Assembly: GCF_023509525.1 (NCBI RefSeq)
Contig: NZ_JAKNCJ010000008.1
Location: 1-64,000 of the forward strand
Direction of reading: 5' to 3'
DNA from: Brachybacterium equifaecis
GTDB taxonomy: Bacteria > Actinomycetota > Actinomycetes > Actinomycetales > Dermabacteraceae
DNA: 64,000 nucleotides
Position 1 is the first letter of the stretch; every line of letters starts with the position of its first letter. The notes under the pieces are model-generated. The model saw nothing but the letters and a program-made list of their open reading frames with translations. It was not told where the DNA came from and did no database searches. Both the position numbers and the translations under genes were made by a program. Below, one piece after another: positions 1 through 64,000 of the stretch.

Positions 1-1
1 G

Positions 2-298
2 GCGTGGGACCAGGGCAGCGAGATGGCCCAGCACGCGAAGGTCTCCCTGGCCACGGCGATGCCGGTCTACTTCGCCGATCCCCACTCGCCCTGGCAGAGG
101 CCCAGCAACGAGAACACGAACCGACTCTACCGGGAGTACCTGCCCAAGGGCACGGTGATCCCCGATCACCAGCCCTACCTCACCACCATCGCCGAGGAGA
201 TCAACAATCGACCCCGCCGCCGACTGGGCTATCTCACGCCCACCGAGGCATTCGCACGACTGCTCGCCGGCGAGCCCCATGTTGCTTCGACGCCTTGA
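2..298 (+). pseudogene. IS30-like transposase, C-terminal end (cut by window edge)
   Basis: This is the last ~98 residues of an integrase-core (DDE) transposase. It is open to the left window edge, so the N-terminus is not seen. Visible are WDQGSEMAQH, then DPHSPWQRPSNENTNRL with the catalytic-core Glu region typical of IS30-family enzymes, and a C-terminus ending in VASTP. In related elements the stop codon lies inside or next to the right terminal repeat, which suggests the element ends near position 300; I cannot confirm the repeat without its left partner. The frame continues directly into a HEPN-like remnant. Whether the upstream copy is intact is unknown. Family assignment is confident from the motif, activity is not. 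Confidence 0.8.
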
Positions 299-592
299 CA
301 TCGCCCTCGGCCAGACCAGGAAGCGATGTCCACGCTCGTCCCAGACATTGACCGATGGGCGCGACGGACGACGCGAGCACGCAATGATCTGGCCCACGAA
401 GGACGAACACCGAATCACACCTTCGAGGAGTTGATCGCCATCGTGGATGTCACCACTGCGGTGGTGATATTGAACCTGCTGCACGAGGTCGGGCTATCTG
501 CCGAGCGGCAGCGAGAGATCGTCAAGGAGCACCCGCAGTTGCGTGCGACAGCTCGACAAGCGAGTAGGCATCTATGCGCTCCCAATGAATGA
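299..592 (+). pseudogene. HEPN-like C-terminal fragment, probably truncated by the IS
   Basis: The reading frame continues after the transposase stop and encodes a short helical segment ending at 592. An ATG at 326 could start an 88-residue protein, but there is no good ribosome site before it. The segment contains R-N-D-L-A-H-E-G, which fits the RX4-6H motif of HEPN ribonuclease domains, followed by a predicted helix (residues ~35-55) with alternating hydrophobics. It resembles the C-terminal end of abortive-infection HEPN proteins (ApeA-like) whose N-terminus has been lost, most simply because the adjacent IS30-like element inserted there. I see no second defence gene nearby. It could also be an intact small protein; I think that less likely. 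Confidence 0.5.
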
Positions 593-684
593 TATTGACC
601 TCGCCGACGACACAAGATTGAGGCTCGTCGCGCATGTCAAGCGATAGCGCTAGCCACATCAACAGCCGGTCGATTCATCTTTCC

Positions 685-981
685 TCACGGCCTCCGCGTC
701 TTCGCCCACACCGTGCCCCGGTGAACTCCGTACCGGCGTGCCAGCGTCTTCACGCTGACACCGTCGGCGCGGGCTGTTCGCATAACGTCGACTTCGGTGT
801 CAGTGAGACGTGTTCGAGGTCGTTTCTTTGGTTCCGCCGACGCGCCGATCAGAGGGTCGTCGACCTCGCCCTCGGGCTCGGCATCCCCACGAGTGCTTAG
901 ATTCCACGCGGAAACCAGCCTCTCAACCCGTGGTCGCCTGTTCCCGCAACACTCCATTGCCTCCACCATGTCTCGGAGCAT
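685..981 (-). CDS. small helix-turn-helix protein or recombinase remnant
   Basis: A 98-residue ORF whose C-terminal half carries a clear helix-turn-helix: RTRLTDTEVDVMRTARADG followed by VSVKTLARRYGVHRGTVW. This is the form of the DNA-binding tail seen in serine recombinases and some transposases. The N-terminal half (residues 1-55) matches nothing I know and is rich in charged residues. There are two in-frame ATGs (981 and 969) and no strong ribosome site. With the IS30 and HEPN fragments next door, it is most likely a leftover of a larger mobile-element protein; a free-standing small regulator is the alternative. Confidence 0.4.
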   Translation of the reverse strand: MLRDMVEAMECCGNRRPRVERLVSAWNLSTRGDAEPEGEVDDPLIGASAEPKKRPRTRLTDTEVDVMRTARADGVSVKTLARRYGVHRGTVWAKTRRP

Positions 982-1006
982 CCTCGCGCACAGCCCGCGC
1001 GGGCGA

Positions 1007-2652
<1,646 letters not shown>

Positions 2653-2662
2653 GAGAGATCCC

Positions 2663-3133
2663 GTGGACCTGACGTCCCTCTACACCGACATCGTGTTCGA
2701 GCACGACAAGCGGCCGCTCCACGCCGGGCTGCGCGAGCCGTTCACCGCAGAGGTGCACCACGTGAACCCGACCTGCGGCGATGAGATCACCCTGCGCCTC
2801 CACCTCGACACCGCCGGCACGCAGCCGCGGGTGGAGGACATCTCCTATGACGCGGCGGGATGCGCGATGAGCCGCGCCTCGGCCTCGATCATGGCCGATC
2901 TCCTCATCGGCCGCAGCGTCGAGGAGGCGGCGGCGACCGCCGCGCACATGGAGCAGGTGATGCACGCTCGCGGCCGCGAGGCGGGCGACGAGGACGTGAT
3001 CGGGGATGGAGTGGCGCTCGTCGGAGCGGCGAAGTTCCCGAACCGCGTCAAGTGCGTGCTGATGTCGTGGAAGGCCTACCAGGCCGCTCTGCTCGAGGCG
3101 CGCACGCTCGGTCTCGCAGGGGGCGCGGCATGA
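2663..3133 (+). CDS. sufU: SufU iron-sulfur assembly sulfur-transfer protein
   Basis: A NifU/IscU-like protein of 156 residues. The three conserved cysteines are C38 (NPTCGDE), C67 (GCAMSRASAS) and C131 (RVKCVLMSW), with D40 as the fourth ligand. The ~18-residue insertion between the second and third cysteine marks the SufU branch, which in Bacillus binds zinc and accepts the persulfide from SufS rather than acting as a scaffold. The start is GTG at 2663, 10 nt after sufS. The last bases overlap the start of the next gene (ATGA), so sufS-sufU-nif3 form one transcription unit. Confidence 0.93.
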   Translation: MDLTSLYTDIVFEHDKRPLHAGLREPFTAEVHHVNPTCGDEITLRLHLDTAGTQPRVEDISYDAAGCAMSRASASIMADLLIGRSVEEAAATAAHMEQVMHARGREAGDEDVIGDGVALVGAAKFPNRVKCVLMSWKAYQAALLEARTLGLAGGAA

Positions 3134-4083
3134 GCCCCCGCCACCGCGGCACCGACGCCGGCTCCGATTCCCGCACGCAGTCCCGCAGCGAGGGCGCCGG
3201 TCCCCGCGGGAAGGACGCCCCCGAGCCGACGCTCGCCGACGTGTTGGAGGTCCTGGAGGGCGCATACCCGCTGGACTGGGCCGAGGACTGGGACCGCGCA
3301 GGTCTCGTGCTCGGGGACCGCAGCGCGACGGTGCGGAAGATCCTGCTGGCCGTGGATCCGACGATCGCCGTGGCCGACGAGGCCGTCGAGGCGGGCGCGG
3401 ATCTCCTGATCACCCACCACCCGCTGCTGATGAAGGGGGCGAGCTTCCTCCCGGAGGACTCGGGCAAGGGAGCAGTCGTAGGCCGTCTGCTGCGCGCGGG
3501 CACCGCCCTGTGGTGCGGCCACACGAACGTGGACCGCTCGAGCCTCGGCACCGTCGGGGCGTGGGTGAGCGCGCTCAGCCTGCGCAGTGTCGCGCCGCTG
3601 CGGCCCGCGGACGGTCGCGACGCAGACGGCGATGAGGGCGAGGACAGCCGGCACGGCTCCCGGCTCATCGGTCTCGGCGCCACCGGCATGCTGCGCCGCT
3701 CCACGACGGTGCGCCAGCTCGCCGAGCGGATCTCGACGCTCGTGCCCGCCACCGCCCAGGGCATCCGCTTCACCGGGGATCCCGAGCGGAAGGTCCGACG
3801 GGTCGCGCTCTGCCCCGGAGCCGGAGACTCCTTCCTCGACCTCGCCGCGGAATCCGGCGCCGACGTCTACATCACCTCTGACCTGCGCCATCACCCGGCG
3901 CTCGAGCACCTCGAGAGCAGGGCCGACGCCCGCGCCGTGCCCGCGCTGATCGACGTGGCCCACAGCGCGAGCGAAGCGCTCTGGCTGCCGCTCGCCAAGG
4001 AGCTCCTGGAGGCGGCCCTGCCGCACCTCGAGGTGAGGACGAGCGAGATCCCGACCGATCCGTGGAGCGGGCGCGTCGACTGA
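3130..4083 (+). CDS. Nif3-like dinuclear metal-centre protein
   Basis: A member of the Nif3/YbgI/DUF34 family (317 residues), which forms hexameric rings with a two-metal centre; the true substrate is unsettled, although the family is often labelled GTP cyclohydrolase 1 type 2. Metal ligands are visible in THHPLL, GHTNVD and near the C-terminus in DVAHSASE. The start at 3130 is chosen because ATG overlaps the sufU stop; the open frame runs further upstream inside sufU but has no homology there. A hydrophilic N-terminal tail (residues 1-37) and an acidic loop (DADGDEGEDSRH) are poorly conserved additions. Co-transcription with sufS-sufU suggests, but does not prove, a link to metal or sulfur metabolism. 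Confidence 0.85.
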   Translation: MSPRHRGTDAGSDSRTQSRSEGAGPRGKDAPEPTLADVLEVLEGAYPLDWAEDWDRAGLVLGDRSATVRKILLAVDPTIAVADEAVEAGADLLITHHPLLMKGASFLPEDSGKGAVVGRLLRAGTALWCGHTNVDRSSLGTVGAWVSALSLRSVAPLRPADGRDADGDEGEDSRHGSRLIGLGATGMLRRSTTVRQLAERISTLVPATAQGIRFTGDPERKVRRVALCPGAGDSFLDLAAESGADVYITSDLRHHPALEHLESRADARAVPALIDVAHSASEALWLPLAKELLEAALPHLEVRTSEIPTDPWSGRVD

Positions 4084-4155
4084 TCCCTGTCGAGGCCTCG
4101 CCGACCGCTGCCGAAGGCCCGGGCCAGCGCCCGGTGTCCAGGAGGTGCCCCGCCG

Positions 4156-4935
4156 TCAATCCGCGCGATCGACCATGACCAGGCGATCGCCCTCGAGCTC
4201 CACGCCGAGCTCTCCCGCGAAGACCTCCTGCAGGAGGCCGAGGAGGGCGTCTGCGTCCGGGAGCGGGCGCTGATCCTGCAGCAGCGCCCGCGTCACCCAG
4301 CCGCGGCAGCGCTTCGCATCGTGGGAGATCACCTTCCGCACCCCGCCCCGCTCCTGGACGGGCGAGACCTCGAGCACGCGCACCCCGGACCCCGACCGCA
4401 GCGGCATCATCGCCCGGTAGGCGCCGGAGCGGCAGTCGAGCACCAGGGGAGTAGGTGAGGCCGCAGTCTCTGCGAGCAGGGCGGCGCCGATCGGATCGAG
4501 CCGCCGGCGCCACCAGGCCCCCGCCTTCCCCAGGCGATGCACCTGCGAATCGGCGGAGAGGCGGTACGCAGGGATGCGGTCGTGCTGCGCGTCGACCACT
4601 CCGAGCAGCGCGCTCTGGATCAGCACCCGTCGATCCGGGCTCGGCAGGGCTGAGGAATCGAGCTGGTCGTACAGCACCCCCGAGTACACCTCCAGGGCGG
4701 GCACGGCAGGCTCGTGCTCGAGCTGCGCCATCCGCGCGACGAGCTCAGGCGCCGAGGCGGGGACCCCGAGCCGCGCGGCGGCCGAGGCGCTCCGCGCTGT
4801 CGCGCCCGCCGCGCGCAGCATCGTCCCCCGCGCCGCGTGCAAGGACGGGAAGGACAGCAGCTCCGGATCGAACCCGGCTGCACAGGAGGGATCCGGACGG
4901 GTCTTGGACTCCGAGGGCGGCAGGAGGATCAGCAC
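4156..4935 (-). CDS. yaaA: YaaA-family peroxide-stress protein
   Basis: A 259-residue member of the YaaA/DUF328 family. In E. coli YaaA limits free iron during peroxide stress; YaaA is a DNA-binding protein with a positively charged cleft. The signature LILLPPSESKT opens the protein, and the C-terminal half holds VISHDAKRCRGWVTR, the family's conserved K-x-x-R-G segment. The start is GTG at 4935. It converges with the Nif3 gene and is divergent from rnpB. Function in this organism is taken from the family only. Confidence 0.85.
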   Translation of the reverse strand: MLILLPPSESKTRPDPSCAAGFDPELLSFPSLHAARGTMLRAAGATARSASAAARLGVPASAPELVARMAQLEHEPAVPALEVYSGVLYDQLDSSALPSPDRRVLIQSALLGVVDAQHDRIPAYRLSADSQVHRLGKAGAWWRRRLDPIGAALLAETAASPTPLVLDCRSGAYRAMMPLRSGSGVRVLEVSPVQERGGVRKVISHDAKRCRGWVTRALLQDQRPLPDADALLGLLQEVFAGELGVELEGDRLVMVDRAD

Positions 4936-4982
4936 GCGGGGGCTCCGTTCATCGCAGGCGGCGCAGGCATCTCAGGGGGCGG

Positions 4983-4988
4983 TAGGAT
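4983..4988 (+). promoter_or_regulatory. -10 box of rnpB
   Basis: TAGGAT ends five bases before the inferred first base of the RNase P RNA, the right distance for a -10 hexamer. No convincing -35 is seen at 16-18 nt upstream. Confidence 0.5.
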
Positions 4989-4993
4989 CGCTG

Positions 4994-5365
4994 GCGGACC
5001 AGTCGGCCGGGCAGTCGCGTCCTCGGTGCGCGAGCACCGGGGCCGAGGAAAGTCCGGGCTCCTTCCGACACGGTGGTGGGCAACACCCACCCGGAGCGAT
5101 CCGCGGGACAGTGCCACAGAGAGCAGACCGCCGCCGCTCGGCCTCGCGCCGAGGGGAGGTAAGGGTGAAAGGGTGGTGCAAGAGACCACCGCGGTTCCGG
5201 TGACGGAACCGGCACGGTAAACCCCACCGGGAGCAAGGCCAGACAGGGGGCGCTCGAGGTCGTCGGACCGAGCCCCCGGGTAGGCCGCTGGAGGTCGTCG
5301 GCAACGGCGATCCGAGATGGATGACTGCCGATCACAGAACCCGGCTTACAGGCCGGCTGGTCCGC
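4994..5365 (+). ncRNA. rnpB: RNase P RNA, bacterial type A
   Basis: The catalytic RNA that trims the 5' leader of tRNA precursors. The ends are set by the P1 helix: GCGGACCAG at 4994 pairs with CTGGTCCGC ending at 5365. Inside are the universally conserved blocks GAGGAAAGTCCGGGCTCC near 5045-5062 and, towards the 3' end, AGAACCCGGCTTACAGGCC. The core GGGTGAAAGGGTGGTGCAAG and GGTAAACCCC segments are also present. The length (~372 nt) suits an actinobacterial type A molecule. It is free-standing and followed at once by a strong hairpin shared with the convergent ppgK gene. Confidence 0.95.
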
Positions 5366-5372
5366 ACACGGC

Positions 5373-5400
5373 GAAGGCCGGCCCGAGAGGGCCGGCCTTC
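5373..5400. terminator. bidirectional hairpin between rnpB and ppgK
   Basis: Perfect 12-bp stem (GAAGGCCGGCCC, loop GAGA, GGGCCGGCCTTC). It lies 7 nt after rnpB and 6 nt after the ppgK stop on the other strand, so it can serve both. There is no U-tract. Confidence 0.8.
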
Positions 5401-5406
5401 GGCGCA

Positions 5407-6207
5407 TCACTTCTGCTTCGCGGCGGCCTTCCGCGCGCGCTTGCGCTCGGAACGGGCGAGCGCGGCGGCGCCGATGATCCCGGCATCGTTGCGCGTCTGC
5501 GCGGGGATGATCGGGGCGTTCAGCTCGAGCAGCGGCAGGAAGTGCTTGTGCTTCTTGGAGACTCCGCCGCCCACGATGAACAGATCGGGGGAGAAGAGCA
5601 GCTCGAGCAGCGCGTAGTACTCCTGCAGGCGCTCGGCCCACTGCTCCCAGTCGAGCCCCTCGCGATCGCGCGCGGAATCCGCGATGGTGGCCTCGAAGCT
5701 GACGCCTGCGCGGGGGATGTGGCCGAGCTCCGTGTTCGGGACGAGCTTCCCGTCCACGAACAGCGCGCTGCCCACGCCGGTGCCGAGCGTCGTCATCAGC
5801 ACGACGCCCTTGGTCCCCTTCCCGGCGCCGAACTCCATCTCGGCGATCCCGGCGGCATCCGCATCATTGACGACGAAGACGTCATGGCCGGTGCGCTCGG
5901 TCAGCAGGCTCGCGACGTCCGTGTCGATCCAGGACTTGTCGACGTTCGCCGCGGACTTCGCGACCCCGTGCTGGATGATCGCGGGGAAGGTCACACCGAT
6001 CGGGAGGTCGGAGCTGACGCTGAAGGCGCTGATCAGCTCTGCGACGGTGTCGGCGACGGCGTCGGGAGTGGAGGGCTGGGGCGTGGGGATGCGCAGGCGG
6101 TCGGTCGCGAGCTCTCCCGCCGCGAGGTCCACCGGCGCCCCCTTGATCCCGCTGCCGCCGATGTCGATGCCGAAGGCCTCCTTCGGCTCCTTTGCGTCCT
6201 TGCTCAT
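5407..6207 (-). CDS. ppgK: polyphosphate glucokinase (ROK family)
   Basis: Phosphorylates glucose using inorganic polyphosphate or ATP, feeding glycolysis; typical of actinobacteria. The product is 266 residues. The N-terminal phosphate loop [11 protein letters not shown], the central [13 protein letters not shown] segment and VVNDADAAG, which carries the catalytic aspartate of ROK kinases, are all present; the family's usual zinc-binding cysteines are absent, as expected for PpgK. The start at 6207 is chosen because GAGGAGAG stands just upstream; the open frame extends 27 codons further without homology. A Lys/Arg-rich tail ([15 protein letters not shown]) ends the protein. It lies downstream of map on the same strand with 88 nt between. 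Confidence 0.92.
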
Positions 6208-6295
6208 GGTCTCTCCTCGGGTGGGCGCCCCGCGCTCGGGGGACGGATGAAGGGATGCTCCGCCGCGAGCGGGCGGAGAGGCGGGCACAAGTCTG

Positions 6296-7183
6296 TCAGA
6301 CGAGAGTCAGGATCTCGTAGCCGCCCTCGGTGACGACGAGGGTGTGCTCGAACTGCGCCGTGAAGGAGCGGTCCTTCGTGACGACGGTCCAGCCGTCATC
6401 CCACATCTCCCATTCCTGGGAGCCCAGGGTCACCATGGGCTCCACGGTGAACGTCATGCCCGGCTCGATGACATCCGCATAGAGCGGGGCAGAGTCGAAG
6501 TGGGGGATGATCAGCCCGTTGTGGAAGCCCTCGGCGATGCCGTGCCCGGTGTAGTCGCGGACGGACTCGTAGCCGAAGCGGCCCACGTACTTCTCGATCA
6601 CGCGCCCGATCACGTTGACTTCGCGCCCGGGCTTCCCGGCGCGGATCCCGCGCATCATCGCCTCCCGGGAGCGCTCCACAAGCTCCGCGACCCGCGGATC
6701 GACCTCGCCGATCAGGAACGTCGCGTTGGTGTCGCCGTGCACGCCGTCGAGGTGCGCGGTGACGTCGACGTTGAGGATGTCCCCCTCCTCCATGACCGTG
6801 GAGTCGGGGATGCCGTGGCAGATGACCTCGTTAAGGCTCGTGCAGCACGACTTCGGGAAGCCCAAGTAGCCGAGCGGCGAGGGGTAGGCGCCGTTCTCGA
6901 TGAGCACCTGGTGGACGACCGCGTCGATGTCATCCGTGGTCGCTCCCGGAACTGCTGCGCGGCCCGCGGCCTCGAGAGCGAGAGCGGCGATGCGGGAGGC
7001 GGTGCGCACCCGCGCGATGATCTCGGGGCTCTGGACGTGCGGACCGGAGTCCGAGACCGCCACGTCCTTGCCCACGTACTCCGGCCGAGGGATCGACGCG
7101 GGCACGCTGCGCGAGGGACCGATCGCGCCGGGGGTGAGCACGGCGCGGCGCTCGGGTCGCAGGAAGGGCTGATCTACGCTCAT
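6296..7183 (-). CDS. map: type I methionine aminopeptidase
   Basis: Removes the initiator methionine from new proteins. The 295-residue product carries the metal ligands of the pita-bread fold: two Asp in [17 protein letters not shown], His in DYTGHGI, and Glu in VEPM and FEHTLVV. An N-terminal extension of ~45 residues with [10 protein letters not shown] is the form seen in the longer actinobacterial MetAPs. The start is ATG at 7183; a possible -10-like GACACT lies 7 nt upstream at 7191-7196, and no ribosome site is evident. Divergent from the SPOR-like small gene. Confidence 0.95.
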
Positions 7184-7241
7184 GCTGTTCAGTGTCTCAC
7201 CGCCCTGGTGGGACGCGCGTCCAGCACTGCAGGAGATGACG

Positions 7242-7421
7242 ATGAGCGAGTTCTACTACAACGTGGACACCGGCCAGGTCGAAGAGGGCAAGCAGTCCTC
7301 GGGCATGGAGCTGATGGGCCCGTACCCGACGCGCGAGGCGGCGCAGCAGGCGCTGTCCACCGCCGAGAAGCGCAACGAGGCGTGGGACCGCGAGGACGAG
7401 GACTGGGACGAGGAGGCCTGA
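7242..7421 (+). CDS. small SPOR-like protein
   Basis: A 59-residue acidic protein of the short actinobacterial type often annotated as SPOR domain-containing: [18 protein letters not shown], then [13 protein letters not shown], the segment that resembles a SPOR repeat, and a very acidic tail ([11 protein letters not shown]). The ATG at 7242 is chosen over the one at 7236 because AGGAGA at 7231-7236 gives a proper spacing only for the second. Its role is unknown; SPOR domains usually bind denuded peptidoglycan, but this protein has no export signal, so that function cannot be assumed. Confidence 0.75.
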
Positions 7422-7445
7422 GGCCCCGCGCCTTCCCGATGCGAA

Positions 7446-7477
7446 GAGGCGCCCTTCCCGGCCGGGAAGGGCGCCTC
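7446..7477. terminator. bidirectional hairpin between the SPOR-like gene and panB
   Basis: A 32-nt perfect palindrome, GAGGCGCCCTTCCC and its complement around a four-base loop, lying between two convergent genes. No U-tract follows on either strand. Confidence 0.85.
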
Positions 7478-7509
7478 ACTGCATCACCGGTCCGATCCGG
7501 CAGGAGAGA

Positions 7510-8376
7510 TCACTCGAAGGAGTGCTCCGGACCGGGGTAGATGCCGGCCTCCACGCTCGCGCGGTAGTCCGCAGCCGCCCGGCCGAGCTCGCCCCGCAGA
7601 TCGGCGAAGGTGCGCACGAACTTCCCTTCGAAGCCCGACAGGCCCGCCATGTCCGCCCAGACGAGCACCTGCCCGTCGCAGTCGCGTCCGGCGCCGATGC
7701 CGATCGTGGGCACGTGGGTGATCTCCGTGATCCGGGCGGCCAGGGCGGCGGGGACCAGCTCCAGCACGATCGCGAACGCTCCCGCGTCCTGCAGGGCCTG
7801 CGCGTCCTCGGCCAGGCGGTCGGCCGCCGCGTGATCGCGACCCTGGACGCGATGACCGGAGAGCGCGTTGACGGACTGCGGGGTGAAGCCGAGGTGGCCC
7901 ATCACCGGGACGCCGGCGTCCACCAGAGCGCGCACCCGGTCGGCGTAGACGGCGCCGCCCTCGAGCTTCACGGCCTCCGCGCCCGCGCGCAGCAGCTCGA
8001 TGCCGTGGCGCACAGTCTCCTCGACCGAGACCTGGTACGACCCGAACGCGAGATCGGCGACGATGAGAGGCCGGTGCACGGAGCGGGCGACCGCGCCGGT
8101 GAAGGTCAGCATGTCCTGGTGGGTCGTGTGGACGGTCGAGGAGTAGCCGAGGACGGTCGTGCCGACGGAATCGCCCACCAGCAGGACGTCGATCCCCGCC
8201 TCCTCGAACACTTTCGCCGTCATCGCGTCGTACGCGGTGAGCATCGCGAACGGACGGCGCGCGCCCTTGGCCTCCTGGAGGTGGCGGATGCGCACCTTCG
8301 CGGGCCGGGAGTCTGCGGTCTCATGGGCCGCAGGAACCGCGGGGAAAGCGCCGGTGCGGAGCGACGGAGTGTTCAC
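7510..8376 (-). CDS. panB: ketopantoate hydroxymethyltransferase
   Basis: Catalyses the first committed step of pantothenate synthesis: 3-methyl-2-oxobutanoate plus 5,10-methylene-THF to ketopantoate. The product is 288 residues. Family motifs are LTAYDAMTAKVFEEAG, VGDSVGTTVLGY (metal-binding Asp), VKLEGG and IGIGAGRDCDGQVLV. The GTG start at 8376 is supported by AAGGAC upstream on the minus strand; the much longer open frame to 11025 is only antisense to glnA2 and glnE. panC and panD are not adjacent. panB close to glnA2-glnE is also the M. tuberculosis arrangement. Confidence 0.95.
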   Translation of the reverse strand: MNTPSLRTGAFPAVPAAHETADSRPAKVRIRHLQEAKGARRPFAMLTAYDAMTAKVFEEAGIDVLLVGDSVGTTVLGYSSTVHTTHQDMLTFTGAVARSVHRPLIVADLAFGSYQVSVEETVRHGIELLRAGAEAVKLEGGAVYADRVRALVDAGVPVMGHLGFTPQSVNALSGHRVQGRDHAAADRLAEDAQALQDAGAFAIVLELVPAALAARITEITHVPTIGIGAGRDCDGQVLVWADMAGLSGFEGKFVRTFADLRGELGRAAADYRASVEAGIYPGPEHSFE

Positions 8377-8523
8377 GGAGAGTCCTTGAGGTCGATGAGG
8401 ATGGCAGTGCGCCCAGCGTAATGGGGCCCGGGCGGCGCACAGCAGTGGTGTAGCGTCGGCAGTGTCCGGCATGTCGCTCTCCGCAGCGCCGTGCCCCGTG
8501 CAGTCCTGATGAAAGGCCCAGCG

Positions 8524-9093
8524 ATGAACGCTCGTCCCCGCACTCTCGGCCGCACAGCGGCCCTGGCCGCTTCCGGCCTCGCCCTCACGCTCGCGCTCGC
8601 CGGCTGCGGCGGCTCCGGCACCGACGCCGCGCCGTCCTCCGAGGCCGCGACCGCATCGGCCGCCGCCTCGAGCGAGGCTGCGACCACGGAGGCCGCGACC
8701 ACTGAGGCCGCCACCACCGAGGCGGAGACGACCGAAGCGGCAGCCCCTGCCGAGGTCACCGAGGCGGACCTCGCCACTGCCGAGCAGCGCTACATCGATT
8801 TCGTGAACGCGCTCGCGAACAAGGATGCGAACGCCGCCTGCGGCTTCATGATGGATCCCACGACGAACGAGCCGGTCAGCGGCGCCACCCAGGCCGTCTG
8901 CGCCTCGGCGCTCGAGTCGGACGGCATCATGGACCAGTTCACGCCGGAGATCGCGGGCGTGTTCACCACCGATCTGCTCGAGGCGAAGCCTGCGGCGAAC
9001 GGCACGATCGACGTCACCGCGAACGGCGATTCGCTCGGAGTGTTCACCAAGGCCGGCGACGGCCAGTGGTACATGCTCGCACCCCAGGGCTGA
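8524..9093 (+). CDS. secreted lipoprotein with EAATT repeats, function unknown
   Basis: A 189-residue protein with a lipoprotein signal peptide: basic MNARPRTLGR, a hydrophobic stretch, and lipobox LALAGC (Cys ~27). An unstructured Ala/Thr/Glu linker built from a 15-nt tandem repeat follows, then a small globular domain from ~residue 80 (ATAEQRYIDFVNALANKD) with cysteines in AACGFMM and AVCASAL that could form one disulfide. The domain looks like the NTF2/DUF4878-type fold common in actinobacterial lipoproteins, an inference only. ATG 8524 is preferred to 8491 because it gives the compact signal peptide. Confidence 0.75.
   Translation: MNARPRTLGRTAALAASGLALTLALAGCGGSGTDAAPSSEAATASAAASSEAATTEAATTEAATTEAETTEAAAPAEVTEADLATAEQRYIDFVNALANKDANAACGFMMDPTTNEPVSGATQAVCASALESDGIMDQFTPEIAGVFTTDLLEAKPAANGTIDVTANGDSLGVFTKAGDGQWYMLAPQG
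8674..8733 (+). repeat. 15-nt tandem repeat, 4 copies, in the lipoprotein linker
   Basis: Four in-frame units related to GAGGCCGCGACCACG at 8674, 8689, 8704 and 8719, the last one diverged. They encode EAATT x3 and EAETT. Copy number is likely to vary between strains. Confidence 0.8.
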
Positions 9094-9171
9094 GCACCGC
9101 TCCTCCACGGCCCGTCCTGCGCACTGCGCGGGGCGGGCCGCCGCGCATCCTGGAACGTCGGCTCGATGCGG

Positions 9172-9177
9172 CAGACT
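9172..9177 (+). promoter_or_regulatory. -10 box for leaderless glnA2 mRNA
   Basis: CAGACT ends 6 nt before the ATG at 9184, and there is no Shine-Dalgarno. Confidence 0.45.
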
Positions 9178-9183
9178 GGGCGC

Positions 9184-10521
9184 ATGGAACGCCAACATGA
9201 TGCAGTGCTGCGCACCGTCGCCGAGCGGAACGTGCGCTTCGTGCGCCTGTGGTTCTGCGATGTCGTCGGGACGCTGAAGTCGATCGCGATCTCGCCCGAG
9301 GATCTCGAGAGCGCCTTCGACGAGGGGATCGGCTTCGACGGCTCCACCATCGAGGGCCTCACGCGCGCCTACGAGTCCGACATGCTCCTGCGCCCGGATC
9401 CGGCGACGTTCCAGCTGCTGCCCTGGCGGGGAGAGACCGAGGGCACCGCCCGCATGATGTGCGACGTGCTCACGCCCGACGGAGAACCCGCCGCCTCGGA
9501 TCCCCGCCGCGTGCTCAAGGACGCCCTCGCCCGCGCCGAGGCGAAGGGTCTGGAGCTGTACCTCCACCCCGAGATCGAGTTCTACCTCTTCCGCGAGCCC
9601 TATCAGTCGGGGGAGCCGCTGGTCCCGATCGACTCCGCCGGCTACTTCGACCACGTCCACAAGGGCGCGGGCAAGGACTTCCGCCGCACGGCCATCCAGT
9701 ACCTCGAGCAGATGAACATCCAGGTCGAGTACTCGCATCACGAGAACGGGCCCGGTCAGAACGAGATCGACCTGCGCTACACCGATGCGCTCACCGCGGC
9801 GGACAACATCCTCACGTTCCGCACGGTGGTGAAGGAGGTCGCGCTCACGATGGGGCAGTCGGCCACGTTCATGCCGAAGCCGATGATCGAGCATCCCGGA
9901 TCCGGGATGCACACGCATCTCTCGCTCTTCCAGGGCGGGAAGAACGCGTTCCACGAGCCGGGCGCCGAGTACGGGCTCTCCCGCCTCGCCCGCCAGTTCA
10001 TCGCGGGTCTGCTGCGGCACGCGCCCGAGTACTGCGCGCTGACCAACCAGTTCGTGAACTCCTACAAGCGGCTGTGGGGCGCGCAGGAGGCCCCGAGCTA
10101 CGTGACCTGGGGCCACAACAACCGCTCGGCCCTGGTCCGCGTGCCGTTCCACAAGCCCACTAAGGGCACGAGCTCCCGCATCGAGTTCCGCGGCGCCGAT
10201 TCCGCGTGCAACCCCTACCTCGCCTTCGCCGCGCTGCTGTCGGCGGGGATGGCGGGAATCGAGGGGGAGTACGAGCTGCCCGAGGGCGCCGAGGACACCG
10301 TCTGGGAGCTCACCGAGCGCGAGCGGCGCGCCATGGGCATCGAGCCGCTGCCGAGCGACCTCTACCGCGCGCTCGAGGTGTTCGAGGGCTCCGAGCTGAT
10401 GGCCTCGGTGCTCGGGGAGCAGGTGTTCGAGTACTTCCTGCGGAACAAGCACCAGGAGTGGCAGCGCTACCGCGAGCAGGTGACCCCGCAGGAGCTCTCC
10501 ACCACCTTCCACCTGATCTGA
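9184..10521 (+). CDS. glnA2: glutamine synthetase type I, GlnA2-like
   Basis: A glutamine synthetase-family enzyme (ATP + glutamate + ammonia to glutamine) of 445 residues. The beta-grasp N-domain shows FVRLWFCDVVG and GFDGSTIEGL; the catalytic domain has the metal and substrate motifs PEIEFYLF, YSHHENGPGQNEID, FMPKP, SGMHTHLSL and NRSALVRVP. It lacks the adenylylation tyrosine: the matching position reads EDTVWELTERE with W374, against DLYELPPEE in glnA1. It is therefore unlikely to be controlled by GlnE, although glnE begins 7 nt downstream. In M. tuberculosis the same gene holds the same place. Other GlnA-like activities (gamma-glutamylpolyamine synthetase) are possible. Confidence 0.88.
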   Translation: MERQHDAVLRTVAERNVRFVRLWFCDVVGTLKSIAISPEDLESAFDEGIGFDGSTIEGLTRAYESDMLLRPDPATFQLLPWRGETEGTARMMCDVLTPDGEPAASDPRRVLKDALARAEAKGLELYLHPEIEFYLFREPYQSGEPLVPIDSAGYFDHVHKGAGKDFRRTAIQYLEQMNIQVEYSHHENGPGQNEIDLRYTDALTAADNILTFRTVVKEVALTMGQSATFMPKPMIEHPGSGMHTHLSLFQGGKNAFHEPGAEYGLSRLARQFIAGLLRHAPEYCALTNQFVNSYKRLWGAQEAPSYVTWGHNNRSALVRVPFHKPTKGTSSRIEFRGADSACNPYLAFAALLSAGMAGIEGEYELPEGAEDTVWELTERERRAMGIEPLPSDLYRALEVFEGSELMASVLGEQVFEYFLRNKHQEWQRYREQVTPQELSTTFHLI

Positions 10522-10528
10522 GGCACCG

Positions 10529-13500
10529 ATGGCACCGCATCCCACCGCTTCGCCGTCGGAGCCGCCGGCGACCACTGGCGTCCTCGCCCGGCTCGGATTC
10601 GGGCAGACCTCCCGAGTGCAGCGATTCCTCGCCGATCCTGCGCTCCAGGGCCTCGGCCCAGGGGCGGCCGAGGTGCTCGGCGCCGCCCCCGACGGCGATG
10701 AGGCGGTGCTCGGCCTGCTGCGCCTGGCCGAGTCGTTCCGCGCCGCAGGTCGCGACTCCGAGCTCGGCGCGCTGCTGTCGGGCATCGGCGAGCCCGGCAC
10801 CCCAGGCGACCGCCTCGTGCGCCTGCTGGGCACCTCCGTGGCGCTCGGCGACTTCCTCACGCGGCACCCCGAGGCGCATCGCGCGCTGCATGCGACGGAC
10901 GATGCGCTCGCTCCGCCCGCCGGTGCGGTGCGCGAGCGGATGCTGCGCGCCGTCGGCGCCGATCCGGCGGATGCGGTCCCCGTCGGCCGGCTCGAGGGGC
11001 GGGAAGCGCGCGACGGACTGCGCATCGCCTACCACGAGCGGCTCGTGGAGATCGCGCTGGCCGACGTCAGCGCGGAGGATCCCACGCGCGTCCAGCCCGA
11101 GGTCTCCGCGGCGATCGCAGAGCTCGCGGGCGCCGCGCTCGAGGCCGCGCTCGCCACGGCGCGGGCGAGCGTCGAGGGGCAGGAGAAGGTGCGCCTCGCG
11201 GTGATCGCGATGGGCAAGACCGGCGCGCGGGAGCTCAACTACATCTCGGACGTCGACGTCGTCTACGTCGCCGCTGCAGCCGAGGAGGACGTGGACGAGG
11301 AGGAGCTCACGCGGATCGGCTCCGCCCTGTGCCGCGAGCTCGCGCGCGTGTGCGCGGACCGCACCGCCGAGGGATCGCTGTGGCAGGTCGATGCGAACCT
11401 GCGCCCCGAGGGGAAGGACGGCGAGCTCGTGCGCTCGCTGGACTCCTACCGCCGGTACTACACCCGCTGGGCGGAGAGCTGGGAGTTCCAGGCGCTGCTG
11501 AAGGCGCGCGCCGTCGCGGGGGATGCCGAACTGGGCCGGCAGTTCGAGGAGCTGGTGGAGCCGTGGGTCTGGCAGGCCTCCACGCGCGAGGGCTTCGTCG
11601 AGGGCACGCGGGCCATGCGGCGCCGGGTGATCGCGCACATCCCGCGGGACCAGGCCGACCGCAACATCAAGCTCGGACCGGGCGGGCTGCGGGACGTGGA
11701 GTTCACCGTGCAGCTGCTGCAGATGGTGCACGGCCGCACCGACGAGTCCCTCCACCTGCGCGGCACCCTTCCGGCGCTGCACGCCCTGGGCGAGGGCGGG
11801 TACATCTCCCGCGACCATGTCACCGAGCTCGACTCCGCATACCGGCTCCTGCGCACCATCGAGCACCGCCTCCAGCTCCACCGCATGCGGCGCACCCAGG
11901 TGCTGCCCACCTCCGAGGCGGAGCTGCGCCGTCTCGCGCGGAGCATCGGGACGAGCCCCGAGGAGTTCATGACGCTGTACGAGCGCACGCGGCGGCGCGT
12001 GCGCCAGCTGCACGAGGACATCTTCTACCGGCCGCTCCTGGTCACCGCCTCGAACCTCACCGACGGCCAGGTGCGGCTGAGCACCGAGGACGCGATGAGC
12101 CGGCTCGCCGCGATCGGCTACCGCGATCCCAAGCGCGCGATGGATCACATCACCGCGCTGACCGAGGGGATCTCGCGGCGCGCAGCGATCCAGCGCCAGC
12201 TCCTGCCCGCGCTCATCGAATGGTTCGCCGACGGCATCGATCCCGACTACGGCCTGCTCGCCTTCCGACGGCTCTCCGACGCGCTGGGCTCCTCCCACTG
12301 GTACCTCGCCCTGCTGCGCGACAGCGGGGCGGCCGCGCGCCGGCTCACGCGCGTGCTCTCGAGCTCACGCTTCGTCGGCGAGCAGCTCGAGCAGATCCCG
12401 GAGGCCGTGCGCTGGCTGGGGCGTGACGAAGAGCTGCGGCCGCTGGGCCGCGGTGCGCTGCACGCGGAGTTCCTCGCGGTGATCCGGCGAGTCGACAGCA
12501 CGGAGCACGCCCAGGATCTCCTGCGGCGAGCACGCCGCCGCGAGCTCGTGCGCATTGCGATGGCGCACCTCGTCGGACTCATCGATCCCGCACAGGCGGC
12601 GCGCGGCCTGACCGATCTCGCCGAGGCCGTGCTCGAGGCCGGACTGCTGGTGGCGTACCACTCCGTCGCTCTGGAGCGCGGGGCGATCGGGCAGGAGGTC
12701 GCGCCCATCGCGCCCGTCGCGCAGGAGGATGCGGAGCCTGCGCTGCCCGGTCGCCGGGAGCTGCGCGAGCGCCTCTCCGACCCGGCGCGGTCCCTCGGGG
12801 TGGAGGTCGCGCTGCTCGCGCTCGGCAGCTTCGGGGCCCGGGAGATGGGCTACGCCTCCGACGCGGACGTCCAGTTCGTCTATGCCGACCGCGGCGCGGG
12901 GGAAGCGGCGGGGGAGATCGCCGTGGCCGTAGCCGCGCACCTGCAGAAGATCCTCAACGCCCCCTCTGCCGGGGCGGACATGAAGGTCAATGCGGATCTG
13001 CGGCCCGAAGGGCGCAGCGGCGTCCTCGCCCGCTCGATCGACGCCTGGAGCGACTACTACCGGCGCGACGCGCTGACCTGGGAGCGGCAGGCGCTCGTCC
13101 GGGCCCGCGTGCTCGTGGCCTCTGAGGAGCTCGGGGCGCGACTGGCAGGGGAGATGGATCGCCACCGGTATCCGGCGAGCGGTCTGCCCGCCTCCGCCCG
13201 TCGAGAGATCTCGCGGATGAAGGCGCGCATCGAGTCCGAGCGGCTGCCGCGCGGCGCCGATCCCGCCCGCCACCTCAAGCTGGGTCGCGGGGGGATGACG
13301 GATGTGGAGTGGGTCGCCCAGCTCCTCGTCCTCGAGCACGCGCATGGGGTGCCCGCTCTGCGCACCACCGGCACGCTCGACGTGCTCGCCGCTGCTCGAG
13401 ACGCGGAGCTGATCACCCCGCGCACAGCCGAGGATCTCGGCGCGGCCTGGCTCCTCGCCTGGAAGGTGCGCCGCGCCCTGTTCCTCTGGAAGGGGCGCGA

Positions 13501-13660
13501 GGGCGACGTGCTGCCGGTGGACCGGATCGACCTGCGGGCCGTCGCGCACCTCGTCGACGGCGAGGACGCGGTCGCGCGCGATCTCGAGGAGCGGTACCTG
13601 AGGATCACCCGCCATGCGCGCACCCTCGCCGAGGAGGCCATCTTCGAGCAGGGCATCTGA
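10529..13660 (+). CDS. glnE: glutamine synthetase adenylyltransferase/adenylyl-removing enzyme
   Basis: A bifunctional enzyme of 1043 residues that adds AMP to, and removes it from, a tyrosine of glutamine synthetase. Two nucleotidyltransferase domains are visible, each with the G-x-x-E...D-x-D pattern: MGKTGARELNYISDVDVVYV near residues 228-247 and GSFGAREMGYASDADVQFV near 768-786. Each is followed by the family segment NLRPEGKDG / DLRPEGRSG and by KLGPGGLRDVEF / KLGRGGMTDVEW. A regulatory linker lies between. It follows glnA2 by 7 nt, so the two form an operon. The substrate GlnA1 is encoded convergently 1.1 kb away. GlnE is essential in M. tuberculosis. Confidence 0.95.
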   Translation: MAPHPTASPSEPPATTGVLARLGFGQTSRVQRFLADPALQGLGPGAAEVLGAAPDGDEAVLGLLRLAESFRAAGRDSELGALLSGIGEPGTPGDRLVRLLGTSVALGDFLTRHPEAHRALHATDDALAPPAGAVRERMLRAVGADPADAVPVGRLEGREARDGLRIAYHERLVEIALADVSAEDPTRVQPEVSAAIAELAGAALEAALATARASVEGQEKVRLAVIAMGKTGARELNYISDVDVVYVAAAAEEDVDEEELTRIGSALCRELARVCADRTAEGSLWQVDANLRPEGKDGELVRSLDSYRRYYTRWAESWEFQALLKARAVAGDAELGRQFEELVEPWVWQASTREGFVEGTRAMRRRVIAHIPRDQADRNIKLGPGGLRDVEFTVQLLQMVHGRTDESLHLRGTLPALHALGEGGYISRDHVTELDSAYRLLRTIEHRLQLHRMRRTQVLPTSEAELRRLARSIGTSPEEFMTLYERTRRRVRQLHEDIFYRPLLVTASNLTDGQVRLSTEDAMSRLAAIGYRDPKRAMDHITALTEGISRRAAIQRQLLPALIEWFADGIDPDYGLLAFRRLSDALGSSHWYLALLRDSGAAARRLTRVLSSSRFVGEQLEQIPEAVRWLGRDEELRPLGRGALHAEFLAVIRRVDSTEHAQDLLRRARRRELVRIAMAHLVGLIDPAQAARGLTDLAEAVLEAGLLVAYHSVALERGAIGQEVAPIAPVAQEDAEPALPGRRELRERLSDPARSLGVEVALLALGSFGAREMGYASDADVQFVYADRGAGEAAGEIAVAVAAHLQKILNAPSAGADMKVNADLRPEGRSGVLARSIDAWSDYYRRDALTWERQALVRARVLVASEELGARLAGEMDRHRYPASGLPASARREISRMKARIESERLPRGADPARHLKLGRGGMTDVEWVAQLLVLEHAHGVPALRTTGTLDVLAAARDAELITPRTAEDLGAAWLLAWKVRRALFLWKGREGDVLPVDRIDLRAVAHLVDGEDAVARDLEERYLRITRHARTLAEEAIFEQGI

Positions 13661-13751
13661 GGCGGGCGCGCGGCGATCTCACACCGCCGCCTCCCCGGGA
13701 GCGCCGATCCGCCTGCGTAGCCTGGACCGGCACCCGACCCGACGAGGAGCC

Positions 13752-14669
13752 ATGACCACACCCAGCCTGAGCGCGCAGACCGACCGCGGACGCATGTACC
13801 GCCTGGAGCCCGACGGCCCGCTCGTCTACCCCTCGATCACCACAGTCGCCGGGATGCGCGCGAAGGATCATCTCCAGGGCTGGTACGCGACCATGGCCTC
13901 GAAGCGGGCCCTCGACATGTACGCGTGGCTGGACCGCAACCCGGGCCGCGCGGGAGCAGAGATCTCGCGGGTGACGCGGGAGAAGTGGGCGACGCAGAAG
14001 AAGATCGCCGCAGCCGCCGCCGAGCACACCGCGATCGCCTCCGAGTTCGGCACGCTCGTGCACGCGATCTGCGAGGACTGGGGCCGCAGCGGCGCCCGCC
14101 CGGCCCGCGATGAGATCTCCGCGCGGATCGAGCAGATGCGCACCGAGCAGAGCGCCTTCGCCCAGGAGAGGGATCTCGACGCGCTGATCGCACGCGCCGA
14201 GGTGCGGATCGAGGGCTACGGCAGCTTCCTCGAGGACTTCCAGCCGGAGCTCGTCGAGATCGAGCAGACCGTCGTCAACCACACCGTCGGCTATGCGGGG
14301 ACGACCGATGCGATCGTGCGGATCGGCGGCTCGCTGCTCTCGGGGGACATCAAGACCTCCAAGCAGGTGCGCGGCGAATACGCGCTGCAGGGCGTCGCCG
14401 TCGTCAACGCCGAGGGCCTCCTGGACGACGACGGCAGCGTGCGCGACATGCCCGAGCTGACCGGCGCGTTCATCATCCACCTGCCCGAGGCCGGCGGATA
14501 CCGCGTAGTGCCGCTGAAGACGGGGGAGGAGGAGTGGACGGCCTTCTGCTCGCTGAAGAAGGTCTGGGCGTTCCAGTCCGACGGCAGCGCCCTGCCCGAG
14601 GCCCGCGACCCGAAGGCGCTCATGCTCAGCCTGCTGAAGGCCAAGGGCGGGCTGGACGCGCTGGGCTGA
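13752..14669 (+). CDS. PD-(D/E)XK nuclease-like protein, unknown role
   Basis: A 305-residue soluble protein sitting between glnE and glnA1. The sequence shows the RecB/Cas4-type core of the PD-(D/E)XK superfamily: H104 in GTLVHAICEDW, E169/E171 in LVEIEQTVVN, D186 in YAGTTDAIV, and D199-I-K201 in LLSGDIKTSKQ, followed by a helix YALQGVAVVNAE where related nucleases carry Q-x-x-x-Y. The 13-residue gap between D186 and D199 is the normal one. There is no helicase domain and no cluster of cysteines as in Cas4. RBS GAGGAG supports the ATG at 13752. The start lies about 90 nt after glnE. Similar proteins occur in phages as recombination exonucleases. The substrate is unknown. Confidence 0.7.
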   Translation: MTTPSLSAQTDRGRMYRLEPDGPLVYPSITTVAGMRAKDHLQGWYATMASKRALDMYAWLDRNPGRAGAEISRVTREKWATQKKIAAAAAEHTAIASEFGTLVHAICEDWGRSGARPARDEISARIEQMRTEQSAFAQERDLDALIARAEVRIEGYGSFLEDFQPELVEIEQTVVNHTVGYAGTTDAIVRIGGSLLSGDIKTSKQVRGEYALQGVAVVNAEGLLDDDGSVRDMPELTGAFIIHLPEAGGYRVVPLKTGEEEWTAFCSLKKVWAFQSDGSALPEARDPKALMLSLLKAKGGLDALG

Positions 14670-14688
14670 GCGAGCCTTCCTGAACGCG

Positions 14689-14734
14689 GAAGCGCCCGCG
14701 GGGGAGGATGTCCATCCTCGCCCGCGGGCGCTTC
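14689..14734. terminator. long bidirectional hairpin before glnA1
   Basis: A 14-bp outer stem (GAAGCGCCCGCGGG with its complement) is topped, after a G-G mismatch, by a second 7-bp stem (GAGGATG/CATCCTC) and a 2-nt tip. It separates the convergent nuclease-like gene and glnA1. Confidence 0.85.
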
Positions 14735-14756
14735 TCCTCTCTGGAGCCGGGCGGGC

Positions 14757-16187
14757 TCAGATGTCGTAGTAGAGCTCGAACTCGTAGGGGTGCGGGCGGA
14801 AGCGGAAGGGATCGATCTCGTTCTTCCGCTTGTACTCGATCCAGGTCGAGATCAGGTCCTCGGGGAACACGTCGCCCTCGGTGAGGTAGTCGTGATCGGC
14901 CTCGAGCGCGTCCAGGGCCGCGCCGAGGGAGTCGGGCAGCTGCTTGATCTGGGCGTGCTCCTCCGGGGGAAGCTCGTAGAGGTCCTTGTCCACGGGCTCG
15001 GGCGGCTCGATGCGGTTGCGGATGCCGTCGATGCCGGCCATCAGCTGCGCGGCGAAGGAGAGGTACGGGTTCGCCGACGGGTCAGGGGCGCGGAACTCGA
15101 GGCGCTTGGCCTTCGGGGAGGTGCCGGTGACAGGGATGCGGATCGCGGCGGAGCGGTTGCGCGCCGAGTACACCATGTTCACGGGCGCCTCGAAGCCGGG
15201 CACGAGTCGCTTGTACGAGTTGATCGTCGGGTTCGTGAACGCGACCAGCGAGGGCGCGTGCTCGATGAGGCCGCCGATGTACCAGCGGGCGATGTCCGAG
15301 AGGCCGCCGTAGCCGCGCTCGTCGTAGAAGAGGGGCTCGCCGTCCTTCCAGAGCGACTGGTGGGTGTGCATGCCCGAGCCGTTGTCGCCGAAGAGGGGCT
15401 TCGGCATGAAGGTCGCCGTCTTGCCGGCCTCCCACGCGACGTTCTTGATGACGTACTTGAACTTCATGACGTCGTCGGCGGCCTTGCGCAGGGTGTCGAA
15501 GCGGTAGTTGATCTCCTGCTGGCCCGCGGTGCCGACCTCGTGATGGGCGCGCTCGATGTCGAGACCGACCTCGGCGAGCTTCATGACCATCTCGTCGCGC
15601 AGATCGGCCATCTGATCGTTGGGGGAGACGGGGAAGTAGCCGGCCTTGACGCGGGTCTTGTAGCCCTGGTTGCCGCCGAACTCGGACTCGTCGCGGTCCG
15701 TGTTCCACGCGGCCTCGTCGGAGTCGATGGAGAAGAACGAGCCGTTGATGTCCGTGCGGTAGCGGATGTCGTCGAAGATGTAGAACTCGGCCTCGGCGGC
15801 GAAGAAGGCGGTGTCGGCGATGCCGGTCGACTTCAGGTACTCCTCGGCCTTGGTGGCCACCGTGCGGGGATCGCGCGAGTAGGGCTCGTCGGTGAACGGG
15901 TCCACGATCGAGAAGTTCAGGATGAGCGTCTTGTGCTCGCGGAACGGATCGATGTACGCGGTGTCCAGATCCGGGACGAGCTTCATGTCGGACTCGTGGA
16001 TGGCCTGGAAGCCGCGGATCGAGGATCCGTCGAACATCTGGCCGGTGGCCATGGCCTCTTCGGTGAAGGTCGAGGCCGGCACGTTGAAGTGCTGCATCAC
16101 GCCGGGAAGATCGCAGAAGCGGATGTCGACGAACTCGATGTCCTCTTCCTCGATGTACGTGACGATCTCACTGGGCTTGCTGAACAC
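14757..16187 (-). CDS. glnA: glutamine synthetase type I-beta (GlnA1)
   Basis: The main nitrogen-assimilation glutamine synthetase, 476 residues, a dodecamer in the cytoplasm. Motifs: [65 protein letters not shown] and the C-terminal EFELYYDI. The adenylylation site is intact: Tyr404 in [10 protein letters not shown], matching Tyr397 of E. coli. It is therefore the expected target of GlnE encoded just beyond. The insert of ~25 residues typical of the I-beta subgroup is present. The start is ATG 16187, preceded by GGAGGA. Transcription is divergent from the RDD gene. Confidence 0.97.
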
Positions 16188-16425
16188 ATGTCCTCCATCC
16201 GCGCGCGGTCGCGCGCGTCTTCACGAACCTTCTGATGGGCCCCGCCGAGCGGGGCGCGGAGAGTCTCCGCCGCGGGACCGCAGCGGGCCGGCCCCGATGC
16301 TCGAAGTCTAGGCAGGCGGAGCGGGCAGATCGTGCAGACGCCCCGGGAGGGCCCTGGATGCGCGTCCGGCCAGCGGCGCGGGTCCTCGAGGCTGAGGGAT
16401 GGGCGACCCCGGCGCGGCGCCCGAC
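16188..16425. other. glnA1-RDD intergenic region
   Basis: It holds the glnA1 promoter on the minus strand. I looked for AmtR- or GlnR-type nitrogen operators and found no convincing match. Several GC-rich short inverted repeats (for example CCCCGC...GCGGGG near 16239-16255) are present but not distinctive. No gene is seen. Confidence 0.4.
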
Positions 16426-16431
16426 TACCCT
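16426..16431 (+). promoter_or_regulatory. -10 box for leaderless RDD gene
   Basis: TACCCT ends 6 nt before GTG 16438; there is no ribosome site. Confidence 0.6.
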
Positions 16432-16437
16432 GGACGG

Positions 16438-16872
16438 GTGATCGATCGCGACGACCTGGGTGCATGGCTGGACGGACCTCCGGTGGAGGAGGGATACTGC
16501 AAGGGCTCTCGGCTGGGCCTGCCCGCGGAGGGATCCGGTTCCGTCGCCCCGTTCGGCCGGCGCGTGCTGTCCCTCCTGGTGGACTGGGCGATCTGCCTCC
16601 TGCTGAGCTGGGCCCTGTTCGACTACTCCTCGCTCGCCTCGCTGCTGCTGCTGGCGGCGCAGAATGTGGTGCTGATCAGCCTGTTCGGCACGACGATCGG
16701 TCAGCTCCTGCTGCGGGTGCGCGTCACTCCGGTGCAGGGCCGCTCCCCGATGATCCTGCGCGCGCTCGTGCGCACAGCGCTCCTGCTGCTCGTCCTGCCC
16801 GGAGTCATCTGGAACCGCGACTTGCAGCCTCTGCATGACGTGGTCGCCGGCACGGCGGTCGTGCGCGCCTGA
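16438..16872 (+). CDS. RDD-family membrane protein
   Basis: A 144-residue integral membrane protein. The RDD signature is seen in FGRRVLSLLVDWAICLL, with the Arg and Asp of the first helix, and three hydrophobic segments follow (about residues 43-62, 65-85 and 105-125). The last helix is followed by DLQPLHDVVAGTAVV, the conserved end of the family. GTG 16438 is chosen over ATG 16399 because the -10-like TACCCT would lie inside the longer version. The same family member precedes glnA1 in M. tuberculosis (Rv2219A). Its transport role is unknown. Confidence 0.85.
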   Translation: MIDRDDLGAWLDGPPVEEGYCKGSRLGLPAEGSGSVAPFGRRVLSLLVDWAICLLLSWALFDYSSLASLLLLAAQNVVLISLFGTTIGQLLLRVRVTPVQGRSPMILRALVRTALLLLVLPGVIWNRDLQPLHDVVAGTAVVRA

Positions 16873-16907
16873 GCCCTGACGGGGTCCGGCCCGGGCAGTC
16901 GGGACGC

Positions 16908-16925
16908 GCCGCGGCGCTCCGCGGC
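16908..16925 (+). terminator. possible terminator of the RDD gene
   Basis: Seven-bp stem GCCGCGG/CCGCGGC with loop CGCT, 35 nt after the stop. Short, without a U-tract, so only tentative. Confidence 0.35.
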
Positions 16926-17024
16926 ACACCGCGCCGCCCTCCCGGCCCGCGGGGCCCCGAGGCGGGCAGGGGCGGAAGATCACGATCAGGTAACGAATGT
17001 CACGGAACGATAACGGAGGTCGCG

Positions 17025-17528
17025 ATGCGCGCACTGAACGAGCAGGAGATCCGCGGGAGCCTGCTGAACGGGTCCAAGCACGAGATGGCCCAGGCGAGCC
17101 TGCCGGATCTCTCCGCCGTCGCCTGGGAGAGGGAGATCTACCTGGGCTGGACCGACGCGAAGCGGCCGCAGGAGTCCTACGTGGTCTTCGAGGATCCGGA
17201 ATCCGGGGAGCTCCTCGGGGCCATCCTGCGCGCCGCACCGGCGCCCGCCGGTCGGCGCAAGATGATGTGCTCCTGGTGCCAGGACATCACCGAGCTCGAC
17301 AACGTCGCCTTCGTCAGCGCGAAGCGCACAGGAGCAGCCGGTCGCAGCGGGAGCACCATCGGCACCTCGCTGTGCCGGGACTTCTCGTGCTCGAAGAACG
17401 TGCGGCGACTGCCCTCGATCTCGGAGGTCTCCGATCCCGCCGAGCAGGAATGGTGGACCCAGCGCCGCATCGCCGACCTGCAGCAGAAGATCCGCGGCTT
17501 CTTCGTGCAGCTGCGCGGCGGGGCTTGA
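17025..17528 (+). CDS. FBP/FusB-like treble-clef protein
   Basis: A 167-residue protein of the FBP C-terminal (EF-G-binding, FusB-like) family. The N-terminal half is helical and the C-terminal half contains a four-cysteine treble clef: MMCSWCQD at about residue 83 and SLCRDFSCSKNVRR at about 119. FusB of staphylococci binds EF-G and rescues it from fusidic acid; the actinobacterial versions are chromosomal, and a resistance role is not shown. The ATG at 17025 has GGAGG seven nt upstream. Transcribed alone and bounded by a strong terminator. Confidence 0.8.
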   Translation: MRALNEQEIRGSLLNGSKHEMAQASLPDLSAVAWEREIYLGWTDAKRPQESYVVFEDPESGELLGAILRAAPAPAGRRKMMCSWCQDITELDNVAFVSAKRTGAAGRSGSTIGTSLCRDFSCSKNVRRLPSISEVSDPAEQEWWTQRRIADLQQKIRGFFVQLRGGA

Positions 17529-17540
17529 GGCGCGGAACGG

Positions 17541-17584
17541 GCGAAGGGCGGCGGCCGGGGATCCACCCGGCCGCCGCCCTTCGC
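17541..17584. terminator. 19-bp perfect bidirectional hairpin
   Basis: GCGAAGGGCGGCGGCCGGG pairs perfectly with its complement around loop GATCCA. It sits between convergent genes (FBP and DUF4191). It is the longest uninterrupted stem in the window and has no U-tract. Confidence 0.9.
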
Positions 17585-17630
17585 TGCGCTGCCGCCTTCT
17601 CCTCATCGCTCGGATGGGGAGCCGTGCGAC

Positions 17631-18410
17631 TCAGCGCATCATCGAGCGCTTGCTCACCCGCGTGCGGGAGGGGTCGATGCCCTGGGGCACTGCGCTGCGG
17701 ATCGAGGGGGTCAGCGCCGACAGGCGCTTGGTGACCGCCGCGGACTCATCGCGCGTGAGGGCCTTCTGCATGCGCTGCATGTAGGTGGGGAGCTTGTGCA
17801 GGGGCACCTGGCCCTCGCCCTCGCCGACGATGATGCGGTGCACGGGAACGGGCTCGCCGTGCAGCACGCGGGCCACGCGCTTGGACTCCTTGTCGAGCAG
17901 GCGCATGGAGGTGCCGGAGCCGTCCTCAGCCACCAGGGCCACGCCGCCGCGGCCCGAGGCGCGGAAGATCATCTTCTGCGAGCGGGGGTCCATCTGCACG
18001 GGCTCCTCGTAGACGTCCCACCCGCGACGGATCGACTGCATGGCGGCGAGCGGGGCTCCCGGCTGATCCTTGATGCGGGTGAAGGCCGCGAGCTCGGCCT
18101 TGCGGGCGAGGATGAACATCGCGATCAGCAGTCCGACTGCGAGACCGAGGAAGACCCCGTACCACGGGCTGCGGAACACCAGCCAGCTCAGCAGCACGCC
18201 CACCACGATGGCGCCGAAGAGGCCCAGGAGCATGTACGGGAGGGTCGTGCGGTCCGCCTCCTGCGTCATGCGGAAGACCTCGCCGAACTGCTTGATCCGG
18301 CCGGGCTTCTTCTCCGGGGCTGCGGCGGCGGCAGGGCGCGCGCCGCGCCCGGTCGTCGAGGCGTTCTGCGGGCGAGCCGCGCGGGCGGCCGTGGCGTCGT
18401 TGCGTGCCAT
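17631..18410 (-). CDS. DUF4191 membrane protein
   Basis: A 259-residue protein with a basic, Ala-rich N-terminal tail, two adjacent transmembrane helices (about residues 58-82, LPYMLLGLFGAIVVGVLLSW, and 86-106) and a cytoplasmic domain containing MQSIRRGWDVYEEPVQMDP and PTYMQRMQKALTRDE. This matches the DUF4191 family (M. tuberculosis Rv2219), always next to lipA in actinobacteria. It lies 22 nt after lipA on the same strand, so it is the last gene of a lipB-lipA-DUF4191 run. No function is known; co-occurrence suggests a link to lipoylation or to membrane-associated dehydrogenase complexes. Confidence 0.88.
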   Translation of the reverse strand: MARNDATAARAARPQNASTTGRGARPAAAAAPEKKPGRIKQFGEVFRMTQEADRTTLPYMLLGLFGAIVVGVLLSWLVFRSPWYGVFLGLAVGLLIAMFILARKAELAAFTRIKDQPGAPLAAMQSIRRGWDVYEEPVQMDPRSQKMIFRASGRGGVALVAEDGSGTSMRLLDKESKRVARVLHGEPVPVHRIIVGEGEGQVPLHKLPTYMQRMQKALTRDESAAVTKRLSALTPSIRSAVPQGIDPSRTRVSKRSMMR

Positions 18411-18432
18411 GGGTCAGTCTCTTCTCGTGCTC

Positions 18433-19455
18433 TCAGCTCGCGGCAGGGGCGGCCATGCGCGCGACGACGCTGGCGGCCTCCTGGCGGGCAGGGGTGTTCT
18501 GGTCGAGATGGCGGAGGTTCTCCGGGATGGTGCGGCCGAGCTTCTTCATGGCCTGGGCCCAGAGGCGGCCCGCCCGATAGGAGGAGCGGACCATGGGGCC
18601 GGCCATGACGCCGACGTAGCCCATCTCCTCGGCGAGGTGGGACAGCTCCAGGAACTCCTGGGGCTTGATCCACCGGTCGATCGGGTGATGCAGCTTCGAG
18701 GGACGCAGGTACTGCGTGATCGTGATGATGTCGCAGCCCGCATCGCGCAGTCGCTGCAGGGAGTCCACGATCTCGACGGTCGTCTCTCCCATCCCGAGGA
18801 TGAGGTTCGACTTCGTGATCATCCCGGCGTCCTTGGCCATCTGGATGACCTCGAGGCTGCGCTCGTAGCGGAACGCGGGGCGGATCTGCTTGAAGATGCG
18901 CGGCACGGTCTCGAGGTTGTGCCCGAAGACCTCGGGCTGCGCGTCGAAGACCTGCTGCAGGGCGGAGGCGTTGCCTTTGATGTCATCGATGAGCAGCTCG
19001 ACGCCGGTGCCCGGGTTCATCTCGTGGATGCGACGGCAGGTCTCGGCGAACTGGCCGGCGGCGCCGTCGGGGAGATCATCGCGCGCCACACCGGTGACGG
19101 TGGAGTAGCGCAGTCCCATCTCCTTGACGGACTGGGCCACCTTGAAGGGCTCCATCGGGTCCAGTGCCATCGGGCGGCCCGTCGCGATGTCGCAGAAGTC
19201 GCAGCGGCGGGTGCAGGTGTCGCCGCCGATCAGGAAGGTCGCCTCGCGATCCTCCCAGCACTCGAAGATGTTCGGGCAGCCCGCTTCCTCGCAGACCGTG
19301 TGCAGGCCGCGGCCGTGCACCCGCTTCTTCATCGCGGAGTACTCGGGGCCCATCACGGCGCGGGTCTTGATCCACTCGGGCTTGCGCTCGATGGGGGTCT
19401 CGGCATTCCTCGCCTCGACCCTGAGCAGACGGCGTCCCTCGGGAGCGATCGTCAC
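18433..19455 (-). CDS. lipA: lipoyl synthase
   Basis: A radical-SAM enzyme that inserts two sulfurs into octanoyl groups on E2 and GcvH proteins. The 340-residue product shows both cluster motifs: the auxiliary cluster [12 protein letters not shown] and the radical-SAM CTRRCDFC, and the C-terminal RSSYRAG whose serine ligates the auxiliary cluster. The GTG start at 19455 has GAGGAGGA upstream. It lies 60 nt after lipB. Its protein substrates are likely the dlaT/sucB product encoded about 2.5 kb away and glycine cleavage H protein. Confidence 0.97.
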
Positions 19456-19515
19456 GCATTCCTCCTCGGTTGCTGGTCCCGACCACTCTAGTCGGGCCCC
19501 GGGGCGTGCAGGGGA

Positions 19516-20220
19516 TCAGCGTGAGCGGGGCGACGTGCGCTCGGACACCAGCTGCGCCATGGCCGCCTCGACCGGGTCGATGACCTCGGCGACGGGGATG
19601 CGTCGGCCGACCTGCTCGCTGAGGCTGGTCACGCCGGCGTCCGAGATGCCGCAGGGCACCACGTTCTGGGCCCAGGAGAGATCGTTCGCGCAGTTCAGCG
19701 CGAATCCGTGCATGGTGGTGCGCTTGGAGACGCGCAGACCGATCGCGGCGAGCTTGCGGTCAGGGGAGAGGGGCCCGGTGCCCCGGACCCACACGCCGCT
19801 GCGGCCCTCCACGGGCTCGGTGGCGACGCCGAATCCGGCGGCCACCGAGATCAGCGCCTGCTCGAGGGCCCGGACGAACCCGACCACGTCGATCGGGGCA
19901 GGGAGGGTGACGATCGGGTAGCCCACGAGCTGCTGGGGGCCGTGCCAGGTGATCTTCCCGCCCCGATCGATGTCCACCACCGGGGCGCCGTCGCGCGGCC
20001 GCTCGTGGTCGGCCGTGAGCTTGCCGGCCGTGTAGACCGCCTGGTGCTCCAGGAGGATCAGGGTCGGCGGGCGAGTGCCGGCGACGACATCGGCGTGCAC
20101 GGCGCGCTGGACGTCCCAGGCGGCGTTGAACTCGACCGGCCCTGGGGGCAGGCCGAACTCCTCGTGGCGGTCGCCGGCGGGAAGAGGATCGCTGAAACCG
20201 AGTCGGATCACATCGAGCAC
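19516..20220 (-). CDS. lipB: octanoyl-[ACP]:protein octanoyltransferase
   Basis: Transfers octanoate from acyl carrier protein to lipoyl-domain lysines, the step before LipA. The 234-residue product contains GGKITWHGPQQLVGYPI, KLAAIGLRVSK with the catalytic lysine, and NCANDLSWAQNVVPCGI with the nucleophilic cysteine. GTG 20220 is preferred over a nearby in-frame GTG at 20211 because a TACCCT box ends 6 nt before it. The open frame continuing to 21027 has no homology. Confidence 0.95.
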   Translation of the reverse strand: MLDVIRLGFSDPLPAGDRHEEFGLPPGPVEFNAAWDVQRAVHADVVAGTRPPTLILLEHQAVYTAGKLTADHERPRDGAPVVDIDRGGKITWHGPQQLVGYPIVTLPAPIDVVGFVRALEQALISVAAGFGVATEPVEGRSGVWVRGTGPLSPDRKLAAIGLRVSKRTTMHGFALNCANDLSWAQNVVPCGISDAGVTSLSEQVGRRIPVAEVIDPVEAAMAQLVSERTSPRSR

Positions 20221-20226
20221 CCCACC

Positions 20227-20232
20227 AGGGTA
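20227..20232 (-). promoter_or_regulatory. -10 box for leaderless lipB
   Basis: TACCCT on the minus strand, 6 nt from GTG 20220. Confidence 0.6.
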
Positions 20233-20328
20233 CTGCCGTGAGCTCGCGGGCGGCGACACCGAGGCACCGTCGGGCGCGCCCTGACCTGGGGATTGTGGAT
20301 GGCCGAGAAGGGCCGCCGTCAGCCGGTG

Positions 20329-20334
20329 CAGACT
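20329..20334 (+). promoter_or_regulatory. -10-like box for the kinase-like gene
   Basis: CAGACT ends 6 nt before ATG 20341 and supports that start over the TTG at 20293. Confidence 0.4.
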
Positions 20335-20340
20335 TCCGCC

Positions 20341-21831
20341 ATGCAGAGCGCACACCCCGCAGACCCCGCCGCTTCGCGCGGCTGGGGCGTCCCCGTGCAG
20401 GCCGAGCCCTCGGAGCACGCCGACCGCCTCATCGCTGTCATCCAGCGCGACGGCGAGCTGGAGACCACCCTGCTGCGACGCGGCCGGTCGCTGATCTGCC
20501 GGGTGCGGGGACTGCACGGTGCGGCCCGCGATCACCTCGACGAGATCGGAGACCTGCTGCTGGATCTCTCGATGGCCGGGGTGCGCGCGGCCCCGCGCGT
20601 TCTCGCCGCCGCCCCGGGAGAGCTGGAGCTCGAAGGGGCGGCACCGCTGCGGCGCAGTCCCGGGACCCACCGCGCCGAGGCGGCGGGGCACCCGCCTGCC
20701 GCTCCCGAGCGCGAAGCACGGGCGGGAGCGCGGGAGGACCTCGATCTCCTGCTGGACGCTCTGCACGATCGGGGATGGGTGCTCGGACTGACCTCCCACG
20801 AGGGGCTCGCCCTGCGCGGTGACGGACGGGTCATGGTGCTGGATCTCTCCGGCCTGCACCGCAGTCCGGAGGCGGATGAGCGCCTGCGGGATCAGCGCTG
20901 GATCGACGCCGTGCTGGAGGACCAGGGCCGCACCCTGCGACGGCGGATCAACGGCCCCTTCGGGGGCACCGGCGACTCCGGCTCTGCGCTGCGCGCGCCG
21001 CTGCTCCCTGCGCGCGAGCTCGCCCATCAGGGCTTCGTCGACTCGCGGCCGACGCTGCTGCGGCCGCTGGCGGTGACCGCCGTGGAGGGGTATGACGAGG
21101 GGCGGGCGCCGTTCCCCTCGCGGCGGCGGCGGGATCCGGCCGGCGCCACAGGATGGGTTCCGGGCGGCGCCGCGGGCAGGGGGCGGCGCGGATGGTCAGC
21201 AGTGCTCCCGAGGGCAGGAGCAGCGGCTGCCGCGGCGGCCGCGGCGCTCCTCGTGGGCGCGGGAGCCATCCTGCTCCTGGACGGGGGCGGCGGCGCGGCG
21301 GCGAAGGACGCGGCCGCCTCTCCAGTGTCCAGCGCGCCGGGGCCCCCGCCCGCCATCGCTCCAGGAGGCGCTTCCGGCGTCGCTTCCGGAGACGCCGACG
21401 GCGGCGCCGACGGGGTCGACCAGAGCACCGCCGCCGCGTCGGCCCTCCCCGATCCTCGCGATGGACTGCAGGAGCTCGTCGCGCAGCGCCACGCCTACCT
21501 CACCTCCCGGTCGAGCGCCTCTCCGAACGTGCCCGGCGCGCCCGCGGATCTCGCCGATGCCCGGCGCCGCGCGCTCTTCGAGGACGCGGCGATCACCGCT
21601 CCCGAGCCCCGCGTCGTCTCGGCCGAGCTCACCTCCCTGGATGCGCAGTCGGGCACCGCCGAGGTCCTCGCAGTGCTCGATGTCGCCCCGGGCCAGGCCC
21701 GGTTCGAGGACGGGACCGTGACCGCGCTCCCTGCGGAGGAGACGCAGATCCGCTTCCGCCTGCAGGCGCTGGAGGGACGGTGGCTGATCCTCGAGGCAGA
21801 GCCGGTGTCGGATTCCTCCAGCGCCCCCTGA
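20341..21831 (+). CDS. membrane protein with degenerate kinase-like domain
   Basis: A 496-residue protein I cannot place in a named family. Residues ~1-200 look like a decayed Ser/Thr kinase: GLHGAARDHLDEIGDLLLDL, then HDRGWVLGLTSHEGLALRGD at 142-161, which lines up with the catalytic loop H..G..HGDLKPEN...G, and VMVLDLSGL at 165-173, in the place of the DFG motif. The catalytic Asp (here L150) and Asn (here G155) are missing, so it would be a pseudokinase. A basic Pro/Gly linker leads to one transmembrane helix (~292-315), a low-complexity Gly/Ala stretch, and an outer domain with TAEVLAVLDVAP and ETQIRFRLQALEGRWLI, resembling NTF2-like domains. It is divergent from lipB. Confidence 0.6.
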   Translation: MQSAHPADPAASRGWGVPVQAEPSEHADRLIAVIQRDGELETTLLRRGRSLICRVRGLHGAARDHLDEIGDLLLDLSMAGVRAAPRVLAAAPGELELEGAAPLRRSPGTHRAEAAGHPPAAPEREARAGAREDLDLLLDALHDRGWVLGLTSHEGLALRGDGRVMVLDLSGLHRSPEADERLRDQRWIDAVLEDQGRTLRRRINGPFGGTGDSGSALRAPLLPARELAHQGFVDSRPTLLRPLAVTAVEGYDEGRAPFPSRRRRDPAGATGWVPGGAAGRGRRGWSAVLPRAGAAAAAAAAALLVGAGAILLLDGGGGAAAKDAAASPVSSAPGPPPAIAPGGASGVASGDADGGADGVDQSTAAASALPDPRDGLQELVAQRHAYLTSRSSASPNVPGAPADLADARRRALFEDAAITAPEPRVVSAELTSLDAQSGTAEVLAVLDVAPGQARFEDGTVTALPAEETQIRFRLQALEGRWLILEAEPVSDSSSAP

Positions 21832-21933
21832 CGAGGCCCGAGCCGGGCGGACACGGCGGGGGAGACCGTGCGGGCGGGGAGGCAGGAGCCGCAGGGAGCG
21901 GCCCGACCGCGAGCGGGCCGGCCCCACGCAGAA

Positions 21934-21967
21934 CGGCGGGCCCGGCACCGAAGTGCCGGGCCCGCCG
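21934..21967. terminator. 15-bp bidirectional hairpin
   Basis: CGGCGGGCCCGGCAC pairs with GTGCCGGGCCCGCCG around a CGAA tetraloop, between the kinase-like gene and dlaT (convergent). No U-tract. Confidence 0.9.
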
Positions 21968-21999
21968 CAGGTCCTGTCGCGGATCGCTCCGCGCGGGGA

Positions 22000-23844
22000 T
22001 CAGAGACCGAGATCGGCCTCGAACGCCCCATTCTCCAGGCGCTGCTTCATGAAGGTCAGGAAGCGTGCTGCGTCGCCGCCGTCCACCAGGCGGTGGTCGT
22101 AGGAGAGGAAGAGGTACATCATCGAGCGGATCGCGATGACCTCGTCGCCCTGCTCCGTGGTGATCACCGCGGGGCGCTTGACGATGGTGCCGCACCCGAG
22201 GATGCCGACCTGCGGGTTCGGCACGATCGGGGTGTCGAACAGGGCACCGCCGGAGCCGGTGTTCGTGATCGTGAAGGTCGCGCCCTGGAGGTCGTCCGGG
22301 GTGAGCTTGTTGCTCTTCGCCTTGCCGCCGAGCTCGCCGACCTGACGGGCGATGCCTGCGAGGTTGAGGTCGCCGGCGTTCTTGATCACGGGCACGACGA
22401 GCCCGCGCTCGGTGTCCGCGGCCATGCCGATGTTCTCCGAGCCGTGGTACTTGATGACGTCGCCCGCGATCTCCGCGTTCAGCTTCGGGTACGTCTTCAG
22501 CGCCTCGACCGCCGCCTGGATGATGAACGGCAGGAAGGTGAGCTTGGCGCCCTCGCGCTGCGCGAAGGAGTCCTTCGCACGGCCGCGCAGCTTCGCGATG
22601 CGGGTCATGTCGACCTCCACCGCGGTGGTGAGCTGGGCCTGGGTCTGGAGGGACTCGACCATGCGGCTCGCGACGATCTTGCGCAGGCGCGACATCTTCT
22701 CCTCGGTGCCGCGCAGCGAGGAGACCTCGACCTTCGGCGCCGACTGGGCCGCGCCGCCGGGCGCTGCCTGCGCCGCAGGAGCTGCAGCAGGAGCGGAGGT
22801 CTCGGACTTCTTCGCCTCGATCGCGGCGGAGACGTCCTGCTTGCGGATGCGACCGCCGAGGCCGGTGCCCGAGACGGAGGAGAGGTCGATGCCGGCGTCG
22901 GCCGCCATCTTCCGCACCAGCGGGGTCACGTAGCCGCTGGCCTCGGCACCGGAGACGGAGTCCGAGGCCTTCGGGGCGGGGGAGGTCGAGCCCGAGGTCT
23001 TCGCCTCGGCCTTCGCCGATGCCTTCTCCTCAGACTCGCGCGGGGTCTCGCCCTGAGGAGCGGACTGCTCAGCGGGCTTCTCCTCGGCCTTCTTCTCCTC
23101 AGCCTTCGGCTCCTCCTTCGCGGGAACCTCGCTCGCCGGGGCGGAGGAGGACTGCGCGGAGGCGTCGCCGATGATGGCCAGCACGGAGCCGACCTCGGCG
23201 TCGGAGTCCTCCTCGACCTTGATCTCGAGCAGGGTGCCCGCGAACGGCGAGGGGATCTCGGTGTCGACCTTGTCGGTGGAGACCTCGAGCAGGGGCTCGT
23301 CGGCCTCCACGGAATCGCCCACGGCCTTCAGCCAGCGGGTGACGGTGCCCTCGGTGACGGACTCGCCGAGGGCCGGCATGGTGACCTCCTGGCCCTGGCC
23401 GCCGCTCGAGGCGCCGGAGCCCTCAGCGCTCGGCGCGGGATCGGTGTCCCCGCCCTGCGCCTCCTCCTGGCCGGGCTCGGCCTCGGTGGAGGGCGCAGTG
23501 GTGGGATCCGAGGCGAGGTCCTCGCCCTCGGAAGCGGGCTCGTCCTGCTGGGCCTCGGTCTCGCCCGATCCCTCGGCGGCATCATCCGAGCCGGAGCCGG
23601 AGCCGGAGCCGTCGCCGATGATGACGAGCTCTGCGCCGACCTCGGCATCCTCGTCCTCCTGGACCAGGATTTTCTCGATGGTGCCCGCGACGGGCGAGGG
23701 GATCTCGGTGTCGACCTTGTCGGTGGAGACCTCGAGCAGGGGCTCGTCGACCTCGACGGTATCGCCGACCGACTTGAGCCAGCGGGTCACGGTGCCCTCG
23801 GTGACGGACTCGCCGAGGGCCGGCATCTTCACGGATTCAGACAT
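22000..23844 (-). CDS. sucB: dihydrolipoamide acyltransferase (E2) of 2-oxo acid dehydrogenase
   Basis: The E2 core of the pyruvate and/or 2-oxoglutarate dehydrogenase complex, 614 residues. Two lipoyl domains (about residues 2-80 and 150-228) each hold VSTDKVDTEIPSP; K43 is the first lipoylation site. Ala/Glu/Ser-rich linkers join them to the peripheral subunit-binding domain (YVTPLVRKMAADAGIDLS to GRIRKQDV, ~310-345) and the catalytic domain ending in SYDHRLVDGGDAARFL with the active-site His. In actinobacteria this gene (dlaT in M. tuberculosis) usually serves pyruvate dehydrogenase, so the sucB name reflects annotation habit. The ATG follows AGGAGA. It lies 24 nt after lpdA and near lipA/lipB, so the modifying enzymes and their target are clustered. 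Confidence 0.95.
   Translation of the reverse strand: MSESVKMPALGESVTEGTVTRWLKSVGDTVEVDEPLLEVSTDKVDTEIPSPVAGTIEKILVQEDEDAEVGAELVIIGDGSGSGSGSDDAAEGSGETEAQQDEPASEGEDLASDPTTAPSTEAEPGQEEAQGGDTDPAPSAEGSGASSGGQGQEVTMPALGESVTEGTVTRWLKAVGDSVEADEPLLEVSTDKVDTEIPSPFAGTLLEIKVEEDSDAEVGSVLAIIGDASAQSSSAPASEVPAKEEPKAEEKKAEEKPAEQSAPQGETPRESEEKASAKAEAKTSGSTSPAPKASDSVSGAEASGYVTPLVRKMAADAGIDLSSVSGTGLGGRIRKQDVSAAIEAKKSETSAPAAAPAAQAAPGGAAQSAPKVEVSSLRGTEEKMSRLRKIVASRMVESLQTQAQLTTAVEVDMTRIAKLRGRAKDSFAQREGAKLTFLPFIIQAAVEALKTYPKLNAEIAGDVIKYHGSENIGMAADTERGLVVPVIKNAGDLNLAGIARQVGELGGKAKSNKLTPDDLQGATFTITNTGSGGALFDTPIVPNPQVGILGCGTIVKRPAVITTEQGDEVIAIRSMMYLFLSYDHRLVDGGDAARFLTFMKQRLENGAFEADLGL
23246..23302 (-). repeat. 57-bp exact direct repeat, copy B (second lipoyl domain)
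   Basis: Identical to 23693-23749. It covers the codons around the second lipoylation site. Confidence 0.9.
23693..23749 (-). repeat. 57-bp exact direct repeat, copy A (first lipoyl domain)
   Basis: Identical to 23246-23302; the identity includes synonymous positions. Confidence 0.9.
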
Positions 23845-23868
23845 GTTCTTCTCCTGGTGGGGCGCGGA

Positions 23869-25272
23869 TCAGGCGTGCGAGTGCAGGGGCTTGCCGGCGA
23901 GGGCGAGAGCCGCCTCGCCCATCGCCTCGTTCTGGGTGGGGTGGGCGTGGATCAGGCTGGCGACGTCCTCCGGGTAGGCCTCCCAGTTGACGATGAGCTG
24001 AGCCTCGCCGATCTGCTCGGACATGTTCGTGCCGACGAAGTGGACGCCGATGATCGGGCCGTCGACCTCGCGCACGAGCTTCACGAAGCCGGTGGTGCCG
24101 AGGATCTGGGACTTGCCGTTGCCGCCGAGGTTGTACTCGTAGACCGAGACCTTGTCCTCGCCCAGCTGCTCCTTGGCCTGCTTCTCGGTGAGCCCGACGG
24201 AGCCGATCTGCGGCTCGCAGTAGGTGACGCGCGGGATGCCGCTCTCGACGATCGGGGCGGGGGACTGCCCGGCGATCGACTCCGCCACGAAGATGCCCTG
24301 CTGGAAGCCGCGGTGGGCGAGCTGCAGTCCGGGCACGATGTCGCCGACGGCCCAGATGCCCTCGACGTTGGTCTTCAGGGTGTTCTTGTCCGCGAGCACG
24401 AAGCCGCGGTCCATCTCGATGCCCTGCTCCTCGTAGCCGAGGTCCTTGGTGTTCGGGCCGCGGCCCACGGCGACCAGGAGGTAGTCGCCCTCGAAGGTCT
24501 TGCCGTCGGCGAGGGTGACCTTCACGCCGTTCTCGGTCTGCTCGGCCTTCTCGAAGAAGATGCCGAGGGAGTAGGCGATGCCGCGCTTCTTGAAGGCGCG
24601 CTCGAGCGTCTTCGAGATGGCCTCGTCCTCGTTGGCGACCAGGTGGGGCAGGCCCTCGATGATCGTGACGGACTCGGCGCCGAGCGACTTCCACACCGAG
24701 GCGAACTCGACGCCGATGACGCCGCCGCCCAGGATGATCGGGTTCTTCGGCGCCTCGGGCAGCTGGAGGGCGGCCTCGGAGTCGATGATCCGGCCGCCCA
24801 GCTCGAGACCCGGGAGCGACTTCGAGAAGGAGCCGGAGGCGAGGACGATGTTCTTGCCCTTGAGCTCGCGGGTGCCCTCAGCGGTCTCCACCGTGACGGT
24901 GTCCTTCGCGGTCAGCCGGCCGAAGCCCTCGACGTAGTCGACGCCGGAGCCCTTCACCAGGCCCTGGAGGCCCTTGTAGAGGCGGCTGATGATCTTGTCC
25001 TTGAAGTCCAGCACCTTCGCGTGGTCGATGCTGTCCAGGGTGAGGTTCACGCCCATCGCGGAGCCCTCGTGGGGGGCGTCGGCGACCTCGCCGACGTGGA
25101 GGAGGGCCTTGGTGGGCACGCAGCCGCGGTGGAGGCAGGTGCCGCCGACCTTGTCCTTCTCGACGAGGGCGATCTTCAGCCCCAGCTGCGATCCTCGCAG
25201 CGCTGCTGCATAGCCGCCGCTGCCGCCGCCGAGGATGACGACGTCGTACTGGTCCTGGGGTGAATCCGTCAC
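23869..25272 (-). CDS. lpdA: dihydrolipoyl dehydrogenase (E3)
   Basis: A flavoprotein that re-oxidises dihydrolipoyl groups with NAD+, 467 residues. FAD-binding GGGSGGYAAALRG, the redox disulfide GGTCLHRGCVPTK, NAD-binding ILGGGVIGVEFASVW, the second FAD motif GIWAVGDIV, and the C-terminal His-Glu pair in HAHPTQNEAMGEA are all present. The start is GTG at 25272 with GAGGGAG upstream. It is followed by the E2 gene after 24 nt, so E3 and E2 are made together. Unusually for an actinobacterium, E3 is directly beside E2; in M. tuberculosis lpdC is elsewhere. Confidence 0.96.
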   Translation of the reverse strand: MTDSPQDQYDVVILGGGSGGYAAALRGSQLGLKIALVEKDKVGGTCLHRGCVPTKALLHVGEVADAPHEGSAMGVNLTLDSIDHAKVLDFKDKIISRLYKGLQGLVKGSGVDYVEGFGRLTAKDTVTVETAEGTRELKGKNIVLASGSFSKSLPGLELGGRIIDSEAALQLPEAPKNPIILGGGVIGVEFASVWKSLGAESVTIIEGLPHLVANEDEAISKTLERAFKKRGIAYSLGIFFEKAEQTENGVKVTLADGKTFEGDYLLVAVGRGPNTKDLGYEEQGIEMDRGFVLADKNTLKTNVEGIWAVGDIVPGLQLAHRGFQQGIFVAESIAGQSPAPIVESGIPRVTYCEPQIGSVGLTEKQAKEQLGEDKVSVYEYNLGGNGKSQILGTTGFVKLVREVDGPIIGVHFVGTNMSEQIGEAQLIVNWEAYPEDVASLIHAHPTQNEAMGEAALALAGKPLHSHA

Positions 25273-25417
25273 CGGTGAGCTCCCTCGAGTAGTCGATTGC
25301 GACGCTGCCCGGGGCGGCCGCGCCGAATGCCCCCATGCTAGGCCACGCGACTGCGTGGTGAGGGCAGGCGGCGGGAGCCCACCGGTAACGGAGACGGAGC
25401 CTCCGTCACCGGAGCGC

Positions 25418-26890
25418 TCAGGCGGCCCCGTCGCCGGCCCGCGCCTCGAGCAGCGCCAGCAGGGTGCGCACGCTCATGCCGGTCGCGCCCTTGCCCGTGT
25501 ACCCCTCGGGGGCGGAGGAGAACGAGGGGCCGGCGATGTCCAGGTGCCCCCACTGCGCCTCGCCCACGAACTCCGCCAGGAAGATGCCGGCGGTCAGGGC
25601 GCCGCCCCAGCGGTCGCCGATGTTGCGCAGGTCTGCGACCTGGCCGTTGAGGTCCTTGCGCAGCTCCTCGGGGAAGGGCAGCGGCCAGAAGGGCTCGCCC
25701 GCCGTCGCCGCTGCCTCGAGCACGGCCGCGCGGGCGTCCTCGGTGCCCATCACGGCTGCGGTGCGCTTGCCCAGGGCGACGATGGCGGCGCCGGTGAGCG
25801 TCGCGACGTCGAGCACGAGATCGGGCTCGAGCGCGGCCGCGTCCACGAGGGCGTCGGCCATGACCATGCGGCCCTCGGCGTCGGTGTTGAGGACCTCGAC
25901 GGTCGTGCCGTTGCGCATGGTGACGACGTCGCCGGGGCGCTGCGCCCCGCCTCCGGGCATGTTCTCCGCGAGCGCGAGGAAGGCGGTCACGCGCACGGGC
26001 AGGCCGAGGCGCGCGGCGCCCAGCGTCGCCGCGAGGACGGTGGCGGCGCCGGCCATGTCGGAGGTCATCTCGTCCATCCCGGCCGGCGGTTTCAGCGAGA
26101 TGCCGCCGGTGTCGAAGGTGATTCCCTTGCCGACGAGGGCCACGTGCTGAGCGGCGCCCGTCGGGGCGTACTCCACGCGCACCAGCCGCGGCGGGCGGGC
26201 AGACCCCTGGCCCACGCCGACGATTCCGCCGTACCCGCCCTCGGCGAGCTCCTTCTCGTCCAGGACGGTGACGGTCAGGGGCAGATCCGCGGCGAGCTCC
26301 TGGGCGCGCTGCGCGAACGCGGCCGGGAACAGGAGGTTCGGCGGGGTGTTCACGAGGTCGCGGGTGATGCCGACGATCTCGGCGAGGACGCGGGCGCGCT
26401 CGGCCGCCGCGGCCGAGGAGTCCTCGCCGTCTGCGCCGACGAGCACGACGGAGCCCAGAGCGGGCTTCGCCTTCGACGAGGGGGACTTGTGGGCGGTGAA
26501 GGCATAGGCCCCGAGCGCCGCGCCCTCGAGCGCGGCTGCGATCTGAGCCGCGGTTCCGCCGGGGAGGGCGATGGCGGCCGAGGGGACGCCCGCGAGCGTG
26601 CGGGCGGCGGCGCCGAACGCGCGGCGCAGCGCGACCTCTCCGGCGTCCTCGAGCGCGGCGACGCCGAGACCCGTCAGCAGGACGGAGCCGGCGGCGAAGC
26701 CCTCCGGCGAGGGCACGCGGACGATCTCGTCGAGGGCGCCGGTCACGCCGAGGGCGGCCGTGAGGGCGCTGAGGGCGTCGCTGCCGAGGACGACCGCGGG
26801 GGCGTCGTCCTTCCCGGTCAGGACGGGCAGCACGAGGACATCGGCGTCGGCATCGGCGAGGGACTGGGGGTTCACAGTGATCTCTGGCAT
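25418..26890 (-). CDS. pepA: leucyl aminopeptidase (M17)
   Basis: A hexameric two-metal exopeptidase, 490 residues. Signature NTDAEGRMVMADAL, with metal-ligand Asp and Glu, lies about residue 335; KGITFDTGGISLKP carries the catalytic lysine and metal-binding Asp, and MTSDMAGAATVL adds another ligand. The ATG at 26890 is chosen by the TACGAT box 6 nt upstream; 25 further upstream codons are open but not conserved. The gene reads toward lpdA with 145 nt between. The pepA-dlaT-lipB neighbourhood is conserved in mycobacteria (Rv2213-Rv2217). Confidence 0.95.
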   Translation of the reverse strand: MPEITVNPQSLADADADVLVLPVLTGKDDAPAVVLGSDALSALTAALGVTGALDEIVRVPSPEGFAAGSVLLTGLGVAALEDAGEVALRRAFGAAARTLAGVPSAAIALPGGTAAQIAAALEGAALGAYAFTAHKSPSSKAKPALGSVVLVGADGEDSSAAAAERARVLAEIVGITRDLVNTPPNLLFPAAFAQRAQELAADLPLTVTVLDEKELAEGGYGGIVGVGQGSARPPRLVRVEYAPTGAAQHVALVGKGITFDTGGISLKPPAGMDEMTSDMAGAATVLAATLGAARLGLPVRVTAFLALAENMPGGGAQRPGDVVTMRNGTTVEVLNTDAEGRMVMADALVDAAALEPDLVLDVATLTGAAIVALGKRTAAVMGTEDARAAVLEAAATAGEPFWPLPFPEELRKDLNGQVADLRNIGDRWGGALTAGIFLAEFVGEAQWGHLDIAGPSFSSAPEGYTGKGATGMSVRTLLALLEARAGDGAA

Positions 26891-26896
26891 CCCCTT

Positions 26897-26902
26897 ATCG
26901 TA
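26897..26902 (-). promoter_or_regulatory. -10 box for leaderless pepA
   Basis: TACGAT on the minus strand, 6 nt from ATG 26890. Confidence 0.6.
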
Positions 26903-26969
26903 TGGGGGTGCCGCAGTCCTGCGGCTGGAAGCGCGCATGCCCGTTCGGGCGCACGGGAGGTGCACGGCG

Positions 26970-27332
26970 ATGTCGGTGTGGGCGATCGCCCTGTACGCGG
27001 CCTGCGGGCTGACCGCGGCGCTCTCGGTGTACTACGTGGCGAGGGAGTTCGCCGCGGACTTCGTGCTGCTCGGCGCGGCCGCGCTGGTGATGCTCGTGTG
27101 GGGCGGCGAGGCTCTCGCCCTGGCTATGCAGGATCTGCGCGGCGGCGACGCCCCGGACCGGATCACGCTCTACGGGTATCTCGCCACCGGGCTCGCGCTG
27201 CCGCTCGGCGCGATCTGGGTGGGCGTCAACGAGCGCAGCCGATGGGGGAGCGTCGGCATCCTCGCCGTCGCGCTCACGCAGATCGTGCTGCAGATGCGGC
27301 TGCCGCAGATCTGGCCGGGAGGATTCGCATGA
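26970..27332 (+). CDS. four-helix membrane protein, function unknown
   Basis: A 120-residue, almost wholly hydrophobic protein: four predicted transmembrane segments near residues 3-22, 28-47, 64-83 and 90-112, with short charged loops (QDLRGGDAPDR, NERSRWG). ATG 26970 has GGGAGG nine nt upstream; the open frame upstream is antisense to pepA. The stop overlaps the start of the next gene (ATGA), so they are translationally coupled. I recognise no family. With the partner protein it may form a small membrane complex, an inference from coupling alone. Confidence 0.65.
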   Translation: MSVWAIALYAACGLTAALSVYYVAREFAADFVLLGAAALVMLVWGGEALALAMQDLRGGDAPDRITLYGYLATGLALPLGAIWVGVNERSRWGSVGILAVALTQIVLQMRLPQIWPGGFA

Positions 27333-27802
27333 GCAGCGCCCGCACGCCCCGCCCGGCGCCCCGCCTCTCGCGCACTCCAGCGCCCTCCGGTCGCGGCCGC
27401 TCGCGCGGTTTCGCCGCAGTGCTGATCGTGCTGTACGGCATTCTCGCCCTGGCTGCGACGGGTCGCGCGAGCTACGAGCTGACGACGAAGTTCGCCGAGG
27501 CTCCGCTGCCGTACTCGCTCTCCCTGCTCGCGGCGATCACCTATCTCGCAGTGACCATCCTGCTCGTGCGGGGCGGGGGCGCGTCCCGCACAGCGCTCCT
27601 CCTGTGCTGCGCGGAGCTCGCGGGCATCGTGGCGGTGGGGTCGCTCACGCACCTCGCCCCCGGGCTCTTCCCGGACTCGACCGTGTGGTCCGACTTCGGG
27701 GCGGGCTACGGCTACGTGCCCCTGATCCTTCCGGTGGTGGCGATCCTCTACCTGTCCCGGCAGCGGCGGCGCGCGGGCGCGCCCCCAGGCGCGGCCGCGT
27801 AG
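27329..27802 (+). CDS. membrane protein partner, function unknown
   Basis: A 157-residue protein with a basic Pro/Arg-rich cytoplasmic tail (residues 1-27) and four hydrophobic segments (about 28-45, 62-80, 88-107, 125-143), ending in a basic RQRRRAG tail. It starts inside the stop of the preceding gene. The arrangement resembles small actinobacterial membrane proteins found before pyrD. No catalytic motif is visible and no function is proposed. The next gene, pyrD, has its own -10-like box that overlaps the end of this gene. Confidence 0.65.
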   Translation: MSSARTPRPAPRLSRTPAPSGRGRSRGFAAVLIVLYGILALAATGRASYELTTKFAEAPLPYSLSLLAAITYLAVTILLVRGGGASRTALLLCCAELAGIVAVGSLTHLAPGLFPDSTVWSDFGAGYGYVPLILPVVAILYLSRQRRRAGAPPGAAA

Positions 27803-27805
27803 ATT
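27800..27805 (+). promoter_or_regulatory. -10 box for leaderless pyrD
   Basis: TAGATT ends 6 nt before GTG 27812 and overlaps the previous stop codon. Confidence 0.55.
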
Positions 27806-27811
27806 TGCGCC

Positions 27812-28924
27812 GTGGCCACCTCCTTCTCGCCCTATTCGCTCCTGTTCGACCATGTGCTGCGGCGCCTGGATCCCGAGCGCGCCCATGAGCTGACCGTGCT
27901 CGCCCTGCGCACGGCCGCCGCCCTGCCCGGCGGTCCCGCGCTCCTGCGCTCCGCCTTCCGCACCCCGGCGCCGACGGCTGCGGCGACGGCGACCCGCACC
28001 TCAGCCTCCTCGCGGGCGCAGCGCCTGCTGGGGCCGATGTCGAGCCCGTTCGGCCTCGGAGCGGGATTTGACAAGCACGCGCTCGCCCCGCTCGCCCTGC
28101 TGGATCTCGGCTTCGGGCACGTGGAGGTCGGCACGATCACCGCGCAGGCCCAGCCCGGCAACCCGAAGCCGCGCTCCTTCCGCCTCGTCGAGGATCGCGC
28201 GCTGATCAATCGGATGGGCTTCAACAACCACGGCGCCGAGGCCGCCGCGCAGCGCCTCGCACGAGTGCGCGCGACCGAGCGCGGGCAGCGCGCCGTGATC
28301 GGCGTGAACATCGGCAAGACGAAGAGCACCCCGCTCGATTGCGCCGCCGAGGACTACGCGCGCAGTGCTCGACTGCTCGCCCCCTACGCAAGCTATCTCG
28401 CCATCAACGTCTCGAGCCCCAACACCCCGGGGCTGCGCGATCTCCAGAGCGCCGCGGCCCTCGAGCCGATCCTCTCAGCGGTCCTCGCTGAGGCCCGCGC
28501 GAGCGAGCAGCGCCTGGGCCGTGCTGTCCCGGTCCTCGTGAAGATCGCGCCGGACCTGCACGATGACGACGTGCGCGCGGTCGCGGCCCTCGCCGCCGAG
28601 CTCGGCCTCGCCGGGGTGATCGCCGCCAACACCACGATCTCCCGCCCCGCGTCCCTGCGCAGCGGCCGGGACCTGATCGAGCGGATCGGAGCGGGAGGCC
28701 TGTCCGGGCCCGTCCTCGCAGGCAGGTCCCGCGAGATGCTGGCCGTGCTGCGCGAGGCTCTGCCGGACCGCATGCTCGTCATCAGCTGCGGCGGCGTGCG
28801 CACCGCCTCCGATGTCGCCGAGCGGCTGCGCGACGGCGCGGACCTGGTGCAGGGATACACCGGGCTGATCTACGAGGGCCCCTCCTGGCCGGGTCGGATC
28901 GCGCGGGGCCTCCGCCGCGCCTGA
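27812..28924 (+). CDS. pyrD: dihydroorotate dehydrogenase (quinone), class 2
   Basis: Oxidises dihydroorotate to orotate in pyrimidine synthesis and passes electrons to menaquinone at the membrane. The 370 residues include the N-terminal amphipathic segment (SPYSLLFDHVLRRLDPERAHE) that docks class 2 enzymes to the membrane, FGLGAGFDKHALAP, NRMGFNNHGAE, GVNIGKTK, NVSSPNTPGLRDLQ with the catalytic serine, and CGGVRTASDVAERLRDGAD. A low-complexity insert (APTAAATATRTSASSRAQ) follows the N-domain. The start is GTG with no SD. It converges with the dehydrogenase gene, only 16 nt between stops. Confidence 0.96.
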   Translation: MATSFSPYSLLFDHVLRRLDPERAHELTVLALRTAAALPGGPALLRSAFRTPAPTAAATATRTSASSRAQRLLGPMSSPFGLGAGFDKHALAPLALLDLGFGHVEVGTITAQAQPGNPKPRSFRLVEDRALINRMGFNNHGAEAAAQRLARVRATERGQRAVIGVNIGKTKSTPLDCAAEDYARSARLLAPYASYLAINVSSPNTPGLRDLQSAAALEPILSAVLAEARASEQRLGRAVPVLVKIAPDLHDDDVRAVAALAAELGLAGVIAANTTISRPASLRSGRDLIERIGAGGLSGPVLAGRSREMLAVLREALPDRMLVISCGGVRTASDVAERLRDGADLVQGYTGLIYEGPSWPGRIARGLRRA

Positions 28925-28940
28925 GGCAGGCGGGGCCCGC

Positions 28941-29984
28941 TCAGCCCAGAGCCAGGAGGACCTTGGAGGACCCGGTGGCGCGATCCGCGGCCACGGCGAA
29001 GGCCTCCTCGGCGTCAGCCAGCGGGAACGTGTGCGTGATCAGGGGCGTGAGGTCCACGCCCTCTGCCATCGCTGCGAGTGCGTCGGTGATCTCATCGACG
29101 AAGCGGTATGAGCCGCGGTAATCGATCTCCCGGGTGACGATCCCCCCGAGCGACGCGGAGACCTCTCCGGTCGGGAGGTTTCCCACCTGCACCAGCACGC
29201 CGCCGCGGCGCACCGCTGCGATCACCCCGCCGAGCGCCCGCGGGGAGCCGGATGCCTCGATGGCCCCGTCGACGTCCTGCGGGAGCGCCTGCCCGGCCGA
29301 GATGTCCACGACCTCGTCGGCCCCCAGCCGCGCGGCGATGTCGAGCGCCGCGCTCGAGAGGTCCGCGGCGATCACCTGCGCAGCCCCCGCTCGGTGCGCC
29401 GCCACGACCGCGAGCGCGCCGATGGGCCCTGCGCCGTTGATCAGCACCCGCGCTCCGTGCAGATCCCCGGCGCGCTGCACGGCGTGCAGCGCCACCCCGA
29501 AGGGCTCCGCCAGTGCCGCCTCCTGGAGGCTCACCCCGGCGGGCACGGCCCGCAGCTGATCTGCCCGCACCGCGCGGTGGGAGGAGAATCCGCCCTGCTC
29601 GTGGGGGAGGAATGCGGCCGATCCGAAGTAGCGCACCTCGGGCCACAGGTTCGCGCGCGCGGAGGTGGAGGCGGGGACCTCATGCGCGCCGACGAGCGTG
29701 GCCGGATGCACGGTCACGGCGGTGCCGACCTCCATGCCTCGCGCGGCGAGCCCCTCGGCCGCCTCCGGTCCGATCTCGGCCACCGTGCCCGAGACCTCGT
29801 GCCCGAGGACGAGCGGCTCGCGCAGCTCGGCGGTGCCTGAGATCCCGGAGCGCCAGTAGGCGATGTCGGAGCCGCAGATGCCTCCGAACGCCATCTGCAC
29901 GATCACGCCGTCCGGTGCGCACCGGGGCTCGGGGATCTCCTCCACGCGGAGATCTGCAGGACCGTGGACCACTGCTGCGAGCAT
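28941..29984 (-). CDS. zinc-type MDR dehydrogenase, L-idonate 5-dehydrogenase-like
   Basis: A medium-chain NAD(P)-dependent dehydrogenase of 347 residues. The catalytic-zinc site is present: [11 protein letters not shown] (Cys), LGHEVSG (His-Glu) and [10 protein letters not shown]. The segment [18 protein letters not shown] resembles L-idonate 5-dehydrogenase (IdnD) of E. coli. The Rossmann motif [12 protein letters not shown] and NAD-binding Asp (AADLSSAAL) are present. The four structural-zinc cysteines expected between the GHE site and FGSA are all absent ([20 protein letters not shown] instead). It stands alone, with no sugar kinase or transporter beside it, so the substrate is uncertain; sorbitol or threonine dehydrogenase activity is possible. 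Confidence 0.78.
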
Positions 29985-30119
29985 GAGGTGCTCCTTCGGG
30001 TCGGCTGGTCGGCGCTGCGCCGGCCTGAGGGCGATGAGGATGAGCTGCGTGCGGGGTCCAGCAGATCAGGTCATCGCGGGCGCTGTACAGCGCGGTCCAG
30101 GATCGTCGGACCCCGGCCC

Positions 30120-30125
30120 TAGGCT
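30120..30125 (+). promoter_or_regulatory. -10 box for leaderless rarA
   Basis: TAGGCT ends 7 nt before ATG 30133. Confidence 0.55.
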
Positions 30126-30132
30126 TGCCGGC

Positions 30133-31533
30133 ATGGACGAGGACCTCTTCTCCCTGGCAGGCGACGCCCCGGCGCCGCGGACGCTCTCGGATCGCAATCG
30201 CGATCACAGAGCCCCGCTGGCGGTCCGGATGCGCCCGCGCTCCCTCGACGAGATCGTCGGGCAGTCGAAGGTGCTCGATCCCGGCAGCCCGCTGCGGCGA
30301 CTCGTCGCCGCCGACGACGACCGGACAGCTCCGAGCTCCGTGATCCTGTGGGGACCGCCCGGCACCGGCAAGACAACCCTCGCCTACGTGGTCGCGCAGT
30401 CGGGGGATCGCGAGTTCGTCGAGATCAGCGCGGTCCTCGCCGGGGTGAAGGACCTCCGCGAGGTCATCGACCAGGCCCGCAGCCGGCTGCGCACCACCGG
30501 CCGCGAGACGGTCCTGTTCGTCGACGAGGTGCACCGCTTCTCCAAATCCCAGCAGGATGCGCTCCTGCCGAGCGTCGAGAACCGCTGGGTCACCCTCATC
30601 GCGGCGACCACGGAGAACCCCTTCTTCTCCGTCATCTCCCCGCTGCTCTCCCGCTCGATCGTGCTCACCCTCGAGTCGCTCAGCGAGGAGGACCTGAACG
30701 TCCTGGTCGACCGCGCCCTGGCCGAGGAGCGGGGGCTCGGCGGGGCGGTGGAGCTCACCGACGAGGCGCGCTCCGCGCTGCTGCGGCTCGGCGGCGGGGA
30801 TGCGCGCAAGATCCTGACGTCCCTGGAGGCCGCCGCCGGGGCCGCGCTGATGACGCGCTCGCGCACGGTCGATGCGGCGATCCTCGCCCAGGCGGTCGAT
30901 CGCGCTGCACTGCGCTACGACCGCGCGGGAGACCAGCACTACGACGTGACGAGCGCGTTCATCAAGTCGATGCGAGGCAGCGATCCCGATGCCGCGCTGC
31001 ACTACCTCGCCCGCATGATCGAGGCGGGGGAGGATCCTCGCTTCATCGCGCGCCGCGTGGTGATCGCTGCGAGCGAGGAGGTCGGCATGGCCGACCCGCA
31101 GGCGCTCCAGGTCGCCGTGGCCGCGATGCAGGCCGTCCAGATGCTCGGGATGCCGGAGGGAAGGATCCCTCTCGCGCAGGCCGTCGTGCACATCGCGACC
31201 GCCCCGAAGTCGAACCGCTCCTACAGGGCCTTGGATGCAGCCATCGCCGACGTCCGCGCCGGCAGGGGAGGGGCAGTGCCGGCCCATCTGCGCGATGCCC
31301 ACTACGGGGGTGCGAAGTCGCTGGGGCACGGCGTCTCCTACGTCTACGCGCACGATGCCCCGCACGGGGTCGCGGCTCAGCAGTACCTCCCGGATGACCT
31401 CCGCGAGGCCGCGTACTACGAGCCGACGGGACGCGGCGCCGAGGCCGAGATCGCGCGCCGGCTGCCCACCCTGCGGAGAATCGTGCGCGGTCCGGGCGCC
31501 GGGCCCGCAGGGCAGTCGGGACAGGATGCGTGA
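30133..31533 (+). CDS. rarA: replication-associated AAA+ ATPase RarA/MgsA
   Basis: A clamp-loader-like ATPase acting at stalled replication forks, 466 residues. It opens with a short clamp/SSB-type peptide (MDEDLFSL). Then come Walker [11 protein letters not shown], Walker [17 protein letters not shown], sensor 1 ATTENPFF, and the C-terminal tetramerisation domain ([30 protein letters not shown]) typical of MgsA/WRNIP1. The ATG at 30133 is set by the -10 box; the frame upstream is open but unrelated. rpsD follows 131 nt later with its own promoter. Confidence 0.95.
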
Positions 31534-31575
31534 TGGACCGCACACGACACACGGACGTGACGTGCGGCGACTCGG

Positions 31576-31604
31576 TTGAGCGCTCCCTCCGGCGCCGATA
31601 GGAT
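31576..31604 (+). promoter_or_regulatory. rpsD promoter
   Basis: TTGAGC (31576-31581) and TAGGAT (31599-31604) with a 17-nt spacer: the best sigma-70/SigA-type promoter in the window. Predicted start of transcription near 31611. Confidence 0.7.
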
Positions 31605-31611
31605 CACTGAT

Positions 31612-31639
31612 TGAATCCGCGGCTGCCTTACTGGATTCA
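31612..31639 (+). promoter_or_regulatory. hairpin in rpsD leader, possible S4 autoregulatory site
   Basis: TGAATCC pairs with GGATTCA, enclosing 14 nt, at the very 5' end of the leader. S4 represses its own mRNA in several bacteria; whether this structure binds S4 is a guess. Confidence 0.3.
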
Positions 31640-31664
31640 CACCATGCGATAAGAGGTACTCCTC

Positions 31665-32291
31665 GTGACCAACGTCACCCGTGCGCGCCGTCAGGCGCGC
31701 CTTTCCCGAGCCCTCGGGCTCCCGCTCACCCCGAAGTCCGTCAAGTACTTCGAGAAGCGCCCGTACCCCCCGGGCGAGCACGGCCGCGCCCGTCGTCGGA
31801 CCGAGTCCGACTATGCGGTGCGACTGCGCGAGAAGCAGCGTCTGCGCGCCCAGTACGGCCTGCGCGAGAAGCAGATGCACCGCGCCTACCTGGACGCCCG
31901 CAAGGAGGCCGGTCTGACCGGCGAGTCCATGGTCGAGCTGCTCGAGATGCGTCTGGACGCCCTCGTGCTGCGCTCCGGCTTCGCCCGCACCACCCTCCAG
32001 GCGCGTCAGGCCGTGGTCCATCGCCACGTGCTCGTCGACGGCAAGCTGGTGGACCGCCCCTCCTTCCGCGTGAAGGTCGGCCAGACCATCCAGATCAAGC
32101 CCAAGGCGCAGGCCCAGGAGACCTACCAGCTCGCAGCCGAGGGCGCGAACAGCGACGTGCTCGCCACTGTTCCCTCGTACCTGCAGGTCGAGCTGTCCGA
32201 GCTCAAGTCGAAGCTGGTCGCCCGCCCGAAGCGCGCCGAGGTCCCCGTGACCTGCGACGTGCAGATGGTCGTGGAGTTCTACGCTCGCTGA
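31665..32291 (+). CDS. rpsD: 30S ribosomal protein S4
   Basis: A primary 16S rRNA-binding protein, 208 residues. The first ~40 residues (TRARRQARLSRALGLPLTP) lack the N-terminal zinc cysteines, so it is the C-minus form. The S4 RNA-binding domain is at about residues 92-155 (EMRLDALVLRSGFARTTLQARQAVVHRHVLVDG). GTG start at 31665; the leader upstream contains GAGGTACTCCTC. It is isolated from the main ribosomal operons and precedes alaS, as in Streptomyces. A hairpin follows. Confidence 0.97.
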   Translation: MTNVTRARRQARLSRALGLPLTPKSVKYFEKRPYPPGEHGRARRRTESDYAVRLREKQRLRAQYGLREKQMHRAYLDARKEAGLTGESMVELLEMRLDALVLRSGFARTTLQARQAVVHRHVLVDGKLVDRPSFRVKVGQTIQIKPKAQAQETYQLAAEGANSDVLATVPSYLQVELSELKSKLVARPKRAEVPVTCDVQMVVEFYAR

Positions 32292-32313
32292 TCCCGCCTC
32301 AGCGGAACTGTGC

Positions 32314-32335
32314 GGCGCGGCCCTCGGGCCGCGCC
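32314..32335 (+). terminator. rpsD terminator
   Basis: Nine-bp stem GGCGCGGCC/GGCCGCGCC with a 4-nt loop, 23 nt after the stop. Confidence 0.65.
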
Positions 32336-32436
32336 GGACTCGCCCCGGCAGGTGCCTCCAGGTACCCTGACCGGGGCTTTTCCATTCTCCTCGCACATCC
32401 CGCGCGCCCGCGCGGCCCAGGAAGGACCATCACCTC

Positions 32437-35133
32437 ATGCGCACATCCGAGGTCCGTCGCCGCTATCTCGACTTCTTCGCCGCGAAGGAGCACGAGATCG
32501 TGCCGAGCGACTCGCTGGTCTCCTCCGACCCCTCGATCCTGTTCACGGTCGCGGGGATGGTCCCGTTCATCCCCTACATCGTGGGAACCGAGCGGGCTCC
32601 CTGGCCGCGCGCTGCGAGCGTGCAGAAGTGCATCCGCACCAACGACATCGAGAACGTCGGCCGCACCACGCGCCACGGCACGTTCTTCCAGATGGCCGGG
32701 AACTTCTCCTTCGGCGACTACTTCAAGGAAGGCGCGATCGCCTACGCCTGGGAGCTGCTGACCTCCTCGCTCGAGGACGGCGGCTACGGCCTGGAGAAGG
32801 ACCGCCTCTGGGCGACCGTCTGGGAAGAGGACGAGGTCTCCTACCGGACGCTGCGCGAGAGCGTCGGGCTCTCCGAGGACCGCATCGTGCGCCTTCCGCG
32901 CGAGGAGATCTTCTGGTCCACCGGCCAGCCCGGCCCGGCGGGACCGTGCTGCGAGTGGTTCTACGATCGCGGCCCCGAGTACGGTCCCGACGCGACCGCC
33001 GGCACCCACCGGGTGTGGCCCGAGGATGCGGCCGCGGAGGATCGCTACATCGAGATCTGGAACCTGGTGTTCGACGAGTTCCTGCGCGGCGAGGGCTCCG
33101 GCAAGGACTACCCGCTGCTGGGCGAGCTCGACCAGAAGGCGATCGACACGGGGCTCGGCGTGGAGCGCCTGGCCTACCTCCTGCAGGGCAAGCAGAACAT
33201 GTACGAGATCGACGAGGTCTTCCCCGTCATCGAGCGCACCCAGGCCCTCACGGGCCGCGAGTACGGCGCCGACGCGGAGGACGACGTCCGCATGCGCGTC
33301 ATCGCCGATCATGTGCGCAGCGCCCTCATGCTCGTCTCGGACGGCGTGCGCCCCGGCAACGAGGGCCGAGGGTATGTGCTGCGCCGCCTGATCCGCCGCG
33401 CCGTCCGCTCGGTGCGCCTGCTGGGCTGCACGCAGAGCGCGATGCCCGAGCTGCTGCCCGTGTGCGCCGAGGCGATGGGGGAGTCCTACCCGGTGGTGCG
33501 CACCGACTTCGAGCGCATCAGCGGCATCATCTACGGCGAGGAGGAGGCGTTCCGCCGCACCCTCGAGACGGGCACCTCGATCTTCGACCAGCTCGCAGGC
33601 GACGTGCGCGCGGGCGGGGGCCGGGCGGTCTCCGGGGCGGATGCGTTCCGCCTCCACGACACCTACGGCTTCCCCATCGACCTCACGCTCGAGATGGCGC
33701 AGGAGGTCGGGCTCGCGGTCGACGAGGTCGGCTTCCGCGCCGCGATGCAGGAGCAGCGCGAGCGCGCCCGCGCCGATGCCGCCTCGAAGAAGGCCGGCCA
33801 CACCGACACCGCGCTGTTCAACCGGCTGCTGGGCGAGCGCGGCGGCGCCGTGCCGTTCCTCGGCTACACCGAGAGCACGATCGCCACGACGGTCGAATCC
33901 GTGCTGGTGGACGGTGCGCTCGTGGACTCCGCGACGGCGCCCGCCGACGTCGAGATCGTCCTGGCGGCTACGCCGTTCTACGCGGAGATGGGCGGCCAGC
34001 TCGCCGATCAGGGGCGCATCTCCCTGGCCGGCGGCGGCATCATCGAGGTGGATGACGTCCAGACCCCCGTGAAGGGCCTCATCGTGCACCGCGGGCGGCT
34101 CGTCGACGGCGACGTCGCCCCCGGGGCGAGCGCGGTCGCCGCGATCGACACCGAGCGGCGCGGCGCGATCGCGCGGGCGCATACGGCCACGCACATGGTC
34201 CACGAGGCCCTGCGCGAGGAGCTCGGCGGCAGCGCCACCCAGGCGGGCTCGGAGAACTCGCCCGGCCGCATGCGCTTCGACTTCCGCTTCGGCCAGTCGG
34301 TGCCGAAGTCGACCCTCGAGCAGATCGAGGGCCGGGTGAACACCCTGCTCCAGCAGGAGCTCGAGGTCACCGATCAGCAGATGACGATCGACGAGGCGCG
34401 CGCGCTCGGCGCGCAGGCGCTGTTCGGCGAGAAGTACGGCAACGTCGTGCGCGTCGTCTCCATCGGCGGCGACTGGTCGCGGGAGCTCTGCGGCGGCACC
34501 CATGTCGCGAGCACCGGTGCGCTCGGCACCGTGCAGCTGCTCGGCGAGTCCTCCATCGGATCCGGAGTGCGCCGCGTGGACGCGCTCGTGGGTCTGAACG
34601 CCTACAAGCACCAGGCGAAGGAGCGCGCGCTCGTCTCGCAGCTCACCGAGCTGATGAACGTCGGCGCCGACGACCTCCCCGATCGCGTCCGCTCCCTCAC
34701 CCAGCGCGTGCGCGACATGGAGAAGCAGCTCGCTGCGCTGCGCGGCGCCCAGCTGCAGGCGGAGGCGGGGCGGCTCGTCGAGTCCACCCGCACCATCGGC
34801 TCCGTGCGCGTGCTCCTGCACGACGCGGGCGAGGGCGTGGCGGCGGGCGACCTGCGCACGCTCGCCCTGGACCTGCGCTCGCGCCTCGGCGAGGACTCGC
34901 CTGCGGTCGTCGCGGTCATCGGCTCCGATTCCGGCCGCGCCGCGCTCGTCACCGCGACGAACGCCGCAGCGCGCGAGGCCGGTCTCAAGGCCGGCGCCCT
35001 CCTGAAGGCAGGCGCCGAGGCGATGGGCGGCCGCGGCGGCGGCAAGGACGACCTCGCCCAGGGCGGAGGCGGCGAGCCCGCGCGCTCGGCCGAGGCGCTC
35101 GATGCGGTCGCCGCGCAGATCGGCGCCGCCTGA
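32437..35133 (+). CDS. alaS: alanyl-tRNA synthetase
   Basis: Charges tRNA-Ala and edits Ser/Gly-tRNA-Ala, 898 residues. The class II aminoacylation core shows SDPSILFTVAGMVPFIPY, RTTRHGTFFQMAGNFSFGDYF and GLGVERLA; the editing domain shows HTATHMVHEAL (HxxxH) and CGGTHVAS (CxxxH) zinc ligands. A C-terminal DHHA1 domain (GGGKDDLAQGGG near the end) is complete. An SD (AGGAAGGA) is near 32420, and a TACCCT box at 32363-32368 suggests a leader of ~60 nt. No T-box is seen. The stop overlaps the ruvX start. Confidence 0.97.
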   Translation: MRTSEVRRRYLDFFAAKEHEIVPSDSLVSSDPSILFTVAGMVPFIPYIVGTERAPWPRAASVQKCIRTNDIENVGRTTRHGTFFQMAGNFSFGDYFKEGAIAYAWELLTSSLEDGGYGLEKDRLWATVWEEDEVSYRTLRESVGLSEDRIVRLPREEIFWSTGQPGPAGPCCEWFYDRGPEYGPDATAGTHRVWPEDAAAEDRYIEIWNLVFDEFLRGEGSGKDYPLLGELDQKAIDTGLGVERLAYLLQGKQNMYEIDEVFPVIERTQALTGREYGADAEDDVRMRVIADHVRSALMLVSDGVRPGNEGRGYVLRRLIRRAVRSVRLLGCTQSAMPELLPVCAEAMGESYPVVRTDFERISGIIYGEEEAFRRTLETGTSIFDQLAGDVRAGGGRAVSGADAFRLHDTYGFPIDLTLEMAQEVGLAVDEVGFRAAMQEQRERARADAASKKAGHTDTALFNRLLGERGGAVPFLGYTESTIATTVESVLVDGALVDSATAPADVEIVLAATPFYAEMGGQLADQGRISLAGGGIIEVDDVQTPVKGLIVHRGRLVDGDVAPGASAVAAIDTERRGAIARAHTATHMVHEALREELGGSATQAGSENSPGRMRFDFRFGQSVPKSTLEQIEGRVNTLLQQELEVTDQQMTIDEARALGAQALFGEKYGNVVRVVSIGGDWSRELCGGTHVASTGALGTVQLLGESSIGSGVRRVDALVGLNAYKHQAKERALVSQLTELMNVGADDLPDRVRSLTQRVRDMEKQLAALRGAQLQAEAGRLVESTRTIGSVRVLLHDAGEGVAAGDLRTLALDLRSRLGEDSPAVVAVIGSDSGRAALVTATNAAAREAGLKAGALLKAGAEAMGGRGGGKDDLAQGGGGEPARSAEALDAVAAQIGAA

Positions 35134-35675
35134 TGACGGGCGCCGCTGATGCCGAGCGCCCCGCGAGCGCGCCGTCGGCGCCCCGCGGGGTGCTCCTCGG
35201 CATCGACGTGGGCGATGCCCGCGTCGGCCTCGCGCGCAGCGACCGGGACGGCCTCATCGCGACGCCCGTGGAGACGCTCGACCGCCAGAGCGCTGTCGCA
35301 GGCGTCGTCTCCCACGCCCTGGATACCGGGGCGCGGGGAGTCGTCGTCGGCCTGCCGCGCTCGCTGAGCGGTGCGGAGGGCGCAGCAGCGGCGAAGGCGC
35401 GCGACTTCGCCGACGAGCTCGCAGCGGCTCTGCGCACCGCCGAGCACGCCGCCGAGATCCGCTTCATCGATGAGCGCCTCACGACCGTGAGCGCGCATCA
35501 GGCGCTCCACAGCTCGGGCCGCAAGGGCCGCAAGCACCGCGCGGTGGTCGACCAGGTCGCCGCCGTCATGATCCTCCAGCAGGCACTCGACATGCAGCGC
35601 GCGGCCGGCTCTCCTCCCGGAGAGCTGCTCGAGCCCCCGCTGCCGACCCCCGACCCACAGGAGACCGGCCGATGA
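35133..35675 (+). CDS. ruvX: RuvX/YqgF pre-16S rRNA nuclease
   Basis: An RNase H-fold nuclease of 180 residues that in E. coli completes the 5' end of 16S rRNA. Catalytic residues are in LLGIDVGDARVGLARSD (Asp), VVGLPRSLSG (Glu position replaced by the usual family variant) and FIDERLTTVSAHQAL (Asp-Glu). The C-terminal ~25 residues are Pro-rich and not conserved. ATG shares bases with the alaS stop (TGATG), and the stop overlaps mltG, so alaS-ruvX-mltG-aroE form one unit. Confidence 0.93.
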   Translation: MTGAADAERPASAPSAPRGVLLGIDVGDARVGLARSDRDGLIATPVETLDRQSAVAGVVSHALDTGARGVVVGLPRSLSGAEGAAAAKARDFADELAAALRTAEHAAEIRFIDERLTTVSAHQALHSSGRKGRKHRAVVDQVAAVMILQQALDMQRAAGSPPGELLEPPLPTPDPQETGR

Positions 35676-37036
35676 GCGACCACGACGATGTGAACCCGCT
35701 TCCCTGGGACGACGCCCCCCGCTCCGCCGAGCCCGCTCGCGGGCGCCGGCGCCGCCTCGACTCCGCGTTCGAGCATCCGCTCGAGGAGCCTGAAGTCGAC
35801 CTGTTCGGCGAGGATGCGAGCGCAGGCGCCCCCGCGCACGCCAAGGGAGCCGCGCATGCCTACACCGAGGACGACTTCCTCTCCCCGCAGGATCTCCTCG
35901 CAGAGGAGAGCGCAGATCCGCTGCTCCCGATCGGTGCGCACGAGGCCCCCGCGCGCCGCTCGCCCCTGCACCTTCTGCCCCTGCTGCTGGTCGCTGCAGT
36001 CGTGCTCGCGCTCGCGGCGGGCGGCTTCTACGCCTACCACTGGGTCTCGAACAACGTGAACGTCGCCGAGGAGGCGCCCCAGGACTACGAGGGCTCCGGC
36101 ACGGGCGAGGAGGTGGTGATCGAGGTCAAGGACGGCGACACCGGCTCCGATATCGCCTCGACCCTGGTCGATGCGGGAGTCATCCAGTCGGCCGCCCCGT
36201 TCATCCAGGTCTTCACCGCCTCGCCGGAGGCCAGCACCATCCAGCCCGGCGCCTACAGCCTGCAGAAGCAGATGTCCTCGGCCGCCGCGCTCGACGCGCT
36301 GCTGGATCCCGCGAACGTGGCGGGGCAGCGCGTCACCGTCCCCGAAGGTCTGACGAACAAGCAGATCTTCGCACGCGTCTCCGAGGCCACCGGCATCCCC
36401 GTGGCCGACTTCGAGGAGGCGGCCGCCCACTACACCGACTACGGGCTGCCGGAGAATCCCGCGGGGACCCCCGAGGGCTACCTGTGGCCCGGCCGGTACG
36501 ACATCCCGGAGGACGCCACCGCGGGCGATGTGCTGACGATGATGTGGGAGCGCATGGAGTCCGAGCTCGACGCCCGCGGCGTCGCCCCCGAGGATCGCCA
36601 CCGCATCCTCACCCTCGCCTCCATCGCCGAGAAGGAGGCGCGCACCCCCGACGACTACGGCCGTGTGGTGCGCACCCTGGAGAACCGTCTGGACGGCATC
36701 GGCGAGGCCGGCGGGCGCCCGATGGCGCTGCAGCTCGACTCCACCGTCGCCTACTTCTCCGGCAGCGACAGCATCTCCACCACGCCGCAGCAGCGCGCCA
36801 CGGACAGCCCGTACAACACGTACCTGCACCCCGGCCTGCCGATCGGTCCGATCTCGAACCCGGGAGGCGCCACCCTCGACGCCGCCGTGAACCCGCCAGC
36901 GGGGGACTGGCTGTACTGGGTGACGGTGAACACCGAGACCGGCGAGACGAAGTTCGCCACGACCTTCGCGGAGCACCAGCAGAACGTCGCCCAGTGGCAG
37001 CAGTGGGCGCGCGAGCGGGATGCGGCGGGCGGCTGA
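35672..37036 (+). CDS. mltG: endolytic murein transglycosylase MltG
   Basis: Cuts nascent peptidoglycan strands at the membrane and so ends glycan synthesis, 454 residues. A long hydrophilic cytoplasmic N-terminus (residues 1-92, with acidic and Pro-rich stretches) precedes one transmembrane helix (~94-117, LHLLPLLLVAAVVLALAAGG). Outside are a LysM-like part (VIEVKDGDTGSDIASTLVDAGV) and the YceG catalytic domain: EGYLWPGRYD, and active Glu320 in LASIAEKEART. Near the C-terminus YNTYLHPGLPIGPISNPG is the family end motif. The start overlaps the ruvX stop (ATGA). Confidence 0.95.
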   Translation: MSDHDDVNPLPWDDAPRSAEPARGRRRRLDSAFEHPLEEPEVDLFGEDASAGAPAHAKGAAHAYTEDDFLSPQDLLAEESADPLLPIGAHEAPARRSPLHLLPLLLVAAVVLALAAGGFYAYHWVSNNVNVAEEAPQDYEGSGTGEEVVIEVKDGDTGSDIASTLVDAGVIQSAAPFIQVFTASPEASTIQPGAYSLQKQMSSAAALDALLDPANVAGQRVTVPEGLTNKQIFARVSEATGIPVADFEEAAAHYTDYGLPENPAGTPEGYLWPGRYDIPEDATAGDVLTMMWERMESELDARGVAPEDRHRILTLASIAEKEARTPDDYGRVVRTLENRLDGIGEAGGRPMALQLDSTVAYFSGSDSISTTPQQRATDSPYNTYLHPGLPIGPISNPGGATLDAAVNPPAGDWLYWVTVNTETGETKFATTFAEHQQNVAQWQQWARERDAAGG

Positions 37037-37044
37037 GCCCGGCC

Positions 37045-37902
37045 ATGCGGCGCTTCGCGGTGATCGGCTCCCCGATCGGCCATTCGCTCTCGCCGGTCCT
37101 CCACTCAGCCGCCTATCGGGCGCTGGGGATCGAGGATGCGCACTACGGGCGCATCGAGGTCCCTGCGGGCGCTCTGGCGGACTTCCTCGGCTCTGCGCAG
37201 GCGCGCGAGCTCGAGGGTCTCAGCGTGACGATGCCCGGCAAGCCGGAGGCCTTCGCCCTCGCCTCGGCGCATGATGCGATCTCGGATGCCCTGGAGGTCT
37301 CCAACACCCTGCTGCGCAGGCCCGACGGCTCCTGGAGGGCCGAGAACCACGATGTGCACGGCATCGCGGCCGCTCTCGCCGATCACGGCGCGAGCGCCGT
37401 GGCCGTCATCGGGGTGCTCGGCTCGGGGGCGACCGCAGCGTCGGCCCTCGCTGCCGGGGCCCGGATGGGCGCCGCCCGAGCGCTGGTGAGCGCCCGCGAT
37501 CCGCAGCGGGCGCAGGGGCTCGTGGAGCTGGGGCAGCGGCTGTCCGTGGCTGTGGATCTCGTCCCGTGGGAGCGCAGCGACGAGGTCCTCGAGGCTGACG
37601 CGGTGGTCAGCGCGCTCTCCCTGCCCGGCGCCGAGGCCGTCGCGAGCGCGTGGGCGGGACCCAGTCTGCCCGCGGAGCTGCCGGTGCTGCTCGATGCGCT
37701 CTACGATCCCTGGCCGCCCCCGCTGGCAGCCCTGCTCGCGCAGTGCGGCGCAGAGGTCGCCAGCGGCCTGGAGATGCTGGTGCATCAGGCCGACATGCAG
37801 CTGCGCTCCATGCTCGGGATCGCCGAGGCGCCCCGCGAGGCGATGCTCGCCGCCGCGCGCGCGGAGCTCAGGGGACGCGCGTCTGCTCGGACCACGGGCT
37901 GA
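37045..37902 (+). CDS. aroE: shikimate dehydrogenase
   Basis: Reduces 3-dehydroshikimate with NADPH, 285 residues. The substrate-binding GHSLSPVLHSAAY, catalytic lysine in VTMPGKPEAF, the Asp in ENHDVHGI (usually NTD), the nucleotide-binding GVLGSGATAASAL (slightly unusual, since GGGxxA is typical) and the C-terminal GLEMLVHQADMQLRSM are seen. ATG at 37045, 8 nt after mltG. Its last 35 nt overlap the 3' end of the convergent thioesterase gene. It is an orthodox but divergent AroE; a quinate/shikimate-type activity cannot be excluded. Confidence 0.88.
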   Translation: MRRFAVIGSPIGHSLSPVLHSAAYRALGIEDAHYGRIEVPAGALADFLGSAQARELEGLSVTMPGKPEAFALASAHDAISDALEVSNTLLRRPDGSWRAENHDVHGIAAALADHGASAVAVIGVLGSGATAASALAAGARMGAARALVSARDPQRAQGLVELGQRLSVAVDLVPWERSDEVLEADAVVSALSLPGAEAVASAWAGPSLPAELPVLLDALYDPWPPPLAALLAQCGAEVASGLEMLVHQADMQLRSMLGIAEAPREAMLAAARAELRGRASARTTG

Positions 37903-38383
37903 CCCACTCGGGCAGATCCGGCACGCGGGGCTCGCCTCCGAGCGCCTCCATCACGTCGCTGACGGCGACCGACCCGCCCTCGCGCCGCAGGAACCGCGCG
38001 CGCACGACCGCCTGGGCGACGATCGCCTCGCCCCGCACGAACGTCTGCTCCATGTAGATCCAGCGCTCATCCATCCCGAGCACCCGGGTGCGCAGCTCGA
38101 ACCGCTGACCGAGAGTGAGGGAGCTGCGGTAGGTGATGGTCTGACCGGCGACCACCGGGTACCAGCCCTGCTCCGTGATGGTGTCCCAGAACCCCGAGCG
38201 CAGCATCAGGTCCATCCGGCCCAGATCCATGATCGCCAGATACTTCGAGTTGTTCATGTGGCGCAGGTAGTCCAGGTCCGTCGGCGCGACGCGGAACGGG
38301 GTCACCGCCGTGTCCCAGATGGACAGCGGCTCGCGCCTGCGCACCGAGAAGAGGAGCAGGGCGAGGCGGAGCAGGAGATTCAC
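37868..38383 (-). CDS. hotdog-fold acyl-CoA thioesterase
   Basis: A 171-residue thioesterase-superfamily protein (4HBT type). After a hydrophobic N-terminus (NLLLRLALLLF) it has VAPTDLDYLRHMNNSKYLAIMD, where Asp and Asn/His form the 4HBT active-site pattern, and RVLGMDERWIYMEQTFVRGE, the central strand. The GTG start at 38383 follows GGAGGA. It is convergent with aroE and their coding ends overlap by 35 nt. The substrate is unknown; the family includes YbgC-like and medium-chain enzymes. Confidence 0.8.
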   Translation of the reverse strand: MNLLLRLALLLFSVRRREPLSIWDTAVTPFRVAPTDLDYLRHMNNSKYLAIMDLGRMDLMLRSGFWDTITEQGWYPVVAGQTITYRSSLTLGQRFELRTRVLGMDERWIYMEQTFVRGEAIVAQAVVRARFLRREGGSVAVSDVMEALGGEPRVPDLPEWVSPWSEQTRVP

Positions 38384-38648
38384 GGGGTTCCTCCGGGGCG
38401 TTGGGGGCGTGGGGGCGATGGCGGCGCGGGCAGCGCCCGGCCGCTGTCCATCCTTCCTGCTCCGGCGACCCCGGCCGGACGCATCCGGAGCCTGGGACGC
38501 AGCGGCCGGGGCGCGGGGAGAGCGCGCGGACGGCTGCGGGTGCAGATGCCGGTGCTGATCGCATGGCAGAATCCGGCGCATCACCGAAGACTGCGGAGCG
38601 CCACCGAGTCGACGCTCCGGCTGAGCGCCCGCCCGTGGAGGAGGCTCC

Positions 38649-40094
38649 GTGCGCACCGATCATCTGCACAGGATCTGGTCACTGCTCCTGGTCCTCGCGC
38701 TCGCTGCCCTGCTCCCTGTCGCGCTGCACCCCGTCGCCGCACTGGCAGAAAGACCGCTCACCCGCGAGAGCCTTGTGCTGGACGAGGCCGGAGTGATCGA
38801 CGATGCCCAGATCATCAACCGGATCTCGGCTCTGCCGCGGCCGGAGGCCGGACCTGCGGACCTGCAGATCGCCGTTCTGGTGTCGGACGATCTCGATGCC
38901 TCCGACTACGACGCCTCGGTCGCGCAGCACGTTCGAGAGCGCGCGAACCCCGAGGTGGTCTCCGCTGTGAGCGGCGATCTCGCGCCGCACACGCTCCTGA
39001 TCGTGCTGAGCCCCGAGCTGCGGAAGGTCGGCGCGTATGCCTCGGAGGATCTCGGGCTGAGGCGCGAGCAGAAGGACGCCGTGACGGGTGCGATGAAGCC
39101 GGCTGCCCGAGACGCCCGCTGGAGCGACGCCGTCGTCGCCGGTGCCCAAGCCTATGTCGCGCACGACGGCGCCGACGGGAGCGGCGCCTGGGCGCGGCTC
39201 GCCCCTCATCTGCCCTGGGTCCTCGCAGCGGCCGGGATCGCCGTCGCCGCCGGGATCGCCGCGGTGATCCTGCGCCGGCGTGCTCCTGAATCCCCGGGCA
39301 GGGCGGAGAGGCGGCGCAGGCGGTACGACGCGACCACGGAGCGCCTGCTGGCCAGGTTCCCCGACAGCATCAGCGCCGCCGCGGCCGATCGTGCGCTGGC
39401 GCCCTACAGGGGCTTCCCGCGCGAGACGTTCGCACCCCAGCGCGAGGGCCATCTCGAATCGGTGGCGGAGCTCGCCGGCGGGCGGACGCCGACGGCTCAG
39501 GAGGTGCGAGACAGGGACCTCATCGCCCTGCTGCAGGGCGGCGACCTCACGGCCTTCGAGGATGACCTCCAGTACGCGCGGCAGATGAGTCCCGAGATGC
39601 GGGACCGCTGGGAGACCGGGAACGGTCGCGCCCAGTTCGAGGAGCAGGCGGAGGAGGCCGAAGCAGGCTGGAGTTCGATCCCGGTGGACCTGCGGGAAGG
39701 GATCGTGCTCGAGGTGGAGCCGCACCGCCGCGGAGTCGACGCGGCGGTCCAGGCTGTGCGGGACGGGCGCATGCCGCCGCTGAAGGGCGAGCGGCTCATC
39801 CGGCATCACCCGAAGCAGCTGCGCGAGCAGACCGAGAAGGCGGGCAGGCTCGTCGGCGCAGCGGCTCGCAAGCAGGGACTGAAGCAGAAGGACATCCGCT
39901 CATGGAGCGCGTTCACGAGCCCGTCGCGCTCCGCGTACAGCTCTTCCGACTTCCAGAGCGGGATCCTGGGGGCCTCGATGCTCCACACACTGAACCCCAG
40001 CAGCTCCGGATCCGGATCCGGCTCGGACAGCTCCAGCAGCTTCTCGGCGGATTCCAGCCCCTCGAGCTTCTCCGGCGGCTCCGACTCCTTCTGA
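38649..40094 (+). CDS. secreted/membrane TPM-like protein with Ser-rich tail
   Basis: A 481-residue protein with a signal peptide (residues 1-33, WSLLLVLALAALLPVALHP), an external TPM-like domain (LVLDEAGVIDDAQIINRISALP, IAVLVSDDLDASDYD, ASEDLGLRREQKDA), one transmembrane helix (~183-203, LPWVLAAAGIAVAAGIAAVIL), and a long charged cytoplasmic region. The last 40 residues are Ser/Gly/Phe-rich (SGSGSDSSSSFSADSS), as in other TPM proteins. TPM proteins were linked to photosystem II repair in plants; in actinobacteria the role is unknown. GTG 38649 follows GGAGGAGG. Confidence 0.7.
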   Translation: MRTDHLHRIWSLLLVLALAALLPVALHPVAALAERPLTRESLVLDEAGVIDDAQIINRISALPRPEAGPADLQIAVLVSDDLDASDYDASVAQHVRERANPEVVSAVSGDLAPHTLLIVLSPELRKVGAYASEDLGLRREQKDAVTGAMKPAARDARWSDAVVAGAQAYVAHDGADGSGAWARLAPHLPWVLAAAGIAVAAGIAAVILRRRAPESPGRAERRRRRYDATTERLLARFPDSISAAAADRALAPYRGFPRETFAPQREGHLESVAELAGGRTPTAQEVRDRDLIALLQGGDLTAFEDDLQYARQMSPEMRDRWETGNGRAQFEEQAEEAEAGWSSIPVDLREGIVLEVEPHRRGVDAAVQAVRDGRMPPLKGERLIRHHPKQLREQTEKAGRLVGAAARKQGLKQKDIRSWSAFTSPSRSAYSSSDFQSGILGASMLHTLNPSSSGSGSGSDSSSSFSADSSPSSFSGGSDSF

Positions 40095-40140
40095 GCCTCC
40101 AGCGGAGGCTGCGAGAGCGGAGAGGGGCCGAGAACAGAGA

Positions 40141-40173
40141 GGACCGCCCCGGCGCTCAGCGCCGGGGCGGTCC
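40141..40173. terminator. bidirectional hairpin between TPM-like gene and tRNA-Leu
   Basis: GGACCGCCCCGGCGC pairs with GCGCCGGGGCGGTCC with a 3-nt loop. It can end both the TPM-like mRNA and the tRNA transcript. Confidence 0.85.
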
Positions 40174-40176
40174 TCG

Positions 40177-40265
40177 TGGTGTCCGAAGGGGGACTTGAAC
40201 CCCCACGCCCTAATACGGGCACTAGCACCTCAAGCTAGCGCGTCTACCAATTCCGCCATCCGGAC
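40177..40265 (-). tRNA. tRNA-Leu (anticodon GAG)
   Basis: The cloverleaf on the minus strand starts GTCCGGATGGCGGAATTGG and ends GGGGTTCAAGTCCCC, then TTCGGAC-A-CCA, so the CCA end is encoded. The acceptor stem GTCCGGA/TTCGGAC pairs with one G-T. The anticodon loop CTTGAGGT gives GAG, reading CUC and CUU. The long variable arm (TGCCCGTATTAGGGCG) is the class II type expected for leucine. A single-copy tRNA with no neighbour. Confidence 0.97.
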
Positions 40266-40292
40266 AGGATGGTCGCCGAAGCAACGAGAAGA

Positions 40293-40298
40293 ACTCTA
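40293..40298 (-). promoter_or_regulatory. possible -10 box of tRNA-Leu
   Basis: TAGAGT on the minus strand, 27 nt before the mature 5' end, so a short precursor leader would be made. The -35 at 17 nt (CTGTTC) is weak. Confidence 0.35.
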
Positions 40299-40448
40299 GC
40301 ACGGCTGAACAGGCCGAACAGCGCCGAGAGGGGCCCTGCGGGGAGTTCGTGAACAGAGTCACGCCGCGCTCCGCTCCGCGGCGCGCCGTCCGCCCGTCCC
40401 GCAGCGGCGAGGCGCTGGTGGGATCCTCGCGGTGGAAGGATGTCAGGC

Positions 40449-41006
40449 ATGGTCCACGTCTTCTTCCACGAGCCGCGCATCGCCGGCAACACCGGCAGCG
40501 CGATCCGCCTCTCCGCCGTCACCGGTTCGCCCCTGCATCTCATCGAGCCGCTCGGCTTCGACCTGGAGGACTCCAAGCTGCGCCGTGCGGGACTGGACTA
40601 TCACGACCTCGCCACCACGACCGTGCACCCCGATCTCGAGCACGCGCTCGGGACGCTGCCGAGCTCCCGGGTCTTCGCGTTCACCTCCCGCACCGACATC
40701 TCCTTCGCCGACATCGGGTACCGCGAGGACGACATCCTGCTCTTCGGCGCGGAGCCGACGGGGCTCCCCCAGGAGGTCATGGAGCATCCGCGCATCACCG
40801 CGCTCGTGCGCATCCCGATGCTGCCCGCCCGCCGCTCCCTGAACCTCGCCGCCGCCGCCTCCATCGCGGTGTACGAGGCATGGCGCCAGCAGGGATACGC
40901 GGGAGCCGCGATCGATACCGCCGACGGCGCGATTCCGCCCCAGAGCGACGAGACCGCCGCGAGCGCACCCCCGGCAGGGCCGGAGGCCGGCGGGGTGCTC
41001 AGCTGA
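40449..41006 (+). CDS. trmL: tRNA (cytidine/uridine-34-2'-O)-methyltransferase
   Basis: A SPOUT-class methyltransferase of 185 residues that methylates the wobble ribose of certain tRNA-Leu. It starts FHEPRIAGNTGSAIRLSAVTG, followed by LEDSKLRRAGLDYHDL; the trefoil-knot SAM site is in LLFGAEPTGLPQEV and IPMLPARRSLNLAAAASIAVYE. ATG 40449 is chosen over 40440 because GGAAGGA ends 8 nt before it. It lies next to tRNA-Leu, perhaps by chance, since the known targets are the CAA and UAA isoacceptors. The C-terminal 30 residues are a disordered Ala/Pro/Gly-rich extension that overlaps the convergent peptidase by 8 nt. Confidence 0.9.
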   Translation: MVHVFFHEPRIAGNTGSAIRLSAVTGSPLHLIEPLGFDLEDSKLRRAGLDYHDLATTTVHPDLEHALGTLPSSRVFAFTSRTDISFADIGYREDDILLFGAEPTGLPQEVMEHPRITALVRIPMLPARRSLNLAAAASIAVYEAWRQQGYAGAAIDTADGAIPPQSDETAASAPPAGPEAGGVLS

Positions 41007-41526
41007 GACCGAGCGCGCTCTCCACGAACGGAGCGAAGAGCAGGCCGAGGTAGGGCCCTGCCAGCAGCACGGGGCCGAACGCGAACCGGGTCGCCCCCGA
41101 ACGGGTCGCAAGCAGCACGGCGATCCCTGCCGCGCCCCCGAGCAGAGCGATGCCGAGCGCGGCGGCGAGCAGGGCCGTCGGCCCGCAGGCCGCCGCGAGG
41201 AGAGCGACGGCGGGAGCCGCCTTCGCATCGCCCATCCCGATCACCTGCGGGGCGAGCAGCGCGAGGGCGATGCCCCCGGCCGCGCACAGCACAGCGACCA
41301 CCACGGCGAACCGCAGGTGCGTCCTCGCCCCGGGGTCCGCGGCGCCCGCGATCAGGAGCGTCGCGACTGCGCACAGGGTCATCGCGGCGACGAGGCGGTT
41401 CGGCAGCCGGTGCTCGCGCAGGTCGACGGCGCTGAGCACGAGAGCGAAGGGCAGATGCGCCAGCAGCGGAAGCCAGACCAGGGGAGAAGCGGGGAGCACG
41501 CGCTCATTCCAGCAGAAAATGGGCAC
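40999..41526 (-). CDS. short prepilin peptidase (A24 family)
   Basis: A 175-residue membrane aspartyl protease. The two catalytic aspartates are in SAVDLREHRLPNRL (~residue 36) and GMGDAKAAPA (~98), the latter being the GxGD motif. Six hydrophobic segments are likely. It lacks the N-terminal methylase domain of PilD and so resembles TadV/CpaA-type or minimal TFPP enzymes. The GTG at 41526 has no strong SD; a GTG at 41499 is an alternative start. There is no pilus (tad, pil) or pseudopilin gene nearby, so the substrate is not evident. Confidence 0.82.
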   Translation of the reverse strand: MPIFCWNERVLPASPLVWLPLLAHLPFALVLSAVDLREHRLPNRLVAAMTLCAVATLLIAGAADPGARTHLRFAVVVAVLCAAGGIALALLAPQVIGMGDAKAAPAVALLAAACGPTALLAAALGIALLGGAAGIAVLLATRSGATRFAFGPVLLAGPYLGLLFAPFVESALGLS

Positions 41527-41644
41527 GCCCGCACGAGATGCGCCGATGCTGTGGACGGAGGGCCTCGCACGCAGCCGGCGCCCGACCGAAGCGATCGTCG
41601 CCGCTGGAGGTCAGAAGCCGTTGGAGGTCAGGAGCCGCTGGGGA

Positions 41645-41938
41645 TCAGGAGACGTTCTCCTGCAGGGTCGAGCGCATGCGGATGATGCGCCGGCGCATCC
41701 ACACCAGCCTGCCGCCTCCGTGGAACAGCCGGGTGCGCACGAGATCCCAGCGCCCGTACTCCGACTCCGCTGTCAGAGCCTTGCGCGCGCTGCCGATCGA
41801 GACGCCGCGCGGGATCGAGAGGACCTGGAACTCGTAGTCCTCGGCGCTGCGGCCCGATTCGAGCGGCAGATCCCGGAGCATCTGCGGGCTGCTGAGCGGC
41901 ATGCGGCGGAACAGAGGCGCCTCGGGGGTGCGTGGCAC
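41645..41938 (-). CDS. DUF5703 protein
   Basis: A 97-residue protein whose core DYEFQVLSIPRGVSIGSARKALTAESEYGRWDLVRTRLF and WMRRRIIRM fit the DUF5703 family, common in actinobacteria and of unknown function. GTG 41938 follows AAGGAGGA. In this family the gene usually stands next to the acidic protein encoded divergently 68 nt away, as here. It is basic overall (many Arg), whereas the neighbour is strongly acidic; an interaction is conceivable but not shown. Confidence 0.8.
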   Translation of the reverse strand: MPRTPEAPLFRRMPLSSPQMLRDLPLESGRSAEDYEFQVLSIPRGVSIGSARKALTAESEYGRWDLVRTRLFHGGGRLVWMRRRIIRMRSTLQENVS

Positions 41939-41994
41939 GCGCTTCCTCCTTCAGATCTTCGGTGCGGGGCTGTCCATTGTGCGCTCGCACGGGG

Positions 41995-42000
41995 TACGGT
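41995..42000 (+). promoter_or_regulatory. -10 box for the acidic-protein gene
   Basis: TACGGT ends 6 nt before ATG 42007. Confidence 0.45.
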
Positions 42001-42006
42001 CCCTGC

Positions 42007-42315
42007 ATGAACACGGATCCGCGCTCCGCCCTCGCCTCCTTCATCTCCGCCCTCGAACGCCACTACGAAGCCGCCGCCTCCTCGCGCGGCGACGACGATC
42101 CGAATCTCGATGCCGCCACCGACCAGCTGACCACCGCGTTCGACGCCTACGACGACGCTCTGTTCGACGCCTACGACATCGCGACCCCCCTCGTCGTCTT
42201 CGACGGCGACGAAGACGATGATGATGACGACGACGATGACTACGACGACTTCGACGATCTCGACGACGAGGACGATGACGTGGAGGACGACGAGGATCTC
42301 GACGACGAGTCCTGA
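42007..42315 (+). CDS. Asp/Glu-rich small protein
   Basis: A 102-residue protein. Residues 1-60 form a helical domain (ALASFISALERHYEAAASS, ATDQLTTAFDAYDDALFDAYD); the last ~35 residues are almost only Asp and Glu with some Tyr, Phe and Leu, including a run of nine Asp. Related proteins are often labelled primosomal protein or DNA primase in databases, which I regard as unsupported. The tail could bind metal ions or mimic nucleic acid. No SD; leaderless start. The tail is coded almost only by GAC/GAT/GAG, giving it unusual base composition. Confidence 0.7.
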   Translation: MNTDPRSALASFISALERHYEAAASSRGDDDPNLDAATDQLTTAFDAYDDALFDAYDIATPLVVFDGDEDDDDDDDDDYDDFDDLDDEDDDVEDDEDLDDES

Positions 42316-42447
42316 TCCGCACGAGATCTTCACCCCCGCAGCGCACGCGGCGTCCGGCCAACGGCCGGGCGCCGCGTACTGTGTGGTCGTCGCACGGCCC
42401 ACCCGCCCGGCCGATCCCACCTGCATCTCATCCCGACTGGAGCCAGA

Positions 42448-43320
42448 GTGTCCTTCCTCGACGCCATCATCCTCGGAATCGTCCAGGGGCTCACCGAGTT
42501 CCTGCCGATCTCCTCGAGCGCCCATCTGCGAGTCATCGGCGAGCTCCTCATGCCGGGGCGCGACCCCGGTGCGGCGTTCACCGCGATCATCCAGCTGGGC
42601 ACCGAGACCGCCGTCCTGATCTACTTCTGGAAGGACATCACCCGGATCATCGGCCGCTGGTTCCGGGCTCTCGCGGGCAGGGTCCCCCAGTCCGATCCCG
42701 ATGTGCGCATGGGCTGGCTCGTGATCCTCGGGTCGATCCCGATCGGCGTCCTGGGCCTTCTGTTCGAGTCGCAGATCGACCACACCCTGCGCAACCTGTA
42801 CATCACCGCGACGATGCTGATCGTCTTCGGCATCCTGCTAGGTCTCGCGGACCGCTTCGGCCGCCAGACCAAGGAGCTGAAGGAGCTGAGCTGGCGCGAC
42901 GGCATCCTGTTCGGCCTCGCGCAGGCTCTCGCGCTGATCCCCGGCGTCTCCCGCTCCGGCGGGACGATCACGGCGGGGCTCGCCATGGGCTACACGCGCC
43001 AGGCCGCGGCGCGCTACGCCTTCCTCCTCGCCGTGCCCGCCGTCTTCGCCTCGGGCCTCTACAAGGCCGCTGAGGAGATCCCGCCCCTGCTGAGCAGCGA
43101 GGGCCGCGCAGCGGCGGCTGCAGCGGGGGAGCCCTCCCTCGCAGCGATCATCGTCGCCACCCTCGTCGCGTTCGCGATCGGCTACGCGGTGATCGTCTGG
43201 TTCATGCGCCTGATCGAGAACCGCTCCTACCGCGGCTTCGTGATCTACCGCATCCTCGCGGGCGTCGCACTGCTGGGCCTGCTCATCAGCGGCGTGCTGG
43301 ATCCCCTCGCGGGGGCCTGA
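42448..43320 (+). CDS. uppP: undecaprenyl-diphosphatase UppP/BacA
   Basis: Recycles the lipid carrier of peptidoglycan synthesis by dephosphorylating undecaprenyl diphosphate on the outer face of the membrane; over-expression gives bacitracin resistance. The 290-residue protein has about eight transmembrane helices. Both active-site regions are present: [16 protein letters not shown] and [17 protein letters not shown]. The start is GTG 42448, with TGGAG about 6 nt upstream. A terminator hairpin follows at once, so the gene is probably transcribed alone. Confidence 0.96.
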
Positions 43321-43337
43321 GCACCCCCTCGCCCCAC

Positions 43338-43373
43338 GGGCGGCGCACCCGGCTCCGGCCAGGTGCGCCGCCC
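43338..43373 (+). terminator. uppP terminator
   Basis: Twelve-bp stem GGGCGGCGCACC/GGTGCGCCGCCC with a 12-nt loop, 17 nt after the stop. Confidence 0.75.
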
Positions 43374-43420
43374 TCTGCGTCCTCGCCGCAGCGTCCTGCC
43401 GTGCGCGCAGGCAGCGCCCG

Positions 43421-43426
43421 TATGAT
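43421..43426 (+). promoter_or_regulatory. -10 box for leaderless mshC
   Basis: TATGAT, the closest match to TATAAT here, ends 6 nt before GTG 43433. Confidence 0.6.
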
Positions 43427-43432
43427 GCGCTG

Positions 43433-44704
43433 GTGCGCTCCTGGACCTCGCCCCGAATCTCCCCGCTCCCCGCATCGCAGCAGCTGCCGCGACTGCACGA
43501 TTCGCGCACCGGGCAGGTGCGCGCGCTGGAGCCCCGCACCGAGGGGATCGTGCGCCTGTACGTCTGCGGCATCACCCCCTACGACGCGACCCACCTCGGT
43601 CACGCCGCGACCTACCACGCTGCCGATCTGATGCGGCGCGCGGTACGCGACGCCGGCTGGGACGTCGAGATCGCGCAGAACGTCACGGACGTGGACGACC
43701 CGCTGCTCGAGCGCGCCGCGCGCGACGGCATCCCCTGGCGCGACCTCGCCCAGCGCGAGAGCGACCTGTTCGCCGACGACATGGAGCACCTGCGCATCAT
43801 CGCCCCGGAGACCTACCTCAGCGTGAGCGAGGCGATGGAGCCGATCATCGGCATGGTCCACGAGCTGCGCGAGCGCGGCCGCGCCTACCAGGTCCCCACG
43901 CCCGATGCAGAAGGGGACGACTGGTACCACGACCTCTCGCAGGACGGCACTCTCGGCGACGTGTGCGGCTGGAGCGAGGAGCAGATGATGGAGGTCTTCG
44001 CCGATCGCGGCGGCGACCCCGACCGCGCCGGCAAGCGCGGCCGCTTCGATCCGCTCCTGTGGCGCGCAGAGCGCGAGGGCGAGCCCGCATGGGATGCCGG
44101 TGAGCTCGGCCGCGGCCGTCCCGGCTGGCACGTCGAGTGCGTGTGTATCTCCCGCGATGCCCTCGGCCTGCCGTTCGACATCCAGACCGGCGGGCGGGAC
44201 CTCGTCTTCCCCCACCACGACATGGGCCGCTCCCACGCCGCCGGGCTCGGCTCCGAGTTCGCCGGGATCTACCCGCACGCGGGAATGGTCGCCTACCAGG
44301 GGGAGAAGATGAGCAAGTCCCTGGGCAACCTCGTGTTCGTCTCCCGGCTCGTGGCGAGCGGGACCGACCCCATGGCGATCCGCCTCGTGCTCATGGCCCA
44401 TCACTACCGCAGCGACTGGGAGTGGACGGACGGCGAGCTCGAGAGCGCCGAGGCGCGACTGGCCGCCTACCGCGCCGCCGCGGCGACGGCCCCGCGCGAT
44501 GCCGACCTGGTCGAGGAGCTGCGCGCGGCCCTGCGCGAGGATCTCGACACGCCGCGCGCGCTCCGCGCTCTCGATGCGTGGGCGGACGGCGCCGCCTCCT
44601 CAGCCGGCGCCGACGCGGCGCGGCCTGCGCCGCAGGGCGCCCCTGACGATGTGTCCTCGGCCCTCGATGCGCTCTTCGGGATCGCGCTGACCCCGCAGGG
44701 CTGA
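43433..44704 (+). CDS. mshC: mycothiol ligase MshC (cysteine:GlcN-Ins ligase)
   Basis: Joins cysteine to glucosaminyl-inositol in mycothiol synthesis, the thiol buffer of actinobacteria. The 423-residue enzyme is a cysteinyl-tRNA synthetase paralogue: the zinc and HIGH-like region LYVCGITPYDATHLGHAATY (TPYDATHLGHA distinguishes MshC from CysS), WHVECVCISRDALG, FPHHDMGRSHAAG, and KMSKS as GEKMSKSLGN. The C-terminal anticodon-binding part of CysS is shortened, as in MshC. Its presence shows that the organism makes mycothiol. Start GTG, leaderless. Confidence 0.96.
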   Translation: MRSWTSPRISPLPASQQLPRLHDSRTGQVRALEPRTEGIVRLYVCGITPYDATHLGHAATYHAADLMRRAVRDAGWDVEIAQNVTDVDDPLLERAARDGIPWRDLAQRESDLFADDMEHLRIIAPETYLSVSEAMEPIIGMVHELRERGRAYQVPTPDAEGDDWYHDLSQDGTLGDVCGWSEEQMMEVFADRGGDPDRAGKRGRFDPLLWRAEREGEPAWDAGELGRGRPGWHVECVCISRDALGLPFDIQTGGRDLVFPHHDMGRSHAAGLGSEFAGIYPHAGMVAYQGEKMSKSLGNLVFVSRLVASGTDPMAIRLVLMAHHYRSDWEWTDGELESAEARLAAYRAAAATAPRDADLVEELRAALREDLDTPRALRALDAWADGAASSAGADAARPAPQGAPDDVSSALDALFGIALTPQG

Positions 44705-44710
44705 GCCCCC

Positions 44711-45517
44711 TCAGTCGCCGTCCTCGCGGCGGCGCAGGAACTGCTCGAACTCGCGGGCGATCGCATCGCCGCTGGCCTCAGGGAGGTCGGCGGCATCCTG
44801 CGACTTCTCGAGCCTCGTCACGTACTCCGCGATCTCGGGATCGGTCCGCGAGAGCTCATCGACCCCGCGCACCCACGCCGCCGCCTCCTCCTCGAGCTCG
44901 TGCAGGGGGATCGGCGCCGAGACGTGGTCCTGCAGCGCGCGCATGAGCGCGAGCACGGCCTTCGGCGAGGACGCCTGCGAGACGTAGTGGGGCACCTGCA
45001 CCCAGATCGACGAGGTGCGCAGTCCCGAGGTCACCGCGCTGCGCGCGAGGATCGTGGGGATGCCGACGGGGCCCTCGTAGATCTCCCGGTCGATCCGCTC
45101 CTCGGCCCCCGGCTCCAGGGAGTCCGAGACGGGCAGCGGGCGGGTGTGCGGGGCGTCGGCCAGCAGGGCGCCGAGCACCACGAGACGCGTGGCGTCCAGC
45201 CGGATCAGATGCTCCATGATCTCGCGGCAGAAGCTGCCCCAGCGCAGGGAGGGCTCTGCGCCCTCCACCAGGATCAGCTCCGGCCCCCGGGGCGGGGTGA
45301 CGAGATGGATGCGGGTATCGGGCCAGTCGATGACCTTGCGGCCGTCCTCGTCGAGGCGCGTCTCGGGCCGGTTCACCTGGAAGTCGATGTACTCCTCGGC
45401 GGAGACGCGGGCGACGATCCGCGAGGGCCAGACCTCGAGCAGATGCTCGACGGCCCCGCTCGCGGCCTCCCCGGCGTCGTTCCAGCCGTGGAATGCGCTG
45501 ATGGCGATGCGGGTCAT
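44711..45517 (-). CDS. PAC2-family protein
   Basis: A 268-residue protein of the PAC2 (proteasome assembly chaperone 2-like) family: AISAFHGWNDAGEAASGAVEHLL, LVEGAEPSLRWGSF, VVLGALLADAPHTRPLPV, VQVPHYVSQASSPKAVLALM. The C-terminal third is acidic and helical. In archaea and eukaryotes the family assists proteasome assembly; the bacterial function is not known. The gene lies 2.2 kb from arc-dop-pup-pafA, but no proteasome genes are seen in that cluster. Leaderless start at 45517. It converges with mshC, only 6 nt between stops. Confidence 0.85.
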   Translation of the reverse strand: MTRIAISAFHGWNDAGEAASGAVEHLLEVWPSRIVARVSAEEYIDFQVNRPETRLDEDGRKVIDWPDTRIHLVTPPRGPELILVEGAEPSLRWGSFCREIMEHLIRLDATRLVVLGALLADAPHTRPLPVSDSLEPGAEERIDREIYEGPVGIPTILARSAVTSGLRTSSIWVQVPHYVSQASSPKAVLALMRALQDHVSAPIPLHELEEEAAAWVRGVDELSRTDPEIAEYVTRLEKSQDAADLPEASGDAIAREFEQFLRRREDGD

Positions 45518-45523
45518 CCCCTC

Positions 45524-45529
45524 AGTCTA
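45524..45529 (-). promoter_or_regulatory. -10 box for leaderless PAC2 gene
   Basis: TAGACT on the minus strand, 6 nt from ATG 45517. Back to back with the box of the site-2 protease gene 39 nt away. Confidence 0.6.
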
Positions 45530-45567
45530 GGTCGCCGCCGCGCGCATCAGGCGTCAGGGCCCTCGCG

Positions 45568-45573
45568 TACTGT
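45568..45573 (+). promoter_or_regulatory. -10 box for leaderless M50 protease gene
   Basis: TACTGT ends 6 nt before ATG 45580. Confidence 0.5.
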
Positions 45574-45579
45574 GCCGCC

Positions 45580-46683
45580 ATGCCGACCCCTTCGCTGCGC
45601 CTGCCCGGGCTCCCGCCGATCCGCGTCTCCGGAGCGACCGCGGTGATGGTCGTGCTCATCGCGGTCCTCGTCCAGCCCTCGTTCGCCGTCCTCCCCGCGC
45701 TGAGCGCGGGCGCCGCGATCGGGCTCTCCGTGCTCCTCGCCCTGTGCTTGGTGGTCTCGATCCTGCTGCACGAGCTCGCCCACGCGTTCAGCGCGCGCGC
45801 TGCGGGCGCGCAGGTCGACCACATCGCGCTCACCCTCTGGGGCGGGCACACCACCTACCGCTCGCGGCGCGTGTCGCACGGCGCATCCGTGCTGATCTCG
45901 CTGTCGGGCCCTGCGACGAACCTCCTCATCGGGCTGCTGGCGCTGCTGGCGAGCTCCGCCGCTCCGGACGGCGGGGCCGCTCAGCAGCTGCTGAGCCTGC
46001 TGTCCACGCTCAACCTCACGCTCACCGCGTTCAACCTGCTGCCCGGTCTGCCGATGGATGGCGGCCGCGCCCTGGAGAGCATCCTGGCCGCGGTGCTCGG
46101 CAGCTCCGCCGTCGGCACCAGGATCACCGCATGGATCGGCCGCGGCATCGCCGTGGTCGTGCTGGCGATCCCTCTGCTGTCCCTGGGATCCCTCGACCCC
46201 TCCTACGGCATCGTGCTCCTGATCTGGGGCGCGATGATCGCGATGATGCTGTGGCAGGGGGCGAGCGCCGCGCTGCGCGCGGTGCGGCAGCAGGAGGCGC
46301 TGGACGGCCTCTCCATCGCCGACCTCGCGCGAGGGGCGCGGATCGTCCGGGCGGACGCACCGCTGTCGGCGCTGGAGCAGAGCTCGCTCGGGGCCGAGCA
46401 GGGCGCTCTCGCCGTCGTCATCGGCTCCGACGGCAGCGCGGGGCTGCTGGATCCCGACGCGGTGGCGGCCGTCCCCGCCCATCAGCGCGACCAGGTGCCC
46501 GCGGGCGCGGTCACGGCGTTCCACGGACCGCCCGGGCGGATCTCGAGCACGCTGGAGGGCGAGGCCCTGCTGCGCGTCCTCGGCGCGCACGGCCGGGCGC
46601 TGCACCTGGTCATCGACCCCTCCGGAGCGGTCGTCGGGGTGATCACGGCGGCCGACGTCCGCGCCAGGCTCCAGGGGCGGTGA
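45580..46683 (+). CDS. site-2 protease (M50) with CBS-like tail
   Basis: An intramembrane zinc metalloprotease of 367 residues. Six or so transmembrane helices surround the zinc site: LLHELAHAFSARAAG (HExxH variant HELAH) near residue 62 and NLLPGLPMDGGRALE (~150), which supplies the third ligand Asp. The C-terminal 120 residues are a soluble CBS-like regulatory pair (ALHLVIDPSGAVVGVITAADV is the clearest half; the first half is degenerate). This is the Rip3-like/SpoIVFB-CBS arrangement. In M. tuberculosis the gene Rv2625c has a similar layout; targets are unknown. It precedes trmI by 16 nt. Confidence 0.88.
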   Translation: MPTPSLRLPGLPPIRVSGATAVMVVLIAVLVQPSFAVLPALSAGAAIGLSVLLALCLVVSILLHELAHAFSARAAGAQVDHIALTLWGGHTTYRSRRVSHGASVLISLSGPATNLLIGLLALLASSAAPDGGAAQQLLSLLSTLNLTLTAFNLLPGLPMDGGRALESILAAVLGSSAVGTRITAWIGRGIAVVVLAIPLLSLGSLDPSYGIVLLIWGAMIAMMLWQGASAALRAVRQQEALDGLSIADLARGARIVRADAPLSALEQSSLGAEQGALAVVIGSDGSAGLLDPDAVAAVPAHQRDQVPAGAVTAFHGPPGRISSTLEGEALLRVLGAHGRALHLVIDPSGAVVGVITAADVRARLQGR

Positions 46684-46686
46684 CCC

Positions 46687-46692
46687 TAGACT
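46687..46692 (+). promoter_or_regulatory. -10 box upstream of trmI
   Basis: TAGACT ends 7 nt before ATG 46700, so the trmI-arc-dop-pup-pafA run may start here. Confidence 0.55.
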
Positions 46693-46699
46693 GGCGGGC

Positions 46700-47764
46700 A
46701 TGACCGAATCGCCGCTCGAGCCCGCCCGCACGCCTTCCGCCCCCGCACCGCGCGCGGAGCGGCCCGGACTCGATCGCACGGGGCCGTTCGTGCTCGGCGA
46801 CAAGGTGCAGCTCGCGGATACGAAGAACCGCCTCAACACGATCACGCTCCGGGCCGGCGCCCAGTTCCACTCCCATCGCGGATTCCTGAAGCACGACGAC
46901 ATCATCGGCGCGGAGGACGGCAGCATCGTCACCGACTCCCAGGGCACCCCGTATCAGGCGCTGCGACCGCTGTACGCCGACTACATGATGGCGATGCCGC
47001 GCGGCGCCGCGATCGTGTACCCGAAGGATTCCGCGCACATCCTGATGTGGGGAGACATCTTCCCCGGTGCGCGCGTGCTCGAGGCCGGGGTGGGCTCCGG
47101 TGCCCTCACGACCGCGCTGCTGCGCGCCGTCGGCCCCGAGGGATCCGTCCACTCCATCGAGCGGCGGGAGGACTTCGCGAACGTCGCCCGCGAGAACGTG
47201 GAGACCTATTTCGGCGGCGAGAACCCGGCCTGGACCCTGAGCCTCGGAGACTTCCAGGACACGGCCCTCGAGCTCGCCGCTGAGGGCCCCTGCGCCGACC
47301 GCGTGGTGCTGGACATGCTCGCCCCGTGGGAGTGCGTGGATGCGGCAGCGACCGCGCTCGTCTCCGGCGGCGTCTTCCTCGCGTATGTCGCGACCGTCAC
47401 CCAGCTCTCCCGCACCGCGGAGGCGCTGCGGGACCACGGCGAGTTCACCGAGCCCTACGCCTGGGAGTCCTTCGTGCGGCCCTGGCACCTCGAGGGCCTC
47501 GCCGTGCGCCCCGAGCACCGGATGAACGCGCACACCGGATTCCTCATCACCGCGCGGCGCACCGCCCACGGCTCGGATGCGATGCGCCGCGCGCGCAGGC
47601 CCGCACCCGGATCGCAGCTCGAGGGCGAGCTGAACCACGTCGACAACGACGGCTTCGGCGGCACGGACACCGAGTGGTCGCCCGAGGATCTGGGCGAGCG
47701 CGGGGTCGCTCCGCGCAAGATCACGCGCGCGCTGCGGGACATCCGCCAGGGGCGCGACCGGTGA
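46700..47764 (+). CDS. trmI: tRNA (adenine58-N1)-methyltransferase
   Basis: Makes m1A58 in the T-loop of tRNAs, 354 residues (a tetramer in this family). The N-terminal beta-domain ([21 protein letters not shown]) precedes the Rossmann SAM site [19 protein letters not shown] and the catalytic Asp in [10 protein letters not shown]. The C-terminal ~70 residues ([23 protein letters not shown]) are the usual actinobacterial extension. It is followed by arc with a 4-nt overlap (GTGA). trmI-arc coupling is conserved from mycobacteria to streptomycetes. Confidence 0.96.
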
Positions 47765-49323
47765 GCATGAAGACCTACCAGGAGATGACCCAGGAGCTCG
47801 AGAAGCTCTCGGTGCACAACGAGCGACTGGTCGAGGGACTGCGGTCGGCCCGCGCGCAGATCGTGCAGCTGAAGAGCGACCTCGAGCGCATCGGCGACCC
47901 GCCGAACTCCTACGCGACGTTCCTCGCCCGCACCGAGGGCACTACGGTCGACGTTCTCCACAACGGGAGGCGGCTGCGGATCGCGACGAGCGCCGAGCTG
48001 GATCTCGACGCCCTGGAACCGGGATCCGAGCTGCGCCTGAACGAATCGCTCGCCGCAGTGGAGGCCGTCCCGGCGCAGGTGACAGGCACAGTCGTGCCCG
48101 TGCGCGAGGCCCTCGCCGACTCCCGTGTGCTGGTGCAGGTGGGCCCGGAGGACGTCCGCGCCTTCCGCCGCGCCGGCCGGATCGCGGATCTCGACCTGCA
48201 TCCGGGGGACCAGGTGCTCGTCGACGGTCGCGCCCAGATGGTCCTCGAGCAGCTCGAGACCGCCGAGATCACCGATCTGGTCCTCGAGCAGGTGCCTGAC
48301 ACGTCCTTCGAGCAGATCGGGGGACTGGCCGACCAGATCGAGGCGATCCGCGACGCCGTCGAGCTCCCGTTCCTCCAGCAGGACCTCTATCGCGAGTACG
48401 GGCTGCGGCCGCCCAAGGGCGTGCTGCTGTACGGCCCGCCCGGATGCGGGAAGACGATGATCGCGAAGGCCGTCGCGCACGAGCTCGCCGTGCGCTCGGC
48501 GCAGGCCCGCGGGGTCAGCATCGAAGAGGCCCTGCAGCGCTCGTTCTTCCTCAACGTCAAGGGCCCGGAGCTGCTCAACAAGTACGTCGGCGAGACCGAG
48601 CGCTCGATCCGCCTCGTGTTCGAGCGGGCGCGCGAGCACGCCGAGTCCGGGCACCCCGTCGTCGTGTTCTTCGACGAGATGGAATCGCTGTTCCGCACCC
48701 GCGGATCGGGGCTCTCCTCCGACGTCGAGACCACGATCGTGCCGCAGCTGCTCGCCGAGATCGACGGCGTGGAGTCGCTCGAGAACGTGATCGTCATCGG
48801 CGCCTCGAACCGCGAGGACATGATCGATCCGGCGATCCTGCGGCCCGGGCGCCTCGATGTGAAGATCCGGGTGCGCCGCCCCGATGCGGTCGCCGCGCGC
48901 GACATCCTCTCGCTCTACCTCGGCCCGGAGCTGCCGCTGCGCGATGATCGCGAGCAGATGCTCGATGAGACGGTGAGCGCGATCTACGCCGACGGCCCCG
49001 GGACCGCCTACGTGCGCCTGGAGTACACCGACGGCACCGCGGAGACCCTGCACTTCCGCGACTTCGTCTCGGGCGCGACCCTGCGCAACATCGTGGACCG
49101 TGCGAAGAAGGCGGCGGTCAAGGACTTCCTCGCGACCGGCACCCCGGGCCTCAGCACCGCGCACCTGCTCGGCGCCGTGCGCCAGGAGCTGCTGGAGAAC
49201 GAGGACCTCCCTTCGGGAGCGCACCCGGACGACTGGGCGCGCATCTCCGGGCGCCGAGGACCGCGGGTCCAGGCCGTGGTGGCGCTGCAGGCAGAGCGCC
49301 GCGCGCAGGAGGGCGCCTCGTGA
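47761..49323 (+). CDS. arc: AAA+ ATPase ARC/Mpa of the pupylation pathway
   Basis: A hexameric unfoldase that recognises Pup-tagged proteins, 520 residues. An N-terminal coiled coil (~1-45, [19 protein letters not shown]) that binds Pup is followed by the OB-fold interdomain (~60-170) and the AAA domain: Walker [10 protein letters not shown] (K231), Walker [10 protein letters not shown], arginine-finger region [11 protein letters not shown]. The C-terminus ends RRAQEGAS and lacks the GQYL peptide by which Mpa docks on the 20S proteasome. GTG 47761 overlaps the trmI stop and has AGGGG 8 nt upstream; ATG 47767 is the alternative. Followed by dop with overlap. Confidence 0.93.
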
Positions 49324-51056
49324 GCATCCCCGACGACGTGCGCACGGCGCCCTCCGGACCCGCGGCACCGACCTCTGCGATGACAGGGCTGCGCACCCAG
49401 CGCGTGATGGGCATCGAGACCGAGCTGGGCGTGCTGCACGCAGACGTCTCCGCCCGCGGCACCGAGCCGACCAGCTCGATCGCGCTCTCCCACCTCGCCG
49501 TCGGCGCCTATGCCCTCCTGGCTCCGGAGGAGGGGCCGCGCGGGCAGCGCGTGCGCTGGGACTACGGCGACGAGTCCCCGCTGCGGGACGCGCGCGGCTT
49601 CGAGATCCAGCGCGCCGCCGCCCACCCCACGCAGCTCACCGACGAGGTCAGCGACGCCCACCTGCCCAGCGTGGACCTCGACGCGCCCCTGCGCTCCCCG
49701 GACTCGCCGCCGCAGGGCGATGATGCCGCGATCCTCGACTGGGCCTCCCAGCGCTCGATCGGCAATGCCGTGCTGCGCAACGGCGCCCGGCTCTACGTCG
49801 ACCACGCGCACCCCGAGTACTCCTCGCCGGAGTTCACCACCGCCGCCGAGGGCGTGCTGTGGGACCGGGCGGGGGAGCGGATCGCGCAGAGGGCGATGGA
49901 GATCCTCGAGTCGATCCCCGGGGCCCCCGCGATCGCGCTCTACAAGAACAACACCGACGGCAAGGGCGCCTCGTACGGCACCCACGAGAACTTCCTGCTC
50001 GACCGGTCCGTCCCGTTCGACCGGGTCGTCGCCGCCCTGCTGCCGTTCTTCGCCTCCCGTCAGATCCTCGTCGGCGCCGGCCGTCTCGGCCTCGGCACCA
50101 GGGGCCAGGAGCCGGGGTTCCAGATCTCCTCGCGCGCAGACTTCTTCGAGGAGCAGGTCGGGCTCGAGACCACCCTGAACCGCCCGATCATCAACACGCG
50201 GGACGAGCCCCATTCCGACGCCTCCCGGTTCCGCCGTCTGCACGTGATCATCGGCGATGCGAACCTCATGGAGACCTCCACCTTCCTGAAGCTCGGCATG
50301 ACCTCCCTGGTCCTGGCCGCTCTGGAGGAGGAGCAGCGCACCGGCGAGGAGATCCTGCCCCGGATCGCCCTGGAGGACCCGGTGCGCGCCCTGCGCGACT
50401 TCAGCCATGACCCCTCCCTGCAGGCGACGGCGCCCGCCGCCGGCGGCGGGCGGCTCAGCGCGCTGCAGATCCAGCGGGCCTACGCCGAGGCGATCCGCGA
50501 CCGCGCGGACCTGCGCGATCCCGAGACCGCCGAAGTGATCGGCACCTGGATCGAGCTGCTCGACCTGCTGGAGGAGGATCCGCGTCTCGCAGGTGATCGC
50601 ATCGAATGGGTCGCCAAGCTGTCCCTGCTGGAGAGCTACCGCCGCCGCGGCGGGCTCGAGTGGGACGATGCGCGACTGCGGGCGATCGATCTCCAGCTCA
50701 GCGATCTGCGCCCGGAGCGGAGCCTGTTCGCGAAGCTCGTGGCCGCCGGTCGCGTGCGCACCCGGGTGACTCCCGAAGAGGTCGAGCGGGCCGTGCTGGA
50801 ACCGCCGCGCAGCACGCGCGCCCATCTGCGCGGGCGCGCCGTCGCCGCGCACCCCACCGCGGTTGCTTCAGCGGGCTGGGACGTGCTCACCCTCGTCGCC
50901 GAGGACGGCGCGAGCGCGCGGATCCGCTTGGCCGATCCGCGCGTCGGCTCCGCCGACTGGTGCGCGCAGCACCACGTCGACCCGGAGGCCGAGCCCGCCG
51001 AGGTGGTCGCCGCCTTCCGGCGCGCCTTGGAACCCGCCACCGAGATCACACCCTGA
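49320..51056 (+). CDS. dop: Pup deamidase/depupylase Dop
   Basis: Converts the C-terminal Gln of Pup to Glu and can also remove Pup from substrates, 578 residues. Glutamine-synthetase-like fold: [11 protein letters not shown] with the metal-binding Glu, [53 protein letters not shown] and [14 protein letters not shown]. It is longer than PafA and contains the Dop-loop region ([15 protein letters not shown], ~120-135). GTG 49320 overlaps the arc stop; an ATG at 49380 just before the conserved core is an alternative start. Pup, which ends GGQ here, needs this enzyme before ligation. Confidence 0.94.
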
Positions 51057-51070
51057 ACGAAGGAGCGCAC

Positions 51071-51259
51071 ATGTCGCAGCAGAGCATCTACGGATCGGGC
51101 CCCGCCGAGGACTCCGGGGACCTGGAGCAGAGCGCCGGCTCCGGCCAGGTCTCCGCCTCCGTGCAGGGGGCCGACGACATCCTCGAGGAGATCGACCTGG
51201 TGCTGGAGGAGAACTCCGAGGCGTTCGTGCGCTCCTTCGTCCAGAAGGGCGGTCAGTGA
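51071..51259 (+). CDS. pup: prokaryotic ubiquitin-like protein Pup
   Basis: The 62-residue protein tag. Residues 1-33 are disordered and rich in Ser/Gly/Gln; 34-54 form the coiled-coil segment that binds ARC (ADDILEEIDLVLEENSEAFV); it ends FVQKGGQ, with Gln rather than Glu, so Dop must deamidate it. ATG 51071 follows GAAGGAG. It lies 14 nt after dop and 4 nt before pafA. In M. tuberculosis prcB and prcA follow pup; they are absent here. Confidence 0.97.
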   Translation: MSQQSIYGSGPAEDSGDLEQSAGSGQVSASVQGADDILEEIDLVLEENSEAFVRSFVQKGGQ

Positions 51260-51263
51260 CCCC

Positions 51264-52655
51264 ATGGAGCGACGCATCGGCGGGCTGGAGACGGAGCTCG
51301 GTCTCGTCTGCGTGAGGTCCGACGGCTCCAGGGCTCTGGAGCCGGAGGCCGCCGCGCGCGAGCTGTTCCGCCCGGTGGTGGCGCTGGGCCGCTCCTCGAA
51401 CGTGTTCCTGCGCAACGCCTCCCGCCTCTACCTCGACGTCGGCTCGCACCCCGAGTACGCGACCGCCGAGTGCGACGACTGGTGGGAGCTGGTGGCCCAG
51501 GACCGCGCGGGCGAGCGCACCTTCGCCCACCTCGCGCAGATGGCGAACACCGCCCTCGCCGCCAAGGGCGAGGACGCCGTCATCCACCTGCTGAAGAACA
51601 ACGTCGACTCCGCCGGGAACGCCTTCGGCAGCCATGAGAACTACCTCGTGGACCGCCGCGGCGAGTTCACCCGGCTGCCCCGGATCCTCCTGCCCTTCCT
51701 CGCCACGCGCCAGATCCTCACCGGGGCCGGCGGCGTCGTGCGGGAGGAGGACGGCACGAGCCGCTTCGTGTTCTCCCGGCGCAGCGACCACATGTGGGAG
51801 GCGGTCTCCTCTGCGACGACCCGCACGCGCCCGATCATCAACACGCGGGACGAGCCCCACGGGGATCCGCAGCGCTTCCGGCGCCTCCACGTGATCGTCG
51901 GCGACTCGACGATGTCCGAGGTCTCGACCTGGCTGCGCTTCGCCACCACCGACCTGGTCCTGCGGCTGATCGAGACGGGCCGCGTGGTCGAGGTCCCGGT
52001 CCTCTCCGACACGATCGCCGCGATCCGCCTCAGCGCCCGCGACCTCCCCGGGACGGCGCAGCTGCCGCTCGAGGGCGGGGGATCCGAGACCTCCGTCGGC
52101 ATCCAGCAGCAGTACCTCGATCTCGTCGCCCCCCTCGCGACGCAGGACGAGGCGCCGGTGCTGGAGGCCTGGCAGCGCGGGATCGACGCCGTGCGCACCG
52201 GGGATCGCACCTGGGCCGCGCAGAACCTCGACTGGGCGATCAAGGAGAAGCTGTTCGCCCAGGTGTGCGAGCGCCGCGGCGTGGATCTCTCGAGCCCGCA
52301 GATCGATCGGCTCGATCTCGCCTACCACGACATCGACCCGCGCACGGGCGTGTTCTCGTCCCTCCAGAGGCGCGGGCTCGCTCCGCAGATCCTCCCCGAG
52401 GAGAGGATCGCGCGCGCCCGCACGGTCGCGCCGGCCACCACCCGTGCTCACCTGCGCGGCCGCTTCATCACCGCGGCGGAGGAGGCAGGCGTCGATCACG
52501 TCGCGGACTGGACCACGATGCGACTGGTGCGCCAGGGCGCGATGCCCGTGAGCGTGATGGATCCGTTCCAGACCGAGTCCGAGCAGGTCGACGCCCTGAT
52601 CGCCGAGATGGGGGAGATGGGCCGGCGCTCCGCCGCGAGCCCGCCGCCCGCCTGA
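51264..52655 (+). CDS. pafA: Pup ligase PafA
   Basis: Forms an isopeptide bond between the C-terminal Glu of Pup and substrate lysines, 463 residues, glutamine-synthetase/GCL fold. It starts directly with RRIGGLETELGLVC; further motifs are [54 protein letters not shown] and RRLHVIVGDSTMSEV. It lacks the Dop loop, which separates it from Dop. The C-terminal Pup-binding domain ends near VSVMDPFQTES, as in other PafA. ATG 51264 is 4 nt after the pup stop, so the two are translated together. Confidence 0.96.
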   Translation: MERRIGGLETELGLVCVRSDGSRALEPEAAARELFRPVVALGRSSNVFLRNASRLYLDVGSHPEYATAECDDWWELVAQDRAGERTFAHLAQMANTALAAKGEDAVIHLLKNNVDSAGNAFGSHENYLVDRRGEFTRLPRILLPFLATRQILTGAGGVVREEDGTSRFVFSRRSDHMWEAVSSATTRTRPIINTRDEPHGDPQRFRRLHVIVGDSTMSEVSTWLRFATTDLVLRLIETGRVVEVPVLSDTIAAIRLSARDLPGTAQLPLEGGGSETSVGIQQQYLDLVAPLATQDEAPVLEAWQRGIDAVRTGDRTWAAQNLDWAIKEKLFAQVCERRGVDLSSPQIDRLDLAYHDIDPRTGVFSSLQRRGLAPQILPEERIARARTVAPATTRAHLRGRFITAAEEAGVDHVADWTTMRLVRQGAMPVSVMDPFQTESEQVDALIAEMGEMGRRSAASPPPA

Positions 52656-52670
52656 TCCGGCTGCCGGCTC

Positions 52671-52752
52671 TGCTCCGGCGGATCCGACTGCTCCGAATGG
52701 CCGGACTGCTCCGGCGGATCCGACTGCTCCGAATGGCCGGACTGCTCCGGCG
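52671..52752. repeat. 36-bp tandem repeat, 2.3 copies
   Basis: Two exact 36-nt units start at 52671 and 52707, with a 10-nt partial third at 52743. Each contains TGCTCCGGCGGATCCGACTG. It is non-coding and lies between pafA and the FKBP lipoprotein gene. Confidence 0.9.
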
Positions 52753-52851
52753 CACGGGCCTCCCGCCGGATTGTCAGAGCCAGGCCGTACCCTGGAGGGC
52801 GCGCTCGCAGGCCGAGCGCGCCGCAGCCGTCCCCGATCGAAAGGCGCCCCG

Positions 52852-53814
52852 GTGATCCGCCGTCGCACCATGCTCAGCTCCGCCCTGGCCGCCTCGGCCG
52901 CACTCGGCCTCGCCGCCTGCACCGACGACACGGCGGGCGGCGGCGCAGCGAGCAGCGGAGGCTCCGACGCCGGCGGCGGGGCGCCCGCGCTCGAGGCCGT
53001 CACCATCAGCGAGGATCTCGCGACCGAGCCCGTGGTCGAGTTCACCGCGCCGCTCGAGGTCGCCGAGCCCGACGCCCGCACGGTCGTCGCCGGCACCGGC
53101 GAGGCGATCACCGAGGGCGCCACCCTCATCTGGCGCGACCTGTATGTCGATGCGGCGACCGGCGACACCCTCCAGTCCTGGTGGCAGGGCGCTCCTGCGG
53201 GCGGTCTCACCGTCAGCGCCGACACGATCGGCCAGGCGGCTTATGACTTCTTCCTCACCGCGACGGTCGGCTCCCGCATCGCCCTGGCCGGCTGGCAGCA
53301 GGACTCCTCGGGCCAGATGCGCTCGCTGCTCCAGGTCGCCGACATCGACCGCATCGTCTCGCCGCTGCGCGCGGAGGGCGAGGAGCAGCCTGCCAGCGGG
53401 AGCTTCCCCGCGGTGACCCGCGCGGAGAACGGCGCACCGGCTCTCTCCTCCCCGCCGGTCGGCGATCCCCCCGCCGCCACCCAGCGCGAGGTCCTGATCC
53501 AGGGCTCCGGCCCGATGACGCGCCCGGGCGACTATCTCGTGATGCAGTACACCGGCTGGAAGTGGTCCGACGGCACGCAGTTCGACTCGTCCTGGGACCG
53601 CGGCGCCCCGTTCGGCTTCGTGCAGGGCCAGGGTCAGGTCATCACCGGCTGGGACGCCAATCTGCTCGATCTTCCCGTCGGCAGCCAGGTCCTCCTCGCG
53701 ATCCCCGCCGCAGACGCGTACGGCGCCGAGCCCTCCGAGGGGAACCCCCTGGCCGGCGAAGCGCTCCTGTTCGTCGTGGACATCCTCGACGCGGCGTCCA
53801 CCGTCAGCGCCTGA
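52852..53814 (+). CDS. lipoprotein FKBP-type peptidyl-prolyl isomerase
   Basis: A 320-residue exported isomerase. The N-terminus has RRR, a hydrophobic core and lipobox LAAC with Cys23, then a Gly/Ser linker. Two FKBP-like domains follow: a degenerate one (about 75-180, VVAGTGEAITEGATLIWRDLY, SWWQGAP) and a canonical one (~215-315: GDYLVMQYTGWKWSDG, TQFDSSWDRGAPFGF, VITGWDANLLDLPVGSQVLL, AIPAADAYG). Most active-site aromatics are kept in the second. GTG 52852 follows GAAAGG. A cytoplasmic FKBP is encoded 60 nt downstream; a pafA-FKBP neighbourhood is common in actinobacteria. Confidence 0.88.
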   Translation: MIRRRTMLSSALAASAALGLAACTDDTAGGGAASSGGSDAGGGAPALEAVTISEDLATEPVVEFTAPLEVAEPDARTVVAGTGEAITEGATLIWRDLYVDAATGDTLQSWWQGAPAGGLTVSADTIGQAAYDFFLTATVGSRIALAGWQQDSSGQMRSLLQVADIDRIVSPLRAEGEEQPASGSFPAVTRAENGAPALSSPPVGDPPAATQREVLIQGSGPMTRPGDYLVMQYTGWKWSDGTQFDSSWDRGAPFGFVQGQGQVITGWDANLLDLPVGSQVLLAIPAADAYGAEPSEGNPLAGEALLFVVDILDAASTVSA

Positions 53815-53873
53815 GCAGCTCCCACCCATCGCCCCCGCTCTTCCCGCAGCACCCAACCCTTCAGGAGGTCCTC

Positions 53874-54254
53874 ATGGATCGCAGCAAGCCCCAGATCGAG
53901 TTCCCCGGCACCGACACCCCGACCGAGCTCGTGATCGTCGACGAGATCGAGGGCGACGGCCCCGAGGCCGGCCGCGGCGACGTCGTGGACGTCCACTACG
54001 TCGGCGTCGCCCACTCCACCGGCGACGAGTTCGATTCGTCCTGGAACCGCGGCGAGCCGCTGCGCTTCACCCTCGGCGTCGGCCAGGTCATCGCCGGCTG
54101 GGACCAGGGCGTGCAGGGGATGAAGGTCGGCGGTCGCCGCCGCCTGGAGATCCCCGCCGCTCTCGCCTACGGCGATCAGGGCGCACCGCCCTTCATCGCT
54201 CCCGGCGAGGCGCTCATCTTCGTGTGCGACCTGGTCGGCGTCCGGTCCCGCTGA
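53874..54254 (+). CDS. cytoplasmic FKBP-type peptidyl-prolyl isomerase
   Basis: A single-domain FKBP of 126 residues without signal peptide: GDVVDVHYVGVAHSTGDEF, DSSWNRGEPLRFTLGVGQVI, AGWDQGVQGMKVGGRRRLEI, PAALAYGDQGAPPFIAPGEA and LIFVCDL. All the usual FK506-site residues (Tyr, Phe, Asp, Trp, Phe) are in place, so it should be an active isomerase. ATG 53874 has AGGAGG at 53863-53868. It is close to the FKBP12 form of Streptomyces. priA follows 24 nt later. Confidence 0.95.
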   Translation: MDRSKPQIEFPGTDTPTELVIVDEIEGDGPEAGRGDVVDVHYVGVAHSTGDEFDSSWNRGEPLRFTLGVGQVIAGWDQGVQGMKVGGRRRLEIPAALAYGDQGAPPFIAPGEALIFVCDLVGVRSR

Positions 54255-54278
54255 CCCGCTCCGCTCTCGCGCGCACCC

Positions 54279-56438
54279 ATGCAGCAGGACGGTCTCTTCG
54301 GCCTCCCGGAACCGGCTCCCGCCCCCGCGGCGGGGGCCGGTTCTGACACAGGAGCGCGCCCCGGAGGCCGCGGCCGGCTGCGGACGACCTCCGGATTCGA
54401 GCTCGCCGAGTCGCTCCCTGTCGCTTCCGTGCAGCTGATCGGGGTGCTCCCGCACCTCGACCGCCCCTTCGAGTACGCCGTGCCCGCCTCCCTCGCCGAT
54501 GCGGGCCCCGGGATGCGCGTGAAGGTGCGCTTCTCCGGGCGCGAGCACGACGGCATCGTTCTCGCGCGCACGGACGCTCCCACCACCGACCGGCCGCTCG
54601 CCCCCCTCCTGCGCCTCGTCTCCGACGACCAGGTCATCTCCCCGGCCATGCTGCGCGTGTGCCGCGACGTCGCGGACCGCTGCGGCGGGACGGTCGGCGA
54701 CGTGCTGCGACTGGCCCTGCCGCCGCGCCACGCCCGCGCGGAGAAGGCCGATCGCGCCGCCGCCGAGGCCGAGGCCGAGGCCGCGACAGTCGAATCAGAG
54801 GCAGAGGCCAGCGCCGACTCGAAGGCCGGTGCAGAAGCGGGTGAGGCGGGAGCGGGCGAGGCGGCCGCCGAGGCGGCCGCCCCCGCGCTCCTCGAGCACT
54901 ACGCCGGTCTCACGGCGCTGCTCGCGCGCGCCGGATCGCCGGAGGGGCCGGTGCCCCGCGCCGCGATCGTCCTGGAGCCCGCACACAGCTGGAACGAGGT
55001 CTGCGCAGAAGCGATCGCCGCGCTGCCCGCCGGCTGCGGGGCCCTCGTGATCGCACCGGATCTCCGCGACGTGCAGCGGCTCAGCCGAGTGCTCGACGCC
55101 CACGGGATCGCCCACGAGGTCCTCTCGAGCGCGGACGGCCCCGAGAAGCGGTACCGCGCCTTCCGCCGGATCCTGCGCGGGGCCTCGCGCGTCGTGATCG
55201 GCAACCGCTCGGCGGCGTTCGCCCCCGTGCAGGATCTGGCGCTGGCGATCTGCATCGACCCGGCGGACGACCTCCTCGTGGAGCCGCGCGCCCCCTACCC
55301 GCACCTGCGCACGATCCTGCAGTGCCGCTCCGCCGAGGAGCGCTGCGCGCTGCTGCTGCTGAGCCATTCCCTGGGGGTGGAGGTCGATGCGCTCGCGCAG
55401 AGCGGCTACCTGCATCTGCTGCCGCCCCAGGCAGCGCCGCTCGCGGCCGTGCGCCCCCGCATCGTCGCGATGGACGAGTACCTGCGCGAGCGGGAAGGGC
55501 CCAGCGGCCGCTCCCGCATCCCGCGCGAGGCGATGCGCGTGATCCGCCAGGGCATCGCCCGCGGCCCGGTGCTGGTGCAGGTCCCGCGCAGCGGCTACGT
55601 CCCTGCGGTCGCCTGCACCTTCTGCGGCACGCGCTGCATCTGCCCGCAGTGCTCCGCGCCGCTGTCCCTCCACGGCCGCAGCGGCGTGCTCCAGTGCACC
55701 GTGTGCGGCCGCCGGGAGGACGCCTACCGCTGCCCCGAATGCAGCCGCTCCCAGGTGCGCGCCCTCGTGATCGGCTCGACCCGCACCGCGGAGGAGCTGC
55801 GGCGCGCCTTCCCCGCCGCACCGTTCCGCGTGGCCGGGGGCGCGCAGGGCGGCGTGGAGGACGACGACATCCCGGACGGTGCGATCGTGGTCGCCACGCC
55901 CGGCGCCGAGCCCGCCCCGGACGGCGGCTATGCGGCGGCGCTGCTGCTGGATGCGGACGCCATGCTGGCCCGCGCCGCCTTCGATGCGGACGTCGAGGCC
56001 GTGCGCCGCTGGTCCAACGCGATCGCGCTCGTGCGCCCCGCCGAGGCCGGGGGAGAGGTGCTGATCGTCGGGACCTCGACCCTTCCCGCGATCCGCGATC
56101 TCGTCGCCCACCGCTCCCGCGCCTTCCTGGATCGGGTGCAGGAGGATCGGCGCGCGCTCGATCTCCCGCCGGCCTCGCGGGTCGCGGAGATCGCCGGGGA
56201 CCGCACCGCGGTGCGCGACTTCCTCGACCGGGTGGAGCTGCCCGACGGCGCCCAGGTGTTCGGACCGATCGAGCTGGATCCCGCGGAGGGGCGCGAGCGC
56301 GCCCGCAGCGTGGTGCGCCTTCCGCTCGCCCGCGGCCGGGAGCTCGCCGACGCCCTGCGCGCGGGGGTCTCCCTGCGCAGCGCCCACAAGGCCGCCGGGA
56401 GCCTCCGGGTGCGTCTGGACCCGCCGGACGTCTTCTGA
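54279..56438 (+). CDS. priA: PriA-like primosomal protein without helicase motifs
   Basis: The actinobacterial PriA, 719 residues, thought to help restart replication without unwinding DNA. The N-terminal DNA-binding part (VASVQLIGVLPHLDRPFEYAVP) is recognisable, as is the C-terminal zinc region with eight cysteines (CTFCGTRCICPQC and CTVCGRREDAYRCPEC). The Walker A lysine is missing (IVLEPAHSWNEVC in its place) and the DEAH box reads CIDPADD, so ATPase activity is not expected; this is normal for the group. An Ala/Glu-rich linker (~150-200) has been expanded by repeats. ATG 54279. Confidence 0.92.
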   Translation: MQQDGLFGLPEPAPAPAAGAGSDTGARPGGRGRLRTTSGFELAESLPVASVQLIGVLPHLDRPFEYAVPASLADAGPGMRVKVRFSGREHDGIVLARTDAPTTDRPLAPLLRLVSDDQVISPAMLRVCRDVADRCGGTVGDVLRLALPPRHARAEKADRAAAEAEAEAATVESEAEASADSKAGAEAGEAGAGEAAAEAAAPALLEHYAGLTALLARAGSPEGPVPRAAIVLEPAHSWNEVCAEAIAALPAGCGALVIAPDLRDVQRLSRVLDAHGIAHEVLSSADGPEKRYRAFRRILRGASRVVIGNRSAAFAPVQDLALAICIDPADDLLVEPRAPYPHLRTILQCRSAEERCALLLLSHSLGVEVDALAQSGYLHLLPPQAAPLAAVRPRIVAMDEYLREREGPSGRSRIPREAMRVIRQGIARGPVLVQVPRSGYVPAVACTFCGTRCICPQCSAPLSLHGRSGVLQCTVCGRREDAYRCPECSRSQVRALVIGSTRTAEELRRAFPAAPFRVAGGAQGGVEDDDIPDGAIVVATPGAEPAPDGGYAAALLLDADAMLARAAFDADVEAVRRWSNAIALVRPAEAGGEVLIVGTSTLPAIRDLVAHRSRAFLDRVQEDRRALDLPPASRVAEIAGDRTAVRDFLDRVELPDGAQVFGPIELDPAEGRERARSVVRLPLARGRELADALRAGVSLRSAHKAAGSLRVRLDPPDVF

Positions 56439-56472
56439 ACCGGCCTCCCTCTTCGCGGCCCGCCGCTCTCGG

Positions 56473-56478
56473 TAGACT
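56473..56478 (+). promoter_or_regulatory. -10 box upstream of fmt
   Basis: TAGACT ends 8 nt before ATG 56487. Confidence 0.5.
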
Positions 56479-56486
56479 CCCTGATC

Positions 56487-57461
56487 ATGCGCATCCTCTT
56501 CGCCGGAACCCCTGAGACCGCCCTGCCGTCCCTGCGCGCGCTCCTCGCCTCCGCGCATGAGGTGGTCGCGGTCCTCACGCGTCCCGATGCGCCCTCGGGG
56601 CGCGGCCGCACGCTGCGCCCGAGCCCGGTGAAGTCCCTCGCGATCGAGCACGGTCTCCCTGTGCTCACGCCTGCCTCTCTGCGCACCGACGACGCCCAGG
56701 ATGCGCTGCGCGCCCTCGGTGCAGACCTCGCCGTGGTCGTGGCCTACGGCAGCCTTGTCCCCGCCGCCGCGCTGGAGATCCCGCGGGAGGGCTGGATCAA
56801 CCTGCACTTCTCGCTGCTGCCCGCGCTGCGCGGGGCCGCGCCGGCGCAGCGCGCCGTGCTGCAGGGCCTCGAGCGCACCGGCATGAGCGTCTTCCGCCTC
56901 GAGACGGGGCTGGACACCGGACCGGTCCTCGCGCGCCAGGAGACGGAGATCGGCGAGTTCGAGACTGCGAGCGCTCTCCTGGAGCGGATGGCGGAAGCGG
57001 GCGCCGAGCTGCTGGTCGAGGCAGTGGATGCGATCGCCGCCGGCACCGCCCGCGACGAGGTGCAGGACCATTCCCTCGCCACTCGCGCGGAGAAGCTCAG
57101 CACCGCCGAGGCGCGCATCGACTTCGCCCTTCCGGCGCGGGAGGTGAGCGCTCACGTGCGCGGCATGAGCGCCGAGCCCGGCGCCTGGACCCTGTGGCGC
57201 GGGGCCCGCATGAAGGTCCTCGAGATCGAGGCCCTGCGCACCGCGGACGCCAGCCCCGCACTCGCCCCAGGGCAGCTCCACCTCGCCCGCACCCAGCTCC
57301 TCGTCGGCACGGCGGACGCTCCCCTCGCGATCGCCCGCCTCGCTCCCGCCGGGAAGAAGCCCATGCGCGCGGCCGACTGGGCGCGCGGAGCGAACCTCGC
57401 CCCGGGAGACGCCTTCGGCGAGGAACTCACCGCCCCCACCGCACAGGAGAACGCACGATGA
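56487..57461 (+). CDS. fmt: methionyl-tRNA formyltransferase
   Basis: Formylates initiator Met-tRNA with 10-formyl-THF, 324 residues. Motifs: ILFAGTPETALPSL, VVVAYGSLVP, WINLHFSLLPALRGAAPAQRAV, with the catalytic Asn-His pair, and MDTGPVL-like LETGLDTGPVLARQE with the Asp. The C-terminal OB-fold (RIDFALPAREVSAHVRGMS) is present. Coupled to rsmB by ATGA. The def gene that often precedes fmt is not here. Confidence 0.97.
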   Translation: MRILFAGTPETALPSLRALLASAHEVVAVLTRPDAPSGRGRTLRPSPVKSLAIEHGLPVLTPASLRTDDAQDALRALGADLAVVVAYGSLVPAAALEIPREGWINLHFSLLPALRGAAPAQRAVLQGLERTGMSVFRLETGLDTGPVLARQETEIGEFETASALLERMAEAGAELLVEAVDAIAAGTARDEVQDHSLATRAEKLSTAEARIDFALPAREVSAHVRGMSAEPGAWTLWRGARMKVLEIEALRTADASPALAPGQLHLARTQLLVGTADAPLAIARLAPAGKKPMRAADWARGANLAPGDAFGEELTAPTAQENAR

Positions 57462-59020
57462 GCCCCGAGCGCAGCCAGAACCGCTCCTCCGGCAGCGGGC
57501 GCGCCCCGCAGCAGCGGCAGGGCCGCGATGCCCAGGGGCGCCAGCGCTCCGGCTCGCGCGGACGCGGAGGGCAGCGCAGCGGATGGTCGCAGAGCGCGCC
57601 CTCGCAGCGCGCCCGCACCACCACCTCGGCGCGCCAGGTCGCCTTCGAGGGGATGCGCGCCGTCCGCGAGAACGACGCCTACGCGAACCTCGTGCTGCCG
57701 CGGCTCCTGCGGCAGCACCGGCTCGAGCCGCGCGACGCCGGCTTCGCCACCGAGCTGCTCTACGGCACGCTGCGCACGCAGGGCCGCCTCGACGGCATCA
57801 TCGCGCGCTGCGTGGATCGCGAGCTTGCGGACGTCGACCCGGCGGTGCTCGACGTGATCCGCCTCGGCGCCTACCAGCTGCTCGACATGGCGGTCGCACC
57901 CCACGCTGCGACCTCGGAGACCGTGGCGCTCGCGCGTGCGAACGTCGGGGCCGGGGCCCCGGGATTCGTCAACGCGATCCTGCGCCGCGTCGGGGAGAAG
58001 GATCTGGAGCAGTGGATCGCCGAGGCCGCTCCGGCGCGCGGGGACGACGAGAACGCCCACCTCGCCTTCGTGCATTCCCACCCGCAGTGGATGGTGCGCT
58101 CGCTCGGGGACGCGCTGGCCGCGCACGGCCGCTCCCGCAGCGAGATCGACGACCTGCTCGCCGCGCAGAACCAGCCGCCCGCGGTGTCGCTGGTGATGCG
58201 CCCGGGGCTGACCGATGCGGAGGAGCTGCAGGCCGCAGGCGCCTCTCCCGGCAGGCTCAGCATCTTCGCCGCCTCCTGGCCCGCGGGCGACCCCGGCAAG
58301 GCGGTGCCGGTCGCGCAGGGGCGCGCTGCGGTGCAGGACGAGGGCAGCCAGCTCGCGGCCCTCGCCCTGGGACTCGGCGCGGATGATCTCGTCCGCTCCG
58401 AGGACGACTTCCACTGGCTCGACCTCTGCGCTGGGCCTGGTGGCAAGACAGCCCTGCTGGCCGGGCTCAGCGTCGAGCGCGATGCCGACCTTCTCGCGAT
58501 CGAGGTGCAGGAGCATCGCACCGAGCTCGTCGAGCGCGCCGTGAAGACCCTCGCCGATGCCGGCGCGGATGTGGACGTGCGCGCCGCCGACGGGCGCACG
58601 ATCGGCGCCGAGATGCCCGCGCGCTTCTCGCGCGTCCTCGCCGACGTCCCCTGCACCGGCATGGGGGCCCTGCGCCGCCGCCCCGAGGCGCGCTGGCGGC
58701 GCACTCCCGGTGACGTCGGGCAGCTCGGGAAGCTGCAGCGCGAGCTCCTCGAGAGCGCCCTGGAGGCTGTGGCCCCCGGCGGAGTGGTCGCCTACGTGAC
58801 CTGCTCGCCGCACGTGGCCGAGACGCTGTTCGTCCTGAAGGACGTGCTGCGCGGCCGTGAGGACATCGAGCAGCTCGACGCCCGCCCCGCGGTCGCCGCC
58901 GGGCTCCTTCCGGGGCTCGAGAGCAGCACCGACCTCGGCGACGGCCCGGCCGTGCAGCTGTGGCCCCACATCCACGGCACCGACGCGATGTTCATCGCGC
59001 TGCTGCGCCGCACCGCCTGA
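57458..59020 (+). CDS. rsmB: 16S rRNA (cytosine967-C5)-methyltransferase
   Basis: 520 residues. A disordered Arg/Gly/Ser/Gln tail (1-55) that may help bind RNA is followed by the NusB-like domain ([24 protein letters not shown], to ~190) and the SAM-dependent domain: [22 protein letters not shown], the catalytic motif [19 protein letters not shown] and AYVTCSPH with the second cysteine. ATG 57458 overlaps the fmt stop. The N-terminal tail is encoded by low-complexity, high-GC DNA. Confidence 0.94.
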
Positions 59021-59081
59021 GCTGCACCGCCTGAGCAGCACCGCGAGAAACGCACCGCACCCGCTCCCCGAGAGGACCGAG

Positions 59082-59828
59082 ATGACCGAGATGACCCGCA
59101 CCGCCCGCATCAATCCCAGCATCCTGAACTGCGACTTCATGAGGATCGGCGAGGAGCTGGACCGCATCGCGACCGCCGACGCCGTGCACGTCGACGTCAT
59201 GGACGACCATTTCGTGCCGAACCTGACCTTCGGGACCGATATGGTCGCCCAGATCGTCCAGCGCGCGGGCATCCCGATCGACGCGCACCTGATGATCGCC
59301 GACGCCGACCGCACCGCCCCCGCGTACGCCGAGGCCGGCGCCGCGTCGGTCACGTTCCATGCGGAGGCCGCCGCCGCCCCGATCCGGCTCGCCCGGGAGC
59401 TGCGCAGCAAGGGCGCGAAGGCCGGCATCGCCCTGCGCCCCGCCACAGGCGTGGAGCCCCTGCTCGACGTGCTCGGCGAGTTCGACATGCTGCTGATCAT
59501 GACCGTGGAGCCCGGATTCGGCGGGCAGTCCTTCCTCGAGTCGATGCTGCCGAAGATCCGTCGGGCCCGCGCCGCGGTCTCCGCCGAGGATCTCTCCCTC
59601 TCCATCCAGGTGGACGGGGGAGTGAGCCGCGAGACCATCGAGCGCTGCGCCGAGGCGGGGGCCGACGTCTTCGTCGCCGGCTCCGCGATCTACAAGGCGC
59701 CAGACGCCGCCGCGGAGATCGACGCCCTGCGGACCCTGGCCGCCGCGCACGTCCACACCCGGTACGCTCGGGCGGTCACATTCGTGACGTGCTCCGGGGT
59801 CGGTGGAAATCCGAGCCGGCGGTCATAG
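59082..59828 (+). CDS. rpe: ribulose-phosphate 3-epimerase
   Basis: Interconverts ribulose-5-P and xylulose-5-P in the pentose phosphate pathway, 248 residues. TIM barrel: [69 protein letters not shown]. The metal His and Asp are all present. The usual protein ends near AAAHVH; here the frame runs 21 codons further, through a promoter region and into the FMN riboswitch, ending TAG at 59826-59828. The ATG at 59082 follows GAGAGGA; 59091 is an alternative. Confidence 0.9.
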
Positions 59829-59914
59829 TCCGCGACCCGGCCCGCTCGCGCGGGACGGTGGAGCCGGTGGAATTCCGGCACCGACAGTCACAGCCTGGAT
59901 GAGAGGCGCACGTC
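59786..59914 (+). promoter_or_regulatory. FMN riboswitch (RFN element)
   Basis: The conserved core is easy to read: GGGGTCGGTGGAAATCCG (59796-59813), CCGGCGGTCATAGTCCGCGAC (split helices, 59816-59836), GGTGGAATTCCGGCACCGAC (59867-59886) and GTCACAGCCTGGATGAGAGG (59887-59906). The closing helix P1 is perfect: GACGTGC at 59786-59792 with GCACGTC at 59908-59914. It binds flavin mononucleotide and turns the downstream gene off. A TACGCT box at 59763-59768 could be its promoter. The first 43 nt of the aptamer are also translated as the end of rpe. Confidence 0.9.
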
Positions 59915-59978
59915 CTGCATGCACGCGCAGCATGCGCCCGGCCGTCCTGCGGCCCGGTCGCTGCGCGCCCGCATGCCG

Positions 59979-60020
59979 GATCCTTTTCCCCCGGAGCCGC
60001 TGCTCCCGGTCGAAAGGATC
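59979..60020 (+). promoter_or_regulatory. expression-platform hairpin that hides the ribosome site
   Basis: GATCCTTT (59979-59986) can pair with AAAGGATC (60013-60020), which contains the Shine-Dalgarno AAAGGA of the transporter gene. This suggests translational control by the riboswitch. No U-tract is seen that would make it a terminator. Confidence 0.55.
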
Positions 60021-60026
60021 AAGAAC

Positions 60027-60728
60027 ATGGGAATCCTGCAGTGGCTCTTCGACGCTCGCATCGAGCTCGGCAACGGCCAGTACCTCCTGTGGAGGGAAGT
60101 GCTCGGCAATCTCTTCGGACTGCTCAGCGCGCTGGGCGGGATGCGCAGGAAGGTCTGGGCCTGGCCGCTCGGGATCGCCGGCAACCTCCTGCTCCTGACC
60201 GTCTTCCTGGGGGCCGTGTTCGGCACCCCGAACCCCGTCAACCTGCTCGGCCAGGCAGGACGCCAGGTGATGTTCATCCTCACCAGCATCTACGGCTGGT
60301 ACCGCTGGCGGGCAGCCCGCGAGCACGGCGGCACGGCCGTCGAGCCCCGGTGGGCGAGCTGGGGGACGCGCGCGCTGCTGCTCGCCGCGCTCGTCGGCGG
60401 CACCGCTCTGCTCACCCCGATCTTCCAGGCCCTCGGCTCCTACGAGCCCGTGTGGGCTGACGCCTGGATCTTCATGGGCAGCCTGCTCGCCACCTACGGG
60501 ATGGCCAAGGGCTGGGTGGAGTTCTGGCTGATCTGGGTGGCCGTGGACCTCGTCGGCGTGCCCCTGCTGTGGTCGGCCGGCTACTACGCGAGCGCCGTGA
60601 TGTACGTGATCTACGGGGTCTTCACCCTCAGCGGCTTCTTCGTGTGGTGGCGCGTGAGCGCGCGCCAGGGGCGCGAGCGGGTCCTGGTGGAGACGGCTCA
60701 TCTGGATCCGACGGTCACCCGGCGCTGA
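60027..60728 (+). CDS. ribM: PnuC-family vitamin transporter, probably riboflavin (RibM/PnuX)
   Basis: A 233-residue membrane protein of the PnuC family, about seven to eight helices: NLFGLLSALGGMRRKVWAWPLGIAGN, GRQVMFILTSIYGWYRW and WVAVDLVGVPLLW, with the family's conserved YGWYRW and W..D segments. PnuC itself takes up nicotinamide riboside, but in Corynebacterium and Streptomyces the FMN-riboswitch-controlled paralogue RibM (PnuX) takes up riboflavin, so the riboswitch here decides the substrate. ATG 60027 lies 7 nt after AAAGGA. No riboflavin synthesis genes are in the window. Uptake is by facilitated diffusion with intracellular phosphorylation, by analogy. Confidence 0.87.
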   Translation: MGILQWLFDARIELGNGQYLLWREVLGNLFGLLSALGGMRRKVWAWPLGIAGNLLLLTVFLGAVFGTPNPVNLLGQAGRQVMFILTSIYGWYRWRAAREHGGTAVEPRWASWGTRALLLAALVGGTALLTPIFQALGSYEPVWADAWIFMGSLLATYGMAKGWVEFWLIWVAVDLVGVPLLWSAGYYASAVMYVIYGVFTLSGFFVWWRVSARQGRERVLVETAHLDPTVTRR

Positions 60729-60799
60729 GCTGACGGGCCGCACGCCCTGATCCCTCACACCTGCGGCGGACGCGGGTGCACCCGGCTGGGGCGGACGGA

Positions 60800-60805
60800 T
60801 ACCCT
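60800..60805 (+). promoter_or_regulatory. -10 box for leaderless hisE
   Basis: TACCCT ends 6 nt before GTG 60812. Confidence 0.6.
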
Positions 60806-60811
60806 GGCCGG

Positions 60812-61075
60812 GTGAAGGATTTCGAGAAGCTGTTCGCCGAGCTCACCGCCAAGGCCGCCTCCCGCCCCGAGGGCTCCGGCACCGTCGCGGAGCTCGACGC
60901 CGGGGTGCACGCCATCGGCAAGAAGATCGTCGAGGAGGCCGCGGAGGTCTGGATGGCCTGCGAGCACGAGGAGCTGGACGCCGCCGCCGAGGAGATCTCG
61001 CAGCTGCTGTACCACCTCCAGGTGATGATGATCGCGAAGGGCCTGAGCCTGCAGGACGTCTACCGCCACCTGTGA
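60812..61075 (+). CDS. hisE: phosphoribosyl-ATP pyrophosphatase
   Basis: Second step of histidine synthesis, hydrolysing PR-ATP to PR-AMP; 87 residues, the single-domain actinobacterial form separate from HisI. The all-alpha NTP-PPase fold shows [18 protein letters not shown], with the metal-binding E-x-x-E, and [19 protein letters not shown] (E-x-x-x-x-D replaced by S-Q). GTG 60812. It precedes hisG by 56 nt, so the first two enzymes of the pathway are made together. Confidence 0.94.
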
Positions 61076-61131
61076 TCGGCGCGTCCCCGCACGCTCCTCC
61101 CCACCACCGCCCACGAACTGAAGGAAGCCCC

Positions 61132-61989
61132 GTGCTGCGCATCGCCGTCCCCAACAAGGGCGCCCTGGCCGAACCCGCCGCCGATCTTCTCGCCGAGGCG
61201 GGCTACCGCCGTCGCGGATCGATGAAGGAGCTCGTCCTGGTCGACGAGCGCAACGGCGTCGAGCTCTTCTTCCTGCGCCCCCGTGACATCGCGGTCTACG
61301 TCGGATCGGGCACGGTCGACGTCGGCATCACCGGTCAGGACATGCTGCGCGACTCGCGCACCGCCGCGGAGGAGATCCTCGAGCTGGGCTTCGCCCGCTC
61401 GACCTTCCGCTTCGCCGCTCCGGGCACGGGGGAGCGCAGCGTCGCCGATCTCGCCGGCGCCCGCATCGCCACCAGCTACGAGAACCTCGTCGAGGACCAC
61501 CTCGCCGCGCACGGCGTCACTGCGACCGTCGTCCACCTCGACGGGGCCGTGGAGAGCGCGATCCGCCTCGGCGTGGCCGACGTCATCGCGGACGTGGTCG
61601 AGACCGGCTCGACGCTGCGCCAGGCCGGTCTCGCAGTCTTCGGGGAGCCCATCATGACCAGCGAGGCCGTGCTGTTCTCCCGCCCCGGCCTCACGCTCGG
61701 GGAGGACGCCTCGCGCACCCTCGACGTCCTCGTGCGCCGCATCCGCGGCGTGCTGGTCGCACGCCAGTACGTGCTGCTGGACTACGACATCCCCGACGAG
61801 CTGCTGGAGGCGGCGGTCGCCGTGACTCCGGGATTCGAGGCGCCGACGGTGTCCGAGCTGCACCGCGCGGGCTGGTCAGCGGTGCGCGCGATGGTCGCGC
61901 GCGATGACACCAACAGGGTGATGGACGAGCTGTACGAGGTGGGTGCGCGCGCCATCCTCGTCACCTCCATCCAGGCCTGCCGCATCTGA
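61132..61989 (+). CDS. hisG: ATP phosphoribosyltransferase, long form
   Basis: The first and feedback-inhibited step of histidine synthesis, 285 residues. Periplasmic-binding-like catalytic domains with IAVPNKGALAEPAADLL, VGSGTVDVGITGQDML, the PRPP-binding stretch DVIADVVETGSTLRQAGL, and a C-terminal ACT-like domain (~215-285, TPGFEAPTVSELHRAGWSAV, ILVTSIQACRI) that binds histidine. The presence of that domain means HisZ is not required. GTG 61132 is preceded by GAAGGAA. Confidence 0.96.
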   Translation: MLRIAVPNKGALAEPAADLLAEAGYRRRGSMKELVLVDERNGVELFFLRPRDIAVYVGSGTVDVGITGQDMLRDSRTAAEEILELGFARSTFRFAAPGTGERSVADLAGARIATSYENLVEDHLAAHGVTATVVHLDGAVESAIRLGVADVIADVVETGSTLRQAGLAVFGEPIMTSEAVLFSRPGLTLGEDASRTLDVLVRRIRGVLVARQYVLLDYDIPDELLEAAVAVTPGFEAPTVSELHRAGWSAVRAMVARDDTNRVMDELYEVGARAILVTSIQACRI

Positions 61990-61993
61990 GCCG

Positions 61994-62533
61994 ATGACGC
62001 CGCGCGAACCCGCTCCGATCCCCGAGCCCGGGGAGCACGCCGCCCCCTCGCGCGCGGGCGCGTCGGAGCGGGAGAGCGGCGCTGCGGTCGAGGAGGCGGA
62101 GAGCGAGGAGATCGTGTTCCGCCCGCGCACGGTGCGGATCGTGGCCTACCTCATCGGATCCCTGGTCATGGCGTCGGCCCTCGTCGCCTCCGTGATCGCC
62201 TCCTCGACCCTCGTGGATTCCGTGGGATTCGTGAGCGTGGGCCTCGCCGCGCTCTGGTTCTGCCACCGCGAGGCGGCGGTGCGCGCGATCGCCCGCCCGC
62301 AGGAGCTCGAGATCCGCAACCTGTTCAGCAGCCGCACGGTGGAATGGGCCGAGGTGATCGGCGTCGTCTTCCCGCCCGGGGATCCCTGGGCGAAGCTCGA
62401 TCTGGCCGATGGCGACACGGTCTCGCTGATGGCGATCCAGCGCACCGACGGGGCTCGCGGGATGGCGGCAGCGCGCCGCCTCGCCCGACTGGTGAACGAG
62501 CGCGGTGAAGGCGTGGATCCCGCCGGGTCCTGA
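61994..62533 (+). CDS. PH-like domain membrane protein
   Basis: A 179-residue protein with an acidic, disordered N-terminus (~1-45), two transmembrane helices (~52-72, YLIGSLVMASALVASVIAS, and ~77-92), and a bacterial PH-like domain: QELEIRNLFSSRTVEWAEVIGVVFP, followed by WAKLDLADGDTVSLMAIQ. Proteins of this kind follow hisG in many Micrococcales. Function unknown. ATG 61994 is 4 nt after the hisG stop, so it is probably in the his operon. No obvious SD. Confidence 0.82.
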   Translation: MTPREPAPIPEPGEHAAPSRAGASERESGAAVEEAESEEIVFRPRTVRIVAYLIGSLVMASALVASVIASSTLVDSVGFVSVGLAALWFCHREAAVRAIARPQELEIRNLFSSRTVEWAEVIGVVFPPGDPWAKLDLADGDTVSLMAIQRTDGARGMAAARRLARLVNERGEGVDPAGS

Positions 62534-62547
62534 CCCGTGCCGCCGCG

Positions 62548-63675
62548 TCAGTCGCGCGAGCGCCCCTCCGCATCGAGCAGGGCCGCGGCGTGGCGCCCCG
62601 CAGCGGCGGCGGCGAGGAACGACTCCGAGTCCTCCTCGAGCCCGCGCCCCATGGTCGAGAGCCGCACGGGCGCGCCGTGCAGGGACTCCAGCAGACCAGA
62701 GGTGCTGACGCGGTGGATCCGATGACGGACCCCTCTTTCGATGGCCGGCACAATCACAGCATTGTTCAGCTGTTCCCCCACAGACAGCCAGAATCCACTG
62801 TGAGGCATGGCCGGCAGGGGCAGGTCGACCGGGGCCAGCACTCCCGCACCCAGCACCGTCGCGCTGTGGTGCGAGAGGCCGTGATGGCGCTCCCGGGCAT
62901 CCCCAGAGGACACGCGCAGTGCCGCGACGGGCCGCCCGCCGAGGGTGTGCGCGGCGTGCAGGGCCTCGATGCCCGCCGCTCCCGAGAAGCCCCAGCCGGT
63001 GCCCGTGCCGAGGTTGCCCGGCCCCTGGATCGCGATCGCGACGTCGGCGCGCACCACGTGGTGCGCGCCGAGGAGAGCGGAGTGGATGCTCACCGCCTCC
63101 AGGTCGCCGCCGAACGCCTGTCCGGCGGAGATGCAGGCGTCGATCCAGTCCGCCTCGCGCAGCGCGGCGACGGTGCGCGAGTAGGCGGCGGGGAGCGCGG
63201 CGCTGTCGGTCATCACGTAGGCCACACGCGCCCCGGGCCGCTCGGCGCGGATCCCGGCGATGATCGCGGGGAGGCTGGAGTGCAGGTCGGCGACGACGAC
63301 CGGCATCCGCTCCAGGCTCTGCGCGGAGCGCATCACCGGGTAGTGCGGTGAGGCGGGGTCGTCGATCGCGTCGACGATCGTCTGCATCGGGGTGTAGCGC
63401 GTCTTGACCATGTGCCCGGCCGGCGCGGGCTGCGCGCCGTGCGGAGGGTCGGCGCGCGCCACCACCAGGGCATCGCCCCCGGTCCCGAGGCCCCGGCGCA
63501 GCGCGTTCGTGTTCAGCAGCACGGTCTCGCCCTCGGCGATCGCGCCCGTGAGCTCGGGATACGCCAGTGCGCGCACGCTCTCGGCGCCGGGTGCATCGAG
63601 CTGCACGAGGAGCCGCTGGACTCCGGCCCAGCCCTCGAGCTCGGCGAGGACACGGCCCTTCTCCCAGTGCAGCAT
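62548..63675 (-). CDS. DUF3866 protein
   Basis: A 375-residue protein of the DUF3866 family, found mostly in actinobacteria and in the neighbourhood of the paf genes. Recognisable blocks: VLLNTNALRRGLGTGGDALVVA, HMVKTRYTPMQTIVDAIDD, VVVADLHSSLPAIIAGI, IQGPGNLGTGTGWGFSG. A phosphate-binding-like loop is suggested by GPGNLGTGTG. Catalytic role unknown. The start at 63675 is leaderless. It is divergent from pafB with 37 nt between, so the two may share control. Confidence 0.8.
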   Translation of the reverse strand: MLHWEKGRVLAELEGWAGVQRLLVQLDAPGAESVRALAYPELTGAIAEGETVLLNTNALRRGLGTGGDALVVARADPPHGAQPAPAGHMVKTRYTPMQTIVDAIDDPASPHYPVMRSAQSLERMPVVVADLHSSLPAIIAGIRAERPGARVAYVMTDSAALPAAYSRTVAALREADWIDACISAGQAFGGDLEAVSIHSALLGAHHVVRADVAIAIQGPGNLGTGTGWGFSGAAGIEALHAAHTLGGRPVAALRVSSGDARERHHGLSHHSATVLGAGVLAPVDLPLPAMPHSGFWLSVGEQLNNAVIVPAIERGVRHRIHRVSTSGLLESLHGAPVRLSTMGRGLEEDSESFLAAAAAGRHAAALLDAEGRSRD

Positions 63676-63681
63676 GCGGCC

Positions 63682-63687
63682 AGCCTA
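63682..63687 (-). promoter_or_regulatory. -10 box for the DUF3866 gene
   Basis: TAGGCT on the minus strand, 6 nt from ATG 63675. Confidence 0.55.
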
Positions 63688-63700
63688 GTGGGCAGGCGAC

Positions 63701-63706
63701 TACCCT
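63701..63706 (+). promoter_or_regulatory. -10 box for leaderless pafB
   Basis: TACCCT ends 6 nt before GTG 63713. It is 13 nt from the opposing box of the DUF3866 gene. Confidence 0.6.
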
Positions 63707-63712
63707 GGCCCC

Positions 63713-64000
63713 GTGGCTCCTCGCGGTGTGGAACGTCTGCTCAACGTCATCATGACGATCGGCTCGAGAGCGCGCGGAATCGATCGCGCCCGGCTGTTCT
63801 CCGTCATCCCCGAATATGCGGAGGCCGGATCGGTCGATGCCGCCGAGAAGATGTTCGAGCGCGACAAGGCCGCCATCCTGGACCTCGGCCTCCCGCTGCT
63901 CTCGGAGCGCGACCCCTTCGACGAGTCCGTCGTGCTGTACCGGATCGACCGGGCCGAGCGCGGCGGCGCGCTCGACGTCACCCCCGCCGAGTACACGGTC
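63713..64000 (+). CDS. pafB: PafB-like WYL-domain regulator (start only)
   Basis: The first 96 residues of a protein that runs off the window. VERLLNVIMTIGSRARGIDRARLF, then IPEYAEAGSVDAAEKMFERDKAAILDLGLPL fit the N-terminal winged-helix of PafB/PafC WYL regulators, which switch on DNA-damage genes independently of LexA. The start is GTG 63713, leaderless. In M. tuberculosis pafB and pafC follow pafA directly; here they would be 11 kb away. Whether pafC follows cannot be seen. Assignment rests on the N-terminal motif and the paf context. Confidence 0.85.
   Translation, partial: MAPRGVERLLNVIMTIGSRARGIDRARLFSVIPEYAEAGSVDAAEKMFERDKAAILDLGLPLLSERDPFDESVVLYRIDRAERGGALDVTPAEYTV

Follow-up and report, generated by a model that had tools for sequence, protein, structure and literature searches.

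An FMN riboswitch predicted to control translation of the putative riboflavin facilitator gene ribM in a Brachybacterium predicted to be a riboflavin auxotroph

In Corynebacterium glutamicum, the riboflavin facilitator RibM is described as energy-independent, with a Km of 11 uM (PMC3239331), and because of these two properties RibM appears weak as the sole supply of an auxotroph. The Streptomyces davawensis cluster is given in the same source as ribBMAH, where ribB denotes riboflavin synthase (PMC3239331). The control of actinobacterial ribM by FMN riboswitches has already been published (PMC4418817, PMC3766115), and RibM and PnuC are reported to share one COG and to be hard to separate by sequence (PMC4418817). 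In Table 2 of the latter source, as counted from its flattened columns, ribM is marked only alongside the biosynthetic pathway. The Corynebacteriaceae are said to retain the riboflavin pathway (PMC3766115), and a survey of human gut genomes is quoted as placing facilitator-class riboflavin transporters or PnuX only in prototrophs of its set (PMC6593275). Among the matches listed by a search of non-subscription literature, no title or abstract opening deals with rib genes in Brachybacterium.

The locus described here lies in the window, a stretch of 64,000 nucleotides (positions 1 to 64,000 of contig NZ_JAKNCJ010000008.1, forward strand) of Brachybacterium equifaecis, whose genome (GCF_023509525.1, here G000) comprises 3.08 Mb in 23 contigs and is 99.56% complete. 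In this organism, an FMN riboswitch very probably controls the translation of the riboflavin facilitator gene ribM in a Brachybacterium that is unable to make riboflavin. The aptamer (RFN element; 59786..59914, + strand) had been recognised in a preliminary description by its core and a perfect P1 helix. The riboswitch reading depended on a match to RF00050, and a covariance search found one that spans model positions 1-138 of 138 with 84.0 bits (E 1.3e-17), above the gathering score of 66.2; P1, formed by GACGUGC (59786..59792, + strand) and GCACGUC (59908-59914), indeed consists of seven Watson-Crick pairs out of seven. The PnuC-family gene placed 112 nt downstream of the aptamer was also confirmed: the ATG at 60027 opens ribM (pnuX; 60027..60728, + strand; PF04973, 156 bits), which encodes a predicted riboflavin facilitator of 233 amino acids, named from the protein tree and the gene order. 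RF00050 and PF04973 are each matched once in the genome, the former in front of ribM. The aptamer is located in the leader of a predicted riboflavin transport gene, and in order relatives it precedes ribM-ribD-ribE-ribBA-ribH. Riboswitch and ribM occur together in 23 of the 34 Brachybacterium ribM loci, where the riboswitch of G011 is counted from its RF00050 match and its leader sequence, and in both loci of other Dermabacteraceae; since the pairing recurs in this way, it is not due to chance. The remaining 11 Brachybacterium loci have no riboswitch, and the gap between rpe and ribM is 16-58 nt in ten of them and 112 nt in G005. ribM was unmatched in 4/38 genus genomes, namely G008 and three fragmented ones.

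Upstream of ribM lies rpe, which encodes ribulose-phosphate 3-epimerase (59082..59828, + strand; TIGR01163, 254.3 bits with a cut-off of 212.6, searched as 59082-59768). Its frame ends with the stop TAG at 59826-59828 and overlaps the FMN aptamer by 43 nt; in the 22 other riboswitch-bearing Brachybacterium loci, the rpe frame closes before the aptamer, at a distance of roughly 27 nt or more. On a read-through transcript, ribosomes ending rpe might disturb P1 and P2. In B. nesterenkovii (G013, L165 7593-8977), about 1.4 kb of extra DNA separates rpe from the riboswitch. Elsewhere in the window, an RNase P class A RNA and one tRNA, both ordinary, are found at 4999-5364 and 40180-40265.

Downstream of ribM follow hisE (phosphoribosyl-ATP diphosphatase; 60812..61075, + strand; NF001610, 153.7 bits with a cut-off of 104, searched as 60776-61075) and hisG (ATP phosphoribosyltransferase; 61132..61989, + strand; TIGR00070, 175.7 bits with a cut-off of 75.75, searched as 61072-61989), whose start codons at 60812 and 61132 are our own choice. 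Loci of Psychromicrobium, Rothia, Kocuria, Tersicoccus and Paenarthrobacter have the order rpe-[riboswitch]-ribM-ribD-ribE-ribBA-ribH-hisE, and by this synteny hisE marks the right border of a missing ribDEBAH block. The order rpe-ribM-hisE-hisG is present in all 34 Brachybacterium ribM loci and in both loci of other Dermabacteraceae, and no rib genes were found between ribM and hisE in any of these, the gap being 30-240 nt. The window locus is best explained as a remnant of the longer operon after loss of its biosynthetic block. In three Microbacteriaceae loci (L092, L096 and L113), ribM has no rib gene within 4 kb; that of L113 stands behind an FMN riboswitch, and L092 and L096 have none at the gathering score.

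Brachybacterium prototrophs carry ribDEBAH away from ribM and in three phylogenetically distinct versions. In a tree of 29 such operons, with that of G001 joined from two contigs, 22 belong to group A, six to group B and one, from G034, stands alone as C; group A includes one genome of another family, and C groups with Micrococcaceae and two order relatives. The AU test rejects a single clade of all 29 operons (p-AU 2e-105) and likewise rejects A+B (1e-5) and B+C (6e-4), two sets that were defined after viewing the tree; it does not reject a clade of group A minus the outsider (p-AU 0.46). The flanks were compared after exclusion of the fragments G001 and G006: all 20 compared A operons have a common downstream neighbour, which we take to be gyrB from its translation in G002, and 19 have a common upstream neighbour, while four of the six B operons share a downstream and four of the six an upstream neighbour, both unlike those of A. 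The names recF, dciA, gyrB and gyrA, as well as that of an NDH-2-like neighbour of operon B, are likewise our assignments from translations. In G000, G027 and G032, recF-dciA-gyrB is contiguous and contains no rib genes. Among 16 genomes, the operon stands beside gyrB in two, dciA adjoins gyrB without the operon in nine, and neither is the case within 1.5 kb in five. G027 and G032 are placed beside operon-A species at a fork that the tree leaves open, and their gyrB site was either emptied or never filled.

As far as the operon tree and the flanks can tell, the three versions would fit repeated acquisition after an early loss. The Brachybacterium ancestor may already have been auxotrophic and dependent on RibM once ribDEBAH had gone from the stretch separating ribM and hisE, and prototrophy may have been regained at least three times via complete riboswitch-ribDEBAH operons that came separately from outside and settled at other sites; this history is tentative and, in our judgement, slightly more likely to be wrong than right. 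One operon would then have entered beside gyrB, and the window's species and others would never have regained prototrophy or would have lost it again, a proposal to which we give a little less than even weight. The replacement of a resident operon by another one is compatible with the same trees, and so are later losses. If repeated acquisition is true, a vitamin pathway re-evolved repeatedly, as opposed to the usual one-way loss, and a low-affinity facilitator served as the bridge.

The leader between the aptamer and ribM can be drawn with two competing elements. The antisequestor hairpin consists of a 5' strand, GUCCUGCAUGC (59912..59922, + strand), whose foot shares GUC with the 3' strand of P1, and a 3' strand, GCAUGCCGGAU (59971..59981, + strand), whose foot shares GAU with the sequestor. 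The sequestor is formed by 9 bp between its 5' strand, GAUCCUUUU (59979..59987, + strand), and its 3' strand, GAAAGGAUC (60012..60020, + strand), which contains the Shine-Dalgarno sequence AAAGGA (60013-60018). In the minimum free energy (MFE) structure of the leader (59784-60040, -125.4 kcal/mol), P1 and the sequestor form alongside the upper hairpin. Forcing the hairpin including its foot costs 3.1 kcal/mol and rules out the drawn sequestor, and the unpaired probability of the six Shine-Dalgarno bases rises from at most 0.01 to 0.17-0.47; in the MFE structure with ten extra coding bases, the Shine-Dalgarno sequence is paired differently. According to this model, at low FMN, GUC at the foot of P1 would pair into the foot of the antisequestor hairpin, which would hold GGAU and thereby leave the Shine-Dalgarno sequence free. 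At high FMN, binding of the ligand would close P1, and the released GAUCCUUUU would pair with GAAAGGAUC, thereby stopping the synthesis of RibM. RibM would admit riboflavin, which RibF would trap as FMN and FAD.

The layout downstream of the aptamer is largely kept across 23 Brachybacterium leaders. In their alignment, 87.0% of the cells of the antisequestor hairpin are paired, compared with 80.7% in shuffles and 23-37% when the structure is slid, in a test biased in favour of the hairpin because its structure was derived from one of the 23 aligned sequences. The covariation score of the hairpin is 0.182 versus 0.090 in shuffles and was matched by 0/500 of these; three pairs are altered on both sides, a number equalled by 37/500 shuffles. 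The covarying pairs belong to the upper hairpin, a part that the MFE structure with P1 and sequestor likewise contains, and the two counted foot pairs are invariant; these invariant, competing pairs give no covariation evidence either way. No covariation above shuffles was found for the sequestor in the MAFFT alignment (85.0% of cells paired versus 84.7%). In G058, in G010 and in the group of G026, G030 and G017, pairing near the Shine-Dalgarno sequence is kept with other letters, as seen by eye and missed by the MAFFT alignment. Taken together, the leader suggests translational control that is switched off at high FMN as the best reading. Riboswitches with Rho-dependent control are known, and the leader is long and G+C-rich, which would suit a switch that acts on transcription through an intrinsic terminator or Rho access; however, 0 sites resembling intrinsic terminators were found in 59700-60100, where 0.1 were expected, and the conserved part of the expression platform contains the complement of the Shine-Dalgarno sequence, which makes transcriptional control unlikely.

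The preliminary description had expected annotation pipelines to call the gene product PnuC, a nicotinamide riboside transporter, and had itself read it as a riboflavin transporter. The NCBI PnuC model TIGR01528 does pass on the ribM product (59.3 bits with a cut-off of 42.45), and the second claim gains support from a RibM-like clade apart from PnuC: in a protein tree of 26 rows, which has some long branches and is built on rows other than the characterised RibM sequences, a branch with support of 100/99 separates 22 RibM-like rows from four annotated PnuC rows. The RibM-like clade includes proteins encoded within riboflavin operons. L111, whose stretch contains a stop, was excluded from the protein alignment, and the set A2 comprises 39 of 81 sequences (the window and 80 loci). 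RibM of the window shares 67-84% identity with 16 RibM-like proteins from Brachybacterium, Dermabacteraceae (a single genome outside Brachybacterium), Micrococcaceae, Microbacteriaceae and the order relative G040 (67%), and 51-56% with the products of ribM genes flanked by ribE and ribBA in three further order relatives. A Streptomyces copy that has neither rib genes nor a riboswitch in its vicinity reaches 39%, the product of Nonomuraea ribM, which lies in ribD-ribE-ribM-ribBA-ribH behind an RF00050 match, reaches 35%, and the four annotated pnuC products reach 25.5-31%. No solved relative of RibM was found in the PDB by sequence and profile searches at E 1 and E 10.

A true PnuC for nicotinamide riboside, with the FMN riboswitch as a leftover or co-opted element, would agree with the TIGR01528 score and with the lack of a NadA match in G000; since NadA is absent, the organism must take in an NAD precursor, and metabolism alone is compatible with a nicotinamide riboside role. 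However, NadR (TIGR01526) is unmatched in 37 of the 38 genus genomes, including G000, and the exception, G010, has one weak match that fails the cut-off. Furthermore, the protein falls into the RibM-like clade and not with PnuC, and the aptamer covers the whole RF00050 model. ribM is retained in 21/21 genus genomes with NadA, and in G008 NadA and a ribM match are both lacking; therefore, ribM does not track the need for NAD. A PnuC function is thus very unlikely, and kinship and gene order support the assignment of the window gene as a putative RibM rather than PnuC.

The predicted inability to make riboflavin rests on three synthesis families. In G000, no match was found for ribH (lumazine synthase, PF00885), which is matched in 48/58 searched genomes, or for ribE (riboflavin synthase, PF00677) and ribB (DHBP synthase, PF00926), each matched in 29/38 genus genomes. 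RibF (PF06574) is matched in 37/38 genus genomes, among them G000. The same three families are jointly absent, at 99% completeness, from G008, G013 (B. nesterenkovii), G027 (B. epidermidis), G031 and G032, and also from G005, which is 84% complete. Neither ribE nor ribB is matched in G025 and G059, two assemblies of more than 500 contigs each; a ribH fragment is present in G025, and the ribH search covered genomes other than G059. The least probable alternative, a normal prototroph that has an additional, regulated transporter and whose rib genes were missed through an assembly gap or strong divergence, could draw on the 23 contigs and on ribA and ribD having had no search of their own, but it is at odds with the 99.56% completeness, with the simultaneous lack of three families that the same searches find in most genomes and with the repetition of this joint absence in five other nearly complete genomes. 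The window's organism is hence predicted to be a riboflavin auxotroph whose sole FMN riboswitch serves ribM, and riboflavin uptake is probably essential because the three searched synthesis families are lacking.

A tree built from rsmB, rpe, hisE and hisG spreads the six good genomes without rib genes over four places, and a single clade is rejected for them (p-AU 1e-54); the five of them that have ribM span three lineages. The state counts exclude G005, and G025 is scored as type A from its ribH fragment alone. A link between rib loss and the presence of the riboswitch on ribM (5/6 rib-less genomes with ribM versus 18/28 others) was rejected as too weak and phylogenetically dependent. NadA is absent from 7/7 genomes without ribH, ribE and ribB and present in 21/31 other genus genomes; the capacities to make vitamin B2 and NAD may be lost jointly. 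Matches in two pieces, possibly due to assembly errors, were seen for ribM of G022 (L194) and for ribE, hisG, nadA and ribF of G023 (L183, L065).

In G008, which has no rib genes and no ribM match, hisE directly follows rpe. Its only riboswitch precedes genes for a BPD_transp_1 permease and an NMT1/THI5-like binding protein (L149 6453-8630), and a permease together with an NMT1-type binding protein is given as the make-up of RibXY (PMC3766115). Judging by these domains, one importer family appears to stand in place of another in G008, a RibXY-like one for RibM, which speaks in favour of the riboflavin reading of the window locus.

Annotation based on the NCBI models would make the window gene a carrier of nicotinamide riboside, and a metabolic model that took over this label would overlook a vitamin that the cell is predicted to need. 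B. nesterenkovii and B. epidermidis are named strains in which to ask whether RibM alone feeds an auxotroph. The genus resembles a natural experiment in which a vitamin pathway is lost and regained, one riboswitch class accompanying both halves. The switch and the importer are of known kinds; an auxotroph resting on a facilitator, together with the operon history, is what the locus adds, and this is modestly surprising. It is unusual how the pathway was lost at this locus and turns up at other genomic sites in related species.

RibM/PnuX of C. glutamicum and S. davawensis is likewise an actinobacterial member of the PnuC family under an FMN riboswitch, as far as described (PMC3239331, PMC4418817), and there, as in close relatives of the window locus, it is linked to rib genes. 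The order ribE-ribM-ribBA-ribH, found for example in Nonomuraea, matches ribBMAH of S. davawensis (PMC3239331). In S. davawensis, the pathway genes lie in the same cluster, whereas in the window's organism the searched pathway genes are absent and the switch has ribM as its only gene. PnuC shares PF04973 with RibM, and the window protein passes TIGR01528, but its identity to PnuC is only 25.5-31%, a branch supported at 100/99 sets the two apart and NadR is unmatched in G000. RibXY, described as an ABC importer without ATPase (PMC3766115, PMC4418817), resembles RibM as an FMN-riboswitch importer able to replace missing synthesis; it belongs to a different protein family, and RibXY-like genes occur here in one relative, G008, outside the window. 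A precedent is the acI-A4 strain IMCC26103, which is presented as predicted to be auxotrophic for riboflavin, with its single FMN riboswitch in front of a pnuC-like gene that is proposed to encode PnuX (PMC5301498). That case is one freshwater genome, whereas Brachybacterium offers five good genomes in three lineages, in which the history of the locus is visible.
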